From Flavobacterium ranwuense (GTDB taxonomy: Bacteria > Bacteroidota > Bacteroidia > Flavobacteriales > Flavobacteriaceae), in NCBI RefSeq assembly GCF_004349315.1, contig NZ_SMLH01000001.1:496001-560000 (forward strand): a stretch of 64,000 nucleotides of DNA, in the 5' to 3' direction. The notes below the pieces were generated by a model. That model saw nothing but the letters and a program-made list of their open reading frames with translations. It ran no database searches and had not been told where the DNA came from. The position numbers and the translations under genes were made by a program. This document shows, in pieces, positions 1 through 64,000 of the stretch (the first letter of the stretch is position 1; each line of letters begins with the position of its first letter).

Positions 1-35
1 ATATAAAAACAAATTTCTCTATAAGAAATAAAATA

Positions 36-43
36 TATTTTTG
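36..43 (+). promoter_or_regulatory. Bacteroidota -7 promoter element (TATTTTTG)
   Basis: TATTTTTG matches the Bacteroidota sigma-ABfrA -7 consensus TAnnTTTG and sits 14 bases before the ATG of the first lipoprotein gene. The -33 part is not clear. This is a match by eye, not a mapped start site. Confidence 0.45.
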
Positions 44-56
44 TAAAAAAGCACAA

Positions 57-602
57 ATGAAAATAAAAGTAATAGCAGCAAGTTTTTTCTTAACATTAGC
101 ATTAGTTTCTTGTAAAAAGGAAGATAAGAAAGAAGTGGCTGCCCCAGCTGAAGAGGTAAAAGCCAACACATTTGATGTTACAGTTGAGTTGGTGATTAAA
201 AAAGATGACGAATTAATCCTTTTTTATAAAGACCCTTCAATTAATTATTTTGACGAAAAAAATACCGTTTATTATGGTTTGAAAGGTAAACAAGAGGCTC
301 AAACCGTAATATTCAGCATTCCTGAAGGAGTTATACCAAATGATATTCGTTTTGATATTAGTTCGAAAAAAGATCAAGAACCGGTAAAAATTAACGCCAT
401 AACTTTAAGTTTTGAAGGCAGAACATTTAGAGTTGATCAAAAAGATTTGCTAAAATACTTTACGCCTAATGAATTTATAGCATTTGATGAGACTTCGTCG
501 ACAGCGACTTTCCTTCCAAAAGGAGATCAATACGACCCGATTTTTAATACAAAACCAGCAATTTATATAGCGCTTGAAAAAGTTAGCGGGGTTAAATTAT
601 AG
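57..602 (+). CDS. Hypothetical lipoprotein
   Basis: The 181-residue product has a hydrophobic signal segment (residues 3-18) and a lipobox LVSC with Cys19, so it is expected to be lipidated and placed in the envelope. The charged KKEDKKE stretch right after the cysteine resembles the lipoprotein export signal that sends Bacteroidota lipoproteins to the cell surface; this is inference. The rest looks like a soluble beta-rich domain with no catalytic motif I recognise. It lies just upstream of a polysaccharide cluster but is separated from it by a likely terminator, so it may be unrelated to it. Confidence 0.8.
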   Translation: MKIKVIAASFFLTLALVSCKKEDKKEVAAPAEEVKANTFDVTVELVIKKDDELILFYKDPSINYFDEKNTVYYGLKGKQEAQTVIFSIPEGVIPNDIRFDISSKKDQEPVKINAITLSFEGRTFRVDQKDLLKYFTPNEFIAFDETSSTATFLPKGDQYDPIFNTKPAIYIALEKVSGVKL

Positions 603-624
603 TTTATAATGAGCAAAATTTTCA

Positions 625-658
625 AAGGCTATTCCTGTTAAGGCGTAGCCTTCTTTTT
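625..658 (+). terminator. Probable rho-independent terminator
   Basis: The arms AAGGCT (625-630) and AGCCTT (647-652) form a 6-bp stem with a 16-base loop followed by CTTTTTAT. It lies between the lipoprotein gene and the flippase gene and probably ends the first transcript. The stem is short, so it is moderate evidence. Confidence 0.5.
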
Positions 659-678
659 ATATAAAACACACGAAACAA

Positions 679-1953
679 ATGTTTAGTTTTTTTAATAATG
701 TCCCATACGATAAAAAGCACAAAATATTAGTTTCTAATTTTGTTTACCTTGCTATACTCCAAGGTCTAAATTTATTATTACCCCTAATTACCTTACCTTA
801 TTTGGTCAGCGTTTTGGGAATAGAAACTTTCGGATTACTGTCTTTTTCATTAGCATTAATCACCTATTTTCAGATTGTTACAGATTTTGGATTCAACGCA
901 ATCGCTACCAGAGATATTTCGGTTGCAATCGATGACAAAAAAATGCAACAAGATATTTTTAACGATGTAATGTCTACAAAATTATTTTTGCTTGTTTTCT
1001 GTTTCCTTTTGATGTCAATTATTGTTTTTAGTTTTGAAATATTCAGAAATCATTGGGAAATTTATTTTTTCTCCTTTGGATCGGTTCTTGGTCAGGCTAT
1101 TTTTCCAGTTTGGTTTTTCCAAGGAATGCAAAAAATGAGATATATTACCTATATAAATTTATTCACAAAAATTATTTTCACCATCGCAATTTTTGTTTTT
1201 GTTAAAGAACAAGAGGATTATTTTTTAGTTCCTATTTTTAATGCTTTAGGCTTTATTAGCGCCGGAATCATATCTTTTTATTTTGTGAAGAAGCACTTTG
1301 ATTTACCATTAAAACTACAATCCTTTCAAAGAATTAAAAACCAATTAATTAAAGGGAAATATGTTTTTTTGTCCGAATTAAAAATTTCTTTATTTACCAA
1401 TACCAATACATTGATATTAGGGATTTTTGTAGGCAATCAAGCAGTTGGTTATTTTAGTGGTGCAGAAAAATTAGCGAGAGCAATTGGGAATTTCCAAACT
1501 CCCATTTCGAATGCCTTGTTTCCTTTTTTGGCTAGTGAAATGATTTCAAATAAAATACAGACGATTAAGAAAATAAATAAGATTACAATAATTGGAGGAA
1601 TATTTTTTTCGGCTATAGTGCTCTTGGGATTCTTTTTTTCTAAAGAAATAATAACATTAGTTTATGGACAAGCGATGAATCCAGCCATCATTTTATTTAA
1701 AATATTGATAATCATACCACTTGCATCATTCTTAGACACGATGTTTGGTAAACAAATTTTACTAAATTTAGGGAAGGATAATTTATATTTTCGGGTCATC
1801 TTATGGGCAACCGTTTTAAACATCAGTATAAATTTAGGATTAACCTACTTTTATAAAGAACTTGGAACGGCAATTGCGCTTACTATTACACAAATTTTTA
1901 TCGTATTAGGAATGTGGTTTTATGCAAAAAGAGAAACGGATAAATTCTGCTAA
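679..1953 (+). CDS. Wzx-like polysaccharide flippase
   Basis: A 424-residue integral membrane protein with about 12 hydrophobic segments. The N-terminal NFVYLAILQGLNLLLPLITL pattern and the 'LGIETFGLLSFSLAL' region are typical of the polysaccharide-synthesis flippase (RfbX/Wzx, MOP superfamily). Members move undecaprenyl-diphosphate-linked oligosaccharide units across the inner membrane. The gene starts a run of tightly packed polysaccharide genes and its end overlaps the open frame of the next glycosyltransferase. The substrate cannot be told from sequence. Length is normal for the family. Confidence 0.88.
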   Translation: MFSFFNNVPYDKKHKILVSNFVYLAILQGLNLLLPLITLPYLVSVLGIETFGLLSFSLALITYFQIVTDFGFNAIATRDISVAIDDKKMQQDIFNDVMSTKLFLLVFCFLLMSIIVFSFEIFRNHWEIYFFSFGSVLGQAIFPVWFFQGMQKMRYITYINLFTKIIFTIAIFVFVKEQEDYFLVPIFNALGFISAGIISFYFVKKHFDLPLKLQSFQRIKNQLIKGKYVFLSELKISLFTNTNTLILGIFVGNQAVGYFSGAEKLARAIGNFQTPISNALFPFLASEMISNKIQTIKKINKITIIGGIFFSAIVLLGFFFSKEIITLVYGQAMNPAIILFKILIIIPLASFLDTMFGKQILLNLGKDNLYFRVILWATVLNISINLGLTYFYKELGTAIALTITQIFIVLGMWFYAKRETDKFC

Positions 1954-1963
1954 TAAAAGAGCC

Positions 1964-3040
1964 ATGACACAAATTAAAGTAAGCGTCATAATTCCTGTAT
2001 ACAATGCAGAAGAATTTTTGGCTGATTGTATTCAATCGTTGATAAGTCAAACATTAGAGGAATGTGAGTTTATTTTTGTCAATGACGGCTCAACTGATTC
2101 CAGCCAGCAAATTATAAAACAATTTCAAGAAAAGGACCATAGGATTATCCTAATAAATCAAGAGAATGTAGGACGAAGTGCCGCTAGAAATATAGGGATA
2201 ATTGATGCTACGGGGAGATACATTGGTTTTGTAGATTCAGATGATTTTGTTTTGGAGGAGATGTTTGAAAATTTATACAATAGAGCAACTGAATTTGATA
2301 CTGACATAGTTATCTCTAATTATTTTTTGGGAAGAGATGATAAGTACATTATTAAAAATGCAATATTTCCAGTGAATATATTGTATGATCAAAATTTCAT
2401 TCAAAAAAATGTTATTCCAAATTTATTAGAAAGAGAAGATTTGTTTGCAGTTTGGAATAAAATTTACAAAAGAGAGCTTATTATTTCTCATAGCATTGTT
2501 TTCCCAAATGAATATGAAGAAGATCAAATGTTTAATTTATGGGTTTTTAACACGGTTTCGAATGTGCTTTTTATAGATTATGCAGGCTATTTTTATAGAG
2601 AAGTTTTTAATGGAGTATCTAAGAATATATTTAAAATAGATTATTTTGGGATAGCTCGTCAAAAACTTCATGTAGATTATAAAAAAAGATATAACCTAAC
2701 GATTCCTTACGGGGAATTTGAGAAACTAAAAGCAATTCGATTTATCCAGAAGGTTTTTTATTTACTATTTAAGTATGCCACAGCAGAAATTTCTTTTAGT
2801 GATAAACTTAAAAAAATACAAATAATGGTTTTTGATCCAGAAGTCAATATGCTATCAAAGAAATACCATAAAGACATTTTAAAAAACCAAGGAATATTTG
2901 AAGCATTGGTTTTGAAAATTATAAAAAACAAATCTGTAGCTGGTTTATATTTATTAGTTTTAGCGGTTAAATTGACCTATCACCCAAAAACTTCAGAGAT
3001 TATTCGAAATTTAAATAATTTTAAATTCAAAAAAACTTAA
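1964..3040 (+). CDS. Family 2 glycosyltransferase
   Basis: A GT-A fold glycosyltransferase (GT2): SVIIPVYNAEEFL near the N-terminus, then FVNDGSTDSS (nucleotide-sugar binding) and FVDSDD, the DxD-type metal/sugar-nucleotide motif. It should add one sugar to a lipid-linked glycan on the cytoplasmic face. The frame is open from an ATG at 1922, but I prefer the ATG at 1964: the usual N-terminal strand starts right after it and it avoids a 32-base overlap with the flippase gene. That gives 358 residues. The donor and acceptor sugars are unknown. Confidence 0.88.
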   Translation: MTQIKVSVIIPVYNAEEFLADCIQSLISQTLEECEFIFVNDGSTDSSQQIIKQFQEKDHRIILINQENVGRSAARNIGIIDATGRYIGFVDSDDFVLEEMFENLYNRATEFDTDIVISNYFLGRDDKYIIKNAIFPVNILYDQNFIQKNVIPNLLEREDLFAVWNKIYKRELIISHSIVFPNEYEEDQMFNLWVFNTVSNVLFIDYAGYFYREVFNGVSKNIFKIDYFGIARQKLHVDYKKRYNLTIPYGEFEKLKAIRFIQKVFYLLFKYATAEISFSDKLKKIQIMVFDPEVNMLSKKYHKDILKNQGIFEALVLKIIKNKSVAGLYLLVLAVKLTYHPKTSEIIRNLNNFKFKKT

Positions 3041-3045
3041 AAATA

Positions 3046-4425
3046 TTGCTCAGAAAATTATATACAATATTATTTTTTTTAGGACTTTTCTTCTTTCCGT
3101 TCAACGAGTATGAAGGGATTCCTTTTTTGGGAGAATTTAAAAGTGAAGCAGGAGCCCTTTTTTTGATGTTAGGGTTTTTATTTTTGCTTCTTGAAGTTGT
3201 AGTGACAAAAAGAATATTTGTACCATACAAAAGTCCTATTTTTCAAATAGGTGCAATTTTTTTAATCTGGTGTTTTATAAGCACTTTACTCAATGTAGTT
3301 TCGGTTTCAACTAATTATTTTAAACATACTGGAGGTATAAATAGGTTTATTAGACAATACTTTGCATTGCTGATTTCCGGTTGTTTTTTCTTGATTTTAT
3401 ATTGTAATGTCTTTATAAAAATGGATCTAAAAGAAATCCTTTTTAAAATTAGAAAGGCATTTTTCTATTCGTTAGTTATTGCTTCAATTTACGGATTTTT
3501 AGAAATTTTGGTTTCTTATTTTGGCATAAATTCAGTGTTTCCAGTTTTAAAACTTTTTGATTATTTTCCTTTTTTAGAAGTTAAAATTGCAGGATTAGGT
3601 AGAATCTCATCTATAGCTTATGAACCGCCTTTTCTAGCTATTTATTTAATTACAATTGCTGGCTGGATGTTTAGTTATATTCTGACAGAAAAAGGAATTT
3701 GGAAGTTTTTTCCAACAATTGCAATACTGCTACTGACTTTTTTCTCAGGTTCAAGAACAGGTTTAATAGTAGTTTTTTTTCAACTATTTATTTTTACGAC
3801 AATATTGTATAAGGATAAAAGATTCAAAGTTTATGTTGTTTATTCTTTGATTGGTTTTTTTGCACTTTTTTCGGTAATGCTTATTTTTAATGGAGAAAAA
3901 GTTACTAAAGCATTGACTGAAAAAATAGAATCATTAGATTTTAAAGGAAATTTAAAGAATAATATTTCAAATAAATCCCGATTTGGAATGCAATATGCTT
4001 CGTTACAAGTTTTTAAGGAAAATCCTATTGTTGGGGTTGGTTTTGGACAACAAACATATCACAGCAGAACACATTATCCAACTTGGGCTACAAAAGATAA
4101 TTATGAGTTTGATTTGATATATAAGAATAAGAATGTAAAATCATTCCCTCCGGGATATAATCTTTATACCAGATTGTTGGCAGAAACGGGTATAATTGGG
4201 TTTTTGATTCTATTGGCATTAATTTATTATTCTATAAAACAAACAAAAATATTCATAAAAAACAGTACTGGAGAGAAGCAAATCCTGTCTTATATACTAT
4301 TAATTTCATTTTCAGGTTTATTTATTAATTGGTTGCAGATAGATACTTTTAGAATTTATGGTATTTGGCTTTCCTTAGCTATTTTGATGCGATTGTCTCA
4401 AGAAAAAATAACGATAAATGAATAA
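3046..4425 (+). CDS. O-antigen polymerase/ligase-like membrane protein (Wzy/WaaL family)
   Basis: A 459-residue protein with about 10-12 membrane spans, a SGSRTG motif and a large hydrophilic loop containing NPIVGVGFGQ, both typical of the Wzy_C/O-antigen ligase family. Such proteins polymerise or ligate lipid-linked repeat units in the periplasm. The start is a TTG 5 bases after the preceding stop; no ATG fits the N-terminal hydrophobic segment. The gene overlaps the next glycosyltransferase by 8 bases, so the two are probably co-translated. A second family member lies about 0.8 kb downstream, so one may polymerise and the other ligate, but sequence alone does not say which. Confidence 0.8.
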   Translation: MLRKLYTILFFLGLFFFPFNEYEGIPFLGEFKSEAGALFLMLGFLFLLLEVVVTKRIFVPYKSPIFQIGAIFLIWCFISTLLNVVSVSTNYFKHTGGINRFIRQYFALLISGCFFLILYCNVFIKMDLKEILFKIRKAFFYSLVIASIYGFLEILVSYFGINSVFPVLKLFDYFPFLEVKIAGLGRISSIAYEPPFLAIYLITIAGWMFSYILTEKGIWKFFPTIAILLLTFFSGSRTGLIVVFFQLFIFTTILYKDKRFKVYVVYSLIGFFALFSVMLIFNGEKVTKALTEKIESLDFKGNLKNNISNKSRFGMQYASLQVFKENPIVGVGFGQQTYHSRTHYPTWATKDNYEFDLIYKNKNVKSFPPGYNLYTRLLAETGIIGFLILLALIYYSIKQTKIFIKNSTGEKQILSYILLISFSGLFINWLQIDTFRIYGIWLSLAILMRLSQEKITINE

Positions 4426-5215
4426 GGTTATTCTTTTAATTCCTCACTATAATAATCCGCTTGGATTAATGGCATCTGTGGCATCAATAGAAGCTTCAGA
4501 AGCATTAGATGTCGTCATTGTGGATGATGGGAGCATCAATGAAAGAATTAACGAAACAGCTATAAATAGTGCTTTCAAATCAACAGGAAAAATTACTTAT
4601 ATTTATTTAGAAAATAATGAAGGGGTTGAATCTGCGCTGAACCATGGCTTAGATTATATTGTAAAGACAAATCAATATCATTTTATTGCTCGATTGGATT
4701 GTGGGGATACTTGTATTGGTAAACGGTTTGAAATACAAGAAAAATTTCTGGTTGAAAATCCTGAAATAAAATTAGTGGGTTCGAATGCTATTGCTGTGGA
4801 CCCAAAAGGTAATTTTTTATACAAGACTTTACTTCCAGAAAAGAACCAAGAAATAAAGAACAAAATGTTTACTAACAATATGTTTCTTCATCCAACAGTT
4901 ATGTTTGCAGAAGATATTATAGCTATTGTTGGGAAGTATCCCACAAATTATAAAGCTGCTGAGGATTATGCTTTTTTCTTTAAAATTGTAAAAGAATTCA
5001 AAACGGCTAATCTGCCAGAATTTCTGCTGCAATATGAAATTAATCCATCAGGGATTTCGTTTTCAAAAAGGAAAGTACAAGTCTGGAGCAGAATAAGGGT
5101 TATTAAAGATAATTTTTATCTTGGTTTTTGGCCTGTTTACGGAATTATTAAAAATTTGATTTTGTATATTTTACCCCATTCGATAATTCAAAAAATAAAA
5201 AGGCTCAAAGAATGA
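4418..5215 (+). CDS. Family 2 glycosyltransferase
   Basis: A 265-residue GT2 enzyme with LIPHYNNPLGL at the N-terminus, DVVIVDDGS and the metal-site equivalent RLDCGD (more often R-D-A-D-D in relatives). It is a short cytoplasmic GT-A domain with a slightly hydrophobic C-terminus that could touch the membrane. It overlaps the upstream polymerase-like gene by 8 bases and the downstream membrane protein gene by 4 bases (ATGA), which indicates one operon. Role: addition of one residue to the lipid-linked glycan (family knowledge). Specificity is unknown. Confidence 0.85.
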   Translation: MNKVILLIPHYNNPLGLMASVASIEASEALDVVIVDDGSINERINETAINSAFKSTGKITYIYLENNEGVESALNHGLDYIVKTNQYHFIARLDCGDTCIGKRFEIQEKFLVENPEIKLVGSNAIAVDPKGNFLYKTLLPEKNQEIKNKMFTNNMFLHPTVMFAEDIIAIVGKYPTNYKAAEDYAFFFKIVKEFKTANLPEFLLQYEINPSGISFSKRKVQVWSRIRVIKDNFYLGFWPVYGIIKNLILYILPHSIIQKIKRLKE

Positions 5216-6402
5216 TTCAAAGAATGAGTGTGTTTTCAAAGAAAGAAAGCTATCGCAATATTATTCTATTATTAGTATTGGCGTTGTCTTTTTCAAAATC
5301 AATACCCAATATTATTTTGGGTGTTGCTCTGTCGTTTTATGCCGTATTGCTTTATCAAAAAGAAATAGTTTTTCCAAAAAAGCACTATTTTTATCCTTTT
5401 GGGTTACTTTTCCTGTATCTCCTAGTTAAGTCTATTTTCAGTTCATCAATTGGTAACGAAGTAAATGTTTTTAGTCGATTTTTAATAGTAATTGCACTTC
5501 CAATAGTATTTATTCCCGTTCCAAGAAATAAAATAATTTGGGTTTTTATAGCATCGGTTTTTATCGCTACGATTATTGCTCTAATTAACACTTCAGTTTA
5601 TTATTTAAAGGATAAAACGCTTCCTTTCAGTAATGGAGAAGACGTAAATAGAATTTTGATAATAGAAAGGCCGTACATGGGATTTATATGCCTTGTCGCA
5701 TTAATTTTATGCCTATATATGGTAAAAGAATTTCCAAAATTTAAGAAAGGACTATTGGTTTTGGGTTTGTTTTTTGGAATTTTTATCTTTTTTATTGCGG
5801 CAAGATTGTCTTTAATCACATTAATTGGAGTCGCTTTAATTTATCTATTATTCTATTCGGGTTTATCCGCTATAAAAAAAGCAATAATTATTACAGTTTG
5901 TTTTCTAGCCTTATTTACTGCTTTGTTGAGTTATAAAAATTTGTCAAACAGATTTTTTGTTACCGACAGTTTTCAAACGATGAAAGATTATGAACCAAGA
6001 GTTGTAATCTGGAGTTGTGCATCAGAGATAATTCGTTCGTCTGATTTTAATTTAATTTTTGGAAGTAAAAGCTTCAATTGGATGCAGGAACAATACGTTG
6101 AATGTTATGCTGATTCTATTACAAATGAAAGTAAAAAAGCATGGTTTTTAGCTAAAAAATATAATTCTCATAACCAATTTATTGATTTTTTTCTAGTTGG
6201 TGGTTTTTTAGGATTGGGACTGTTTTTATTTTTTATTTTTTCTATGATGAAAAATGCTATAGGAAATTTTTACTTTTTTTCAATCGTTGTTTCTTTAACG
6301 TTATTTTTTTTAATGGAAAATGTATTAAACAGACAATTTGGCTGTTATTTAACCGCAATCGTATTTTCTATAACCGCAAAATATAGGGATGAAAAAAATT
6401 AA
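5212..6402 (+). CDS. O-antigen ligase/polymerase-like membrane protein
   Basis: A 396-residue polytopic membrane protein with about 11 spans. The predicted periplasmic loop contains DYEPRVVIWSCASEI and a NSHNQFIDFFLVGGFLGLG segment like that after the large loop of WaaL/Wzy_C proteins, including the conserved H-N-Q-F. It follows the glycosyltransferase with an ATGA overlap and overlaps the next gene by 14 bases. Together with the protein encoded at 3.0-4.4 kb it gives the cluster two polymerase/ligase-type proteins. The function as ligase versus polymerase is undecided. Confidence 0.78.
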   Translation: MIQRMSVFSKKESYRNIILLLVLALSFSKSIPNIILGVALSFYAVLLYQKEIVFPKKHYFYPFGLLFLYLLVKSIFSSSIGNEVNVFSRFLIVIALPIVFIPVPRNKIIWVFIASVFIATIIALINTSVYYLKDKTLPFSNGEDVNRILIIERPYMGFICLVALILCLYMVKEFPKFKKGLLVLGLFFGIFIFFIAARLSLITLIGVALIYLLFYSGLSAIKKAIIITVCFLALFTALLSYKNLSNRFFVTDSFQTMKDYEPRVVIWSCASEIIRSSDFNLIFGSKSFNWMQEQYVECYADSITNESKKAWFLAKKYNSHNQFIDFFLVGGFLGLGLFLFFIFSMMKNAIGNFYFFSIVVSLTLFFLMENVLNRQFGCYLTAIVFSITAKYRDEKN

Positions 6403-7516
6403 AATTGCCCATATTCTCCATTCCGTAGGAGGTGTTGATGTTTCGTTGCGACTAATTCTTGAAAACAGCAATCCATTACAGTTTGAAAATATCGTAATCC
6501 ATGGAATTGTTGATACAAAAGAAGGATTTTATGATAAAAATAAAGTACTTGTTACCGAATATAAATTGCCTATATCGAGAGAAATAGCGATTGCAAATGA
6601 TTTTATCTCAATAATAAAAACATACAGAATACTAAAAAAGGAAAAACCAGACTTAATTCATTGTCATAGTGCAAAAGGCGGTGTAATTGGAAGGATGGTT
6701 GCAATTTTAACGGGAATTCCGGTTGTATATACTCCGCAGGCATTCTCCTATTTAAGTACAAATAATAACTTTAAAAGAATGGTTTTTCTGTTCATTGAAA
6801 AATTATTATCCAAAGGGAATGTCACTCTTTTAGCTTCTTCAAAGTCCGAAATGAATCGAGCTATTAATGAAGTAGGATTTGATGAAGAAAACGTATTGCT
6901 TTTTAACAACGCCATACGACCTTTAACAGAAATAAATTCTTTATCCATAAAGAAAACTTGGCCCGATAACTATATCTGTACGGTGGGAAGACCATGTTAT
7001 CAAAAAAATATTGATGAAATGATTCGCGTTTTTTATGAAGTAAAAAAACAGCAGGATATTCATTTAGTGATTATGGGTGTTGGTCATTATGCGAGCCAGT
7101 TGCGAATGATAAAAAAAATGATTTCAGAATTTGATTTATCAAATAACATAACACTATTAGATTGGGTCTCGCGAGAAGATGTGCTTCACATAATAAGTAA
7201 AACACAATTGTATATTTCAACTGCACGGTATGAAGGTTTGCCTTATTCTGTAATTGAAAGTTTGGCGCTATCGATTCCTTGCATTGTATCAAATTGTGAT
7301 GGGAATAAGGACTTAATAGTAGATAATTATAACGGATATTTAATCAACGAAAACGATACAATTAGGTTTAGTAAAAAAGTCATTCAATTATTAAACGATA
7401 AAAATAAACATGCAGTGTTTTCAATAAATGCAAAGAAAACCTTTGAATTGAATTATAATATTATTGAAAAAATAAAAGACTTAGAAGCCATTTATTTATC
7501 ACAAAAAGTTAAATAA
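6389..7516 (+). CDS. Family 4 (GT-B fold) glycosyltransferase
   Basis: A 375-residue GT4 enzyme: an N-terminal acceptor-binding half starting KIAHILHSVGGVD, and a C-terminal Rossmann half with VGRPCYQKN and the donor-binding E-x7-E motif in YEGLPYSVIESLA. These retaining enzymes use nucleotide sugars in the cytoplasm. The start overlaps the preceding membrane protein gene by 14 bases. The stop TAA shares bases with an ATG of a 20-codon frame that leads into the epimerase gene. Specificity is unknown. Confidence 0.88.
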   Translation: MKKIKIAHILHSVGGVDVSLRLILENSNPLQFENIVIHGIVDTKEGFYDKNKVLVTEYKLPISREIAIANDFISIIKTYRILKKEKPDLIHCHSAKGGVIGRMVAILTGIPVVYTPQAFSYLSTNNNFKRMVFLFIEKLLSKGNVTLLASSKSEMNRAINEVGFDEENVLLFNNAIRPLTEINSLSIKKTWPDNYICTVGRPCYQKNIDEMIRVFYEVKKQQDIHLVIMGVGHYASQLRMIKKMISEFDLSNNITLLDWVSREDVLHIISKTQLYISTARYEGLPYSVIESLALSIPCIVSNCDGNKDLIVDNYNGYLINENDTIRFSKKVIQLLNDKNKHAVFSINAKKTFELNYNIIEKIKDLEAIYLSQKVK

Positions 7517-7578
7517 TGAAAGTGTTTTTTATAATTAGCAATTCAACTACATTTGTTGAGTATAAAAATCACTTATGA
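7516..7578 (+). CDS. Possible 20-codon coupling/leader ORF
   Basis: An ATG overlaps the glycosyltransferase stop (TAATG) and opens a 20-codon frame (begins MKVFFIISN, ends EYKNHL). Its TGA overlaps the start codon of the decarboxylase gene (ATGA). The frame fills the whole 58-base gap with coupling signals on both sides. The peptide resembles the first beta strand of a GT-B glycosyltransferase, so it could be the stump of a deleted enzyme rather than a functional peptide. No direct evidence of translation. Confidence 0.35.
7548..7555 (+). promoter_or_regulatory. Possible internal -7 promoter element (TACATTTG)
   Basis: TACATTTG fits TAnnTTTG and lies 19 bases before the ATG of the UDP-glucuronate decarboxylase gene. 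It would allow separate transcription of the downstream part of the cluster. No good -33 TTTG is seen, and it lies inside the small leader frame, so support is weak. Confidence 0.3.
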
Positions 7579-8558
7579 AAAGAATACTTATCACCGGAGC
7601 CGCAGGGTTTTTAGGATCACATCTTTGTGACCGTTTTATCAAAGAAGGTTATTTTGTTATAGGGATGGATAATCTCATTACTGGAGATTTAAAAAATATT
7701 GAGCATTTGTTTAAACTCGAACATTTCGAATTTTATCACCATGATATCACGAAGTTTGTTCATGTTCCGGGTAATTTAGATTATATACTTCATTTTGCAT
7801 CACCGGCAAGTCCGATAGATTATTTAAAGATTCCGATACAAACTTTAAAAGTTGGTTCTTTAGGAACACATAATCTTTTAGGATTAGCAAGAGTTAAAAA
7901 AGCGAGAATTCTTATAGCATCTACTTCCGAAGTATATGGAGATCCATTGGTTCATCCTCAAACCGAAGAATATTATGGAAATGTAAATACCATTGGACCA
8001 AGAGGCGTTTATGATGAGGCGAAACGCTTTCAGGAATCTATAACTATGGCGTACCATACTTTTCATGGAGTAGAAACTAGAATTGTTAGAATTTTCAACA
8101 CGTATGGACCAAGGATGCGATTAAATGATGGCCGAGTAATTCCGGCTTTTATCGGTCAGGCTATTAGAGGTGAAGATCTAACTATTTTTGGGAATGGAAT
8201 GCAAACGCGTTCTTTTTGTTTCGTAGACGATCAAGTCGAAGGAATCTATAGATTATTGCACTCGGATTATGTTTATCCGGTAAATATTGGAAATCCAGAT
8301 GAAATTACCATCAAGGATTTTGCCGAAGAAATTATAAAATTGACAGGAACTAATCAAAGGGTAGTGTATCATCCCTTACCTATAAATGATCCTTTACAGC
8401 GTCAGCCTGACATCACGAAAGCAAAAGAATTACTGGGATGGGAAGCCAAAGTAGGTCGTGCCGAAGGAATGAAAATCACCTATGATTACTTTAAATCATT
8501 ATCTAAAGAAGAGCTTTCCAAAGAAGAGCATAAAGATTTTTCTAAGTACATAAGCTAG
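7575..8558 (+). CDS. UDP-glucuronate decarboxylase (UDP-xylose synthase-type epimerase)
   Basis: A 327-residue short-chain dehydrogenase with the NAD-binding [10 protein letters not shown] (residues 8-17), STSEVYGDP (116-124) and catalytic YDEAK (Tyr146, Lys150). The [14 protein letters not shown] context and the length match UXS enzymes, which convert UDP-glucuronate to UDP-xylose through a 4-keto intermediate in the cytoplasm. Within this cluster it would supply a pentose or 4-keto-pentose donor for the glycan. Its stop codon overlaps the GTG of the next gene by one base. A related UDP-sugar epimerase is a less likely alternative. Confidence 0.88.
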
Positions 8559-9910
8559 TGAAAACCAAAACAGGGAGATACTCGGGCTATATTCGCCCAT
8601 TTTCATTTTTAATAGACCTTATGGTTATCAATATACTATTGGTATATTTGACAGATTTCCCTGTTAATAAAGTTTTTTATTCAGTTTTCATTAGTGCTGC
8701 ATGGTTTATTATAGCGGCCAGTTTAGGTTTTTATGAGGTATATAGATACACTAAAGTAATTTCTATACTAAATTGTGCAATGAAACAAGGGATTTTATTT
8801 ACACTATTTTGTCTTGCATTAGCTTTCTCAGATTCTGAAGATTCGAGTTTCAAAAAGATTATTTTATTTACTTCGACTTCATTATTTATAATTCTGATTA
8901 TCAAATTATTTATCTATTTTTTTCTAAAGAAATACAGAGTACTTTTTGGAGGAAATTTTAGGACAGTAGTGTTATTGGGAAATAATAAAAGTATCAATCC
9001 ACTGCAACTTTTTTTTACAGAAAATCCAGATTATGGGTATAAATTAGAGAAAGTTTTCGACTTAGGACATGATAAAAAAAACCATCTATCAGAAAGTCTT
9101 GCATTTGTTTTAGAGCATAAAATAGACGAAATATATTGCTCTATGGGTGATTTGACACAAAAACAGATTAATGACATTGTCTATTTTGCGGATAACAACT
9201 TAAAAACTTTAAAATTTATTCCTGACGAAAAACAAATCCTTTCCCGAAATTTTACATTTGAATATTATGACTATATCCCTGTAATTTCGTTAAGAAACAT
9301 ATTGCTTGACGACACCTTAAACAAGGTCGTTAAGCGTGTTTTTGACCTTTTGTTTTCTGTAATAATAATTTTGGGAGTACTATCTTGGCTCATACCAATT
9401 TTAGCGATTGTCATAAAATGGGAATCTAAAGGACCTTTGTTTTTTGTACAAAAGAGGAATGGATTAAATTATAAAGAATTCAACTGTTACAAATTCAGAT
9501 CGATGGAACTAAATGATCAAGCTGATTTGGAACAAGTTTCCAAAAACGATATTCGAGTTACCAAAACAGGACGGTTTATACGAAAAACAAGTATCGATGA
9601 GTTACCACAATTTTTCAATGTTTTATTGGGTCAAATGTCAGTCGTTGGTCCTAGACCCCATATGGTTAGCCACGCTAAAATGTATGCACTGAAAATTGAT
9701 AAGTTCATGGTGCGTCATTTTATTAAACCAGGAATCACGGGACTTGCTCAAACAAAAGGGTTTCGAGGTGAAGTCGAAACAGATGTGGATATTATAAATA
9801 GAGTAAAATTCGATATTTTTTACATGGAAAATTGGTCTATTTTATTAGATATAAAGATTATTTTTATCACGGTATACAATACTTTAAAGGGAGAAGAAAA
9901 AGCATATTAA
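8558..9910 (+). CDS. Undecaprenyl-phosphate sugar-1-phosphate transferase (initiating enzyme)
   Basis: A 450-residue polyisoprenyl-phosphate hexose-1-phosphate transferase. It has four N-terminal membrane spans, a central nucleotide-binding-like domain (about 130-250), then the bacterial sugar transferase domain (about 255-450) with KRVFDLLFS, VQKRNGLNYKEFNCYKFRSM, TSIDELPQFFNVL, VGPRPH and KPGITGLAQ. This WbaP/WcaJ-like enzyme starts repeat-unit synthesis by loading the first sugar phosphate onto the lipid carrier. The start is GTG and shares one base with the preceding stop, so translation is coupled. The sugar (often glucose or galactose) is not determinable. Confidence 0.92.
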   Translation: MKTKTGRYSGYIRPFSFLIDLMVINILLVYLTDFPVNKVFYSVFISAAWFIIAASLGFYEVYRYTKVISILNCAMKQGILFTLFCLALAFSDSEDSSFKKIILFTSTSLFIILIIKLFIYFFLKKYRVLFGGNFRTVVLLGNNKSINPLQLFFTENPDYGYKLEKVFDLGHDKKNHLSESLAFVLEHKIDEIYCSMGDLTQKQINDIVYFADNNLKTLKFIPDEKQILSRNFTFEYYDYIPVISLRNILLDDTLNKVVKRVFDLLFSVIIILGVLSWLIPILAIVIKWESKGPLFFVQKRNGLNYKEFNCYKFRSMELNDQADLEQVSKNDIRVTKTGRFIRKTSIDELPQFFNVLLGQMSVVGPRPHMVSHAKMYALKIDKFMVRHFIKPGITGLAQTKGFRGEVETDVDIINRVKFDIFYMENWSILLDIKIIFITVYNTLKGEEKAY

Positions 9911-9911
9911 A

Positions 9912-10685
9912 ATGGAAAAACCGCTTGTGTCCATAATAACGCCATCCTTCAATTGTGAAAAATTTATCGCAAAAACAATCTTGTCAGTACAGAATCAAAC
10001 CTATAAAAATTGGGAAATGATTATTGTAGACGATTGTTCTTCCGATCAAACGGTTTCAATAATAAAAGAAATTTCCAGTCGAGATAATAGAATTCAACTT
10101 TTTCAGCTCGATACAAACTCCGGAACCGGAATTGCCAGAAATACCGCTTTGAATAAAGCAGCCGGAAAATATATAGCCTTTTTAGACGCAGACGATTTGT
10201 GGAAACCATTCAAGTTAGAGCTACAAATTGATTTTCTCAAAAAACATAATTTACCGTTTACTTTTTCGTTTTACGAATGTATTAATGAAGCAGGAGAATC
10301 GCTCAATAGGAGAGTCGAATCACCAAGAAACCTCTCTTATCGTCAGTTGTTTTTTTGTAATTATGTTGGGAATCTAACAGGGATCTATGACGTAAATTAC
10401 TTCGGAAAAATAACTGTTTCTTCTATTCGAAAACGCCAGGATTGGATACATTGGCTTATAATTCTTAAGAAAATAAAAACCGCACAACCCGTTCCGGAAA
10501 GTTTAGCTTTTTACAGAATCAGAGAAAACTCAATTTCGGCTTCTAAATATGAGCTGTTAAGACATAATTTTGCCGTTTACAGAACGTTTCATGGGTTTAA
10601 TGTAGTTGTCTCAATACTTTGTATGACGGGGTTTTTGTTTACGCAATTAATGATAAAACCACGTTACGTTAAATCATTGATTTAA
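9912..10685 (+). CDS. Family 2 glycosyltransferase
   Basis: A 257-residue GT2 enzyme with VSIITPSFNCEKFI, MIIVDDCSSDQT and FLDADDLW, the DxD motif. It resembles small WcaA-like transferases. It starts one base after the upstream stop codon and is the last gene of the rightward run. Its 3' end overlaps the convergent CapK-like gene by 17 bases. The C-terminal ~30 residues are hydrophobic and may anchor it to the membrane. Specificity is unknown. Confidence 0.87.
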   Translation: MEKPLVSIITPSFNCEKFIAKTILSVQNQTYKNWEMIIVDDCSSDQTVSIIKEISSRDNRIQLFQLDTNSGTGIARNTALNKAAGKYIAFLDADDLWKPFKLELQIDFLKKHNLPFTFSFYECINEAGESLNRRVESPRNLSYRQLFFCNYVGNLTGIYDVNYFGKITVSSIRKRQDWIHWLIILKKIKTAQPVPESLAFYRIRENSISASKYELLRHNFAVYRTFHGFNVVVSILCMTGFLFTQLMIKPRYVKSLI

Positions 10686-12000
10686 ACTGCTTCAATTTTC
10701 CTCTGTTGCTTCTTTCTAAAGATTTTTTTCTAAGAAAACTAAATTTTAAATTGGGTTCCAGATACAAAGAAATCGCCTCTTCAATTTTTTGAATTTGTGC
10801 CAAATTTAATTCGGTTTCGCTCACATATTCTATTTCAAAAGTATCAATTTTCGTTTGCTTGATTATGAACTCTTTTACATTTCCGTCGTCTTCAATAATA
10901 CTTTTTGTCACATAATAGAAAGTAAGTCCAGGGGATTTTTTCCCACTTGGTAAAATAGCGACATCATTGGTCCGGCCTATTAATTTTTTGAGAATCGGTT
11001 TTTGTAACGTGCTTTTTTCGTCCAGAATTCCAATATCGCCAATGTCATATCGAATGAACGGATGCGCCTTATTGAACAAGGAAGTGATTACAATTCGGCC
11101 TGCAGTGCCGTTAGGAACGGCTTTGTTATTGTCATCCAAAATTTCTACAAACAGCGTTTCGGAATTAATTTGCCATTCATCTTTAGGATTTTGAAAAGCA
11201 ATCAAATCCAGTTCAGAAGCACCATATTCATTGACAATAGGAATTCCAAATTGTTTTTCTAAAAGTATTTTATCTTCTTCAAAAAGCATTTCAGAAGTTA
11301 CCATGCATACTTTCAAAGTGGGACAAATTGTGGTTAATATGATGTTTCTCTTTTGTAAAAACTTAGCAAATAAAACAATCGAACTGGTATATCCATTGAT
11401 ATAATCGAATTTTTTATTCTGAAATTTTTTCAGAATCTTTTCTAAAACGTCATCCGATAAATCGAAAATGGAAAACCGAAACCGATGACTCAAAAAATCC
11501 TTGAAACGTTCTTTTTTGTTTCCAATAAAATCCATTGGAATTCCATAAAAACGCGCTTGGTAGGAAGTATTGAAATCAATTCCATACCAACCAAATCGGT
11601 AAATATTTGAAGCCCAAGTCAACGCATGACAATATTTATCTTTGGCAAAAATAAACGGAGTTCCGCTCGAACCGGATGTTTTATTAACATAACAGTTTTT
11701 AGGAGAATAATTTTTAGAAAGCCTTTCAAGCAATGGTTTTTGTAAGTTTTTTTTATTCAAAACGGGTAAGTCTTCCCAGTTTATAGAAGTTGTCATTCCT
11801 GCTAAATCTTTATAAAAAGTATTATTTTGCAAATGAAAATTGACAATTTCCGCTTTTTTATTTTCAACGAAAACGTCATGTTCCTTTTCAGACAAGGCTA
11901 CAATTTTTCGCAATTCGGCTTTAGCTTCCTTCATTTGGAAGCCATTTAGCTGCAGCGATAAGTCGAATAGTGGAAACATTTTAAAAGGATATTTCATCAA
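10669..12000 (-). CDS. CapK/PaaK-like adenylate-forming enzyme
   Basis: A 443-residue member of the phenylacetate-CoA ligase-like (ANL) family, with the P-loop-like TSGSSGTPF at residues 108-116, ASELD near the middle and YDIGDIG in the C-terminal half. In polysaccharide clusters these proteins are annotated CapK and are suspected to activate an acyl or amino-acyl group for glycan decoration. True phenylacetate catabolism is unlikely here because no paa genes accompany it. It faces the cluster and overlaps the last glycosyltransferase gene by 17 bases at the 3' ends. The real substrate is unknown. Confidence 0.82.
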   Translation of the reverse strand: MMKYPFKMFPLFDLSLQLNGFQMKEAKAELRKIVALSEKEHDVFVENKKAEIVNFHLQNNTFYKDLAGMTTSINWEDLPVLNKKNLQKPLLERLSKNYSPKNCYVNKTSGSSGTPFIFAKDKYCHALTWASNIYRFGWYGIDFNTSYQARFYGIPMDFIGNKKERFKDFLSHRFRFSIFDLSDDVLEKILKKFQNKKFDYINGYTSSIVLFAKFLQKRNIILTTICPTLKVCMVTSEMLFEEDKILLEKQFGIPIVNEYGASELDLIAFQNPKDEWQINSETLFVEILDDNNKAVPNGTAGRIVITSLFNKAHPFIRYDIGDIGILDEKSTLQKPILKKLIGRTNDVAILPSGKKSPGLTFYYVTKSIIEDDGNVKEFIIKQTKIDTFEIEYVSETELNLAQIQKIEEAISLYLEPNLKFSFLRKKSLERSNRGKLKQFKSMI

Positions 12001-12079
12001 AAATAATATTTAACAAGAACTATTGACTATGAACCAACAAGTTTTTAAAAAATAATTATTTTTTAAGTTCAAAAGCAAT

Positions 12080-12087
12080 TATTTTTG
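12080..12087 (+). promoter_or_regulatory. -7 promoter element of purD (TATTTTTG)
   Basis: TATTTTTG fits TAnnTTTG exactly, 24 bases before the purD ATG in the divergent gap between the CapK-like gene and purD. No clear -33 TTTG is present. Confidence 0.5.
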
Positions 12088-12111
12088 CACCACAACTAAA
12101 CACAACTACAC

Positions 12112-13386
12112 ATGACAATTTTACTACTGGGTTCGGGCGGAAGAGAACATGCTTTTGCATGGAAAATGATTCAAAGTCCGCTATGTGATACCCTTTTTGT
12201 AGCGCCAGGAAATGCTGGAACAGCAACAATAGCCAAGAATATTGATATTAGTCCAACTGATTTTGAAGCTATAAAAACGTTTGTTATTCAGGAAAAAGTG
12301 GAAATGGTTGTGGTAGGACCAGAAGATCCTTTGGTAAAAGGGATTTATGATTTTTTTCTAAACGATGCGGCATTAAGTCATATTCCGGTTATCGGTCCTT
12401 CAAAAATTGGTGCGCAACTGGAAGGAAGTAAAGAATTTGCTAAAGAATTTCTAATCAAACATAAAATTCCAACCGCTGCTTACGATAGTTTTACTGCAGA
12501 AACAGTAGAGAAAGGATGTGAGTTTTTGGAAAAATTGCAACCTCCGTATGTTTTAAAAGCAGATGGTTTAGCCGCCGGAAAAGGAGTTTTGATTATTCAG
12601 GATTTGGCAGAAGCCAAAGAAGAATTAAGAAACATGTTGGTTCATCAAAAATTTGGTGCCGCCAGTTCAAAAGTGGTAATCGAAGAATTTCTTGACGGTA
12701 TAGAATTAAGCTGTTTCGTTCTTACGGATGGGAAAAACTACAAAATATTGCCAACAGCTAAAGATTACAAACGCATTGGCGAAGGCGATACAGGATTAAA
12801 TACAGGTGGAATGGGAGCTGTTTCTCCAGTTCCTTACGTTGACGCCGTTTTGATGGAAAAAATCGAAACACGTATTGTAAAACCTACTATTGATGGTTTT
12901 CAAAAAGACGAAATTCCGTACAAAGGTTTTGTTTTCATTGGGTTAATCAATGTGAATAACGAACCAATCGTAATAGAATACAATGTGAGAATGGGCGATC
13001 CGGAAACCGAAGTGGTTATCCCAAGATTGAAAACCGATTTAGTAGAGTTATTTTTGGCTGTAGCCAATGAAAAACTGGACGAAATTAATCTGGAAATTGA
13101 CGAAAGAAGTGCAACTACAATTATGGTTGTTTCTGGCGGATATCCGGAGGATTTCGAAAAAGGAAAAGTGATTTCAGGATTAGAAACCATTGAGGATTCT
13201 ATTGTTTTTCACGCAGGAACTAAACTTGATAACGGAAACATAGTGTCAAACGGAGGAAGGGTTTTAACAGTAACTTCGTATGGGAATGATTTCGAAGAGG
13301 CCATAAAAAAATCTTACCAAAACATAGCTAAACTAAATTTTGATAAGATGTATTTTAGAAAAGATATTGGAAACGACTTAAAATAG
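12112..13386 (+). CDS. purD: Phosphoribosylamine-glycine ligase
   Basis: GARS joins 5-phosphoribosylamine and glycine with ATP in the second step of de novo purine synthesis, in the cytoplasm. The 424-residue length is standard. It starts MTILLLGSGGREHAFAW, the N-domain signature, and has the ATP-grasp segments PPYVLKADGLAAGKGV and the metal-binding EYNVRMGDPETEVV. It sits alone between the polysaccharide cluster and small conserved genes, with its own promoter-like element. Function is secure. Confidence 0.97.
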   Translation: MTILLLGSGGREHAFAWKMIQSPLCDTLFVAPGNAGTATIAKNIDISPTDFEAIKTFVIQEKVEMVVVGPEDPLVKGIYDFFLNDAALSHIPVIGPSKIGAQLEGSKEFAKEFLIKHKIPTAAYDSFTAETVEKGCEFLEKLQPPYVLKADGLAAGKGVLIIQDLAEAKEELRNMLVHQKFGAASSKVVIEEFLDGIELSCFVLTDGKNYKILPTAKDYKRIGEGDTGLNTGGMGAVSPVPYVDAVLMEKIETRIVKPTIDGFQKDEIPYKGFVFIGLINVNNEPIVIEYNVRMGDPETEVVIPRLKTDLVELFLAVANEKLDEINLEIDERSATTIMVVSGGYPEDFEKGKVISGLETIEDSIVFHAGTKLDNGNIVSNGGRVLTVTSYGNDFEEAIKKSYQNIAKLNFDKMYFRKDIGNDLK

Positions 13387-13417
13387 TTTCCAATTATCGT
13401 TCACTTTTTTTTAATTC

Positions 13418-13648
13418 TTATTTTAAGAAAGAGTGAGCGGTAGTATCTTGCTTCTCAGTTCCGGCGTCTTCAAAAATTTTCAATTGTTTGATCCAATATA
13501 CCATTGCCGAAGCACAAATAATCATGAAAATCCAGTTGATTGTATTAGCAGCAAACCAAGATGTAAGCTCTAATGAGCGTAAAAAGTCTAGTGGAGCAAA
13601 TAAAATCTTTACAAATAAGTATTCTATTCCTTCGAAAAATGATTTCAT
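13418..13648 (-). CDS. Small conserved membrane protein (DUF6341-like)
   Basis: A 76-residue protein with one clear transmembrane helix (about residues 30-52, WFAANTINWIFMIICASAMV) and the N-terminal pattern MKSFFEGIEYLFVKILF, followed by a short polar tail. I recognise it as a small protein often found next to purD in Flavobacteriia, which I believe is named DUF6341. Its function is unknown. It is convergent with purD, 31 bases away, and divergent from the next membrane protein gene. Confidence 0.7.
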   Translation of the reverse strand: MKSFFEGIEYLFVKILFAPLDFLRSLELTSWFAANTINWIFMIICASAMVYWIKQLKIFEDAGTEKQDTTAHSFLK

Positions 13649-13791
13649 AATGTATAAAATTAATTTTATTAATTGTTTTTGAGGAACTCTGGGTATTAAA
13701 AACTCTTATTTTGAAGAATCTTTTTGAACTTCCAGGGTTTACTTTTTAAACAAGTATTATATTTACGAACACAAAAGTATAAAATATCCTT

Positions 13792-14721
13792 ATGATAACA
13801 AGTATTTTTAGAAAATCTACACCATTAAATTTTTCATTGGTCGTAATTTTAATGCTGGTTTTCTTTTCTATATACCAATTTCAAGATTTATTCTGGATGA
13901 ATTCCTTTTTATTAATTTTAAAAAAAGGAATGTTGTTTTGTGTTTTATTGGCTTCTGTTTTTATCACGAATTTTGTTGCTAAGAAAAACGGATTGAGTAA
14001 AGACAGTAGTTACACGGTTTTTTTTTATTTTTTGTTTCTACTTTTTTTTCCTTCAATATTAGATAATTTAAACCTGATTTTGTCTAATTTCTTTATTCTA
14101 TTGGCGCTTCGCCGATTGATTTCATTGCAATCCCTGAAAGCTTCCAAAGAAAAAATATTTGATGCTTCGTTATGGATTTTTCTGGCTGCACTATTTCATT
14201 TTTGGAGTATAATTTTCATAGTGCTGGTTTTCATATCAATAATTTTCCATGTTTCCAGAGATTATAGAAACTGGATATTACCTTTTATCGCTTTCTTTAT
14301 TGTTGGAATCCTGTTCATGATTTATGCAACGGTTTTCGATTTGAATGTCATTGAATACATCATTAAAAGTGTACAAATTAATTTTGAAATCAACTATTTT
14401 ACGAATAATTATCAAAACGGTGCTTTGTCAATCTATGCCACAATCGCTTTGTTTTTTCTGGTTTCTATGTTTGCCACATTATCAAACAGACCACAATTGT
14501 TGCATACTTCTTTCAAAAAAATCATCGCATCTTTCTTTATCGGAGTACTGATTTTTTTAATTTCGGCTAATAAAAGTAATGATTTGTTGCTGTTTACATT
14601 TGCGCCTTTGGCCATGATGGCAACCAGCCATATTGAAATTCCTCAAGAAAAATTAAATCAAGAATTAGTTATGTATGTGCTGACTGCCTGCAGTCTTTTT
14701 GCTTTTTTCTCCCAATTATAA
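13792..14721 (+). CDS. Polytopic membrane protein (DUF6427-like)
   Basis: A 309-residue membrane protein with about 8-9 hydrophobic segments and an N-terminal MITSIFRKSTPLNFSLV. It has no enzyme motif. The neighbourhood (purD, small membrane gene, this gene, upp) is one I recall as conserved in Flavobacterium, where the protein is annotated DUF6427. The hydrophobic architecture resembles O-antigen polymerases or GT-C enzymes in a general way, but there is no specific support. Its 3' end overlaps upp by 6 bases on the other strand. Confidence 0.75.
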   Translation: MITSIFRKSTPLNFSLVVILMLVFFSIYQFQDLFWMNSFLLILKKGMLFCVLLASVFITNFVAKKNGLSKDSSYTVFFYFLFLLFFPSILDNLNLILSNFFILLALRRLISLQSLKASKEKIFDASLWIFLAALFHFWSIIFIVLVFISIIFHVSRDYRNWILPFIAFFIVGILFMIYATVFDLNVIEYIIKSVQINFEINYFTNNYQNGALSIYATIALFFLVSMFATLSNRPQLLHTSFKKIIASFFIGVLIFLISANKSNDLLLFTFAPLAMMATSHIEIPQEKLNQELVMYVLTACSLFAFFSQL

Positions 14722-15369
14722 TTTTTCACCGTACGCTAAATCTCCTGCATCTCCTAGTCCGGGAACGATATAACTATGCTCATTAAGTTTTTCGTCTAAT
14801 GTAGCAACCCAAAGATGACAGTTTTCCGGCAAATGTTTTTCAAGATAAGCAATGCCTTCTGGTGCGGCAATTACAACTGCAATGTGAATTTCTTTTGGCG
14901 TACCTCTTTCCATTAATTTATTGTAAACAGCAACTATTGATTGTCCAGTAGCAAGCATAGGATCGACTAATACCAGATTTTTTTCATTTATATCAGCAAT
15001 AGCTTGGTATTGCACCAATATATCAAAATAGTCGTCATTGTTGGGATGATGTCTAAGGGCGGAGACGAAACCATTTTCGGCATTGTCAAAGTAATTCAAA
15101 AACCCCAAATGCAAGGGTAATCCAGCTCGTAAAATGGAACATAAAACCAATTGATCTTTAATTTCGGTTGTTTTTTTTATACCTAATGGTGTTTCAATTT
15201 GTATGTTTTTGTAATGTAATTTTTTACTTAATTCATACGCCATTATTTCGCCAATACGTTCAATATTTCTTCGGAAACGCATGCTGTCATTGTGAATATT
15301 TACATTTCGAATTTGTCCCAAAAAATGATTTAGGATGCTATTGCCTTCTGATAAATAATGAATTTGCAT
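14716..15369 (-). CDS. upp: Uracil phosphoribosyltransferase
   Basis: A 217-residue UPRT that makes UMP from uracil and PRPP in pyrimidine salvage. The PRPP-binding loop is LVDPMLATGQS and the uracil-binding C-terminal region contains YIVPGLGDAGDLAYG, both diagnostic. The start is an ATG in a divergent gap with the DUF4254 gene. Length and motifs are complete. Confidence 0.96.
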   Translation of the reverse strand: MQIHYLSEGNSILNHFLGQIRNVNIHNDSMRFRRNIERIGEIMAYELSKKLHYKNIQIETPLGIKKTTEIKDQLVLCSILRAGLPLHLGFLNYFDNAENGFVSALRHHPNNDDYFDILVQYQAIADINEKNLVLVDPMLATGQSIVAVYNKLMERGTPKEIHIAVVIAAPEGIAYLEKHLPENCHLWVATLDEKLNEHSYIVPGLGDAGDLAYGEKL

Positions 15370-15428
15370 ATTTTTATTTTGTAATTAAACTTATACTTAA
15401 TTTTATAATCTATAAAAGTATAAAAAAG

Positions 15429-15436
15429 TATCTTTG
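15429..15436 (+). promoter_or_regulatory. -7 promoter element (TATCTTTG) of the DUF4254 gene
   Basis: TATCTTTG fits TAnnTTTG exactly and lies 19 bases upstream of the ATG at 15456, supporting that start over longer in-frame alternatives. Confidence 0.55.
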
Positions 15437-15455
15437 TCCTTTAAAATATAAAGAT

Positions 15456-16061
15456 ATGTTTTCAAAATTAGCGTACTCCGTATTCGAACAAAGTATTAAA
15501 GATTATCATCAGTTTGATAATGTTGACCAACCGATTAATAATCCTTTTCCAAAAGATAAATTCGAACATTTATTGTATCATAAAAACTGGATTGATACGG
15601 TTCAATGGCACTTTGAGGACATTATTCGTGATCCAAATATTGATCCTGTTGCTGCTTTGACTTTGAAAAGAAGAATCGATGCTTCTAATCAAGAACGCAC
15701 TGATATGGTGGAATATATTGACAGTTATTTTCTTCAAAAATACAGTCATATAAAGGTAAAAGACGAAGCGAAAATTAATTCAGAAAGTCCGGCTTGGGCT
15801 TTTGACAGATTGTCTATTTTGGCTTTGAAAATTTATCACATGAATGAAGAAGCTACTCGTGCCGAAGCTTCACAAGATCACAGAGACAAATGTCAAGCTA
15901 AATTGAATATTTTATTGGAACAAAGAACGGACTTGTCTTTGGCCATCGATGATTTATTGCATGACATCGAAAATGGTAATAAATTCATGAAAGTGTACAA
16001 ACAAATGAAAATGTACAACGATGATGATTTGAATCCTGTTTTGTACCTAAATAAGAAGTAA
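15456..16061 (+). CDS. DUF4254 family protein
   Basis: A 201-residue soluble, mostly helical protein starting MFSKLAYSVFEQSIKDYH. I recognise it as DUF4254, a conserved Bacteroidota protein that is usually followed by an ADP-heptose:LPS heptosyltransferase-like gene, as here (3 bases apart). The frame is open further upstream (to 15168), but that part overlaps upp and lacks similarity to anything. The promoter element at 15429 and the family start argue for 15456. The biochemical role is unknown; pairing with a GT9 gene suggests involvement in envelope glycan assembly (inference). Confidence 0.85.
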   Translation: MFSKLAYSVFEQSIKDYHQFDNVDQPINNPFPKDKFEHLLYHKNWIDTVQWHFEDIIRDPNIDPVAALTLKRRIDASNQERTDMVEYIDSYFLQKYSHIKVKDEAKINSESPAWAFDRLSILALKIYHMNEEATRAEASQDHRDKCQAKLNILLEQRTDLSLAIDDLLHDIENGNKFMKVYKQMKMYNDDDLNPVLYLNKK

Positions 16062-16064
16062 TTT

Positions 16065-17144
16065 TTGACAAACTTAGCATTGTCAAATACTATCAAACAT
16101 ATAGCCGTCATGAGACTTTCCGCAATGGGAGATGTCGCCATGACGGTTCCTGTTTTACGCGCTTTTGTATACCAGCATCCCGAAGTTAAAATCACGGTCA
16201 TCTCCAGACCTTTTTTTAAACCTTTTTTCGAAGGAATTCCCAATGTTGTTTTTTTTGCTTTCGATGAAAAAGAAAAACACAAAGGGTTTTTAGGATTGTT
16301 ACGTTTGTTCCAAGATTTAAAATGTTTAGAAATCGATGCTTTTGCCGATTTACACAACGTTTTGCGTTCTAAAATCGTCCGATCACTTTTTGCTTTAAGC
16401 GGAAAAAAATCAGCTTCAGTTGATAAAGGAAGAGCAGAAAAAAAAGCCTTAACCCAACCCGAAAATAAAGTGTTCAAGCAACTGCCAACGATGTTTGAAA
16501 GACATGTTAAAGTATTCGAACAACTCGGTTTTACAGTTGATTTATCATCACCATGTGTCGAGACACTATTTCCTGAAAAAGCAGTTTTGAGCCCAGAAAT
16601 TCTAGCGATAATTGGACAAAAAAATCACAGACTAATAGGAATTGCTCCTTTTGCACAATATGATTCTAAAGTGTATCCGTTGGATTTAATGCAGGAAGTT
16701 ATTAATCAATTATCAGAATCCCGAAGTTTCGGGACAGCATATAAAATTTTGCTTTTTGGTGGCGGAAAAAAAGAAATTCAACTGTTGGATTCGCTTGCTT
16801 CCAACAAAGAAAACGTCATCAACATGGCGGGGCAACTCAAATTTCAGCAGGAATTTCAGCTCATCAGTAATCTTGATGTGATGCTTTCGATGGATTCCGG
16901 AAATGCACATATAGCAGCCATGCTCGGAGTAAAAGTGATTACGCTTTGGGGGGCCACACATCCTTATGCGGGATTTTCACCTTTCAATCAACCTTTAGAA
17001 AATGCTTTGATTTCGGACAGAAATCAATTTCCAAAATTACCTACTTCGGTGTACGGAAATAAAAAAGTGGAAGGTTATGAAAACGCCATGCGAACGATTA
17101 CTGTTGATTCTATTATAAAGGTTTTAAATGCCGGAAAACAATAA
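16065..17144 (+). CDS. Family 9 glycosyltransferase (ADP-heptose:LPS heptosyltransferase-like)
   Basis: A 359-residue GT9 enzyme. The N-terminal strand HIAVMRLSAMGDVAMTVPVL and the donor-binding GNAHIAAMLGVKVITLWGAT region are the family signatures. GT9 enzymes normally transfer heptose to the lipopolysaccharide core; in Bacteroidota the donor is often not established. The start is a TTG 3 bases after the DUF4254 stop, with another TTG at 16080. The ATG at 16110 would cut into the first beta strand and is less likely. It forms an operon with the DUF4254 gene. Confidence 0.87.
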   Translation: MTNLALSNTIKHIAVMRLSAMGDVAMTVPVLRAFVYQHPEVKITVISRPFFKPFFEGIPNVVFFAFDEKEKHKGFLGLLRLFQDLKCLEIDAFADLHNVLRSKIVRSLFALSGKKSASVDKGRAEKKALTQPENKVFKQLPTMFERHVKVFEQLGFTVDLSSPCVETLFPEKAVLSPEILAIIGQKNHRLIGIAPFAQYDSKVYPLDLMQEVINQLSESRSFGTAYKILLFGGGKKEIQLLDSLASNKENVINMAGQLKFQQEFQLISNLDVMLSMDSGNAHIAAMLGVKVITLWGATHPYAGFSPFNQPLENALISDRNQFPKLPTSVYGNKKVEGYENAMRTITVDSIIKVLNAGKQ

Positions 17145-17243
17145 GTAAGATTTTAATTCCTTCATGTTTTTGTTGTTTTTATGTAAGAATAACTTTAACA
17201 TTTTAATAACAAAATAATTCTAAATTTTTAGTGGGAATAATAC

Positions 17244-17251
17244 TATTTTTG
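17244..17251 (+). promoter_or_regulatory. -7 promoter element (TATTTTTG) with long leader
   Basis: TATTTTTG fits TAnnTTTG. If used, transcription would start near 17258 and leave a leader of about 110 bases before the barrel gene, longer than usual in this window. Confidence 0.45.
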
Positions 17252-17255
17252 GCTT

Positions 17256-17369
17256 AAGTGCGTAAGATTTTGCACTCAAAGCTAACTTGAGACGAAAGAG
17301 GATTGTTCTTTTCGGTTAAGTTGCTTTTCGAAATCTCGAAATGCTAATACAATAAAATAGAAATTATTT
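17256..17369 (+). promoter_or_regulatory. Structured 5' leader of the outer-membrane barrel gene
   Basis: The untranslated region contains AGTGC/GCACT (17256-17275) and then a two-part hairpin, 17281-17324: outer arms GC.AACTT and AAGTTGC, inner arms CGAAAGA and TCTTTTCG. I do not recognise a known riboswitch. It may be a cis-regulatory or stabilising leader. Pairing was found by eye only. Confidence 0.35.
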
Positions 17370-20150
17370 ATGCCAAAAATTACTGTAACAATTGCAATTT
17401 TGTTCATATTCTCTTTTTCAGCGTTTTCTCAAAAAACAAACCTTTCGGGTCTTTTAACCGATGGTAGCGAAAAAAAACCCATTTACAATTCGGTTGTTGC
17501 TTTATTAACTCCCAAAGACTCTATTTTATACAAGTTTACCCGATCAAATAAAGAGGGGAACTTTAGTTTCAAAAATGTAAAAGCAGGAAATTATATATTG
17601 ATGACGGCTCATAGCCAATATGCCGATTATGTAGATGCTATAATTGTTGAAGAAGGCGAAAAAAAAATGGGGACAATTGCCTTGATGAGCAAAATTAATG
17701 CGCTTAGAGAAGTAATTATAAAGTCGGGTTCTATTAAAATTAAAGGCGATACGACCAGTTACAGAGCAAGTGATTTTAAGGTAGATGCCAATGCCAATGT
17801 AGAAGAATTACTAAAAAAACTGCCGGGGATTCAAGTTGATAAAAATGGTGTTATAAAAGCCATGGGTGAAACGGTAGAAAAAGTATTGGTAGATGGAGAA
17901 GAATTTTTTGGCGATGACCCGGGTATGGCGGTAAAAAACCTACGAGCCGATGCAGTAAAAGAAGTACAAGTTTTTAATAAGAAAAGCGATCAAGCCGAGT
18001 TTACAGGAATTGATGATGGCGACACAAAAAAAACAATTAACCTAAAATTAAAGGAAGATAAAAAGAAAGGTTATTTTGGTAAAATAGATGGTGCAAATCA
18101 ACCATTTACAGATGCGGATTCCAGATACAATACCAATTTGATGTTTAGCTCTTTTAAAGGCAAAAGAAAACTATCTGCTTTTTTATTAAATGGGAATACT
18201 GGGCAAGATGGACTTGGCTGGCAAGACAGCGAAAAATTTGGAGCACGGGATGATATAAGCATGAACATGGATGACGATGGAAATGTAAGTTATGAATGGA
18301 CAGGTGGCAATAATGATGAAGAACCTTATGTTGACACTCAAAATGGGTTTATCAAAAACACCAACGCAGGATTGCAGTACAGCAACAAGTGGAATGATAA
18401 ACAAACATTGAATCTATCACCAAAATACAACAACCAAATTTATACAAACAATAAAAGCAGGGTTACCCAAACACAAGTGGGAGAAACCCAATTAAACGAA
18501 AACAGATCAACGGTAAGCAATGTAAACAGAAGTAATTTTAAACTAAATGCTATTTACGATGTAAAATTAGATTCTATAAATTCGATAAAATTTACCGCCA
18601 AAACTAATTTTTATAATACCGAAAGTGATGAATTTACAAATGGTGAGACAACGGGAGGTGATGGATTATTAAAAAACAAACAGGAAAAAATATTTAATAC
18701 AAATTCGGATAAGGAATCTTTGTCTGCCAGTATTTTGTATAAACATAAATTCACCAAAGCCCGTCGTACATTTTCTGTAAACGGTAGTTGGAACACGTTG
18801 AATACAGATTCAAATAATTTCTTAAAGTCTTCCAACGAAAGTTATGATGGAGGTGTTTTTTCTTCTAGGGATGATGTAGACCAAAATAAAATAGGAGAAA
18901 AAACAAGTCAAAACCTTGCTGTAAATGTTACCTATACAGAGCCTATTGGTAAGAAATTTGCAATGCAAGTTGCCTATCAGGTTGCTCATAACACGGGCGA
19001 AAGCAACTATTTAACGTATGATTATTCGGATGTTACAGGCAAGTATGATGTGGTTGTAGATTCTTTATCTAACCAGTTCAAACAGACAATAACAACTAAC
19101 AAGCCCAATATAAAACTGAGTTACAATGCTAAAAAAATAAATTATAGCTTTGGAAGTGGTTTTGGTTTTACTTCGTTTGATTTGCAAGATCAAACTTTAA
19201 ATAAAGAATATAAGCGCAGCTATACTAACTTTTTTCCAACTGCAAATTTTTCTTACAAGTACAAAAGCAATAGTAACTTGCGTTTCAATTATCAAGGCGC
19301 AACCAGACAGCCTACCATCGATCAATTACAGCCTTTGAGAAACAATCAAGATTTTTTCAATCAAACTTTAGGTAATCCAGATTTAAAGCAATCCTTTACC
19401 AATAGTGTAAACATATCACACAATAGTTATAGTATTTTGACAGAATCGCATTTTTACCAAAGTATTTCTTTTAGAACAACTTCCAATTTAATTACTTACA
19501 ACAAAGATATAGATCCAGAAAGTGCTAAAACAATTAGCACGCCCATAAATACAAACGGAAATTTTTCAGGAAATTTTTATTTTGGATATGGATTTAAGAT
19601 AAAAAAAATAGATTTACACGTTAATCTTAATCCATCTGTTAACTATAACAAATCGGTACTTAGTATTAATAACAAAATCAATAATTCCAATACTTTAAAT
19701 TCAGGATTTTCAATTTATTTAAATAAATCAAAAGAAAAGAAATACGAATTTAGTTTAAGTAATTATTTTTCAAACAACAGAAACAGTACTTCTCAAAACG
19801 ATGAAATAAAATCATTTAACACTAATAATTTAGGCTTGGACATAGGGGTTTATTTCAGAGAAAAATGGAAATTGTCCACAGACTATAATTTATATTCCCG
19901 ACAAAAAACGGTCGATTTTAAAACCAACCTCACCAATCAATTGTGGAATGCAAGGCTACAACGGACCTTTAAAAACGATGAGTTTACAGCTTATATCCTA
20001 GTGCGGGATATTTTGAATCAAAATATAGGCATAAATAGATATGTTTATGAAAACACAATAGGTGAGGAACGAAACGATAGGCTCAAAAGATATGCTATGA
20101 TAGGCTTTACCTGGAATTTTAAAAACAAAGGCGAAACAGTAAAAAAATAA
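17370..20150 (+). CDS. Outer-membrane beta-barrel protein (TonB-receptor-like, CarboxypepD_reg N-terminus)
   Basis: A 926-residue protein with a signal peptide ending ...FSFSAFSQ (about residue 20) and a carboxypeptidase-regulatory-like beta domain (25-110). A plug-like region (115-220: LKKLPGIQVDKNGVIKAMG, VLVDGEEFFGDDPGMA) precedes a long barrel with alternating aromatic strands. It matches the Bacteroidota 'outer membrane beta-barrel family' that resembles TonB-dependent receptors; no TonB box is obvious. The substrate is unknown. It is followed 61 bases later by a GLPGLI gene, a pairing common in Flavobacteriia, so they probably act together. Confidence 0.88.
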   Translation: MPKITVTIAILFIFSFSAFSQKTNLSGLLTDGSEKKPIYNSVVALLTPKDSILYKFTRSNKEGNFSFKNVKAGNYILMTAHSQYADYVDAIIVEEGEKKMGTIALMSKINALREVIIKSGSIKIKGDTTSYRASDFKVDANANVEELLKKLPGIQVDKNGVIKAMGETVEKVLVDGEEFFGDDPGMAVKNLRADAVKEVQVFNKKSDQAEFTGIDDGDTKKTINLKLKEDKKKGYFGKIDGANQPFTDADSRYNTNLMFSSFKGKRKLSAFLLNGNTGQDGLGWQDSEKFGARDDISMNMDDDGNVSYEWTGGNNDEEPYVDTQNGFIKNTNAGLQYSNKWNDKQTLNLSPKYNNQIYTNNKSRVTQTQVGETQLNENRSTVSNVNRSNFKLNAIYDVKLDSINSIKFTAKTNFYNTESDEFTNGETTGGDGLLKNKQEKIFNTNSDKESLSASILYKHKFTKARRTFSVNGSWNTLNTDSNNFLKSSNESYDGGVFSSRDDVDQNKIGEKTSQNLAVNVTYTEPIGKKFAMQVAYQVAHNTGESNYLTYDYSDVTGKYDVVVDSLSNQFKQTITTNKPNIKLSYNAKKINYSFGSGFGFTSFDLQDQTLNKEYKRSYTNFFPTANFSYKYKSNSNLRFNYQGATRQPTIDQLQPLRNNQDFFNQTLGNPDLKQSFTNSVNISHNSYSILTESHFYQSISFRTTSNLITYNKDIDPESAKTISTPINTNGNFSGNFYFGYGFKIKKIDLHVNLNPSVNYNKSVLSINNKINNSNTLNSGFSIYLNKSKEKKYEFSLSNYFSNNRNSTSQNDEIKSFNTNNLGLDIGVYFREKWKLSTDYNLYSRQKTVDFKTNLTNQLWNARLQRTFKNDEFTAYILVRDILNQNIGINRYVYENTIGEERNDRLKRYAMIGFTWNFKNKGETVKK

Positions 20151-20211
20151 GTTAAACATTTATTGGGATGTAACTACGGGAAACTTCAATAAAACTCACA
20201 ATTCACAACAT

Positions 20212-20973
20212 ATGAAATCAATACTTTTTTTTATAGCAGCACTACTTTTTACAACTGCATCAATAGCACAGCAATTTATAGATAAAGCTGTAATTGAATA
20301 TGAAGTAAATACCAATCTCAAAAAAACGATGAGCAATGATAGCTGGGGCGAGATGGTGAAAGAAAACCTGTCTGACCTAAAAATATCCTATTTCACTTAT
20401 ACTTTTGCAGACAACAAAAGCCTATACAAATTTGACAGATGGAGCCCAAAAACAAGAATACCAAATAACCTAAAAGCGGCTGATGAAGAAAACACTTGGT
20501 ATTTTGATTTTGCAACAAGAAAAATGAATATGCAAAAGCAAATAGTGGGAACTAATTTTGTAATAGCAGATAGTATACAAAACATACAATGGAAAATCAC
20601 AAATGAACATAGAGAAATAGCCGGTTATAATTGCCGAAAAGCCGTGGGAAAAATAATGGATGACGTATATGTATTTGCTTTTTACACAGACGATATCACC
20701 ATTTCTGGCGGTCCATGTTCTATAAATGGTTTGCCGGGTATGATTTTAGGACTTTCGATACCAAGATTATACACCTCATTTATAGCTACCAAAATAGATT
20801 TGAAAATCACTAACCCATCTGACATAAAACCAATTATAGCCAAAAAAACCTATGACTTAATGGGGCTAAAATCGATGATAGAAGAAAAAACAAAGGATTG
20901 GTTCACCTATGGTGATGATAAAGAAGAAAACAAAAGACAAAAAAATCTTTTTTTGTGGAATGCTTTTTTATAG
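20212..20973 (+). CDS. GLPGLI family protein
   Basis: A 253-residue exported protein with a signal peptide (cleavage near SIA-QQ, residue 19-20) and the family-defining motif GLPGMILGL at residues 173-181. Cysteines at about 142 and 169 may form a disulphide. GLPGLI proteins are periplasmic or outer-membrane proteins of unknown function, usually encoded next to a TonB-receptor-like barrel, as here. The stop codon runs directly into a palindromic repeat that separates it from the convergent gene. Confidence 0.93.
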   Translation: MKSILFFIAALLFTTASIAQQFIDKAVIEYEVNTNLKKTMSNDSWGEMVKENLSDLKISYFTYTFADNKSLYKFDRWSPKTRIPNNLKAADEENTWYFDFATRKMNMQKQIVGTNFVIADSIQNIQWKITNEHREIAGYNCRKAVGKIMDDVYVFAFYTDDITISGGPCSINGLPGMILGLSIPRLYTSFIATKIDLKITNPSDIKPIIAKKTYDLMGLKSMIEEKTKDWFTYGDDKEENKRQKNLFLWNAFL

Positions 20974-21042
20974 TCATTGCGAGGAACGAAGCAATCCCAT
21001 TTGTTGCTCTCGGCGTGTGATTGCTTCGTTCCTCACAATGAC
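20973..21042. repeat. REP-like palindrome between convergent genes
   Basis: Arms of 24 bases at 20973-20996 and 21019-21042 (GTCATTGCGAGGAACG... against its complement) differ at one position and flank a 22-base spacer. The unit fits exactly between the stop codons of two convergent genes. The core CATTGCGAGGAACGAAGCAA is a dispersed palindrome I recall from many Bacteroidota genomes. It probably also acts as a bidirectional terminator (inference). Confidence 0.75.
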
Positions 21043-21351
21043 CTACAAATATATCTTTTCGTCTTGGCAACGCTTCAAAATACACCTTTTTAAATTCGAA
21101 ATAGTTTCCTGATAATTTGGAGAGTCATACCCAAAACGCTCGTGTTCGGCTTGTTCTTTCTCGATAACATCGCAGCCTTTTATCACTTCTTTGAGCATAT
21201 CAAGCATCGCTAATTCTTTGTTGTTTGTTTTTTGAAATTTGAATTCCACTATTTCGTCTTGCAATTGTTCACAATATTCCAAAAGTTGCACTACTTCTGG
21301 TTCGTCTAGAAGGGAAGGGTTGTTTTTGAATATTTCTCGAATGGATTTCAT
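21043..21351 (-). CDS. Small hypothetical helical protein
   Basis: A 102-residue soluble protein rich in charged residues (MKSIREIFKNNPSLLDEPEV at the start), predicted helical and with no membrane segment or signal. Codon use and amino-acid composition look like a real gene, and it ends exactly at the REP-like palindrome. The length and E/K-rich helices resemble small Flavobacterium conserved proteins, but I cannot name a family or function. Confidence 0.6.
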   Translation of the reverse strand: MKSIREIFKNNPSLLDEPEVVQLLEYCEQLQDEIVEFKFQKTNNKELAMLDMLKEVIKGCDVIEKEQAEHERFGYDSPNYQETISNLKRCILKRCQDEKIYL

Positions 21352-21628
21352 TTTAAAATATTTACAGTCTCAGTTTAGTTTAAAATTTAAAAGCAGTGAA
21401 CGTTGCTTAATTCTCCACTTTTTAAACATTAAAATAAGTATTTTTTAGATGTAGATTGTGTATTTTGCTCTCGATGGTGAGCAAAGAATTCGCCGTCCAG
21501 ATAATTAAAAAAATTGAATATATTTCCGTGCGATTGGTTATAATTTTCAATAGATTCCTTCAACTCGAGTCTCATTATGTATACGCTGCACCAAACTCCA
21601 GCTTGTTGACAGTAGTTATTTTCTTCTG

Positions 21629-22270
21629 TTACTTTTTTATTTTTGTATTCATTAGTTCTTTGCTCAATTCCCAAATTTTATTTTTTCCGAACTCTCCATA
21701 ATAAGAAATGTATTTTCCGCTTCTATCTATGATTACTGCACTAGAACAAGGATAATGCAATTTAAAAAATAAATTTTCTACTAATTGATTCTTATCGTTG
21801 TCCCATTTTACTTGCTTTGGGTGATAATATTGTAAGTTTTCATCATCTTTATAAATCCAAAAATGATTGTAACTCCCTATTTTATTAAGTTTTTTTAAGT
21901 AATCATGATCAAAAATATTCCAAAAAGATGTACTTTCTGTTCCATTGCATCGATCTTTTCCGGGATAATATACAATTACGATGAGATCATTAATTAATTC
22001 TTTATCTGATGAAAGAGACTTTTTTAAATTATTAAAAATACTATCATTAAGTTGTCCATAGTTTTTTCGCGTAATTAGTAAAGATGTTTTCAGCGTGTCA
22101 TTTTCAAAATGTAAATCTAAATTTTTTTGAAAATTCTGCTGCTTATAAAAAGTCGATTCTGAAATTTCTTCCAGGTTTTCATTATAAAAAACTTTCTTTT
22201 GTTCTTGCGAAAAACTTAAATTAACAATTGAAATTAGGACCAGTATTGAACAGTATTTTTTCATTTTCAA
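21629..22270 (-). CDS. Exported hypothetical protein, possibly thioredoxin-fold
   Basis: A 213-residue protein with a signal peptide (cleavage near LSFS-QEQ, about residue 22). DLIVIVYYPGKDRCNG looks like a central beta strand followed by a Cys-containing turn. The later PCSSAVIIDRSGKYISYYGE resembles the 'cis-Pro strand then ID-x-x-G' segment of thioredoxin-like proteins, but there is no CxxC. I suggest a degenerate thioredoxin-like fold in the periplasm; this is inference. It is a single gene with no obvious partners. Confidence 0.65.
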   Translation of the reverse strand: MKMKKYCSILVLISIVNLSFSQEQKKVFYNENLEEISESTFYKQQNFQKNLDLHFENDTLKTSLLITRKNYGQLNDSIFNNLKKSLSSDKELINDLIVIVYYPGKDRCNGTESTSFWNIFDHDYLKKLNKIGSYNHFWIYKDDENLQYYHPKQVKWDNDKNQLVENLFFKLHYPCSSAVIIDRSGKYISYYGEFGKNKIWELSKELMNTKIKK

Positions 22271-22389
22271 CTTTTTTTGAGGTAATAAAAGACAAATTAT
22301 TTCTATATATTAGCAAAGCTACACTAAAACAGGATGGAAGTACTGTAATATTATTCTGCTAATATACTAAAATCCAAAGCTCCCTAAAA

Positions 22390-22418
22390 CAAAAAAACTT
22401 CCCTTTTCAGAGAAGTTT
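22390..22418 (-). terminator. Rho-independent terminator of the ferredoxin reductase gene
   Basis: Read on the minus strand, AAACTTC and GAAGTTT form a 7-bp stem around a 10-base loop, followed by a run of seven T. It starts about 23 bases after the reductase stop codon. Confidence 0.75.
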
Positions 22419-22440
22419 CATGTATAAAGCAATTTATCTT

Positions 22441-23493
22441 TTAAACATCATCATAATCTACATAAATAGTCTCAGAGGTCGGATGCGCTTGACACGTAAG
22501 TATCAAACCATCGGCGATTTCTTTATCGGTAAGGATGGAGTTTTTGGTCATTTCGGCAGTTCCGGATGTAACGCGAGCAAGACAGCTGCTGCAGATTCCG
22601 CCTTGGCAAGAATACGGAGCGTCAATACCTTGCTTTAAAGCAGCATCAAGAACGGTTTGTTTTTGTGACATTTCAAAAGTCGTTTCTTCGTCATCCACCA
22701 TAATGGTGATTTTGGAATGTCCTCCTAATGATTTTTCTATTTTATTTTCTTTCGTAGAAGAAGAAAACAATTCAAATTTTATTGCGGTTTCCTTAACGTT
22801 GTGCTCCTTCAAAACTCCAGAAACGGTATTAATCATTTCTTCCGGGCCACACAAATAGAACTTATCAAATTCCAGTTCCTTGTGTTTGTTATTCAAAACA
22901 AAATTCACCGTTGATTTTTCAATTCGTCCAAACAAAGCATTTTCTGCTTTGGCTTGACTGAAAACATAATGTACAAAAAGACGACCCACATATTGCAATT
23001 GTAAATCGTGCAATTCTTGATGAAAGATAGTTTCTTCGGGAGATTTGTTCCCGTAAACCAATACAAAAGAACTTTTAGGTTCGTTTTTCAATACCGATTT
23101 TAAGATGGATAATACGGGAGTGATTCCGCTTCCGGCTATAAAAGCGGCATAATTTTTTTGTCGGCCAACTTGTGGTTCAAAAATAAATTTTCCTTCCGGT
23201 TTTCCTACTTCAAGCACATCTCCAGCTTTAAGCTTTGTGTTAGCAAATTGAGAGAAAGCACCGTTTTTCACTGCTTTCACAGCAATTCGTAATTCCCCGC
23301 TGTCAGGAGCCGAGCAAATAGAATAGGCACGACGAATTTCCTCGCCGTCAAGTGTTAATCTTAAATTGATATATTGACCGGCAACAAAAGTATAATTCGC
23401 TTTTAATTCCTCGGGTACGTTAAAAAGTACGGAAACAGCGTCTTTGGTTTCGCGTTTTACTTCTTTTATTATTAGTTTTAAAAAAGATGGCAT
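22441..23493 (-). CDS. PaaE-like ferredoxin-NADP reductase with C-terminal 2Fe-2S domain
   Basis: A 350-residue flavin/iron-sulphur reductase: an FAD domain with RRAYSICSAP (residues 53-62), an NAD(P) domain with AGSGITPVLSIL and LCGPEEMI, and a plant-type 2Fe-2S domain with CQGGICSSCLAR and the fourth cysteine in LTCQAHP. This layout matches PaaE and Hcp/Hmp-type electron-transfer reductases that pass electrons from NAD(P)H to an oxygenase or other acceptor. No oxygenase is nearby, so the partner is unknown. It is transcribed away from the PadR operon. Confidence 0.92.
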   Translation of the reverse strand: MPSFLKLIIKEVKRETKDAVSVLFNVPEELKANYTFVAGQYINLRLTLDGEEIRRAYSICSAPDSGELRIAVKAVKNGAFSQFANTKLKAGDVLEVGKPEGKFIFEPQVGRQKNYAAFIAGSGITPVLSILKSVLKNEPKSSFVLVYGNKSPEETIFHQELHDLQLQYVGRLFVHYVFSQAKAENALFGRIEKSTVNFVLNNKHKELEFDKFYLCGPEEMINTVSGVLKEHNVKETAIKFELFSSSTKENKIEKSLGGHSKITIMVDDEETTFEMSQKQTVLDAALKQGIDAPYSCQGGICSSCLARVTSGTAEMTKNSILTDKEIADGLILTCQAHPTSETIYVDYDDV

Positions 23494-23580
23494 GTGATTA
23501 TTTTTTTACAAAGATAGGAAACACATTAGGTTTCTAAAAATCAAAAGGATTGAAAATTTACATACCTAAAATGGTTATGT

Positions 23581-23593
23581 ATAAGAATCTTAT
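23581..23593. promoter_or_regulatory. Possible PadR operator palindrome
   Basis: ATAAGAATCTTAT is a 13-bp palindrome with one central unpaired base, just upstream of the TATATTTG element of the padR gene. TTATGTAT also occurs twice (23575 and 23590). Position and symmetry fit autoregulation by the PadR protein, but no binding data exist. Confidence 0.35.
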
Positions 23594-23594
23594 G

Positions 23595-23602
23595 TATATT
23601 TG
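23595..23602 (+). promoter_or_regulatory. -7 promoter element (TATATTTG) of the padR operon
   Basis: An exact TAnnTTTG match 44 bases before the padR ATG, overlapping the likely operator. Confidence 0.5.
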
Positions 23603-23646
23603 ATTTTTGAAATAAGAAATACCACTAAACTTGCAACGACTGAACC

Positions 23647-23988
23647 ATGAAAAATTCTCAATTATACAAAGGAAGTCTGAATACCATTATTATGAAATTG
23701 CTGGAAGAAAACGGCAAGATGTACGGCTATGAAATCACCCAAAAAGTAAAAGGGATTACCCAAGGCGAGTTGAACATCACTGAAGGCGCTTTGTATCCGG
23801 CGTTGCACAAACTCGAGGCCGAAGGTTTACTGGATGTCGAGATTGAAAAAGTGGATAACCGCATGCGTAAATATTACAAACTCACGGAAAGCGGTCAGAA
23901 AGAAACAGTAAACCGACTTTCAGAACTGGAAGATTTTATTAGAAACATGCAAAGCTTAGTGAACCCAAACCCAAAACTGGAATTTTAA
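23647..23988 (+). CDS. PadR family transcriptional regulator
   Basis: A 113-residue winged-helix repressor of the short PadR subfamily-2 type: MKNSQLYKGSLNTIIMKLL, GYEITQKVK, then the wing helix ITEGALYPALHKLEAEGLL and a C-terminal dimerisation helix. Such proteins usually repress their own operon and a transporter. The next gene starts 10 bases downstream, and the operon continues through two membrane proteins to an ABC exporter, so it probably controls that exporter. The inducer is unknown. Confidence 0.93.
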   Translation: MKNSQLYKGSLNTIIMKLLEENGKMYGYEITQKVKGITQGELNITEGALYPALHKLEAEGLLDVEIEKVDNRMRKYYKLTESGQKETVNRLSELEDFIRNMQSLVNPNPKLEF

Positions 23989-23998
23989 TTTTTTGAAG

Positions 23999-24679
23999 AT
24001 GAAACTAACTACTGAACAAATCGCTCAAATAGAAGAAACTTTGGTTTTTAATGGACTGATTTACGACGACATTAAATTAGAAGTAACCGATCATATCGCT
24101 TCGGAAATAGAAGAAAAAACAATCAATGAAGAAGTTTCATTTGAACTTGCTTTTAAAGAAGTTTTTGAGAAATGGAAACCGGAATTAAGACCAGCTTCCT
24201 ATGGTTTATGGCTCGGTCGTAGTTATTCTGGACCCAAAATAATAATGGATAAAATGGCTAGGTATACAAAATCGAGATTTTGGTATATTACTTTAGGTGC
24301 AATTCCTTTGACTTTAATTGCAACAGCTTTTATTCACTTTTTTAATACCGAAACATTCATTTATTTTTTTACAAAAGCAATAAGAATTCTTTTTGCAACA
24401 GAAGTTTTTTTGGTAACAATAGCCTGGATAATAATTTGGAAATATAAGAGCAAAACCACTTTTAGTTATCTCTTTAAAAAAAGAAGTGTTCTAGTGTTTT
24501 TCCAACCTTTGTTGTTGGGTGTAGGATTAGTTCCTATTAAACTTATGAATATTGATGCAGATGTTCAAATGGGATTTATATATGTATTTTTTATGATCCT
24601 TTTGTTTTTCATGATTGATTTTGTTTTGGTATTTCAGCATATACGTGTGATTAAAAAACAATCTCTTTCCAAATCATGA
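23999..24679 (+). CDS. PadR-associated membrane protein (HAAS-like N-terminus)
   Basis: A 226-residue protein with a cytoplasmic helical domain of about 85 residues (LTTEQIAQIEETL, LEVTDHIASEIEE, AFKEVFEKW) followed by four membrane spans. The layout resembles DUF1700/HAAS-type proteins that accompany PadR regulators and are thought to sense or anchor. I choose the ATG at 23999 over a TTG at 23993. Its 3' end overlaps the next, similar gene by 4 bases (ATGA). Function unknown. Confidence 0.72.
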   Translation: MKLTTEQIAQIEETLVFNGLIYDDIKLEVTDHIASEIEEKTINEEVSFELAFKEVFEKWKPELRPASYGLWLGRSYSGPKIIMDKMARYTKSRFWYITLGAIPLTLIATAFIHFFNTETFIYFFTKAIRILFATEVFLVTIAWIIIWKYKSKTTFSYLFKKRSVLVFFQPLLLGVGLVPIKLMNIDADVQMGFIYVFFMILLFFMIDFVLVFQHIRVIKKQSLSKS

Positions 24680-25383
24680 AACTAACCGCCCAACAAATAG
24701 ACCAACTCTACCTTTTTACCCGTCAGCATTATGTAGAATGGTATGATTTACAAACGGAATTAGTCGATCATTTGGCCAACGCTATTGAAACCGAATGGGA
24801 ACAAAACCCCAAACTTACTTTTGACGAAGTTTTAAATAAAGAATTCAGGAAGTTTGGCGTTTTTGGTTTTATGGATGTGGTAGAAAGTCGTCAAGCTGCA
24901 TTAGGAAAAAAATACAATCGCTTGGTATTTAATCATTTTAAAGCATTTTTTAGAGTACCAAAAATTTTATTAACAATAGGAGTCACCTTTTTACTTTTTA
25001 AGATTCTTAAAACAAGCATGTATAACAACTATATTTTCATTGCCATTTGTATTAGTTATTTCGGATTTATTTTTTTTGAATTCTATAAGATTAAGAAAAT
25101 TAGAAAGATACAGAAAGAAACAAGTAAAAAGAAATGGTTGTTTGAAGAAATTATCAACCAATATGGTGTTTCTTCAGGAGCTTTTTCAGTTCCGTTTTAT
25201 TTTTTTATTCAAATAAGCAGTCGTGCAGAAAGGTATTTATTAAATGATTACTGGCTTTTCTCTGTAAGTTTGATGTTGGTACTTTTTGGAATTTTAAATT
25301 ATATTTTATTCAAAATTATCCCTTCTAAGACTAGAGAATACCTATTAGAAACCTACCCGGAATATAAATTAGAAAAACTGTAA
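24676..25383 (+). CDS. PadR-associated membrane protein, paralogue of the preceding gene
   Basis: A 235-residue protein of the same design: N-terminal helices (LTAQQIDQLYLF, TELVDHLANAIE) and four or five membrane segments. The shared pattern L-T-x-x-Q-I, then E-x-x-D-H-x-A-x-x-I-E shows it arose by duplication of its neighbour, though the membrane halves have diverged. It is translationally coupled to the upstream gene through ATGA. It may act with it as a heteromer; this is inference. Confidence 0.7.
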   Translation: MKLTAQQIDQLYLFTRQHYVEWYDLQTELVDHLANAIETEWEQNPKLTFDEVLNKEFRKFGVFGFMDVVESRQAALGKKYNRLVFNHFKAFFRVPKILLTIGVTFLLFKILKTSMYNNYIFIAICISYFGFIFFEFYKIKKIRKIQKETSKKKWLFEEIINQYGVSSGAFSVPFYFFIQISSRAERYLLNDYWLFSVSLMLVLFGILNYILFKIIPSKTREYLLETYPEYKLEKL

Positions 25384-25430
25384 CGTTTTCTTATTTTGAC
25401 TACATATTATAAAACCAAAATAACCAAACT

Positions 25431-26900
25431 ATGATTCAAAAATTTCTTTATCTCGAATGGAAAGCATTTATCAGATCAGCTTCCTTCGCTACTAATTTGG
25501 CTTTGAAAATCCTGATGGGTCTCGTCGCCGTTTATTTCATTTTAATTTTCTTAGCATTAGGAGTCGGGGCATTTTATATTTTAGAGAAAATGAATCTGGA
25601 TCCAATCGTTACCGTGAATCAATTCTTGATTTACTATATACTGATGGATTTAATCATCCGATTGCTGTTGCAAAAAATCCCCGTGATGAACATTCGTCCG
25701 ATGTTGATTTTCCCCATAAAAAAATCCACTATTGTTCATTTCTCTTTAGGAAAAACCGTTTTGTCATTCTTTAATTTGGTGCATGGTTTTTTCCTGATTC
25801 CGTTTAGTATTGTTTTAATTATCGAAGGCTATGATGTAGTGTCAGTGGTCCTTTGGTATACTGCGCTGTTTTCACTGCTGTACATCAATAATTTTATAAA
25901 TATTGTATTGAGTAATAAAGACAATTTATTTGCGATTTTCTTAGCAATAGCATCCGTTTTAGGAGGATTACAGTATTATGGACTGTTCAATATCACGGAT
26001 TATACGACTCCGTTTTTTAATGCTATTTTCAATACGTATTGGGCTTTTGCCATTCCGGTATTGGCTTTAATCGCCATATATTATGTCACTTTCCAATATT
26101 TCAAAAAGAATTTATACCTCGATGCGGGATTGTCGAACAAACACGATGTTGCCAAAACAGAGGAGTTGACTTGGTTGAACCAATTTGGAACCATCGGAAC
26201 CTTTTTGAAAAATGACATTAAACTAATAAAGAGAAACAAACGATCTAAAACCACCATAGGATTGAGCGTTATGTTCCTTTTTTATGGCTTTCTTTTCTTT
26301 ACCAATGCAATTGAAGTATACAATAACCCTATGATGCACATTTTTGCCGGAATTTTCGTTTCGGGTGGATTTCTTATCACTTTTGGACAATTTGTACCCA
26401 GCTGGGACAGCGCCTATTACCAGTTGATGATGACGCAAAATATTCCTTATAAAGGCTATTTGAGTTCTAAATGGTGGCTGATGGTAATCGCGACAATAGT
26501 TACCACAACTATTGCTTCTTTCTATCTCTATTTTGGATGGCAGATTTATTTGACAATAGTGGTTGGTGCAATTTATAATATTGGAGTCAATTCCCATTTG
26601 GTTTTATTAGGTGGCGCGTATACCAAAACGCCAATCGATTTGAGTTCCGGTAAAGGTGCTTTTGGAGATAAAAAAGCATTCAATGTAAAAACCATGCTTA
26701 TTTCACTGCCTCAATTAGGATTGCCCGTTTTATTGTATTGGTTAGGTTCTAAATTAGGCAATGCCAATGTGGGATTAGCACTAGTGGCGTCGATGGGAGT
26801 TATAGGATTTGCTTTGAAAGACAAGGTTTTTTCTTTGATTGAAAAAATTTACAAATCCGAAAAATACGCCACAATTGCAGCTTACAAACAAAAGAGTTAA
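25431..26900 (+). CDS. ABC exporter permease (DUF5687-like)
   Basis: A 489-residue membrane protein with about 12 spans, starting MIQKFLYLEWKAFIRSASFA. This matches Bacteroidota DUF5687 permeases, encoded directly before their ATPase as here (51-base gap). The middle cytoplasmic loop (FGTIGTFLKNDIKLIKRNKR) repeats the N-terminal 'LEWK' coupling pattern, suggesting two fused halves of six spans each. Substrate unknown. PadR-controlled exporters often expel drugs or antimicrobial peptides. Confidence 0.82.
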   Translation: MIQKFLYLEWKAFIRSASFATNLALKILMGLVAVYFILIFLALGVGAFYILEKMNLDPIVTVNQFLIYYILMDLIIRLLLQKIPVMNIRPMLIFPIKKSTIVHFSLGKTVLSFFNLVHGFFLIPFSIVLIIEGYDVVSVVLWYTALFSLLYINNFINIVLSNKDNLFAIFLAIASVLGGLQYYGLFNITDYTTPFFNAIFNTYWAFAIPVLALIAIYYVTFQYFKKNLYLDAGLSNKHDVAKTEELTWLNQFGTIGTFLKNDIKLIKRNKRSKTTIGLSVMFLFYGFLFFTNAIEVYNNPMMHIFAGIFVSGGFLITFGQFVPSWDSAYYQLMMTQNIPYKGYLSSKWWLMVIATIVTTTIASFYLYFGWQIYLTIVVGAIYNIGVNSHLVLLGGAYTKTPIDLSSGKGAFGDKKAFNVKTMLISLPQLGLPVLLYWLGSKLGNANVGLALVASMGVIGFALKDKVFSLIEKIYKSEKYATIAAYKQKS

Positions 26901-26951
26901 TCAAAATCGATTAAAAACAAATTAACAAATAACCGAATTAACCATAAGAAA

Positions 26952-27647
26952 ATGATACAAGTAAACAACCTTTCAAAAACATACAACGGAACAACCGTAT
27001 TAAAAATAGATAATTTAGAAATAAAAAAAGGCGAAAGCTTTGGATTAGTGGGCAATAATGGAGCCGGAAAAACCACTTTTTTCAGCCTTTTATTGGATTT
27101 AATCCAGCCTTCAACAGGGAATATTGTCAACAATGAGGTGCAAGTAAACACCAGCGAAAACTGGAAACCATTCACCGCTTCTTTTCTTGATGAAAGCTTC
27201 CTGATTGGCTACTTAACGCCCGAAGAATATTTTTATTTCATAGGCGATTTACGCGGACAAAACAAAGCCGATGTCGATGCTTTATTGGCCACACACGAAG
27301 AATTTTTCAACGGAGAAATACTTAAAAACAAAAAATATTTACGCGATTTATCCAAGGGAAACCAGAAAAAAGTGGGCATCATCGCCACTTTAATCGGGAA
27401 TCCTGAAGTGATAATTTTAGATGAACCGTTTGCTAATTTAGATCCAACGACACAATTTAGATTGAAGAAAATCATCAAGGATTTAGCAGACAATCCTGAT
27501 GTTACTGTGCTGGTTTCCAGCCATGATTTATTGCACACCGTTGAGGTAAGTGACAGAATCGTTACTTTACACAAAGGCGAAGTGGTTAAAGACATTCAAA
27601 CTTCTGAGGAAACATTAAAGGAGTTAGAAGCATTTTTTGCGGTTTAA
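26952..27647 (+). CDS. ABC transporter ATP-binding protein
   Basis: A 231-residue ATPase subunit with Walker A GNNGAGKTT, signature LSKGNQKKVG (LSxG variant), Walker B VIILDEPFANLDP and the H-loop in SSHDLLHTVE. It pairs with the upstream permease to form an exporter at the inner membrane, probably as a (permease, ATPase)2 complex. It is the last gene of the PadR-led operon and is followed by an 11-bp inverted repeat that could end transcription. Confidence 0.95.
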   Translation: MIQVNNLSKTYNGTTVLKIDNLEIKKGESFGLVGNNGAGKTTFFSLLLDLIQPSTGNIVNNEVQVNTSENWKPFTASFLDESFLIGYLTPEEYFYFIGDLRGQNKADVDALLATHEEFFNGEILKNKKYLRDLSKGNQKKVGIIATLIGNPEVIILDEPFANLDPTTQFRLKKIIKDLADNPDVTVLVSSHDLLHTVEVSDRIVTLHKGEVVKDIQTSEETLKELEAFFAV

Positions 27648-27680
27648 AATTCAATGTAACAGTTATAGACAAAACAGTTT

Positions 27681-27738
27681 ACCGCTAATTCGTCAACTGT
27701 ATTTATTAATTTGAGTGTTTAATCAGAGAATTAGCGGT
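27681..27738 (+). terminator. Inverted repeat, possible terminator of the ABC operon
   Basis: ACCGCTAATTC (27681-27691) and GAATTAGCGGT (27728-27738) are perfect 11-bp arms around a 36-base loop, followed by TTATTTTTAG. The long loop makes it an unusual terminator. Confidence 0.4.
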
Positions 27739-27794
27739 TTATTTTTAGTCTGTCAAATCAAAAGGTATAGCATTCAAGCCTGTAAGAGTTTAAT

Positions 27795-27905
27795 TTGGGC
27801 GTGACCCGGAAAAAAAATCCGGGTCGGGCTTTCACTCTCAATCTTTTTTATTCTTAAAAAAAAGAATAAAAAAGGATTTCCGTTACATCCCTCACGCGCG
27901 CATGT
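27795..27905. repeat. Flavobacterium-type intergenic repeat, copy A
   Basis: A hairpin GACCCGG-A-rich-CCGGGTC (27801-27823) is followed by CGGGCTTTC, CAATCTTTTTT, a second hairpin (TTCTTaaaaaaaAAGAA type) and AAAAAAGGATTT. The same ordered words recur at 39.65-39.73 kb. I recall this kind of element as dispersed in Flavobacterium intergenic regions. The 366-base gap (27648-28013) between the ABC operon and sprE holds only this and the inverted repeat at 27681. Confidence 0.6.
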
Positions 27906-28013
27906 GACTCAAATAAACCCCGATAATTTTCACGATATCAAAAAGAAACGTATTTTTACCAGTAAGTATACTAAAAAGCATATTTAAAAGTTAATTGATA
28001 AAAACGTTTTCCA

Positions 28014-30644
28014 TTGAAAGTCAATAGATTTAAACAGTTATTTTTCTTCTTATTTTTCGTTTTTTTAGTAGCCTGTTCTACTAAGAGAGATACTTTTATG
28101 TCCAGAAATTCCCATGCCTTAAGTACAAAATATAATATTTTATACAACGGTCAAGTAGGTTTGGACAAAGGGGTCAAGGAAATAAAATCCAACAGTGATG
28201 ATGATTTCTGGAAACGTCTGCCGGTAGAAAAAATGCAAATTGTAGAAGACTTCACTTCCACCGCAACACCAAAAAACACGAATTTTGAATTGGCTGAAGC
28301 CAAAGCTACCAAAGCCATTCAAAAACATTCCATGAACATTGGCGGAAGAGAGAAGAACACTCAAATTGACGAAGCATATCTTATGCTTGGTAAATCCCGC
28401 TATTACGACCAACGATTTGTTCCGGCACTTGACGCTTTCAATTATATTTTGTACAAATATCCCAACAGCAGCAAGATTTATGAAGCTAAAATTTGGCGCG
28501 AAAAAACCAATATGCGTTTAGGAAATGACGCTTTAGTAATAAAAAATATAAGTAAATTATTAGAAGATCATGAAGTAAAAAAACAAGTTTTTGCTGATGC
28601 AAATGCGCTTTTATCAGAGTCTTTTTTGAATTTAGAAGAAAAAGACAGCGCAGTTGCTAAACTAAAATTAGCCATAGAGTTTACCAAAGTAAATCAGGAA
28701 AGAGCACGATATCGTTTTGTTTTGGGACAATTATATCAACAATTAGGATACAAAGACAGCGCCGCTAATGCGTATCAATCAGTGATAGACATGAACCGAA
28801 AAGCGGACAGAAAATTTGTCATTCAGGCGCATGCTAAAAAAGCAGAGTTATTTGATTATCAAAACGGGGATTTCAATTCCTTTACAAAAACATTTGATAA
28901 ACTGGCCAAAGACAGAGAAAATCGACCGTATAAAGATTTAATTTTTCATCATATGGCGGTGTTTTATGATCAGAAAAACGATCAGAAGAAAGCCTTAGAT
29001 TTTTACAACTTATCCTTAAGAACAGATTCAAAAGATTCCTATTTAGTAGCTTCAAATTACCGAAATTTAGGAAATATGTATTTTAGAAATGCTGAATATC
29101 CTACTGCTGCAAAATATTATGACAGTACATTGGTAAAACTCAATGACAAAACCAGAGAGCATAATAAAATTCAAAAAATTAGAAATAATCTGGATGAAGT
29201 GATTTTGTATGAAGGTCTTGCCAAAAGAAATGATAGTATTTTGAATGTTGTTTCATTGAATGAGAATGATAAAATTGCCTATTTTGAAAAGTACATCGTT
29301 AAACTAAAAGAAGAGGATGAAATCAAGAGAGTTTTAGAAGAAAAACGAAAAGAAAAACAAGAAAATATAGAAAGAAATAGTACAACCAGTTCTATTGATC
29401 CGGCTTCTAATCAGGAACCTGGAAAACCGGCAAAAAAATCAGCATTGCTGCCGCCGGCGATTACTAATGTTTCCTCACAACAAGCGGGTAGTATTTTCTA
29501 TTTTTATAATCCTACTACCGTAGCTTTCGGAAAAATAGAATTCAAAAAAATATGGGGTGACAGAACCCCGAATGGCAATTGGAGAATATCATCCAGCACC
29601 GGAAATCCAACTGCGGTGGATCCGTTGAGTGATGATAAAGAAACTTTTCAGAAAGAATCAACTGCGGATAAAATGGTGGAGCAGCAGTACACCACGGATT
29701 TTTATTTGAAACAACTTCCAATAACACAAACGGAAATAGACAGTATTGGTAAAGAACGTAATTTTGCCTACTACCAATTGGGAATTATTTATAAAGAAAA
29801 ATTCAAAGAAAATAATTTAGCCATCGCTAAACTGGAACAATTATTTAACAATAATCCAGAGGAAAAACTGGTTCTTCCATCGATGTATAATTTGTATAAA
29901 TTATATCAAATCACGGATGCAAACAAAGCAGAAGAGATGAAAAAAAGAATATCGGCTCAATATCCGGATTCTCGTTATGCACAAATTGTAAACAACACAA
30001 GTTCAAATATGGCTTCTGTAAATGAAACGCCAGAAAATGTGTATACTAAATGGTATAAATTATACGAACAAGAACAGTTTGTTATGGTTTTAGAGAACTC
30101 AGACGCTTTGATTAATCAGTTTTCGGGAGATGAAATTGCATCAAAATTTGAACTGCTTAAAGCAAACGCCATTGGAAAACTGCAAGGAGTAATGGCATAC
30201 AAAAATGCCCTGCAAGGAGTGGCTGATAATTATCCAAATAGCGAAGAAGGCAAAAATGCCCAAGAAATCTTGACGAGTCAAATTCCGTTTTTAGAGAAAA
30301 TGGAGTTGAATACAACCGATTCAAATAATTGGAAAATTTTATATCGAGTAGGTTCACGAGAGGATAAAAATACAAAAGCAATAGAGGAAAAAATCAAAAC
30401 GTTTATTGCTGCTGAAGACCTTCAGGGACTATATTATTCCTATGACATTTATACTGAAAAAGAAAATTTCATCACGATTCACGGAATAAAATCAGAAGTT
30501 TACGCTAAAGACATTGTATTTGTATTGAAGGATAATGTAAAATATAAATTGGTCGATCCTGCTATCGTGGTTTCGGGTGAGAACTACAAAGTGATTCAAA
30601 TCAAGAAAAATATGGACACTTATTTGGCGCCAAAAAATCCATAA
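28014..30644 (+). CDS. sprE: Type IX secretion/gliding lipoprotein SprE (PorW)
   Basis: An 876-residue lipoprotein with lipobox LVAC (Cys21-22 region) and a long series of TPR-type helical repeats (about 95-380 and again about 590-800), separated by a polar low-complexity linker near 430-480. The N-terminal CSTKRDTFMSRNSHALSTKYN is typical of SprE/PorW. In Flavobacterium johnsoniae SprE is needed for gliding and type IX secretion; PorW is thought to link the trans-envelope motor to the outer-membrane translocon. The start is a TTG, since no ATG precedes the signal peptide. Bactofilin follows after 2 bases. Confidence 0.93.
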   Translation: MKVNRFKQLFFFLFFVFLVACSTKRDTFMSRNSHALSTKYNILYNGQVGLDKGVKEIKSNSDDDFWKRLPVEKMQIVEDFTSTATPKNTNFELAEAKATKAIQKHSMNIGGREKNTQIDEAYLMLGKSRYYDQRFVPALDAFNYILYKYPNSSKIYEAKIWREKTNMRLGNDALVIKNISKLLEDHEVKKQVFADANALLSESFLNLEEKDSAVAKLKLAIEFTKVNQERARYRFVLGQLYQQLGYKDSAANAYQSVIDMNRKADRKFVIQAHAKKAELFDYQNGDFNSFTKTFDKLAKDRENRPYKDLIFHHMAVFYDQKNDQKKALDFYNLSLRTDSKDSYLVASNYRNLGNMYFRNAEYPTAAKYYDSTLVKLNDKTREHNKIQKIRNNLDEVILYEGLAKRNDSILNVVSLNENDKIAYFEKYIVKLKEEDEIKRVLEEKRKEKQENIERNSTTSSIDPASNQEPGKPAKKSALLPPAITNVSSQQAGSIFYFYNPTTVAFGKIEFKKIWGDRTPNGNWRISSSTGNPTAVDPLSDDKETFQKESTADKMVEQQYTTDFYLKQLPITQTEIDSIGKERNFAYYQLGIIYKEKFKENNLAIAKLEQLFNNNPEEKLVLPSMYNLYKLYQITDANKAEEMKKRISAQYPDSRYAQIVNNTSSNMASVNETPENVYTKWYKLYEQEQFVMVLENSDALINQFSGDEIASKFELLKANAIGKLQGVMAYKNALQGVADNYPNSEEGKNAQEILTSQIPFLEKMELNTTDSNNWKILYRVGSREDKNTKAIEEKIKTFIAAEDLQGLYYSYDIYTEKENFITIHGIKSEVYAKDIVFVLKDNVKYKLVDPAIVVSGENYKVIQIKKNMDTYLAPKNP

Positions 30645-30646
30645 AT

Positions 30647-31057
30647 ATGTTTGATAAAAAGCAAAAATCATACACTGATCTTTTGGGTAAAACCAATAGA
30701 ATTGTTGAAGGAACTACTATAAAAGGCGATATTATTTCGCATGCTGATTTTAGATTAGACGGAAACTTGATAGGGAATTTTCAGTCTGGAGGGAAAATAG
30801 TCATCGGCCCAGCCGGAAGCGTTATTGGAGATATTGTGTGTAAAAATGCGGATATTGAAGGAAAATTTGACGGAAAAATTCAAGTAACCGAAGTGCTGAA
30901 TGTAAAATCAAAGGCAAGTATTCATGGAGAAGTTACCACGGGAAAACTATCAGTAGAGCCGGGTGCTGATTTTAGCGCTTCGTGTACAATGAAGACAAAT
31001 ATAAAAAATCTAATCCAGAACGATGGACAGCAATCCCAACAAAAAAAGAGCGAATAA
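30647..31057 (+). CDS. Bactofilin (polymer-forming cytoskeletal protein)
   Basis: A 136-residue bactofilin: a short polar head and a beta-helix core with hexad-like repeats (IIGPAGSVIGDIVCKNADIEGK broken over several rungs), starting NRIVEGTTIKGDI. Bactofilins form nucleotide-independent filaments at the membrane and position envelope machinery. It starts 2 bases after sprE and its last 35 bases are overlapped by atpZ. The position suggests coordinated production with the secretion/gliding apparatus. Confidence 0.93.
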   Translation: MFDKKQKSYTDLLGKTNRIVEGTTIKGDIISHADFRLDGNLIGNFQSGGKIVIGPAGSVIGDIVCKNADIEGKFDGKIQVTEVLNVKSKASIHGEVTTGKLSVEPGADFSASCTMKTNIKNLIQNDGQQSQQKKSE

Positions 31058-31250
31058 ATGGCTCGCGCTGATTAACATTCCGATTCAAATGGGAGCGATC
31101 ATCTTTCTGTTTTCCTATTTCGGAGACTGGTTAGATGAAAATTATCCCCATCCAAAAGTATATTACAGTAAAGTTTTAGTAATGGTTGGCGTTGCACTGG
31201 CTTTGTATAATGTGATACGACAGGTAAACGAAATCAATAAAATGCAATAA
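31023..31250 (+). CDS. atpZ: AtpZ/AtpI-type small membrane protein
   Basis: A 75-residue protein with two membrane helices (WLALINIPIQMGAIIFLFS and VLVMVGVALALYNVIRQV), of the AtpZ family, linked to assembly or ion handling of F-type ATPases. It begins inside the last codons of bactofilin in another frame (35-base overlap), suggesting translational coupling. The genes that follow are an AtpI-like protein and atpB. Confidence 0.82.
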   Translation: MDSNPNKKRANKWLALINIPIQMGAIIFLFSYFGDWLDENYPHPKVYYSKVLVMVGVALALYNVIRQVNEINKMQ

Positions 31251-31313
31251 TTTTTCAAAAGAAAAATCAATAAAAACGAGCTATAAACGTCTGGATGGTC
31301 GTGTAAATTAAAA

Positions 31314-31321
31314 TATCTTTG
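31314..31321 (+). promoter_or_regulatory. -7 promoter element (TATCTTTG)
   Basis: An exact TAnnTTTG match 35 bases before the ATG at 31356, immediately followed by GCGCCTTAGTGCC, a repeated Bacteroidota word. Confidence 0.4.
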
Positions 31322-31355
31322 CGCCTTAGTGCCATTACGGCAAAAAACAAACACA

Positions 31356-31748
31356 ATGAATTTAAAAAATTACAAACCACTTCTGCCTTTATTGGCACTT
31401 GCGGGATTGGCTTATGTTGTTCATCGGGTTGCTTTTTATGTATTAGACATAGATGATGCGACTTTTTATTATTCGATAGAAACCCTTTATATGTTGTTTC
31501 TGGGATTGTCTATTATGGTATTTGTGGTCTTGTTAAAAGTCAAAGAACGCAGTTTTGATAACGTGGGCATGTCGTTTCTTTTAAGCACCAGTATTAAAAT
31601 GATTGTTTGTTATCTGATTTTAAAGCCTATATTGCAGGCTACAACACAAAACAATGCAATAGAGAAAAAGAATTTTTTTATGATGTTTATTCTCTTTTTA
31701 GCAATTGAAACCATATTAACAATACGTATATTAAACGAAAAGCAATAA
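31356..31748 (+). CDS. AtpI-like membrane protein
   Basis: A 130-residue protein with four membrane spans, starting MNLKNYKPLLPLLALAGLAY. It sits between atpZ and atpB, where an AtpI-like protein is expected in Flavobacteriia. AtpI is thought to help c-ring assembly. The frame is open from a GTG at 31329, but the ATG at 31356 follows a promoter-like element and fits the membrane protein start. The name is from context plus topology, not a strong motif. Confidence 0.72.
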   Translation: MNLKNYKPLLPLLALAGLAYVVHRVAFYVLDIDDATFYYSIETLYMLFLGLSIMVFVVLLKVKERSFDNVGMSFLLSTSIKMIVCYLILKPILQATTQNNAIEKKNFFMMFILFLAIETILTIRILNEKQ

Positions 31749-31796
31749 ATATGTTATTCAAGGAACAAATCCATCAAAAATAATTTTTTATATTCT

Positions 31797-31825
31797 TTTG
31801 AATATTAATAAAAGATGTACATTTG
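31797..31825 (+). promoter_or_regulatory. Promoter of the atpBEFHAG operon
   Basis: TTTG (31797-31800) and TACATTTG (31818-31825) with 17 bases between them match the Bacteroidota -33/-7 pair. This is the best promoter in the window and lies 44 bases before the atpB ATG. Confidence 0.65.
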
Positions 31826-31868
31826 CACCAAATTTCAGAAACGTAATAAATTAAGATAATTAACTGTT

Positions 31869-33017
31869 ATGGTGATTTCAAACAAACCACTTAGATTTAT
31901 AGTAGCGACTTTAGTAGCCTGTCTTCCTTTAATGAGTTTTGCAAATCCTGAACAGGATTCTGTGAAAGTAAAAACAGAAGTTGCTCATGAAGTAAAAACA
32001 GAAGAAGCTCATGAAGGAGCTCATGCTGAACCAACAGATGTAAAATCTGAGATTAAGGAATTTATTAATCATCACCTTTTGGATTCTCATTCTTTTACCT
32101 TAAATGCGGATAAGGAAACAGGATCACATAATGGTTTTTCATTGCCTATTATTCTTTGGGATAATGGTTTGCAAGTATTTTCTTCTTCAAAATTTCATTA
32201 TGGTGAAGAAACTGCAGAACATAATGGAAACTTCTATGTATTGCATCACGAAAAAATATACAAAACGGAGGCGGATGGAGCTTTGACAGAAGAGCACGGT
32301 CATCCAACAAATGTTAAACCATTGGATTTATCAATCACTAAAAGTGTTGTTGGTATTTTATTTGTTGCAATTTTAATGTTTTTCTTGTTTAAAGGCTTGG
32401 CAAAATCGTACACAAAAAACGGAGGAATTGCTTCTGGAGCCGGACGTATATTTGAACCTATCGTTTTATACGTTAGAGACGAAATTGCAATACCAAATAT
32501 TGGGGAAAAGAATTATAAGAAATACATGAGTTATTTATTGACGATATTTTTCTTTATTTTATTTCTAAATATCTTAGGATTAACTCCACTAGGATTTAAC
32601 ATAACAGGAAATATTGCGATAACAGCATCACTAGCTTTGTTGACGTATTTAATCACAACTTTCTCGGCTAATAAAAATTATTGGGCGCACATTTTCTGGA
32701 TGCCAGGTGTGCCAACACCTATGAAATTTATTTTGGCTCCAATTGAATTATTGGGAACAATCATTAAACCATTTTCATTAATGATACGTTTGTATGCTAA
32801 CATTTTAGCAGGACACGTAGTTTTGATGAGTATCATCGGTTTAATGTTTATTTTTAAAAGCTGGATTGGAAGCAGTTTGTCATTTGGATTGGCATTTGTG
32901 CTAATGATTCTTGAAATATTAGTGGCTTTTTTGCAAGCGTATATTTTTACAATGTTATCTGCACTTTATTTTGGAGCAGGAAATGAAGAGCATCATCACG
33001 AGGAAGCTCACCATTAA
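31869..33017 (+). CDS. atpB: F-type ATP synthase subunit a
   Basis: The proton-channel subunit of FoF1, 382 residues against about 270 in E. coli. The additional length is an N-terminal signal-like segment (FIVATLVACLPLMSFA) plus an E/H-rich periplasmic stretch (residues ~30-110) typical of Bacteroidota. The conserved arginine helix is IKPFSLMIRLYANILAGH. The C-terminus ends in a run of Glu and His. First gene of atpBEFHAG. Confidence 0.95.
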   Translation: MVISNKPLRFIVATLVACLPLMSFANPEQDSVKVKTEVAHEVKTEEAHEGAHAEPTDVKSEIKEFINHHLLDSHSFTLNADKETGSHNGFSLPIILWDNGLQVFSSSKFHYGEETAEHNGNFYVLHHEKIYKTEADGALTEEHGHPTNVKPLDLSITKSVVGILFVAILMFFLFKGLAKSYTKNGGIASGAGRIFEPIVLYVRDEIAIPNIGEKNYKKYMSYLLTIFFFILFLNILGLTPLGFNITGNIAITASLALLTYLITTFSANKNYWAHIFWMPGVPTPMKFILAPIELLGTIIKPFSLMIRLYANILAGHVVLMSIIGLMFIFKSWIGSSLSFGLAFVLMILEILVAFLQAYIFTMLSALYFGAGNEEHHHEEAHH

Positions 33018-33095
33018 GTCGAAAGTCAAACGTCGAAAGTTTAAAAGTCAGCTTGACTTTATGACATTAGACTTTACAACTTTAGACTATTAATA
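33018..33095. repeat. Inverted-repeat spacer between atpB and atpE
   Basis: Many copies of AAAGTC/GACTTT words give an imperfect fold-back, with AAAGTC and GACTTT at its centre. It is not coding. Similar words fill Flavobacterium intergenic gaps. It may act as an RNA processing or stability element inside the operon. Confidence 0.5.
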
Positions 33096-33123
33096 AGAAT
33101 GTTTAATTTTTAATATATATATT

Positions 33124-33315
33124 ATGCAAATTCCAACTATTGTAGGAGCAGGATTGATTGTTATCGGAGCAGGTTTAGGTATTGGTAGAATTGGTGGTTC
33201 AGCAATGGACGCTATTGCTCGTCAACCAGAAGCTTCTGGAAAAATCCAAACAGCTATGCTTATCGCAGCTGCACTTATTGAAGGTATTGGTTTCGCTGCG
33301 TTATTCGCATCTTAA
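33124..33315 (+). CDS. atpE: F-type ATP synthase subunit c
   Basis: A 63-residue hairpin of two membrane helices. The loop is ARQPE and the ion-carrying carboxylate is the Glu in ALIEGIGFAALF. The residue after Glu is Gly instead of Ser/Thr and helix 1 has no Gln at the sodium position, so it should carry protons. It is flanked by hairpins on both sides, which fits a need for extra c-subunit mRNA. Confidence 0.96.
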   Translation: MQIPTIVGAGLIVIGAGLGIGRIGGSAMDAIARQPEASGKIQTAMLIAAALIEGIGFAALFAS

Positions 33316-33326
33316 TTAAAGCTTAA

Positions 33327-33366
33327 AAAACAATAGTTGCAACGGTTGGTTGTGACTATTGTTTTT
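33327..33366 (+). terminator. Hairpin with T-run between atpE and atpF (partial terminator?)
   Basis: AAAACAATAGT (33327-33337) pairs with ACTATTGTTTT (33355-33365) around a 17-base loop, followed by T residues. Inside an operon it may be an attenuator or a 3' stabiliser of the atpBE mRNA. Confidence 0.5.
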
Positions 33367-33429
33367 AAAATTAAAACATTAAAAATTGCGATTAAGCAAT
33401 TCATACTTTAAAATTTATAATTAGATATA

Positions 33430-33930
33430 ATGGATAAGTTAATAAATGATTTTTCGTTTGGTTTGTTTATTTGGCAAATAGTAATATTTGTTGGATTGAT
33501 ATTCATGTTAAAAAAATTCGCTTGGAAACCAATTCTTGATGCAGTTAATGATAGAGAAGAAGGAATTAAAAATGCATTACTTTCTGCTGAAAATGCTAGA
33601 AAAGAAATGCAAAATCTTCAAGCTGACAACCAACGTATTTTGCAAGAAGCAAGATTAGAGCGTGACAACATGCTTAAAGATGCTCGTGAAATGAAAGAAA
33701 AAATGGTTGCTGATGCTAAAAGCGAAGCGCAAGTTCAAGGTCTGAAAATGATCGAACAAGCGAAAGCAGCAATTGAAAGTGAAAAAAATGCAGCAATGGC
33801 TGAATTGAAATTACAAGTTTCAACGTTATCATTGAGTATCGCAGAAAAAATATTGAAAGACGAATTATCTAACAAAGAAGCTCAAACTAAATTAGTTGAG
33901 AAAATGTTAGGTGACGTAAAGTTAAACTAA
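33430..33930 (+). CDS. atpF: F-type ATP synthase subunit b
   Basis: A 166-residue peripheral-stalk subunit: a single N-terminal membrane helix (LFIWQIVIFVGLIFML) and a long charged helix forming the dimeric stalk (about 30-140). Starts MDKLINDFSFGL. It joins Fo to F1 through subunit delta, whose gene is 5 bases downstream. Confidence 0.95.
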   Translation: MDKLINDFSFGLFIWQIVIFVGLIFMLKKFAWKPILDAVNDREEGIKNALLSAENARKEMQNLQADNQRILQEARLERDNMLKDAREMKEKMVADAKSEAQVQGLKMIEQAKAAIESEKNAAMAELKLQVSTLSLSIAEKILKDELSNKEAQTKLVEKMLGDVKLN

Positions 33931-33935
33931 CAATT

Positions 33936-34469
33936 ATGGCAAGTACAAGAGCAGCAATTCGTTATGCAAAAGCAATTCTAGACTTAGCAAACTCAAAAGG
34001 TGTTGCCGAAGTTGTAAATAACGACATGAAATCTATTGCTTCGACAATTAATGGTAATTTGGAATTGAGTACTTTTATTCAAAATCCGACCATGAAAGTG
34101 GAAGTGAAAGAGAAAGCACTGTTAGAAGTTTTTGCAGGTATCAATGGTGTAACTCAAGGGTTGTTTCATTTGTTATTTGAAAACAAAAGATTCGAAATTC
34201 TAGAAGCAATTGCAATAGAATACAGTAAATTATCTGACATTATGAATGGTGTTGAAGTAGCTCAGGTTACTACAGCGATTCCTATGGATGCAGCATTAGA
34301 AGCACAAGTTTTGGCTAAAATTGCAACATTATCGGATAAAAAAATTACAATAGAAAATATAGTAGATGCTTCAATCATTGGAGGATTTATTCTAAGAATA
34401 GGCGACAAGCAATACAATGCTTCAGTAGCCAACAGATTACAAGTATTAAAAAGAGAGTTAAGTAATTAG
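33936..34469 (+). CDS. atpH: F-type ATP synthase subunit delta
   Basis: The 177-residue OSCP/delta subunit, with N-terminal RAAIRYAKAILDLA and the C-terminal DASIIGGFILRIGDKQYNAS that marks the family. It binds the top of the alpha/beta ring and the b dimer. Lies between atpF (5 bases) and atpA (38 bases). Confidence 0.95.
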   Translation: MASTRAAIRYAKAILDLANSKGVAEVVNNDMKSIASTINGNLELSTFIQNPTMKVEVKEKALLEVFAGINGVTQGLFHLLFENKRFEILEAIAIEYSKLSDIMNGVEVAQVTTAIPMDAALEAQVLAKIATLSDKKITIENIVDASIIGGFILRIGDKQYNASVANRLQVLKRELSN

Positions 34470-34507
34470 TTTTATTGCACATTTAAGTGTCTAAATTATA
34501 AATTAAG

Positions 34508-36085
34508 ATGGCGGAAATCAAACCTGCTGAAATTTCAGCAATATTAAGAAAGCAAGTAGAAGGTTTTGAATCTGGTGCTACACTAGAAGAAGTAGGAACA
34601 GTACTTCAAGTTGGAGATGGTATTGCTCGTGTTTACGGGCTTTCTAATGTTCAATATGGAGAGTTAGTTGAATTTGACAATGGATTAGAAGCTATTGTTT
34701 TGAATCTTGAAGAAGACAATGTAGGTGTGGTACTTTTAGGACCATCTACAGGAATCAAAGAAGGTTCAACGGCAAAAAGAACGCAACGTATTGCTTCTCT
34801 TAAAGTAGGAGAACAAATGGTAGGTCGTGTAGTAAACACCCTTGGTTTTCCAATTGATGGAAAAGGACCAATTGGTGGAGATTTATACGAAATGCCTTTG
34901 GAAAGAAAAGCTCCTGGAGTTATCTTCCGTCAACCAGTTACTGAGCCATTACAAACAGGTATCAAAGCAGTAGATGCTATGATTCCAGTTGGTCGTGGAC
35001 AACGTGAGCTAGTTATTGGTGACCGTCAAACAGGTAAATCAACTGTTTGTATCGATACCATCTTAAATCAAAAAGAATTTTACGATGCTGGGAAACCAGT
35101 ATTCTGTATATATGTTGCAATTGGACAAAAAGCGTCAACTGTAGCAGGAATTGCTAAAATGTTAGAAGAAAAAGGAGCAATGGCGTACACCATTATTGTT
35201 GCTGCTAATGCTTCTGATCCAGCTCCAATGCAAGTTTATGCTCCTTTCGCAGGTGCTGCAATTGGAGAATATTTTAGAGATTCAGGTCGTCCGGCTTTAA
35301 TTGTTTATGATGATTTATCTAAACAAGCTGTTGCATACCGTGAGGTTTCTCTTTTATTAAGAAGACCACCGGGACGTGAAGCATATCCTGGAGACGTTTT
35401 CTACTTACACAGTAGATTATTAGAACGTGCTTGTAAAGTAATTGCAGATGATGGAATTGCTAAAGACATGAACGATTTACCAGATTCATTGAAATCAATT
35501 GTAAAAGGTGGTGGTTCTCTTACTGCTTTACCAATTATTGAAACTCAAGCTGGTGACGTTTCTGCATATATCCCAACAAACGTAATTTCGATTACAGATG
35601 GTCAAATTTTCTTGGATGGAGATTTGTTTAACTCTGGGGTTCGTCCAGCAATTAACGTAGGTATTTCGGTATCTCGTGTTGGAGGAAATGCACAAATTAA
35701 ATCAATGAAAAAAGTAGCAGGTACTTTAAAACTAGATCAAGCACAATTCCGTGAATTGGAAGCGTTTGCTAAATTTGGTTCTGATTTAGATGCCGTTACT
35801 TTAAATGTAATTGAAAAAGGAAAAAGAAACGTTGAGATCTTGAAACAAGGTTTGAACGATCCTTATACTGTTGAAGATCAAGTTGCGATTATCTATGCTG
35901 GTTCTAAAAACTTATTGAGAAATGTTCCTGTGAACAAAGTAAGAGAATTTGAGAAAGATTTCTTGGAGTTCTTGAACAATAAACACAGAGCTACTCTTGA
36001 TGCGTTGAAAGCAGGAAAATTAACAGACGAAATTACAGATGTAATCGAAACTGTAGCAAAAGAATTATCAGCAAAATATAACTAA
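34508..36085 (+). CDS. atpA: F-type ATP synthase subunit alpha
   Basis: A 525-residue regulatory nucleotide-binding subunit of F1. Walker A is GDRQTGKST and the arginine finger region lies in [13 protein letters not shown]. It is complete and strongly conserved; codon use is biased to frequent codons as expected for a highly expressed gene. The atpD and atpC genes do not follow, as usual for Flavobacteriia. Confidence 0.97.
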
Positions 36086-36088
36086 TTT

Positions 36089-36149
36089 AGTGAAAAGTGA
36101 AAAGTGAGTAGTTTTGGCTATTCACTTTTCACGACTCACTCTTCACTAC
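36089..36149. repeat. Inverted-repeat spacer between atpA and atpG
   Basis: GTGAAAAGTGAA (36090-36101) is the exact complement of TTCACTTTTCAC (36121-36132). AGTGAGT (36103-36109) also pairs with ACTCACT (36134-36140). The arms alternate in the order A, B, A', B', so the two stems cannot form as one simple hairpin. It is non-coding and intra-operonic. Confidence 0.6.
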
Positions 36150-36156
36150 AAATAAA

Positions 36157-37017
36157 ATGGCAAATTTAAAGGAAATCCGTAATAGAATTACTTCCGTTTC
36201 ATCTACGATGCAAATTACATCGGCAATGAAAATGGTTTCTGCAGCAAAGCTAAAGAAAGCACAAGATGCAATCACAGCAATGCGCCCTTATGCCGAAAAA
36301 TTAACGGAATTATTGCAAAATCTTTCTGCTACACTTGAAGGTGATGCAGGTGGAGAGTTTACTACACAACGTGAGATCAAGAAAGTATTACTAGTTGTAG
36401 TAACTTCAAATAGAGGTTTGGCAGGTGCCTTTAATACCAATGCAATTAAAGAAGCTAAAAACCGTGCTGAATTTTACACAGGCAAGCAAGTGGATATTTT
36501 TGCTATCGGTAAAAAGGGAAACGATGTTTTGAGTAAAACACTTTCAGTGGTTGACAATCAAAGCGCTATTTTTGACGATTTAACTTTTGATAATGTAGCT
36601 AAGATTTCAGATATGTTGACTGAGAAATTCGTTTCTGGTGAATACGATAAAATTGAGTTGATTTACAACCAATTTAAAAATGCTGCGACACAAATCGTTC
36701 AAACCGAACAATTTTTGCCATTAGCACCAATAAAATCCGATGTTCCAGTTTCAACAGGAGATTATATTTTTGAGCCTTCAAAAGAAGAAATCGTGTTGAC
36801 TTTGATTCCAAAATCATTAAAAACACAATTGTACAAAGGAATTCGCGATTCATTTGCTTCCGAGCACGGAGCGCGTATGACAGCAATGCACAAAGCAACT
36901 GATAATGCAACGGAGTTGAGAAATCAATTGAAATTGACTTATAATAAAGCACGTCAGGCTTCTATTACTAATGAAATCTTAGAGATTGTTGGTGGAGCTG
37001 AAGCATTGAACGGATAA
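36157..37017 (+). CDS. atpG: F-type ATP synthase subunit gamma
   Basis: The 286-residue central rotor shaft, with N-terminal LKEIRNRITSVSSTMQITSA and C-terminal RQASITNEILEIVGGAEAL forming the coiled-coil axle. Last gene of the operon, followed 23 bases later by a strong terminator. Confidence 0.97.
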   Translation: MANLKEIRNRITSVSSTMQITSAMKMVSAAKLKKAQDAITAMRPYAEKLTELLQNLSATLEGDAGGEFTTQREIKKVLLVVVTSNRGLAGAFNTNAIKEAKNRAEFYTGKQVDIFAIGKKGNDVLSKTLSVVDNQSAIFDDLTFDNVAKISDMLTEKFVSGEYDKIELIYNQFKNAATQIVQTEQFLPLAPIKSDVPVSTGDYIFEPSKEEIVLTLIPKSLKTQLYKGIRDSFASEHGARMTAMHKATDNATELRNQLKLTYNKARQASITNEILEIVGGAEALNG

Positions 37018-37040
37018 GAAAAATTTATTCAAATATATAA

Positions 37041-37068
37041 AGAGCCACGCATTGCGTGGCTCTTTTTT
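37041..37068 (+). terminator. Strong rho-independent terminator of the atp operon
   Basis: AGAGCCACGC and GCGTGGCTCT form a perfect 10-bp GC-rich stem with a 3-base loop, followed by a T-run. It is the clearest terminator in the window. Confidence 0.92.
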
Positions 37069-37104
37069 TGCTTAATTTTATAGTTTAAAACAATACTAGG
37101 AAGA

Positions 37105-37548
37105 ATGCAATTAGAAATTAGAGAACTGACCACAGTAGAGGAAATGCTTGCTAACATTAAAGTAATGCGTTTTCTATATCCTACATTTACTTTAGAAAAA
37201 TACGAATCGTATCTGGTCGAAATGATTCCGCATAATTACAAGCAAGTAGCCGTTTTTGAAAATGAGGTTTGTGTGGCGGTTACTGGATTTTGGTCTGGAA
37301 CAAAACTTTGGTCTGGAAAATACATAGAGATTGATAATTTTATAGTTCATCCGGATCATCGTTCTAAAGGGTTGGGCAAAATGATGACGGATTATGTTGA
37401 TGCGAAAGCCAAAGAAACTGGATGTACAATGATTGTTTTGGATGCTTTTACCGGAAATTTTACCGCTCATCGTTTTTATTATAACCAAGGATATGTCCCA
37501 AAAGGATTTCATTTTCTTAAAATTTTAAACGAAGAAGGATTAAGCTAA
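37105..37548 (+). CDS. GNAT family N-acetyltransferase
   Basis: A 147-residue GNAT enzyme with the acetyl-CoA-binding motif A in VHPDHRSKGLGKMMTDYVD and motif B in DAFTGNFTAHRFYYNQGYV. The acceptor is unknown. The gene starts 88 bases after atpG, past the terminator, and is followed by a small lipoprotein gene 11 bases downstream, so the two probably share a transcript. Confidence 0.88.
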   Translation: MQLEIRELTTVEEMLANIKVMRFLYPTFTLEKYESYLVEMIPHNYKQVAVFENEVCVAVTGFWSGTKLWSGKYIEIDNFIVHPDHRSKGLGKMMTDYVDAKAKETGCTMIVLDAFTGNFTAHRFYYNQGYVPKGFHFLKILNEEGLS

Positions 37549-37559
37549 ATAATAAAAGT

Positions 37560-38039
37560 ATGAAAGGGTATAAAACAGTTGTTTTCTTATTTATAATTGC
37601 AATTAGCCTGACATTTTGTGCCATGAAACCAGAACTTCAAACGGAATTTCCTCAAGAAATAAAATCAGTCTTTTATCAGAAATGGGAAGACGGTAAGGAA
37701 AGCAACGGAACTCATTTTTATATTGAATTCAAAAAACCGCTTGCGGCAAACATCAAACTGGAGAAAATCTATTTTCAGAATCAAGAATCCGCTATAAAAG
37801 GAACTGCCAAAAATACCTTTGTAGCCCATTTTTACAGTGAAAATAAAAAAGAAGATTTGATTATGCACAGAGATTCTGCCAAAGAATATGGCAACAAAGC
37901 GCCAGTTATTCAAAAAACTAAATTTGATTTGAAGTCTAACGAAGCAGTATTAGAATACAAGAAAGACGATAAAACCTATTTTTTCAAAATAATAAATCCC
38001 AAAGAAAAACCTATGGGCACTTATCCACCAATAAAATAG
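37560..38039 (+). CDS. Hypothetical lipoprotein
   Basis: A 159-residue protein with a signal peptide and a lipobox-like LTFC (Cys20). The mature part is beta-rich, with a short conserved-looking run GTYPPIK at the end. I recall small Flavobacteriia lipoproteins of this shape but no function. It follows the acetyltransferase gene by 11 bases. Confidence 0.65.
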   Translation: MKGYKTVVFLFIIAISLTFCAMKPELQTEFPQEIKSVFYQKWEDGKESNGTHFYIEFKKPLAANIKLEKIYFQNQESAIKGTAKNTFVAHFYSENKKEDLIMHRDSAKEYGNKAPVIQKTKFDLKSNEAVLEYKKDDKTYFFKIINPKEKPMGTYPPIK

Positions 38040-38125
38040 CAAAGGTAAAATGAATTAGTTTCTGTAGTTGATTTTTCTGTTCCAAAACAAATATTCACTT
38101 CAGATGATTAAACCAAAGAATTCGT

Positions 38126-38133
38126 TATTTTTG
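38126..38133 (+). promoter_or_regulatory. -7 promoter element (TATTTTTG) of the second flippase gene
   Basis: An exact TAnnTTTG match 29 bases before the TTG start at 38163. Confidence 0.45.
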
Positions 38134-38162
38134 TTTTTATAAATAGTAATAGACACATCATT

Positions 38163-39629
38163 TTGGGATTATATAAAAATCTTTTTAAACAGACTGCCAT
38201 TTATGGATTGGCTACGGTCATACCAAGAATGTTCAGTTTTATACTGGTTCCATTGTACACAGATTTGCTTCCAAAAGCTGAATATGGGAAGGTTTCTATC
38301 ATTTTTGCTTGGATGATCTTTTTTAATGTCATTCTTGCGTACGGATTTGAAACTGCTTTCTTTAGGTTTTATAATAAAGAAACAGACAAGAAATCAGTAG
38401 TGGAAACAACGTCCGTTTCGCTTTTTTGGACATCCATTTTGTTTTTATTCCTAGCCTTATTATTCCGAAATAAATTAGCCATTTGGTCTGGAATTGATGC
38501 GCAGTATATTACATATACCATCTGGATTTTAGTTCTTGATGCCTTGGTGATTGTTCCTTTTTCTAAGTTAAGAGTGAATCAGCAACCCATAAAATATGCC
38601 CTAATCAAAATTGGAAATGTTGCAATCAACCTGGTTCTAAACCTTTTCTTTTTGAGCTATTTACCGGTTATTGCACAATCAAATTCGGACAGTTTTTTAA
38701 GTTCTTTTTACTTAGAAGATTTTCAAATAGGTTATATTTTTGTTTCTAATATCGTTGCGAGCTTAGTTACTTTCCTAATACTTTCTCCTAATTACCTTTT
38801 GCTGAAATGGCAGTTTGATTACAAGCTTTGGAAACGAATGATGCAGTATGGTTTGCCTATTATGGTAGCCGGAATTGCATTTGCCATCAACGAACAATTT
38901 GACAAAATTTTGTTAGGGAAATTACTGCCTGCTAATATTGCTGAAGCCGAAGTAGGGGTATATTCGGCGTGTTATAAACTCGGGTTGTTCATGGTTTTGT
39001 ACCGTACGGCATACACTTTAGGAATCGAACCTTTTTTCTTTAGCCACGCTGATAAGGAGGATGCGCCTCAAACCTACGCCACGATTACCAAGTATTTTGT
39101 CATTTTTGGCTCTTTTATTTTACTGTCGGTAATCGTTTTTTCGGATGTTTTAAAACGCATCATGATTCGGGATGAGTCGTATTGGGAAGCCATGAAAGTG
39201 GTGCCGTTAATCATTCTGGCTAACTTTTTCCTTGGTATTTACACGAATCTTTCCGTTTGGTACAAATTGATTGACAAAACCCACATTGGCGCCTATATTT
39301 CCATAGTAGGAGCCATAATTACACTCGCGTTAAATTACCTTCTAATCCCAACAATGAGCTATTACGGCTCAGCAATTGCCACGATTGCGGCCTATGGAAG
39401 CATGATGTTTATCTCCTACTATTTCGGAAATAAATATTATCCCATTCCGTATGACACTAATAAAATTGCCATTTATCTGGTATTATCTATAGGGTTTTCG
39501 GCAGTTTCATTTTATGGCTTCAGAGAAAATTATTATGTCGGAATCACATTATTACTCGCGTTCATGTATTTCATATACCACAACGAAAAAGAATTATTAA
39601 CCAAAATTTTGAACCGAAAAAAGAGTTAG
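38163..39629 (+). CDS. Polysaccharide flippase (MOP superfamily)
   Basis: A 488-residue membrane protein with about 14 spans, N-terminal LFKQTAIYGLATVIPRMFSF, typical of the larger oligosaccharide flippase subfamily common in Bacteroidota. It is distinct from the Wzx at 0.7 kb. Start is TTG with no better ATG. Located upstream of dut and the sugar nucleotidyltransferase. It may export a lipid-linked glycan for O-antigen or glycoprotein synthesis (inference). Confidence 0.88.
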   Translation: MGLYKNLFKQTAIYGLATVIPRMFSFILVPLYTDLLPKAEYGKVSIIFAWMIFFNVILAYGFETAFFRFYNKETDKKSVVETTSVSLFWTSILFLFLALLFRNKLAIWSGIDAQYITYTIWILVLDALVIVPFSKLRVNQQPIKYALIKIGNVAINLVLNLFFLSYLPVIAQSNSDSFLSSFYLEDFQIGYIFVSNIVASLVTFLILSPNYLLLKWQFDYKLWKRMMQYGLPIMVAGIAFAINEQFDKILLGKLLPANIAEAEVGVYSACYKLGLFMVLYRTAYTLGIEPFFFSHADKEDAPQTYATITKYFVIFGSFILLSVIVFSDVLKRIMIRDESYWEAMKVVPLIILANFFLGIYTNLSVWYKLIDKTHIGAYISIVGAIITLALNYLLIPTMSYYGSAIATIAAYGSMMFISYYFGNKYYPIPYDTNKIAIYLVLSIGFSAVSFYGFRENYYVGITLLLAFMYFIYHNEKELLTKILNRKKS

Positions 39630-39649
39630 AATTTAACCTAATCATTTTT

Positions 39650-39728
39650 AGGAGCTATCTCCTGCTATCCGTTGCAATCTTTTTTCGGTAAAAACCTAAA
39701 AAAAGGATTTTCACTGCTATCAGGGCTA
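39650..39728. repeat. Flavobacterium-type intergenic repeat, copy B
   Basis: Shares ordered words with copy A at 27.8 kb: a small 5' stem (GGAGCTATCTCC), GCTATCCG, CAATCTTTTTT, a spacer, AAAAAAAGGATTT and a 3' half ending GGGCT. It fills the gap before dut. Not coding. Confidence 0.6.
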
Positions 39729-39740
39729 AAAAAATAAACA

Positions 39741-40175
39741 ATGACAATAAACATAATCAACAAATCACAACACGCCTTGCCAAACTATGAAACCATAGCT
39801 TCAGCAGGAATGGACTTAAGAGCCAACTTGATAGAATCTATAACATTAAAGCCACTAGAAAGAGCAATTGTAAAAACAGGTCTTTTCATAGAATTACCTA
39901 TCGGTTATGAAGCACAAGTACGTCCAAGAAGTGGACTGGCTGCCAAAAAAGGAATTACAGTCCTCAATTCTCCAGGAACAGTAGATGCAGATTATCGAGG
40001 CGAAATTGGTGTGATTTTAGTAAATTTATCCAATGAAGATTTCGTAATTGAAAACGGAGAACGTATCGCACAACTGATCATCGCAAAACATGAACGTGCC
40101 GAGTGGATTGAAGTGCAGGAACTAACAGAAACTTCTAGAGGCGAAGGTGGTTTTGGAAGTACAGGAGTAAAATAG
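39741..40175 (+). CDS. dut: dUTP diphosphatase
   Basis: A 144-residue trimeric dUTPase that converts dUTP to dUMP. All five motifs are present: [38 protein letters not shown] and the C-terminal [10 protein letters not shown]. Complete and standard in length. It starts the dut, nucleotidyltransferase, TPR, DUF4292, EnvC-like gene run that I recall as conserved in Flavobacteriia. Confidence 0.97.
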
Positions 40176-40254
40176 TTTACAATATTCAGTCTCAGCTAGT
40201 AGTTCAAACTGAGCACAATCGAAGTGCTTTTAAAAAAATAAAAAATAAAAAATA

Positions 40255-40293
40255 AAACCTTGTGCACCTAGTGAAAACCTTGTGCACTTAGTG
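40255..40293. repeat. Tandem 19-base repeat of a Bacteroidota intergenic word
   Basis: AAACCTTGTGCACYTAGTG occurs twice, 20 bases apart (40255-40273, 40275-40293), just before the nucleotidyltransferase gene. A related GCGCCTTAGTGCC follows the -7 box at 31314. The core 'CTTTGCGCCTTAG' is a dispersed word in Bacteroidota as I recall. Confidence 0.6.
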
Positions 40294-40310
40294 GTTAAAT
40301 AAAAAATAAG

Positions 40311-41321
40311 ATGAAAATAATTGTCCCAATGGCCGGTCGTGGTTCACGTCTTCGCCCACATACATTAACTATTCCTAAACCATTAATTCCTATCGCAGGA
40401 AAACCAATCGTTCACCGTCTGGTAGAAGATATTGCTGGCGTATTGAATCAAGATATTGAAGAAGTAGCCTTTATCATTCACGAAAGTTTTGGCAAAAAAG
40501 TAGAAGAGGAATTAATTGCTATCGCACAAAAATTAGGTGCCAAAGGAACTATTTATTATCAAAATGAAGCTTTAGGAACTGGTCATGCTATTATGTGTGC
40601 AAAAGATTCTTTGAGCGGACCCGCTGTTATTGCTTATGCAGATACTTTAATTCGTGCCGATTTCGATTTAGATCAAAATGCCGACAGTGTTATTTGGGTA
40701 AAACAAGTAGATCATCCGGAAGCTTTTGGTGTAATCAACTTAAACGAAGCGAATGAAATAGTCGAACTGGTGGAGAAACCAAAAGAATTTATTTCGGACC
40801 TTGCCGTTATTGGAATTTACTATTTTAAAGATGTTGCCGTTTTAAAAAACGAACTTCAATTAGTATTAGATAATAATATTATTCACGGTGGAGAATATCA
40901 AATTAACGACGGAATCAAGCAAATGATGGCAAAAGGCATGAAATTTGTTCCGGGTACAGTAGACGAGTGGATGGATTGTGGAAACAAAGACGTTACCGTA
41001 GAAACAAATTCCAGAATGCTAGGTTTCTTGCACAATGACGGAACACATTTAGTGGACTTTGATGTCAAGTTAGAAAATGCCACAATTATTCCGCCATGTT
41101 ATATTGGGGAAGATGTGGTGTTGATAAACGCAACAGTTGGCCCTAATGTTTCTTTAGGAAAAGGATGTCATGTAGTAAACAGCAGTATTAAAAATAGTTT
41201 GGTACAAACGCACTCTCATATAAAAAATGCGAATTTAGATAATGCAATGATTGGTAATCATGCCAGTTTTGATGGTAACTTTACAAGCATCAGTATTGGT
41301 GATTATTCGGTTTTAGAATAA
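40311..41321 (+). CDS. Sugar-1-phosphate nucleotidyltransferase
   Basis: A 336-residue NDP-sugar pyrophosphorylase with the N-terminal signature VPMAGRGSRLRPHTLTIPKP and the catalytic-domain elements NEALGTGHAI and YADTLIRADF. A C-terminal left-handed beta-helix region is made of hexapeptide-like repeats (about 250-336). It resembles RmlA/GlmU-type enzymes that activate a sugar phosphate with a nucleoside triphosphate. Substrate not determinable. Belongs to the dut run. Confidence 0.9.
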   Translation: MKIIVPMAGRGSRLRPHTLTIPKPLIPIAGKPIVHRLVEDIAGVLNQDIEEVAFIIHESFGKKVEEELIAIAQKLGAKGTIYYQNEALGTGHAIMCAKDSLSGPAVIAYADTLIRADFDLDQNADSVIWVKQVDHPEAFGVINLNEANEIVELVEKPKEFISDLAVIGIYYFKDVAVLKNELQLVLDNNIIHGGEYQINDGIKQMMAKGMKFVPGTVDEWMDCGNKDVTVETNSRMLGFLHNDGTHLVDFDVKLENATIIPPCYIGEDVVLINATVGPNVSLGKGCHVVNSSIKNSLVQTHSHIKNANLDNAMIGNHASFDGNFTSISIGDYSVLE

Positions 41322-41373
41322 AAACGGTTCAATTCTTGTATGATTTAAAACACTTCAGGATTAAAACAACAGA

Positions 41374-42723
41374 ATGAAAAAAAGCGCTTTAATACTTTTA
41401 TTTCTGGTTTTGCACTGCAATTCAGCTTTGCTGTTGGCACAAACGGAACCCGAAGAAATTAAGCTCGATACTGATCAGTTTCAGGAATTTTTTTATGAAT
41501 CATTGCTTCAAAAAGGAATCGAAAATTATGATAAAGCGGTAGTGGCTTTGGATAAATGCATTAAGATTAAACCGAATGATGCCGCTGTGTATTATGAATT
41601 AGGAAAAAATTATTTAGCATTAAAGGAATACAAAAACGCGTATTCCTCATTTGAAAAAGCCACACAAATTGATCCAAAAAACAAATGGTTCTGGGTGGGA
41701 ATGTATGATGTGAGTTATGAAACTAGCAACTATAACCAGGCAATAGTAGTTATTAATAAACTGATAGAATTTGACGAGAAGTATAAAGAAGATTTGACAT
41801 CGCTTTATATGGGAACCAAACAGTTTGACAAAGCATTGGACTTAATTAACGAGTTAAACGAAACATTTGGAAAAACGGACAGACGGGATTTATACAAAAG
41901 CCAGATTTTATCTGAAGGGAAATTTCAGAATTTAGAAGTTTCAAATTTGTTAGAGCAAATGGAAAAGAATCCAAAAGAAGAATCCAATTATATTAGTTTG
42001 ATTTTTTTGTATTCTAAAAATAATGAAGAAGCAAAAGCTTTTGAAATTGTCAAAAAGCTGGAAAAAGCTTTGCCAAATTCCGAATGGGCCCAAGTGACGC
42101 TGTTCAAAAATTATTTGGATACTAATGACGGACCAAAAGCGATAAACGCCATGAATGTGGTTTTGGCCAGTGTCAAAATAGATTCTAAAATAAAGCACAG
42201 AATACTGAATGAGTTTTTAATTTTTGCAGATAAAAATCCTCAATACACAACTGATTTAGAGAAAGCGATTTCGTATTTCGATACTGACAAAGAAGTTAAT
42301 GTAGCTAAGGAAATAGGGAAGTTTTATCATGCGAAAAAGCAATGGGTAAAAGCGATTAAGTATTATGAACAAGCATTAAAAAACGGTTCAGGAGATGATA
42401 TAGAGACCAATTTGCTTTTGCTTCAAACGTATGCAGAGGCAAAGCAATTTGAATTAGTAGCTAAAAAAGCGTCGGCAATGGTGGATACTTTTCCAACACA
42501 ACCCCAGTTTTATTACTATTCAGGCATGGCGAATAATCAATTGAAACAATTTAAAAAAGCCAAGGATATGCTGGAAATGGGCTTGGATTATTTAGTAGAA
42601 GACAGAGCATTAGAAATAAATTTCAACATCCAGTTGGGAGAAGCGTACAACGGGTTAGGGGATTTCAAGAAAAAAGAAATGTATTTTTCCAAAGCCAATC
42701 AATTATTAAAAGAAAAAAAATAA
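41374..42723 (+). CDS. TPR repeat protein, exported
   Basis: A 449-residue protein with a signal peptide (cleavage about LLLAQ) and many TPR motifs, clear at about 45-110 (AAVYYELGKNYLALKEYKNA) and near 300-440. TPR arrays serve as protein-binding scaffolds, here in the periplasm or on the inner face of the outer membrane. It is coupled to the DUF4292 lipoprotein gene (stop and start share one base). Probably an envelope-assembly partner of its neighbours. Confidence 0.85.
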   Translation: MKKSALILLFLVLHCNSALLLAQTEPEEIKLDTDQFQEFFYESLLQKGIENYDKAVVALDKCIKIKPNDAAVYYELGKNYLALKEYKNAYSSFEKATQIDPKNKWFWVGMYDVSYETSNYNQAIVVINKLIEFDEKYKEDLTSLYMGTKQFDKALDLINELNETFGKTDRRDLYKSQILSEGKFQNLEVSNLLEQMEKNPKEESNYISLIFLYSKNNEEAKAFEIVKKLEKALPNSEWAQVTLFKNYLDTNDGPKAINAMNVVLASVKIDSKIKHRILNEFLIFADKNPQYTTDLEKAISYFDTDKEVNVAKEIGKFYHAKKQWVKAIKYYEQALKNGSGDDIETNLLLLQTYAEAKQFELVAKKASAMVDTFPTQPQFYYYSGMANNQLKQFKKAKDMLEMGLDYLVEDRALEINFNIQLGEAYNGLGDFKKKEMYFSKANQLLKEKK

Positions 42724-43508
42724 TGAAAAGAATAGCAATAGTAGTATTAATAACTCTTTTTATGGTATCGTGTAAATCGAAAGCCATTGCCGTTGCAGCC
42801 AGTAATGCGCCAACAACGGAGGCGGGTTATATGACGTCCAAAAAAATCATAGAAAATCATTACAACAATAAAAATCAATTTTCTACATTATATATTAAGT
42901 CAAACGCCCGTTATGCTGACAACAAACAAACTCAGAATGTTACGGCTGAAATTAAGATCAAGAAGGATGAACAAATTTTGGTAAGCATCCGTTTTCTTGG
43001 AATCACAATGGCGAAAGCATTGATTACGCCAAAATCCGTTAACTATTATGAAAAAATAAACGGCAGTTATTTTGAAGGCGATTTTAGCAGTTTAAGTCAA
43101 TGGCTGGGAACTGATTTGGATTACAGTAAAATTCAAAATATGTTATTGGGTGAAGCAATTGATGATTTGACGAAAGGGAAATATCTAGAATCATTATTGG
43201 AACAAACGTATCGATTAGATGATACTTCGAATACAAATACGAAAAAATCTTTCTTTTTGGATGCCGATAAGTTTTTGGTTAAAAAACAAGAAATCACTCA
43301 AACTGCCGAAGAGCGAATGATAAAAGTGGCTTATGCTGACAATATAGTATACAAGGAGGTAACTTTGCCTACAAGTGTTCAGATCAATACTTTTCAAAAG
43401 AAAGGCAATACCGAAATTAATCTGGATTACAACACGGTAACTTTCAATGAAGAACTTTCTTTTCCATATAGTGTTCCAAATGGGTACAAAAGAATTATAA
43501 TTAAGTAA
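42723..43508 (+). CDS. DUF4292 family lipoprotein
   Basis: A 261-residue lipoprotein with lipobox MVSC (Cys17). The mature domain has alternating beta strands with VSIRFLGITMAKALITPKSV, which looks like the half-barrel of LolA/LolB-type proteins. I recognise the family as DUF4292. A role in lipoprotein or lipid shuttling is inference. It sits between the TPR gene and the EnvC-like gene with gaps of 0 and 23 bases. Confidence 0.85.
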   Translation: MKRIAIVVLITLFMVSCKSKAIAVAASNAPTTEAGYMTSKKIIENHYNNKNQFSTLYIKSNARYADNKQTQNVTAEIKIKKDEQILVSIRFLGITMAKALITPKSVNYYEKINGSYFEGDFSSLSQWLGTDLDYSKIQNMLLGEAIDDLTKGKYLESLLEQTYRLDDTSNTNTKKSFFLDADKFLVKKQEITQTAEERMIKVAYADNIVYKEVTLPTSVQINTFQKKGNTEINLDYNTVTFNEELSFPYSVPNGYKRIIIK

Positions 43509-43531
43509 ATTAGCAAAAATATTTTTTTAAT

Positions 43532-44785
43532 ATGCCAAAATTTCTCCTTAGCCTAATCTTTATCTGTATGACTTCATTATTATGGAGTCAGGAATCCCAA
43601 CAAGAAAAATTAGAAGAACGTAAAGCTCAAATTCAAAAAGAAATTAGAGAAAATGAAAGGTTATTACAAACCGTAAAGAAAAAAGAAAAATCTGCGGTTA
43701 ATGTAGTAGTGATTCAAAGCACTAAAATAAAACTTAAAGAAAAATTAATAAACACGACCGAAAAGCAAACTAAATTGCTTAGTAATGACATGTATATCAA
43801 TCAAGTGCAAATCAATAAACTTAAGAAAGAATTGGCTGTACTTAAGGATGATTATGCTGAAATGATTGTAAAATCATATAAAAGCCGTTCAGCAGAAAGT
43901 CGTGCCATGTTCTTATTGTCTTCTGAGAATTTTTTACAAGCGTATAAAAGAGCGCAATATATGAAACAATATACTGGTTTCAGAAAAATGCAGGGTGAGG
44001 AAATAAAAACGAAGTCGAACAAGCTTACGGATTTTAATCAAAAACTGAACGTACAAAAAACAGCGAAACAAAAACTGATTGCTGAAAACGAAAAAGAACG
44101 ACTGTCACTCGAAAAAGAGAAAAAAGAGCAATTGAAGTTGGTAAGTGTTATCAAAAAAGATAAGAATAAGATTTCCCAAGAAATTAGAAAAAGACAACAA
44201 GAGGCCAGAGCGATAGATAGTCAAATTAGAAGAATAATTCGTGAGGCTATTGCGGCTGCCAATAGAAAAGCGGCCTTAGAAAAAGCAAAAGCAAATCCGA
44301 GTGCTCCGGTTTCTAAAGCTGCGGTTTCATCATCAAAAATAGAATTAACTCCAGAATCTAAGATAATTGCAGACAATTTTAGAGCCAATAGAGGAAGGTT
44401 GCCTTATCCTGTAGAAAAGGGTTTCATCTCACTAGGATATGGCAATCAACCCCATCCACAGTTCAGCACAATAACGGTTCATAATAGCGGTGTTGAAATC
44501 ACGACGGATCAAGGCGCGAATGCCAGAGCAGTTTTTGGCGGGGAAGTAACAAGTGTAATAATTTTGTCACCTGTAAACAAAGCCGTAACGATATTGCACG
44601 GGGATTACTTTACGGTGTACCAAAATTTAAGTTCAGTATCGGTCAGTAAAGGGGATAAAGTGAGCATTAAACAAAGCATTGGAAGAATAAAAACCAATGG
44701 AGATACTGGAAAAACAATTCTAAAGTTTATGATTTCTCAAAACGCAACGCTGATTAACCCCCAAAGTTGGTTGTCACCAAGATAA
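43532..44785 (+). CDS. EnvC-like murein hydrolase activator (degenerate LytM/M23)
   Basis: A 417-residue exported protein: signal peptide, long coiled coil (about 20-250) and a C-terminal LytM/M23 domain (about 295-417). Active LytM enzymes carry zinc ligands in HxxxD, HxH and a later His. Here the first site reads HNSGVE, the usual H-x-H is LKF and the YxHL site is YQNL, so the metal site is lost, as in E. coli EnvC, which activates amidases instead of cutting murein. It closes the dut run before a strong terminator and probably controls septal peptidoglycan cleavage. Confidence 0.9.
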   Translation: MPKFLLSLIFICMTSLLWSQESQQEKLEERKAQIQKEIRENERLLQTVKKKEKSAVNVVVIQSTKIKLKEKLINTTEKQTKLLSNDMYINQVQINKLKKELAVLKDDYAEMIVKSYKSRSAESRAMFLLSSENFLQAYKRAQYMKQYTGFRKMQGEEIKTKSNKLTDFNQKLNVQKTAKQKLIAENEKERLSLEKEKKEQLKLVSVIKKDKNKISQEIRKRQQEARAIDSQIRRIIREAIAAANRKAALEKAKANPSAPVSKAAVSSSKIELTPESKIIADNFRANRGRLPYPVEKGFISLGYGNQPHPQFSTITVHNSGVEITTDQGANARAVFGGEVTSVIILSPVNKAVTILHGDYFTVYQNLSSVSVSKGDKVSIKQSIGRIKTNGDTGKTILKFMISQNATLINPQSWLSPR

Positions 44786-44802
44786 GAACGGATATTTCAC
44801 AT

Positions 44803-44850
44803 AAAAAAAAGCACTATTATATTCCTTGGAATACAATAGTGCTTTTTTTA
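44803..44850. terminator. Bidirectional terminator after the EnvC-like gene
   Basis: AGCACTATT (44810-44818) pairs with AATAGTGCT (44835-44843), with ATTCC/GGAAT extending the stem inward, A-run before and T-run after. It can stop transcription from both sides. Confidence 0.88.
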
Positions 44851-45006
44851 TGAAAGGGATTTCTAGTTATGAAAGGCTTAGAAATAATGGAGAAAAGATT
44901 TTATTTGAAACCATTCATCAACAGCTGTGTTCTTAATTTTATTACAACTGATTTAATTTAGGAGAACCAATATCATTTGATTTTAAAACAGGGTAGGTTT
45001 GCCAGA

Positions 45007-45855
45007 CTATTCGGTTTTATTAAAGGAAGAATTAATAGAGTTCATCATTCCTTCAGTAGTCCAAGTTCCGGAAACAATAATGCGTCTGATGGTGTACAAT
45101 GGATCTACAGGATCTCTTTTGGTAGACAATATATAGGCCATTTTATAATCACTCTTTTTTATTTCAGGAATTGCCGCCGTATTCCATAAACCAAACGGAT
45201 ATGCAAAATCAGTTACCGGTTTTCCAATAATATCCTCCAGTTTTGCTTTAGGTTTTACCAATTGTGTATTCCAGTCGTCTCCTGCATATTTAGTTACCAT
45301 ATGATGGTCCCAAGTATGTGCGCCTACAATATGCCCGTTGTCAGATAAGCTTTTGATTTGCTCTTTACTCATATATCCAGGACGGTTAATAGAAACTGTC
45401 ATTACAAAAAACACGCCTTTGAAACCGTATTTTTTCATTTCGGCTGCGCCAATGCTAAATTGTTCTCCTCTAGTATCATCAAAGGTTATCATAATAGGTT
45501 TTGCAGGTAATGGACCATCATAGACTAAATAGTCATACAATTGTTCCGGCAAAATAGTTTCGTAACCGGCATCGGCTAAGGCTTTCATTTGTTCTGCAAA
45601 AGCGGGAGGTTTTACGGTGTACACTTTTATGTTTCCACTTGCGCTGCTGCTAAAGTCTTTAATGTTATGATAGCATAAAATGGGGACTTCTTTTTTCGAA
45701 ATAATGGTAGTGGCGTCTGCCATGACTTTTTTGGTCACGACTTTTTTTACGGGTGTAGTAATAAGTGGCGTTTCGGGAACTATTTTACGAGGTTCTGATT
45801 GACAGCCGACCAATAATATAAATCCACCAAAAATAAAACATAGAATATTTTTCAT
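45007..45855 (-). CDS. Polysaccharide deacetylase lipoprotein (NodB/CE4)
   Basis: A 282-residue lipoprotein (LLVGC, Cys18) with a CE4 deacetylase domain: TFDD (residues 124-127, catalytic and metal Asp), HTWDHH (180-185, metal His pair) and FAYPFG (217-222). Enzymes of this type remove N-acetyl groups from peptidoglycan, PNAG or other glycans in the envelope. It is transcribed after the lipoprotein gene at 46.9 kb (14-base gap), so the two may act on one glycan. Confidence 0.9.
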   Translation of the reverse strand: MKNILCFIFGGFILLVGCQSEPRKIVPETPLITTPVKKVVTKKVMADATTIISKKEVPILCYHNIKDFSSSASGNIKVYTVKPPAFAEQMKALADAGYETILPEQLYDYLVYDGPLPAKPIMITFDDTRGEQFSIGAAEMKKYGFKGVFFVMTVSINRPGYMSKEQIKSLSDNGHIVGAHTWDHHMVTKYAGDDWNTQLVKPKAKLEDIIGKPVTDFAYPFGLWNTAAIPEIKKSDYKMAYILSTKRDPVDPLYTIRRIIVSGTWTTEGMMNSINSSFNKTE

Positions 45856-45869
45856 AAATCAAATAGTAA

Positions 45870-46895
45870 TTATTGGTACTGAATGTAAATTGGTTTTGGA
45901 GTGAATTTTACTAACTCTTCCGGGCTGTACATTTTCCAATCCTTTTTATTGTCGTTTTTATAAAATAATTTAAAACCGGCAAACTGTACGGGTTCTCTAT
46001 AAATATAACTCATATAAGAATCTTTTTTTAGTACCTTACTTCCAAAACCATCCATGTCCATTACGATTTGAACTTCAGGAACCTTTTTAATTTCTTTGTA
46101 ATTTTTCACCATTCCTTGTGTGAAACGGTGTATTACAAGCACCTTTGGAGTCAACTTATTTTTGCGTACGATGTTTGCCAAAATGTCAATGGCGTCATTA
46201 ATATCCGCGGCAGTAAAATGCCCAATTTTAGAACCCGGACGCTCTCCATTTTTCATCGAAAATTCGGGATCAATTCCTAAATGAACATTAGGCATGGACA
46301 GATAGTGTTCCAGTTCGGCTACTTCTGCTTTAACTGTGCTGTGTCCTACCTGAATGTCTAAAAAAACCAAGGCATTAATCGGTTTAGCCCAACTTATAAT
46401 AGTGTCTATTTGTTTAAAAGGCATGCGCATGCGGTGCATGTTATTTTTTCCCGGAGCGCCTTGAGCGGTAACGGCAATGTAATGCAAAGCAGGAATTGCT
46501 TTAACAGTAGAATCAGCTGCTTGCCATTTGGCTATTTCGCCTTGTAGCTTTGCCAGCATTTGTTTTCGGGGAAGTTCACCCAATATCCCCATTCTTGTAG
46601 AATATAAATTTCCGTAATACGCAATAATCCGATTGTATGGTAATAATGCGCCAGGCAAAGGGTAAGGCGCTTTTACAGGCCATCTGCCGGTAGTGTCATT
46701 GTTGCTTAACGCCAACATTCTTTTGTTGAAGTCAACAGTATCAATTGTAAGGGTTGTAGTTTTTTCTGTGGTATCCGTTTTTACGGTATCCGATTTTTCT
46801 GTACCGGTTACAGCATCGGCTGCTTTCCCCTTTTCACAGGAAATATTTAAGAGCAGTAATGGAAGTGTAATAAATGCAATAGCTGATTTTTTCAT
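45870..46895 (-). CDS. Lipoprotein of unknown function
   Basis: A 341-residue lipoprotein (lipobox LLNISC, Cys20) with a Thr/Asp-rich linker (about 25-55). The conserved-looking mature domain has strand-like segments at intervals: ALHYIAV, LVFLDIQVGHS, VHLGIDPEFSM, KVLVIHRFTQGM, VQIVMDMDGFG. The regular beta/alpha spacing with acidic residues at strand ends suggests a TIM barrel such as a glycoside hydrolase, but I cannot assign a family. It is the first gene of an operon with the polysaccharide deacetylase. Function not claimed. Confidence 0.7.
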   Translation of the reverse strand: MKKSAIAFITLPLLLLNISCEKGKAADAVTGTEKSDTVKTDTTEKTTTLTIDTVDFNKRMLALSNNDTTGRWPVKAPYPLPGALLPYNRIIAYYGNLYSTRMGILGELPRKQMLAKLQGEIAKWQAADSTVKAIPALHYIAVTAQGAPGKNNMHRMRMPFKQIDTIISWAKPINALVFLDIQVGHSTVKAEVAELEHYLSMPNVHLGIDPEFSMKNGERPGSKIGHFTAADINDAIDILANIVRKNKLTPKVLVIHRFTQGMVKNYKEIKKVPEVQIVMDMDGFGSKVLKKDSYMSYIYREPVQFAGFKLFYKNDNKKDWKMYSPEELVKFTPKPIYIQYQ

Positions 46896-47203
46896 AAATT
46901 AATTTTATTAATTTTCAATGTAAAGATAAAGTATTTTTAGAAGTGTGATGTCAATTATAATAGTGTTTCGGTCGGCTAATTTTTATATAATTCACGGATT
47001 TGAATTTTTTTCAAACTACCTTAATTCGAACTTCAAGTTTCTTCCAATTTAATATTCAAACGAAATGTACTTCAGTTAATTGTTCAGCTGTTAATTTTAA
47101 TAAAAAGGCAGTTTGCTTTTATCACAATTTGAGAATAGTTTTTGGAAAATAAAAAGAAATAGCTAACTTTATAAAAGTTTTTACTCACCTAAATACCAAA
47201 CAA
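46896..47203. other. Divergent intergenic region between lipoprotein and TonB receptor genes
   Basis: These 308 bases have no plausible gene. GTTAATT occurs twice 15 bases apart (47075 and 47090), a possible regulator site, and a TAG-T-rich G stretch near 47136 could be a weak -7 element. I see no Fur-like palindrome. Confidence 0.4.
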
Positions 47204-49285
47204 TTGTTCAAAAAATCCCTTTATTTTCTTCTCTTTCTATGTAGTGCTACTGCTATTTTTGGACAAATAAAAAAAGATACTATTGCACTTTCTGAAGTCA
47301 CGTTGAAGGGTTCACCTATCAAAAATGCACTTCAAAATGTTGCCTCCTCCGTTTCGGTGATTACTACAGCTGACATCAATAAAAGTGACGGAATTATACT
47401 GACTCCGGTTTTAAACAAAATCCCTGGCGTTACGATGCAACAAGGCGCTTTGAATACCAACAGAATTACTATTCGTGGCATTGGCGCGCGATCTCAATAT
47501 GGAACGAATAAAATAAAAGCCTATTTTGATGGGATCCCATTGAGTTCCGGGGAAGGCGAAACTACTATTGATGATATAGATTTGGTTTCAATCGAAAAAA
47601 TTGAGATTATAAAAGGGCCAAACTCCACAAGTTTTGGTTCCGGTTTGGGCGGAGTGATTCAGCTGTTTTCAAGAGAAACACCTTTGTTGGAATCGTTTGG
47701 AAAATCAACGATCACTTTTGGAAGTTTTGGGTTGTTGCAGCAACGTCTTTCGGCAGGATACAGCGATTCTAAAACGAATGTATACACAAGTTTTACGGAT
47801 TTGCAAAGTGACGGATTTAGAGCCAACAGTTCTTATAACAGAAAATCATTTAATCTCCAAGGCAAACAAAAAATGGCGCCCAACGGCAGTTTGTCATTTT
47901 TGGGAATTTTCACCCGATTGAAAGCTTTTATTCCAAGTTCAATAAATGAGACGGATTTAAAAAATAATCCTGAAAAGGCAGCCAGTACTTGGGCGGCAGC
48001 ACAAGGTTTTGAGTCGTATGATAAATTCATGCTCGGATTGGGATACGACCATCAGTTTTCTCAGAAATGGTCCCTACAAACCAGTGTTTTTTCTAATTTT
48101 AAAGAGGCGTACGAACCCAGACCTTTTGATATTTTAGATGAAAAAACAAGTGCTGCAGGTTTTCGTTCCAACGTAAATTATAAAAACCGATTGTTTTCTT
48201 TGCCATTTGAACTGAGTTTTGGCACCGAATTATTAACGGAAAAATATCAATATTCATTATTTGAAAACGAATACCAATCACAACCGGGTCAAGGAAGTAT
48301 AAAAGGTGACGAATTTAGCGCCATTAAACAAAACCGGAATTACATCAACTACTTTTTACAAATGGAATTTTGGATTTCAGAAAAGCTGCATCTGGAAACT
48401 GGAGTTGCATTAAATACAACCAAATATTCGGTAGAAGATGTTTTCGAAAATAACTCTGGCGGGCAAAAGATGCCATTTACTTTTGGAAATGTTTGGTCGC
48501 CAAGAGTTGGTTTATCTTACAAAGTAAGCAATGGAAAAAACATATTTGCATCAGTAAGCAAAGGATTTTCGGTTCCATCAGTTGCAGAAACATTGACTCC
48601 CGTGGGTCAAATAAATACGGATTTGAAACCAGAATTGGGTTGGAATTATGAATTGGGTTTCAAAGGAAATTGGCTTAAAAATAAAGTATACACGGAAGTA
48701 ACGTTTTATACCACACAAATCAAAAACCTATTAGTGGCACGACGCACCGCCGATGATCAGTTTGTAGGGATTAATGCAGGGAGCAGCTCGCATACTGGGT
48801 TAGAATTCTTGGTTAATTATAAGCTGTTGGAATTAAACAAACTTCAAATTACGCCTTATTTTTCAGGAGCGGTGAATGATTTTAAATTCAAAGAATTTTT
48901 GGATGGTGATGCGAATTATTCGGGAAACCAACTTACGGGAGTTCCTGAAAAGCAATTTAATTTTGGGGTAGATTTAAACACAAAAAACGGATTTAGTATC
49001 AACTCATCTTTCCGAACGATGGGTAAAATTCCGTTAAACGATTCCAATACAAAACACAGTGAACGGTATTCGTTGCTTGATATTAAAACTACTTATGTTT
49101 TTACGATTCTTAAAATCCTAAAAACAGAGTTGAATGCTGGAGTTAATAATGCATTGGATACCAAATATGCAGCTAACATTTTGCCTAATGCAGTAGGATT
49201 TGGTACTGCTGCTCCACGTTATTTTTATCCCGGAAATCCTGTAAATTTTTATGGAGGTTTTTCAGTGTCTTATGTTTTTAGGTAA
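47204..49285 (+). CDS. TonB-dependent receptor
   Basis: A 693-residue outer-membrane receptor: signal peptide (cleaved near AIFG-Q), a plug domain (about 30-150 with ITIRGIGARSQYG and KIEIIKGPNSTSFGSG) and a 22-strand barrel ending in an aromatic residue pattern (FSVSYVFR). It resembles iron-complex (FecA/FepA) receptors. The start is a TTG, as no ATG gives a signal peptide. It may import a ferric siderophore or similar; the ligand is unknown. No downstream partner on the same strand. Confidence 0.9.
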   Translation: MFKKSLYFLLFLCSATAIFGQIKKDTIALSEVTLKGSPIKNALQNVASSVSVITTADINKSDGIILTPVLNKIPGVTMQQGALNTNRITIRGIGARSQYGTNKIKAYFDGIPLSSGEGETTIDDIDLVSIEKIEIIKGPNSTSFGSGLGGVIQLFSRETPLLESFGKSTITFGSFGLLQQRLSAGYSDSKTNVYTSFTDLQSDGFRANSSYNRKSFNLQGKQKMAPNGSLSFLGIFTRLKAFIPSSINETDLKNNPEKAASTWAAAQGFESYDKFMLGLGYDHQFSQKWSLQTSVFSNFKEAYEPRPFDILDEKTSAAGFRSNVNYKNRLFSLPFELSFGTELLTEKYQYSLFENEYQSQPGQGSIKGDEFSAIKQNRNYINYFLQMEFWISEKLHLETGVALNTTKYSVEDVFENNSGGQKMPFTFGNVWSPRVGLSYKVSNGKNIFASVSKGFSVPSVAETLTPVGQINTDLKPELGWNYELGFKGNWLKNKVYTEVTFYTTQIKNLLVARRTADDQFVGINAGSSSHTGLEFLVNYKLLELNKLQITPYFSGAVNDFKFKEFLDGDANYSGNQLTGVPEKQFNFGVDLNTKNGFSINSSFRTMGKIPLNDSNTKHSERYSLLDIKTTYVFTILKILKTELNAGVNNALDTKYAANILPNAVGFGTAAPRYFYPGNPVNFYGGFSVSYVFR

Positions 49286-49302
49286 GGATGCTAACCCAAA
49301 TT

Positions 49303-49746
49303 TTATTTTTTAATGGCGGCTACCTCTTTCTCTGTAACGATTTTGGTTTGTTTATTACCCCAAGAAGTCATCACGTAGTTCATCACATCAGCTACTTCCT
49401 GATCAGAAAGGCCCATCGCCGGCATGTTGCTATTGTACTTTATTTTGTTGACAATTATTTCGCCGCTTTGTCCAAATTTTACGGCAGTAATACTCTGATT
49501 ACGCTTGTTTTTTAGCCAATCGGAGCCTGCTAGAGGCGGAAAAGTTTTAGTGTCTCCTTTGCCGTTCACACCATGGCATTGCATGCAAAAATCAGCATAA
49601 ATTTCTTTTCCGGGTGACTGAAGTTTTGAAACAACAGCGGTTTCAGTATTCAAGTCAATATAGTTGTCTGTGGAAAATGGGTTTTCGAATGAGAAGCTTC
49701 CAAATACAAACACTCCAAATCCTAAAAATAATTTCGTTGTCAACAT
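49303..49746 (-). CDS. Class I cytochrome c
   Basis: A 147-residue exported mono-haem cytochrome: haem motif CMQCH (Cys54, Cys57, His58) and a Met ligand in NMPAMG (Met108 or Met111). It lies 3 bases after the PQQ-type sugar dehydrogenase gene, so it probably accepts electrons from that enzyme and passes them to the respiratory chain in the periplasm. Confidence 0.92.
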   Translation of the reverse strand: MLTTKLFLGFGVFVFGSFSFENPFSTDNYIDLNTETAVVSKLQSPGKEIYADFCMQCHGVNGKGDTKTFPPLAGSDWLKNKRNQSITAVKFGQSGEIIVNKIKYNSNMPAMGLSDQEVADVMNYVMTSWGNKQTKIVTEKEVAAIKK

Positions 49747-49749
49747 AGT

Positions 49750-50874
49750 TTAATTAGGTATGATTTTGAGTATTCCCTTTCCTTCGACGCCCATATAGAT
49801 ATAGCCGTCCGGACCTTGAGCCACATTGCGCACACGACCAATATCGGTTGCAATTTTTTGTCTGCCGATAACTTCATTGCCTTTCAGTTTTACCAATTCC
49901 AGATATTGGAACTTTAAAGAGCCTACAAGCAAATGTCCTTTCCAGTCCGGATATTTATCACTGGTAACAAATGCCATTCCGCTTGGAGCGATAGAAGGCA
50001 GCCAATAATAAATTGGTTTTTCAATCCCTGGTTTTTCGTTTTCTTTACTAATGGTTGTTCCGTCATAATCGATACCATAGGTAACAACTGGCCATCCATA
50101 ATTAGCCCCTTTCTTGATGATGTTGATTTCATCTCCACCTTGAGGACCGTGTTCATGTGCCCAAATTGCTCCTGTTGTGGGGTTTTTTGCTATTCCTTGC
50201 GGATTCCGATTTCCGTAAGTGTAAATCGCTTCTTTTACTCCAGCCTGACCCACAAAAGGATTATCTTTAGGAATACTACCGTCATCATTTAATCGGTATA
50301 TCTTTCCGCCATCGCGTTTGATGTCTTGGGGATTTACAAAATGTTCGCCACGCTCTCCTATTGAAAAATACAGATAGCCATCATTATCAAATACAATTCG
50401 GGAACCAAAATGCTGCCCTTTAGTGGTGTTGGGAGTGGCTTTGTAAAGCGATTCGATTTGTGTCAGACTTCCGTCCAATAGTTTTGCTCGAATGAGTTTG
50501 GTGTGACCGCCGGTGCCATCCCCTTCATCCGAAGCATACGTCATATAGATCCAGCCATTTTTTGCATAATTAGGATGTAAAGCAATATCTAATAGTCCGC
50601 CCTGTCCACGAGAATATACTTTGGGAACATTTTTAATTTCAGTTTTTGCGCTATTTTTGATATGATACAGAATTCCGCTTTTTTCAGTTACCAACATTGA
50701 GCCGTCAGGCAACCAAGTCATTCCCCATGGAATAGCAATATCAGAAGCTACGGTTTTGAGCGTATAGTTTTTTGCTTCGTCTTTGATAGCAAGATCATTT
50801 GGTTTTACTTGTGCCTCGCAACCGAAAGAAAGGAATGAAATAATCATAAGAGAGGCTAGTGCTGTTTTTTTCAT
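49750..50874 (-). CDS. PQQ-dependent sugar dehydrogenase (sGDH-like lipoprotein)
   Basis: A 374-residue six-bladed beta-propeller of the soluble aldose/glucose dehydrogenase family. It has a lipobox FGC (about residue 19), then IPWGMTWLPDGSMLV, GQHFGSRIVFD and EHGPQGGDEIN, which fit the PQQ/Ca site. These enzymes oxidise aldoses to lactones with PQQ. The gene is followed by cytochrome c and preceded, 207 bases away, by a GH3 glucosidase gene. Whether this strain makes PQQ cannot be seen here. Confidence 0.88.
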   Translation of the reverse strand: MKKTALASLMIISFLSFGCEAQVKPNDLAIKDEAKNYTLKTVASDIAIPWGMTWLPDGSMLVTEKSGILYHIKNSAKTEIKNVPKVYSRGQGGLLDIALHPNYAKNGWIYMTYASDEGDGTGGHTKLIRAKLLDGSLTQIESLYKATPNTTKGQHFGSRIVFDNDGYLYFSIGERGEHFVNPQDIKRDGGKIYRLNDDGSIPKDNPFVGQAGVKEAIYTYGNRNPQGIAKNPTTGAIWAHEHGPQGGDEINIIKKGANYGWPVVTYGIDYDGTTISKENEKPGIEKPIYYWLPSIAPSGMAFVTSDKYPDWKGHLLVGSLKFQYLELVKLKGNEVIGRQKIATDIGRVRNVAQGPDGYIYMGVEGKGILKIIPN

Positions 50875-51042
50875 GAGTATGATTTTTAATCTTTTTTTAA
50901 AAGAAATCTTCTTAAAGATAGTAAAAGAGGAATTAAAAATTCAATCAAGCATTTAATTTTGCTTAGAATTAACAAAATAAAGCGATTGGAATCCTGTTTT
51001 TGTAGCGAGAAATGAACTCAAAATTTAGAATTGCACATAAAA

Positions 51043-51066
51043 AACCACCTAAATAATTAGGTGGTT
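51043..51066 (-). terminator. Terminator of the GH3 glucosidase gene
   Basis: Read on the minus strand, AACCACCTAA and TTAGGTGGTT form a perfect 10-bp stem with a 4-base loop, followed by a T-run. It starts 15 bases after the gene. Confidence 0.85.
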
Positions 51067-51080
51067 GAAATGTAATTTAC

Positions 51081-53411
51081 TTATTTCTTAACGCTGTATT
51101 TTGCGGTTCTAGCGTCTTCGATTACCCCTTTCCAGTTTAATCCAAAACCAAAATCATACACATTTCCAGCAGCATCTTTATAGGGTGTCATGTCGTGAGG
51201 AACGTCTTCCAATTGTTTTTCAACAGTTGTCATGTTCAATGGCATTTGCAAAGGCAACAATCCGGAAGGTTCTGTTTTACCCGAAACAATATCCAACAAA
51301 GCTTCTATTTGTACGCCAAATTCTCCCACGATGGCATCTACTTCTTTTTCAAATTCCCCAAAAACCATTGGATTAGAAATATTCACAGACACTAATACCG
51401 GCTTTCCATTCATGGCTTTTTTAGTTTCCAGAATGGTGTTTAAATCCGGATACGAATTTGATTTTGATATTTTATTCCAATACGAACGGTTGGTAATCGT
51501 TGGGTCAATCACAGGATCTCCAGCAGCAATACTTTGCGCTCTGGCATCGACTGCGGTATAGTCTTTTAATTGCAAACTAATGGGCACATATCCATTTCCA
51601 CCGGCTTCTCTATCGGCTCTACTGTATCCTCCGCTTATCGGACTTTTGATAAATACAATGGCGAAATCTGCTTTAGCAGGATCATCCGTTACCGTATAAT
51701 ATTTTTTAATCAATTCTAAATTAACCGGATATTCAATTTTTTCTGATGATGGTTGACCAAAAAAGTTGATTCCCGCAGGAGTAACTCTTTTTGGGATATA
51801 AACTGTCTTTCCTTTTGCAATTGGCAACGTTTTATTTTGATTTTTAATCATCACAACAGACTTCAATTGCGCGTCGTATCCTGCTTTCATAAAATAAGGT
51901 TTCCCCACAATAGCTTTGGTCTCCATAGGGTCTAAATAGGAGTTTTCGAACAATCCCACTCTGAAAATATTCAAAAGTAAACGAACCGCTGATTGCTCAA
52001 AACGCTTGCGCATGAATGGTTCACCGTGTTCTTTTATTCCCATTTGGTACGCTTCCAGCACCGGATTAATATCATTATTCCCGCCAAATTGATCGACCCC
52101 TGCCATCAAAACTTTATAATGTCTTTCGGCAATACTTAATTTTTCAACACCCCAAGATTTCCCAGAGAAAACATCAGGAGTAGGGCCTTCATCTGCAGTA
52201 ATCAGCCAATCCGTACAAACGACTCCTTCATAACCGTATTGATCTCTTAATAAATCCGTAATGATGTATTTACTGAATCCGTTTCCAACATTCTCACCGT
52301 ATTTTTTATCCTGACCATACGAAATTGTGTAATACGGCATCACTGCTGAGGCTTTTTTAGTACTGCCATTCAATTTAAAGGCACCCTCTGTAAAAGGTTT
52401 TAAATGGGTTTCGAAATTATTTCCCGGATACACTGCAAATTTTCCGTATGCAAAATGACCATCACGACCACCTTCTTCCGGACCTCCACTTGGCCAGTGT
52501 TTGATCATCGCATTGACACTTTGATTTCCCCATCCTTCATAAGCAGCAATCGATTTTGGTGATGTTTGAAATCCATCCACATAAGCTCTTGCCATATCTG
52601 TTGCCAGTTTTGGGTCTTCGCCAAAAGTACCCACAAAACGATTCCATCTTGGTTCTGTTGCCAAATCAATCTGTGGCGATAGCGCTGTGGTGATTCCCAT
52701 GGCTCTGTATTCTTTGGCAGCAATCGCACCAAATTGTTCCGTGATAGCGGCATCAAAAGTAGCAGCTAATCCTAATTCTTCGGGCCATTGTGATATAGCT
52801 CCACCAGAACCTGCATTGTATTCGGCATCTTTATTGGCTCCATTTCTTGGGTCAGAACTATTGTTGGAAGGGATGCCCATTCCAATACCTTCTACTAATG
52901 CTTGTATATTATTATTCCATGTTGCAGTAACTATTGGACTTTCAACAGATGTCATTAGTACATGGCGTAAATTATCTTTGGTTAAAAATGCAATTTGTTG
53001 ATCAGACAAATCAGATGATTTTGCACCACTTTTAGAAAATGGTTTTTCATTATAGGTTCCGGTAAACATTCCTGCTTCCTGTGCCGGAATAGCTTGATGC
53101 CTGCTGTATAACATTAATCCGGCCATTTGCTCTACCGTCATTTTAGAGGCAAGATCTTTGGCACGTTCTGCTACCGGTTTTCTCCAATCTTCATAAATAT
53201 CTAACTTCCCATTTTTGTTGAGGTCTTTAAAAGCCAAGCCGTCTGCTTGTATGATTTTAATTCCTGATTTTGGAGAATATCCTAATGTTTGTCCTCCTTG
53301 GTTTTGAACAATGTTATGGGAGTCTTTAGGCGTTTCTGTCCATTTTTTTTGGGCATACGTTTGCGTTCCAACAAGTAAAAGTAACGCAGGTAATACAATT
53401 CTTTTTTTCAT
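51081..53411 (-). CDS. GH3 beta-glucosidase-like hydrolase
   Basis: A 776-residue exported GH3 enzyme (signal peptide to QTYAQ). An EF-hand-like calcium loop DLNKNGKLDIYED (63-75) precedes the TIM barrel. The nucleophile is expected in GVVCTDW (Asp401) and KHWPSGG (304-310) binds substrate. The C-terminal alpha/beta sandwich follows (about 530-700). Such Bacteroidota enzymes release glucose or xylose from oligosaccharides in the periplasm. With the downstream PQQ dehydrogenase and cytochrome it could feed sugar oxidation. A terminator after it argues for separate transcription from those genes. Confidence 0.92.
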   Translation of the reverse strand: MKKRIVLPALLLLVGTQTYAQKKWTETPKDSHNIVQNQGGQTLGYSPKSGIKIIQADGLAFKDLNKNGKLDIYEDWRKPVAERAKDLASKMTVEQMAGLMLYSRHQAIPAQEAGMFTGTYNEKPFSKSGAKSSDLSDQQIAFLTKDNLRHVLMTSVESPIVTATWNNNIQALVEGIGMGIPSNNSSDPRNGANKDAEYNAGSGGAISQWPEELGLAATFDAAITEQFGAIAAKEYRAMGITTALSPQIDLATEPRWNRFVGTFGEDPKLATDMARAYVDGFQTSPKSIAAYEGWGNQSVNAMIKHWPSGGPEEGGRDGHFAYGKFAVYPGNNFETHLKPFTEGAFKLNGSTKKASAVMPYYTISYGQDKKYGENVGNGFSKYIITDLLRDQYGYEGVVCTDWLITADEGPTPDVFSGKSWGVEKLSIAERHYKVLMAGVDQFGGNNDINPVLEAYQMGIKEHGEPFMRKRFEQSAVRLLLNIFRVGLFENSYLDPMETKAIVGKPYFMKAGYDAQLKSVVMIKNQNKTLPIAKGKTVYIPKRVTPAGINFFGQPSSEKIEYPVNLELIKKYYTVTDDPAKADFAIVFIKSPISGGYSRADREAGGNGYVPISLQLKDYTAVDARAQSIAAGDPVIDPTITNRSYWNKISKSNSYPDLNTILETKKAMNGKPVLVSVNISNPMVFGEFEKEVDAIVGEFGVQIEALLDIVSGKTEPSGLLPLQMPLNMTTVEKQLEDVPHDMTPYKDAAGNVYDFGFGLNWKGVIEDARTAKYSVKK

Positions 53412-53746
53412 GTTTTGGTTCTTGTTTTTGGTAATTAAATATTTAAATTATAGTGGTTTATGTTTTGTAATATTATTTTTAAAGGGCAAAATTGTAATCG
53501 ACACTCTTTTCTGTTGCTGTCGAGTTCACGAAAAGGATTTCAAATATAATAAATATGTGTCATATCAACGCAATGAGATAAAAATATTTTCTAAAAAAAG
53601 ATGGAAACTCTTTAAAAATAAACTATTTAACGCTGGTTTTCACTTTTAATGTAATCTAGTGGTTTTTCAATTGCACCGAATTAAAGGGAAGTTTTTAATC
53701 GTCTTATTTTAACCGTTTTTTTAACCGTGTATTAACAAAAGGAGTT
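53412..53746. other. Non-coding gap left of the Crp/integrase scar
   Basis: These 335 bases hold no supported gene. Open frames here are short and lack homology-like features. The promoter of the GH3 gene should lie near its right edge (minus strand). Base composition is AT-rich like other gaps. Confidence 0.4.
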
Positions 53747-53863
53747 ATGGAGGAGATTTTAAGAAGACAAATTGAGGAAAGTGTGCAAATAACGGATGGT
53801 GAATTTCAATTGGTACCCTCTTGTTTTTCGGTTGGTAAATGTAAAAAGCACCAATGCATTTAG
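53747..53863 (+). pseudogene. N-terminal remnant of a Crp/Fnr family regulator
   Basis: AAAGGAG precedes an ATG, then 38 codons (begins MEEILRRQIEE, includes ITDGEFQLV and KCKKHQ) before TAG. The pattern 'x-x-T-D-x-E-F...F-x-x-x-K-x-K-K-H-Q' is the start of Bacteroidota cyclic-nucleotide-binding (Crp/Fnr) regulators, which should continue for about 150 more residues. Only the first helix is left. Similarity ends at about 53855, exactly where the integrase remnant on the other strand begins. Confidence 0.55.
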
Positions 53864-53953
53864 GGTTAATCTACAATACAATGGAGATTGATTCTTCTTG
53901 TTTGTTCTGTTCTTTCCTTGAACAAATAGGATTTTAAAATTGTCTGTTGTCAT
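53759..53953 (-). pseudogene. N-terminal remnant of a tyrosine integrase
   Basis: A 64-codon frame. Its first ~32 residues (NFKILFVQGKNRTNKKNQSP, then LYCRLTLN) match the arm-type DNA-binding N-terminus of Bacteroidota phage-like integrases, which read '...RTNKKGQ-P-IYCRIT-NG'. After residue 32 (about base 53858) similarity stops and the rest is the antisense of the Crp/Fnr fragment. The catalytic domain is absent, so the element cannot be mobilised by this gene. Confidence 0.6.
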
Positions 53954-53998
53954 AACTTTTGGTTTAAGTTAGACGTACAATTAGTTACGATAAAAAAA

Positions 53999-54070
53999 TT
54001 GTTGCCTTTTAGAAAAAGAGATGTTGCCTAATATGTTGCCTTTTTTTGTAAAATAAGTTGGCAAGTTGGC
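53999..54070. repeat. Short repeats in front of the integrase remnant
   Basis: GTTGCCT occurs three times (54001, 54023, 54035) and AAGTTGGC twice in perfect tandem (54055-54070). Their position upstream of the integrase start suits arm-type integrase binding sites (inference). Confidence 0.4.
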
Positions 54071-54140
54071 AGAAGTCAAAAATTCTCTCTTCTCTACTGA
54101 ATCATCATGAAGTCTTGCTTTCACTACCGCCTTAAAACAA

Positions 54141-54170
54141 AAAAGACCTTACATTTCTGTAAAGTCTTTT
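54141..54170. terminator. Hairpin terminator beside the tRNA-like fragment
   Basis: AAAAGACCTTACA and TGTAAAGTCTTTT form a 13-bp stem with one G-T pair and a TTTC loop. On the minus strand it follows the tRNA-like 3' end, as terminators follow tRNAs in Flavobacterium. Confidence 0.7.
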
Positions 54171-54175
54171 TAAAA

Positions 54176-54222
54176 AGCTCCCTCTCTTGGGCTCGCCCCT
54201 CGGGACAGATTAGCAGTTAAAT
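54176..54222 (-). other. Possible tRNA 3'-end fragment (attachment-site relic)
   Basis: On the minus strand, CGAGCCCAAGAGAGGGAGC resembles the 3' T-arm and acceptor strand of a Flavobacterium tRNA (tRNA-Asn-like from memory). Upstream, ACTGCTAATC resembles an anticodon arm. No full cloverleaf can be drawn, so this is a fragment at most. A tRNA end next to an integrase start is the usual layout of an integrated element. Confidence 0.3.
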
Positions 54223-54386
54223 CAAGACTTGACGTTGTTTTACTTCTATTATGATGGCCAATTTGATGCCTATTGTATTAATTTAATGTTTGTTTGTATA
54301 CAAAGATAATGATGAATCTTAATTCTGATTTATTAAATGAAGATTATTTTTTAGCGAACTAGTTTTCCTTAATTTCTTCTAAAATC

Positions 54387-57248
54387 CTACCCCACCTTCG
54401 CAAACCCACTCACAAAAGTTTCTACAAATCCAATAATCTTACTCAAGATTCTATCACCTGTTTTCTTACGTTCCAATACTTTGGGTTTTTCACCTTCTAT
54501 TAAGTCCAAAAGTTCATCTCTTAAAGGTTCACGTTCGGCAAAGAGGTAATTTTCTATTAGCTGTTCTGTTTTTTCTTCTGATAAGTTTTCTTCTTGTACC
54601 AGTAGTTTGAAGGCTTTTATCTGTTCTTCATTCCAGTATTTTTCAAATTGGTCTGGTAGGTCTTCTGTGTCTTCTATTGCGGGAAGGTTTTCTAGTATGA
54701 AACGTTCTATCAGTTCACGTTTGCTTCTCAGGTTTGCTTCTCCTGTCAGTAAATCAATGATTTCTTTTTGCTTCTTGGATTTCTCTTTTGGGTCGGCATT
54801 TTTTAAGCTTGCCAATAGTTTTAGAATATAAGTAACGTTGATTTCATCACGGTGTATTAATTCCAATTCAAAATCTACGTCTTCCAGTATGGAAACTTTT
54901 TCTTTACTATGGTCATTCTTTACTTTATCGTATAAATCGAGATACTTGCTTTTATAATCTTCAAAAAGTTGCTCGTCCATATCCAAATCTTCACCATTGA
55001 AATCGGAGAATGTGGCCAGCACGTTTTTGATACGCATTAGTTCCCGGAACGCTTTGATGAATTCTAATTCCTCCTTTTCACTTTGTAAATCATTTACGCT
55101 GTTTACCGTTGGTACAATTTTTAATAGTTCATTGACTGCTTCACTGAATTGTTGCACGTAATCCTCGTAAGGTTGCATTATAATCACGTCTATTGCGTCT
55201 TTATTAGAAAAGAGTGCAATAGCATCATCAGTTGCTTTTTTGAGGTTACGGAACACTATAATGTTTCCCTGTGATTTTTGTTCGTTCAGGATTCTATTTG
55301 TTCTGGAATAGGCTTGAATCAATCCGTGATGTTTCAAGTTCTTATCCACATACATCGTATTCAGGTTTGGACTATCAAAACCAGTTAAAAACATATTGAC
55401 TACTAGGAGAATATCAATCTTTTTGTTTTTTACGTTTTTAGAAATATCATTGTAGTAATTATAGAATAAAACGCTGTCTTTGGTAGAGAATTTAGTGCCA
55501 AACATGGTATTATAATCCACAATAAATGCATCTAGCTTTTCTCTGGAATGCGAGTTTAAACCATACTTTTCAGTTGGTTCTGCTGCTATATCTAATTCTT
55601 CAGGGATAAAACCATTAGCATCTTTATCATCTTCATTGGTAGCATAACTGAAAATAGTTGCAATTTTTAAATTGTGTTTTCCTTCTTCTTTTTTGGCTTG
55701 AAGGATTTCATAATATTTAATCAGGGTTTCCACGCTACTCACACAAAACATTGCGGTGAATTCCCTGCTATGGGTTTTACGATTGTGATTGTCAATGATG
55801 TAATCAGCAATTTTGTTTAAACGCAAAGGAGATTCCATTAATTCCTTGGTATCGATGTCTTCTACTTCAATGTCTATGTTAGTTTTGCTGTCGTCTTTTT
55901 GTTTGTAACGACCCACATATTCCACGGAGAACTTTAAAACGTTCTCGTCTTTAATGGCATCTGTAATCACATATTTGTGCAAACATTCGCCAAACAACTC
56001 TTTGGTGGTGCGTTTCCCTAATTCATTCTTTACCGCATTATCAGCAAAAATTGGCGTACCGGTAAAGCCAAATAATTGAATATTATTGAAAAAAGATTTT
56101 ATGCGAGTATGTGTTTCCCCAAACTGAGAACGGTGGCATTCGTCAAAAATGAATACAATTCGTTCGTCTTTTAGTTTATCCATTTTACTTAAATACTGCT
56201 TTTTACTAATGGCTGTATTTAGTTTTTGAATGGTGGTTACAATGAGTTTAGTGTCATCCGAGAACTGATTTACCAATGCTTTTGTATTGTCTGTTCCGTC
56301 GATGCTTCCTTTGCTAAAGCTATTGAATTCTTTTGTGGTTTGGTAATCCAAATCTTTTCGGTCTACCACAAAAACCACTTTTTTGACTTGTGGTAAATTC
56401 ATTAAAATCTGACTGGCTTTAAACGAAGTCAAGGTTTTTCCGGAACCAGTAGTATGCCAGATATAGGCATTTTTGTTTGTGTTCTTTACCGTCTCAACCA
56501 ATGCTTCTACCGCATAGTATTGGTAGGGGCGAAGCACCATTAGTATTTTGTAGGCTTCACTCAACACAATGTATTTGCATATCATTTTAGAGATATGGCA
56601 CGGATCTAAAAAGTCCGTGGTAAAACCATTCAATATATTTGTCAGGCGATTGTTGGCTACATCCGTCCAATAGAAGGTTTGCTTGAACGACTGATTGCGG
56701 TTGTTAGCGTAGTATTTTGTGTTTACACCATTACTGATTACAAAAATCTGAACGTACTGGAATAAGGCTGAATTCGCTCCAAAGGAATGGCGTTGGTAGC
56801 GATTGATTTGGTTGAACGCTTCTTTAAGTTCCAGTCCACGGCGTTTGAGTTCTATTTGTACCAATGGCAATCCATTGATAAGTAGCGTTACATCGTATCT
56901 GTTTTTATAAATGCCATCGATAGATACTTGGTGCGTAACCTGAAATTGGTTTTGACACCAATGCTCCGTATTGATAAATTCAAAGTATAAATCCTCTCCA
57001 TTATCTTTCAGGATGTGTTGTCTTTCTCGTAGTGTTTTTGCTTTTTCAAAAACAGATCCTTTGTTTAAAATATTAAGCACACGGTCAAACTCTTTGGCAG
57101 TAAACTCTTTCTTGTTATGCTTTTCTAGTTGTACTTTTAGATTGGTAAGCAGTTCTTTTTCGTCAACAATAGTTACGCCCGCATAACCCATTGTTTGTAA
57201 TTGGGCTACTAATTGTTCTTCCAGAATTTGTTCAGGTTGTTTTGCCAT
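54387..57248 (-). CDS. hsdR: Type I restriction endonuclease subunit R
   Basis: The 953-residue motor/nuclease subunit. The N-terminal PD-(D/E)xK nuclease has Asp119 and the E-x-K of QIELKRRG (Glu133, Lys135). The helicase motor has Walker A TGSGKT (267-272), DECH in FDECHRSQFG, FGFTGTP and QAYSRTNRI, followed by a C-terminal helical region. With HsdM and HsdS it cuts unmodified DNA after ATP-driven translocation. All motifs are intact. Last gene of the leftward operon; its start abuts the fic stop (one base shared). Confidence 0.96.
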   Translation of the reverse strand: MAKQPEQILEEQLVAQLQTMGYAGVTIVDEKELLTNLKVQLEKHNKKEFTAKEFDRVLNILNKGSVFEKAKTLRERQHILKDNGEDLYFEFINTEHWCQNQFQVTHQVSIDGIYKNRYDVTLLINGLPLVQIELKRRGLELKEAFNQINRYQRHSFGANSALFQYVQIFVISNGVNTKYYANNRNQSFKQTFYWTDVANNRLTNILNGFTTDFLDPCHISKMICKYIVLSEAYKILMVLRPYQYYAVEALVETVKNTNKNAYIWHTTGSGKTLTSFKASQILMNLPQVKKVVFVVDRKDLDYQTTKEFNSFSKGSIDGTDNTKALVNQFSDDTKLIVTTIQKLNTAISKKQYLSKMDKLKDERIVFIFDECHRSQFGETHTRIKSFFNNIQLFGFTGTPIFADNAVKNELGKRTTKELFGECLHKYVITDAIKDENVLKFSVEYVGRYKQKDDSKTNIDIEVEDIDTKELMESPLRLNKIADYIIDNHNRKTHSREFTAMFCVSSVETLIKYYEILQAKKEEGKHNLKIATIFSYATNEDDKDANGFIPEELDIAAEPTEKYGLNSHSREKLDAFIVDYNTMFGTKFSTKDSVLFYNYYNDISKNVKNKKIDILLVVNMFLTGFDSPNLNTMYVDKNLKHHGLIQAYSRTNRILNEQKSQGNIIVFRNLKKATDDAIALFSNKDAIDVIIMQPYEDYVQQFSEAVNELLKIVPTVNSVNDLQSEKEELEFIKAFRELMRIKNVLATFSDFNGEDLDMDEQLFEDYKSKYLDLYDKVKNDHSKEKVSILEDVDFELELIHRDEINVTYILKLLASLKNADPKEKSKKQKEIIDLLTGEANLRSKRELIERFILENLPAIEDTEDLPDQFEKYWNEEQIKAFKLLVQEENLSEEKTEQLIENYLFAEREPLRDELLDLIEGEKPKVLERKKTGDRILSKIIGFVETFVSGFAKVG

Positions 57249-58783
57249 TAGTTAAAATATACTTGATAATTTTCTTCTATCTCTTTTACTTCTTCGTCTG
57301 TAAGTGTGCCAAACTCTTTTTCTTTGGCTCTTTTGGATAAAGAACCGTTGTTTTGTTCTAGGAATCGAATTAGCAAAGCCACCATTTTATCAGGCATTTG
57401 ATAGTTGTTGTCTAGCCACAATTTCATAGCATCGTATTTTTGTAAATACGCTACTTCTTCGGGTATTATTTTGTGAATGGTGTAATCTACACATTCGCTT
57501 AAGAACTCTGCTTGTAGCGTAGCATCAAAATAACGATAGAAATCTATGGTGTCGTTCAGTACGTTTACGTTATTATCCTTGGTTTTCTCCCATTCAATAA
57601 AGTCCAATAGCGGATGCGAATAGTTTTCTAATACTTTTCGATAATCTTCTATTCGTTCTAAAATAGAAGCAGATACTGGAAAAATTATCCCTTGCGGACT
57701 GTATTTCATTGCGGACAATAAATGGTGAATTATGTAGCGGTGTATTCTGCCGTTTCCATCAACAAATGGATGGATGAACACAAATCCAAAAGCGATTGCA
57801 GTGGCGGTTAATAAGGGATGAAATCCTGTGGTTTCCATTTGTTTGGAAGCTTCCAGCAATCCGTTCATCAGTTTTTCAATATCTGCCTGTTTCGATGAAA
57901 TGTGTTCTGGAATTGGTTCACCAGTAGTTCTGTCATGTTCACCAACAAACCCGCCTTCGGTACGATACCCCATGGTTACAAACTTGCTGTTTTCAATTAC
58001 AATTTGTTGTAGTCGATACAATTCTTCTTTGCTTAATGGTTTGCTTCCAGCTTGTCCAATGGCTTTTCCCCAGCGAAGTGCTCTGTTTTGTGTTGGGTTT
58101 TCCCCTTCAATGCTAAACGAAGCTTTGGAATCTTTCAACAATAAAAAGGAGGAGGTTCTTAAAAGTACATCCTTGTGTATTCCTTTAATAACGGTGTTAA
58201 TGTTTTCCGTGCTGTTTTTGTCAAGGTAACTTTCCAGTTTTGGGGTTTTGAAGATTAACGGACAAAAATCAACGGTTCCAGGTAGGTTGTTCTTGATGCG
58301 GTGGCGACTTGAATTGATGGGTACAGGCGAAGCGAATTGCAGTTCTTCATCTACCAGCGGAATAAAGTTTTTTATGGTCAGGTCTGGAATAGGGAGTTGT
58401 TCCTGCAACAGCCATTCGTATAAAAACCATATTTTTCGGCTGTATTGTCCAGTTGGTTCGCTTTGTATTATGTTTTTAATTTCTTCTTTTGAAACAGATT
58501 GAAACAGTTTTTTAAAGAATAACAAGTTTATTCCTTCGTATTTTAATGCAAAAACGAGGTGCTTGTACAGCGTATCTTCAATAGCATTTCGGGAAGAAAA
58601 CACTTTCCAGTTCTCATTTTCATAACTCCTTCTTTTCTCACTAATAAGCGACAATCTGTTTGGAAAAGGCATAGCCAATCCCAGTCCTTCTATTATAGCA
58701 CCGTAACCCACTAATATTCCCTCTTCAGGTGCTTTGAGTCCGTGAAATACACTTGTTTTAAGTGAAAAACGCTTATTATTCAT
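57248..58783 (-). CDS. Fic domain AMP-transferase-like protein, class II
   Basis: A 511-residue Fic protein. The catalytic motif HPFVDGNGRIHR is at 338-349 and the inhibitory motif SFSIEG ((S/T)xxxE(G/N)) is at about 222-227, before the Fic core, so it is self-inhibited (class II). The C-terminal ~50 residues (ALLIRFLEQNNGSLSKRAK) look like a small winged helix. Fic enzymes usually transfer AMP to a protein hydroxyl. Here the gene lies between hsdS and hsdR in a type I system, a placement seen elsewhere. Upstream are six phased direct repeats. Target unknown. Confidence 0.92.
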   Translation of the reverse strand: MNNKRFSLKTSVFHGLKAPEEGILVGYGAIIEGLGLAMPFPNRLSLISEKRRSYENENWKVFSSRNAIEDTLYKHLVFALKYEGINLLFFKKLFQSVSKEEIKNIIQSEPTGQYSRKIWFLYEWLLQEQLPIPDLTIKNFIPLVDEELQFASPVPINSSRHRIKNNLPGTVDFCPLIFKTPKLESYLDKNSTENINTVIKGIHKDVLLRTSSFLLLKDSKASFSIEGENPTQNRALRWGKAIGQAGSKPLSKEELYRLQQIVIENSKFVTMGYRTEGGFVGEHDRTTGEPIPEHISSKQADIEKLMNGLLEASKQMETTGFHPLLTATAIAFGFVFIHPFVDGNGRIHRYIIHHLLSAMKYSPQGIIFPVSASILERIEDYRKVLENYSHPLLDFIEWEKTKDNNVNVLNDTIDFYRYFDATLQAEFLSECVDYTIHKIIPEEVAYLQKYDAMKLWLDNNYQMPDKMVALLIRFLEQNNGSLSKRAKEKEFGTLTDEEVKEIEENYQVYFN

Positions 58784-58816
58784 AGTATTAGTGAAAAATG
58801 GTTATTCAAATATAAT

Positions 58817-58951
58817 GGAAAAATAGGTTTTTTGTTGGAAAAATAGGTTTAATATTTATTATTTAAGGAAAAACAGGTTTTTTAATTTTGGAAAAACAGG
58901 TTTTAGTTGTGAAAAACAGGTAAAAAACAACAATTTTTCGGAAAAACAGGT
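58817..58951. repeat. Six helically phased direct repeats (GAAAAAYAGGT)
   Basis: GAAAAAYAGGT starts at 58818, 58838, 58868, 58891, 58911 and 58941, spaced 20, 30, 23, 20 and 30 bases, that is two or three DNA turns. The array fills the gap between the hsdS stop and the fic start and lies upstream of fic. It is probably a regulator-binding array controlling fic and hsdR. Confidence 0.8.
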
Positions 58952-58957
58952 ATGCAA

Positions 58958-60229
58958 TCATACAAACATTCCCTGTAACAATCCTTTTTTCCAAACTTCC
59001 GTATTCGTTAGCTGTGCCTGACAATGATTGATTTTGTCATCAATGGTAGAGAGAAAAGTAGCGATTTTGGTTTGTTCTTCTAAGCAAGGAATTAGAATAT
59101 CTATTGGCGCAAATTTAGAAATCCAATGTCTTTCATGTCCTCCAATTTCATAATTCATAATTTGCATTGCTTCGTAAATGAATTTAATGTCAATACCCTC
59201 GCGAGCAACTAATATTTTCATTGCTGAAGATTTTGCTTTAAACGGAAAATCAACAAATTGTGTTGCGGTTGTAAAATCATCAAATATTATTACTGGCAAA
59301 TTGTTTTCAAAGATTCCATTTGTCTCATTTGTATATCCTAAAATGAATGTCTTACCTGCGGTTAACACAGGTGTGGCAAATGAATTGTCGTATTCTGTAC
59401 TTGAAACCAAATATTTAGTGGGTTGTAAATAATCTAAACATTCCCCCAACTTCTTCTCCTCCCAATCCGCAAAAGCATTCCCATTATCTTGTCTGAACCT
59501 TGATTTATGGGATTTTCCTGATTGTCCAGATTTTTGTTGGATTGAATTATCAAAATCCTTTTCATCCTTTAAATCAAGTGAATCAGGGTTCGGACTGAAT
59601 ATCTTTTGCATCACGCCTTTTTTGTATTGCTCTAAAAGGCTTTTCTTTTGCTTCAAGGCTTGTAATTTTTCATCTACTTTCGTTAGGAATGTGGCGATTT
59701 TTTGTTGTTCTGGGAGGGTGGGGAAAGCAAGAGACATACTTCTAATACTTTGAAAGTTTAATCCTTCCCGACCACTTCCCGTTTGTAAACTGGTAAATAT
59801 ATTTTGACCTTTTTCAGAAGAAAATATTGGTTGTATAAAATAAGGTTCATTTTCTTTATTCAATCTAATAATACAAACGTGTTGATTAACATTTCCAACA
59901 GTGAAATTGTTAGGAACTACACAACTTCTACCTAAAGATGCTCCTGTAATATTTAATAGAATATCGTTTGCCTTAACAACACTATTTTTCATTGTGTTAT
60001 TAATTTTTTCTGTTATGAAAGTTGAATTTTCAAAAGATAATTTGCTGTCTAAAACATTTTGACTTCTAATAAATAAAATCCCTTTTTCAACATAAACAGA
60101 TTCACCTCCTAAAGGAGTTTTTCCACTGTTCACTTTTTCTGTTATTTTACCCAATTTCTTCAATTCCCATTCTCCTTTAAACTCAGGAAAACGCAAAGTG
60201 GGTGTTTTTTTTAGTTTTTCCATCATCAT
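58958..60229 (-). CDS. hsdS: Type I restriction-modification specificity subunit
   Basis: A 423-residue HsdS made of two half-repeats. Each starts with a 'W-E-x-K-K-L-G' motif (EWELKKLGK near 20; DWEEKKLGE near 254), followed by a target recognition domain and a conserved coil (LPEQQKIATFLTKVDEKLQA at 172; LEEQTKIATFLSTIDDKINH near 384). It selects a bipartite DNA target for HsdM and HsdR. Three consecutive ATGs open the gene and the first overlaps the ORF6N stop (ATGA). A 35-codon palindrome-ended insertion lies between the halves (residues 212-247). Confidence 0.93.
   Translation of the reverse strand: MMMEKLKKTPTLRFPEFKGEWELKKLGKITEKVNSGKTPLGGESVYVEKGILFIRSQNVLDSKLSFENSTFITEKINNTMKNSVVKANDILLNITGASLGRSCVVPNNFTVGNVNQHVCIIRLNKENEPYFIQPIFSSEKGQNIFTSLQTGSGREGLNFQSIRSMSLAFPTLPEQQKIATFLTKVDEKLQALKQKKSLLEQYKKGVMQKIFSPNPDSLDLKDEKDFDNSIQQKSGQSGKSHKSRFRQDNGNAFADWEEKKLGECLDYLQPTKYLVSSTEYDNSFATPVLTAGKTFILGYTNETNGIFENNLPVIIFDDFTTATQFVDFPFKAKSSAMKILVAREGIDIKFIYEAMQIMNYEIGGHERHWISKFAPIDILIPCLEEQTKIATFLSTIDDKINHCQAQLTNTEVWKKGLLQGMFV
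59491..59595. repeat. Palindrome-ended 105-bp element inserted in frame in hsdS
   Basis: The ends GTCTGAACC (59491-59499) and GGTTCGGAC (59587-59595) are inverted repeats, extended by TGATT and ATTTA words on both arms. The element is 105 bp, exactly 35 codons, and encodes a polar linker with no fold. I recall 'GTCTGAACC...TGATT' fold-back elements as dispersed in Bacteroidota. Confidence 0.65.
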
Positions 60230-61134
60230 TGTTTCAATAGATTAAGAATACGCACAACTTCTTCATTCATTTTAGAAAAAGCAAAACATTTTTTGCCCAA
60301 ATCTTTAAGCGATGCACCAATATGATAGAGTTCAGTTTGATCAATGATTATAAAGCGGTCGTGTGCCACTGCCAGTTCGTGTATTTTTATGTCGGGATAT
60401 TGAGTGTTGTGTTTTAGCAAGTCCGTTGCCAGTTGCTTGCCAATGGTTTTGGTATAAATAGTTGCCGTAGTGCCAGGTTCTCTTTTTGCGAGCAATTTCA
60501 ACACGGTATCATCTACATAATTATCAATCAATTGTATGGAAGTTTTTGCACTTCGTACCAAATCAGAAACAAAAGTCCAGGCATCAAATACCTGACCATC
60601 AAAAAACAATCCTTTTTCCGCAATAGTACTTTTACTTTCCAAAGCCTTAAATACTTTGTCAAACTTATCGTCATTTTCAATAAGTCTGCTTTCAAATTTA
60701 TCCAAACGTTGAATTAAACCCGCATTTTGACTCAGCACTTTACGCATTTCTACAAAAGCATCCATTATCAAAATACTTATTTTTATGGCCGTTTCACTTC
60801 GCAAAACAGCCGAAAGCATGGCTATACCTTGTTCTGTAAAAGCATAAGGCAAATATCTGCTGCCACCGTGTTTCCCACTTGAGGTCACAATTTGTGACCT
60901 CAAGTTTTTAAACCGGTCACAATTTGTGACCAGTTCCATGTTTTCCGTTTCGGTTAATTGAAATCTGAATTTGTCAGGAAATCTTTCAATATTTCGTTTA
61001 ACAGCCTGATTCAAAACTTTCGTATCCACTTGATACAATTCGGCTAAATCACGGTCTATCATCACTTGAATTCCTTGAATGGTAAAAATTCTATTTTCTA
61101 CCTCATCATTTATATAGGGTTTTACTTTTGTCAT
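60226..61134 (-). CDS. ORF6N domain protein
   Basis: A 302-residue protein. The N-terminal ORF6N domain (about 10-110) reads IQVMIDRDLAELYQVDTKVL, FRFQLTETE and PYAFTEQGIAMLSAVLRS, typical of phage-derived DNA-binding (KilA/BRO-like) proteins. A coiled region (about 130-175) and an alpha/beta C-terminal domain follow. I choose the ATG at 61134 over a TTG at 61158. The frame lies between a truncated rhuM and hsdS, 4 bases overlapping hsdS. Two palindromes lie inside its reading frame. A regulatory role is inferred. Confidence 0.85.
   Translation of the reverse strand: MTKVKPYINDEVENRIFTIQGIQVMIDRDLAELYQVDTKVLNQAVKRNIERFPDKFRFQLTETENMELVTNCDRFKNLRSQIVTSSGKHGGSRYLPYAFTEQGIAMLSAVLRSETAIKISILIMDAFVEMRKVLSQNAGLIQRLDKFESRLIENDDKFDKVFKALESKSTIAEKGLFFDGQVFDAWTFVSDLVRSAKTSIQLIDNYVDDTVLKLLAKREPGTTATIYTKTIGKQLATDLLKHNTQYPDIKIHELAVAHDRFIIIDQTELYHIGASLKDLGKKCFAFSKMNEEVVRILNLLKQ
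60877..60935. repeat. Two palindromes with a common 17-bp core inside the ORF6N gene
   Basis: The first (60877-60905) is a perfect 29-bp palindrome around a central T. The second (60911-60935) is a 25-bp palindrome with one mismatched pair. Both share GGTCACAATTTGTGACC, and their centres are 32 bp apart, about three turns. They encode LVTNCD and SQIVTS. Confidence 0.85.
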
Positions 61135-61145
61135 TTTATACTTAT

Positions 61146-61463
61146 TTAATTGTGGCAAAAGAACTTTCTATCAGAATTTTTAATTATACCGAATTCAGTA
61201 CGATTTAAATCTGGATTATAAAAGACTTCCCAATCTCCATTAAATTCAACGGCAGTTGTTAAGTAATCCTTAACAACTGAATTTGATTCTAACTCCTTCT
61301 CTTTTAATATTTTAGATATGTGCATACTGATGTTTGGCACAGAGGTGTCAAAAAGTTCTGCCAATTGATTTTGGTTCATCCAAGCATCACCGTCTCTAGT
61401 AAAAAGTGCTACCTCAGCTTTGCCGTCAACTGTATTGTAAATAATAATGTCTTGTTTTTCCAT
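61146..61463 (-). pseudogene. Truncated RhuM-like protein
   Basis: A 105-residue frame. Residues 1-70 follow the RhuM/virulence-protein pattern (IIYNTVDGKAEVALF, AWMNQNQLAELFDTSVPNIS, ELESNSVVKDYLTTA), which in full-length members continues for about 250 further residues. Here the last ~35 residues are unrelated and a stop follows. It starts one base after the hsdM stop. Probably a decayed rhuM, as often found in type I loci; it may still be translated. Confidence 0.65.
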
Positions 61464-61464
61464 C

Positions 61465-63036
61465 TTAAAAAGGGGTTGCAATATTCAATTGTTTACAGAA
61501 ATCAGCAAGGATTTTATCGGTATTGGCAATTTTTGTGTCCAGTGCTTTTATATCATTCGCAATAGCGTCAATGTCAATGCTGTCTTCCGCTTCAAATGTA
61601 TCTACATAACGCGGAATGTTCAGGTTGTAATCGTTGGTGGCAATTTCTGCCAATGTAGCACGTTTGCTGTATTTATCTTCCTCGGTACGATTGCGGTAGG
61701 TTTCAATGATTTTATCAATGTGTTCTTCTCGTAATACGTTTTGGGTTTTTACCTTTTCAAAATGTTGGCTGGCATCTATAAATAAAACATCTTCCGGGTT
61801 TTCACGGCATTTTTTATACACCATAATACACGTAGGAATGCTTGTGCCATAAAAAATATTAGCAGGCAACCCAATCACGGCATCCAGATAGTTGCGGTCT
61901 TCAATCAAGTATTTACGAATGTGTTGTTCTGCTCCACCACGAAACAAAGCTCCGTGTGGTAATACTAATGCCATAGTTCCGTTTTCAGCCAGATGGTGAA
62001 TCATGTGTTGTACAAAAGCAAAGTCAGCTTTACTGCTTGGTGCTAACTTACCGTACTGGCTAAAGCGGTCATCACTTGTAAACAAAGGATTTGCGCTCCA
62101 ATTAGCAGAGAAAGGAGGATTAGCAACAATAGCTTCAAATTGTTTGTCTAAATGTTGTGGGTGTTCCAAAGTGTTTTCCTGTTTAATGTCAAATTTGCGA
62201 TAATGTACATCGTGCAAAATCATGTTCATTCTCGCCAAGTTATAAGTAGTACGGTTCATTTCCTGTCCGTAAAAGTTAGACACTTCACTTACTTCTTTGG
62301 CAACACGTAATAACAATGAACCAGAGCCACAGGTAGGATCATAAACGGATTTTAGTTTGCTTTTGCCAGTGGTAACAATCTTAGCTAATATTTTACTGAC
62401 TTCTTGTGGTGTATAGAATTCACCTGCTTTTTTACCTGCTCCACTGGCAAACTGTCCAATGAGGTATTCGTAGGCATCACCTAAGACATCGAGTTCTGTG
62501 TTTTCGAGTTTAAAGTCAATTTGGTCTAAATGAAAAAGGACTTTTGAGATAATGTCATTTCTCGCTTCAGGTGTTTTTCCTAGTTTAGTACTATTCAAAT
62601 CCATATCCTCGAAGAGATTGTCAAAATCATCTTCGCTCTCTGTACCCATCGTACTTTGTTGGATATTAATCAGGATTTTTTGCAGGTCTTCTATAATAAA
62701 ACTGCTCACGCCTTCCACATCGCTATTTCCACGTTTGGCAATTTCGCTAAAGAGTTCATTGGGTTTCAGGAAGTATCCTAATTTGTCTAATGATTCTTCT
62801 CTAATGGCTTCAATGTATTCCTTTCCTTCGGGAGTGGTATCATCAATAGTTCTGAATTTTAATCCGTCTTGTTCCAGAATAGAATTGGCGTAAAGCTCCA
62901 TTTTCTCAGCGAGATACTTAAAGAAAATAAATCCTAATATGTAATCCCTGAATTCATCTGCATTCATTTTCCCACGAAGGGTATTGGCAATATTCCAAAG
63001 TTGTTGTTCTAACTGTTTTTTCTGGTCTTCTGACAT
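61465..63036 (-). CDS. hsdM: Type I restriction-modification DNA methyltransferase subunit
   Basis: A 523-residue N6-adenine methyltransferase: an N-terminal helical HsdM_N domain (1-150), SAM site DPTCGSGSLL (233-242) and catalytic NPPF (306-309), plus the conserved GEFYTPQEVS before the SAM motif. With HsdS it methylates the host target, and with HsdR it forms the restriction complex. First gene of the leftward operon hsdM, rhuM', ORF6N, hsdS, fic, hsdR. No promoter with full consensus is visible in the 244-base upstream gap. Confidence 0.96.
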   Translation of the reverse strand: MSEDQKKQLEQQLWNIANTLRGKMNADEFRDYILGFIFFKYLAEKMELYANSILEQDGLKFRTIDDTTPEGKEYIEAIREESLDKLGYFLKPNELFSEIAKRGNSDVEGVSSFIIEDLQKILINIQQSTMGTESEDDFDNLFEDMDLNSTKLGKTPEARNDIISKVLFHLDQIDFKLENTELDVLGDAYEYLIGQFASGAGKKAGEFYTPQEVSKILAKIVTTGKSKLKSVYDPTCGSGSLLLRVAKEVSEVSNFYGQEMNRTTYNLARMNMILHDVHYRKFDIKQENTLEHPQHLDKQFEAIVANPPFSANWSANPLFTSDDRFSQYGKLAPSSKADFAFVQHMIHHLAENGTMALVLPHGALFRGGAEQHIRKYLIEDRNYLDAVIGLPANIFYGTSIPTCIMVYKKCRENPEDVLFIDASQHFEKVKTQNVLREEHIDKIIETYRNRTEEDKYSKRATLAEIATNDYNLNIPRYVDTFEAEDSIDIDAIANDIKALDTKIANTDKILADFCKQLNIATPF

Positions 63037-63248
63037 TCTATGAGGCTCTATTATTTTATCCGCTAAAGTATTGAAAAATTAATTAGTACTATTGAGGAAA
63101 TCCGTATAAGAGTAGGATTTTTACAGATTTCTAAGCCATAAGTTGGTTTATCTTAGTTAGAGTGCAAATTCCAGTGATATTGACAATTTGGCTGTAAGGA
63201 TAAATTATTGAGAAGGTAGGAAAAGAATAGGTTGATTACTATTAAAAT

Positions 63249-63275
63249 GAAAAAAGACGGCTTTCACCGTCTCTT
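63249..63275 (-). terminator. Rho-independent terminator of the GIY-YIG gene
   Basis: On the minus strand, AGACGG and CCGTCT form a stem with a 6-base loop, followed by a T-run. It isolates the nuclease gene from hsdM. Confidence 0.85.
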
Positions 63276-63280
63276 CCTTA

Positions 63281-63922
63281 TTAATCTTGATATTTCCAAA
63301 GAAATCCTGAAGAACTCTTTCTTTCTCCTCTACAACAGCGTGAGATACAGGTTTTGGATAGTCCAGTAATCCTACTTGCTTCTGAAACAGAGCTATATTT
63401 AGCAATAATTACCCCATCTAAAGTAAATTGAGTGACTTGTTTCTTCCTGTTAACCGTAGCAGGTTTAAAGGTCTTGTTTAGGGAATAGGACCAATAACTT
63501 CCTTTCCAAAGAGTAGCGGTTGTACATGCGTTAGAAACCCTTCGTTTATCATAATTCAAGGTTGTTTCTATCTCCTTTAAGCTACTGAAGGAATTTATTA
63601 AAACACCCGCTTCATTGAACTGATAGATTATTTTTTTGAATCCTCCCCCAGAATCAGAATTGTATCCTTGTTCTTTACTATTGTATTGCAAGATGTATTG
63701 CCTTTCCTTTTCGGCAAGTTCATTTGTTGAGTTCGCAGAATCAATTTGCTCCCATTTAAATGCATCAGCTCCATATGTAGCGATTGCTTCTTGAAAATGA
63801 CCTCTTGTACCCTTATTTGCTTTTTGAATATGGTCTGCCTTACGCTCTTCTATTGACCTTGTCGTTACCCCTATGTAGGATTTTCCTGTTTCTTGATTAG
63901 TTACTTTGTAAACTATTTTCAT
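63281..63922 (-). CDS. GIY-YIG homing-type endonuclease with NUMOD repeats
   Basis: A 213-residue protein: GIY-YIG nuclease domain (VYKVTN at 4-9, SYIGVTTR at 15-22, a catalytic Glu in LAEKERQYI). Two NUMOD1-like DNA-binding helical repeats follow (FNEAGVLINSFSSLKEIETT and FTLDGVIIAKYSSVSEASRI). These are standard for intron- or phage-borne homing endonucleases, but no intron is visible, so it appears free-standing. I prefer the ATG at 63922; the frame extends to 63937. It lies upstream of hsdM, separated by its own terminator. Confidence 0.88.
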   Translation of the reverse strand: MKIVYKVTNQETGKSYIGVTTRSIEERKADHIQKANKGTRGHFQEAIATYGADAFKWEQIDSANSTNELAEKERQYILQYNSKEQGYNSDSGGGFKKIIYQFNEAGVLINSFSSLKEIETTLNYDKRRVSNACTTATLWKGSYWSYSLNKTFKPATVNRKKQVTQFTLDGVIIAKYSSVSEASRITGLSKTCISRCCRGERKSSSGFLWKYQD

Positions 63923-64000
63923 CTTCTTTTGCATCATCCTTCTTCATTTTTAGTTGATATTTACCTTTTTCAGAACTTTCTATTTTGCCTTCGTTCCTCA

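Follow-up and report, generated by a model that had tools for sequence, protein, structure and literature searches.

We find that positions 53747-53953 of the 64,000-nucleotide stretch of Flavobacterium ranwuense DNA analysed here (the window) very probably hold the decayed scar of a deletion, beside a tRNA-Asn gene that is a hot spot for insertions. The scar is present where it was first reported, and these positions span its two parts: crp', the remnant of a Crp/Fnr regulator gene, and int', the remnant of a tyrosine integrase gene from an older element, here called element B. Next to it lies a second element, island A, with an intact integrase, int A (Table 1; genomes of the genus are cited by G numbers, G000 being the own genome).

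Table 1. Positions of the scar, its surroundings and the adjoining genes of island A.
Feature	Positions	Strand	Basis
Leader of the lost crp gene	53606..53746	+	Homology to the intact crp leader and start of G241
crp', first 37-38 codons of a Crp/Fnr regulator, then directly TAG	53747..53860	+	Protein identity and alignment to intact orthologues
CATT common to both parents, deletion junction	53857..53860		Alignment of parents and window
int', first 31-32 codons of a tyrosine integrase, older element B	53857..53953	-	DNA homology and N-terminus alignment
Element B integrase leader, running into the tRNA-Asn flank	53954..54156	-	Lies within the ungapped 339-bp repeat
Island A attachment repeat, 39 bp	54157..54195		Identical copy at L003:11233-11271
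Island A, 18.1 kb, extending past the window to G000:C1:568271	54196..64000		Annotation; same distal end in G223
hsdR, island A	54387..57248	-	Pfam HSDR_N, EcoR124_C; 99% identical protein in G223
Fic family gene, island A	57248..58783	-	Pfam Fic
hsdS, island A	58958..60229	-	Pfam Methylase_S, two stretches
hsdM, island A	61465..63036	-	Pfam N6_Mtase, HsdM_N
GIY-YIG gene, island A	63281..63937	-	Pfam GIY-YIG, NUMOD1

On the plus strand, an ATG at 53747 opens a frame of 38 codons before the TAG, and on the minus strand a 64-aa ORF starts with the ATG at 53953, which begins with 31-32 integrase codons and then reads crp' in antisense. In alignment with intact crp, homology extends up to the CATT at 53857-53860; the own genome's intact integrase gene, compared as DNA, matches without gaps from exactly 53857 as far as 54195, which places the junction within these four bases (crp of G241, ...AATACATTGTTC; int A, ...CCCATTTAGGG; window, ...AATGCATTTAGGG). 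The preliminary description had read here about 32 integrase codons on the minus strand and about 36 Crp/Fnr codons on the plus strand, ending at about 53856, left by two genes that once faced each other and lost their inner parts. Our alignments bear this out: 31-32 codons match intact integrases, with DNA homology from 53857, 37-38 codons match intact Crp/Fnr orthologues at 68-76%, the halves lie convergently on opposite strands, and the genome holds no remainder of this crp or of a close integrase. Judged by the alignments, the homologies of both halves are far beyond chance. Pfam searches with the bare fragments returned no family for any of the five queries, the pieces being too short alone, and Pfam was run on whole orthologues in their place.

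The integrase half belongs to a 339-bp direct repeat. Positions 53857-54195 repeat the end of the intact integrase gene at 307 of 339 bases (90.6%, ungapped, E 2e-134), and the second copy (L003:10933-11271), 18 kb away beside tRNA-Asn, consists of the 5' end and leader of the 401-aa int A (Pfam Arm-DNA-bind_5, Phage_int_SAM_5 and Phage_integrase, all three) and extends over the last 19 nt of tRNA-Asn(GTT). int' aligns ungapped with the 5' end and N-terminus of int A (85% over 33 residues, E 1.4e-12); the catalytic domain is missing and, with 31-32 codons remaining, it is a fragment. When the whole genome was searched with int A, the matches other than int A and the fragment were three integrases at 34-36% identity and a C-terminal piece at 55%; none is like enough to int A to be the missing part, so that no remainder of a close integrase was found. 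The C-terminal piece, 74 residues within a 101-codon open frame (G000:C12:233604-233825), is another relic; we set it aside as the lost part of the B integrase at 55% identity to int A, against 85% for the fragment. A phage origin was also rejected, as all 67 phage records that matched int A did so at less than 60% identity.

Part of the repeat may belong to the host. Of the 77 bp closest to the tRNA (54119-54195), 76 agree with the host flank at the empty site of G214 and 72 with the int A side, and of the other 262 bp, 235 agree with the island A side. Because these 77 bp match the G214 flank better, comparison of the sequences suggests that they may be host flank rather than element B, whose share of the repeat may be about 262 bp only; the boundary between element and host within 53954-54156 is placed unsurely. 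One terminator-like hairpin was found, at 54140-54171, against an expectation of 0.4 from shuffles.

The repeat is direct, has the same orientation and register as the end of island A and stops at the same tRNA position, so that int' might instead derive from island A itself, as a partly duplicated integrase end arising from its insertion or from partial self-copying. We consider this improbable, since the copies are only 90.6% identical and, in a tree of nine integrase 5' regions (midpoint root for drawing), int' falls outside the six-row group that unites int A with the integrases of G223, G331, G146, G070 and G019 (support 97/99); int' stands beside the G031 row with moderate support (82/88). 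The first 31 codons are likewise nearer the G031 integrase, with a dS of 0.20 to it and 0.47 to int A. On this comparison, int' was probably not copied from int A. In G070 (L048:8853-9923), the integrase ORF covers 356 of 401 residues, though the DNA of the first codons is present, and it is possibly frame-shifted.

The Crp/Fnr half has intact counterparts at the same locus in four relatives. At the protein level, crp' is 76% identical to the intact 187-aa orthologues of G331 and G241, 74% to that of G223 and 68% to that of G214 (E 9e-12 to 8e-10 per genome), and 91 of 111 bases are identical to the DNA of G241. The remaining N-terminus is orthologous, sharing its locus with these four genomes and its leader with G241 and G331: window 53606-53860 is 80.9% identical to the intact crp leader and start at G241 L090:9788-10044 (79-81% in G241 and G331), and the bglX start and leader (53301-53597) match both genomes at 90-91%. 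The cNMP-binding domain and the DNA-binding C-terminus are missing from crp', which retains 37-38 codons only; the intact G241 orthologue has Pfam cNMP_binding, and its C-terminus is without a Pfam hit. Among 398 genus genomes, the 38-aa piece matched in 15, own included (E up to 1e-5), and the open frame at the match is at least 188 codons long in all 14 others (193-208 codons in the six best). Some weaker matches with shorter frames appear at the looser E of 0.001 in 150 genomes, for example in G076 (94 codons) and G020 (102 codons), at 44-46% identity.

The piece has diverged from every intact copy: nine of its 37 residues are unlike all six, which are not independent, G241 and G331 being the same over these codons and G392 and G232 nearly identical. 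In relative-rate comparisons of crp' with G241, changes were 18:1 for bases (p 8e-5) and 9:0 for residues (p 0.004) with G214 as outgroup, 17:2 and 9:0 with G223, and 13:5 (p 0.10) and 7:0 (p 0.016) with G392; these counts, like the dS values for int', cover 31-37 codons only. As far as such counts can tell, the crp piece is drifting. Both ORFs retain a start codon and are open, and yet it is very improbable that the 64-aa minus-strand frame across the junction or the 38-aa plus-strand frame is a functional small protein. The preliminary description had named one continuous conserved ORF across the junction as speaking against its reading. Of 150 genus genomes searched with the junction DNA, 18 matched somewhere, and both halves were matched in the own genome only. 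One other match crosses the join, 29 bases of G115 that belong to an unrelated 905-aa ORF (E 9e-4), and was taken as chance; an exact 22-base pattern across the join had no match in the genome contigs searched, from which the own genome was perhaps excluded. The long frames in the 14 other crp-matching genomes and the nine deviant residues also argue against a small protein, and the scar most likely encodes nothing useful.

The state before the deletion can be read largely from relatives. A 355-aa SDR oxidoreductase gene (Pfam PRISE/Epimerase in G241) directly follows crp in all six nearest relatives, so that crp and the integrase gene, though convergent, were probably not neighbours, which corrects the preliminary description. 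G214 (L092) presents the empty site, in the order crp, SDR gene, tRNA-Asn and M50 peptidase gene (rseP); G241 and G331 have crp and the SDR gene intact near bglX; and in G223 island A, with the same distal end, adjoins an intact crp-SDR pair without an integrase fragment there. Compared with G223, the own genome has the integrase leader and start in place of the SDR end, left of the attachment repeat. Four of the six best genomes (G331, G241, G223 and G214) have the pair here, towards tRNA-Asn from gdhB and, where bglX is present, also from bglX. We presume the names bglX, gdhB, rseP, atpG and hsd for these genes; their Pfam families were computed. Searches of the whole own genome found no remainder of the scar's crp, five other Crp/Fnr matches being paralogues at 51% identity or less, and no SDR gene, the same query finding its gene in four of four control genomes. 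None of the relatives examined was found to hold crp, the SDR gene and an intact element B together; the body of element B, which would have lain between crp and the B integrase, is therefore putative. Of the two complete genes that the preliminary description proposed to look for in a relative, crp was seen intact, with the SDR gene, and none of these relatives was found also to hold an intact element B.

Misassembly over the 339-bp repeat is a scarcely credible source of the join. In its favour, the assembly has 22 contigs and the end of the repeat coincides exactly with the join. Against it, 32 of 339 bases distinguish the two repeat copies, the contig measures 1.05 Mb, no other home for the missing halves was found in the genome, and the parts flanking the join are placed as in relatives.

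The crp-SDR pair itself seems to move or be rearranged, because G232 and G392 hold it elsewhere, near the ATP synthase gamma and GNAT genes (L093, L094). G007 and G010 are without crp-SDR at the tRNA-Asn locus. We rejected the notion of crp as a fixed core gene, its location varying among relatives, and also that of crp as cargo of integrase-bearing elements: none of the eight regions matching the integrase or its leader, two of which end at contig ends, holds a crp facing the integrase. A distant Crp/Fnr gene (23%) beyond rseP in G146 is unrelated to the scar crp.

An integrase of the int A family lies directly beside the tRNA in eight of 24 annotated tRNA-Asn/rseP regions, own included, a non-random sample in which five of the eight had been retrieved for matching the integrase and the own region was given. 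At the tRNA-Asn of G331 (L097:918-13636) there is another element of about 12.7 kb with a 95% identical integrase and 22-bp repeats; its cargo is different, but includes related AAA (70%) and 'ssb-like' (55%) genes, the latter label being our presumption, as a Pfam search gave no family. G036 and G051 (L078, L079) have two tRNA-Asn genes near rseP, one possibly from an earlier insertion or duplication.

We propose the following history for the scar. As seen in relatives, the site once comprised crp, the SDR gene, tRNA-Asn and rseP in that order, and bglX lay to the far side of crp. Element B, judging from its remnant, would have used the 3' end of tRNA-Asn as its insertion site, the integrase being the part that adjoined the tRNA. 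A deletion with its ends at the common CATT would then have fused crp codon 37 to B integrase codon 31, taking with it, presumably in a single event of which the window holds the junction, the rest of crp, the SDR gene, and the far end and body of B. Island A would have inserted at the same tRNA-Asn after this deletion, and the scar lies just outside its far attachment repeat. The scar is probably older than the arrival of island A, since crp' has drifted while the dS of the island A hsd genes to G223 is low. The earlier proposal of loss in one event stands for the deletion, which one junction with four shared bases fits, although the four-base overlap could be due to chance; the whole history would comprise two tRNA-Asn insertions and a deletion. 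A deletion made by the integrase at the attachment core was set aside, the join being about 300 bp from the attachment repeat.

Island A carries hsdR, Fic, hsdS, ORF6N-domain, hsdM, GIY-YIG and AAA genes and the intact integrase beside tRNA-Asn, the hsd genes making up a type I restriction-modification system. Identical 39-bp repeats mark its two ends, as they do, with unchanged sequence, in G223. One copy overlaps tRNA-Asn (L003:11253-11327), and within the other 54177-54195 are the last 19 nt of tRNA-Asn; because of this tRNA 3'-end repeat and the intact integrase at the tRNA, we read the stretch between the scar and tRNA-Asn as an island, which has both marks of a tRNA-integrated island; in G214 the site is seen empty. 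The dS between the own genome and G223 is 0.14 for hsdR, 0.17 for hsdM and 0.33 for the integrase, compared with 0.77 for the host gene rseP. Since the hsd values are far below that of rseP, island A is by this measure a recent traveller, and since the integrase value exceeds those of the hsd genes, it may be a mosaic of unsure age. The preliminary description had taken the region for a fixed, immobile element edge, which holds for the fragment only: the adjacent 18-kb island, with its intact 401-aa integrase and 39-bp end repeats, keeps what are, by sequence, the parts of a mobile element. It is conceivable, if unlikely, that the 339-bp repeat offers island A an integrase-free exit through homologous recombination; if so, the restriction-modification system would be lost while the scar stayed behind, and remnants of this kind could favour the loss of islands from tRNA hot spots.

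Microhomology-flanked (illegitimate) deletions are known in bacterial genomes, and the scar resembles them in its clean join with a four-base overlap; we found no difference, and the scar is an ordinary event of a known kind. Integrase remnants and successive island insertion at one tRNA are known as well: an 'integrase remnant' downstream of the integrase is mentioned in an account of a tRNA-Phe island (PMC3408504), and a passage on Flavobacterium psychrophilum mentions a tRNA-Asn island with a transposase (PMC8400371). The likeness lies in the fragment and the tRNA 3'-end repeat at the edge of the later island; in contrast to such systems, the remnant is here joined to what is left of a resident gene, and relatives reveal most of the parent states. 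The scar leaves existing knowledge unchanged. It exemplifies how successive elements at one tRNA gene may erode resident genes, here a regulator and the neighbouring oxidoreductase, and it marks the start of the neighbouring restriction-modification island at 54196.

A second likely deletion lies at 53597-53606 of the window, both flanks of which align with G241 and G331. In these two genomes, a 246-aa gene (Pfam 3keto-disac_hyd, about 1.03 kb) that is absent from the own genome stands between bglX and crp, and a relative of this gene is found next to or near bglX in G003 and G104.
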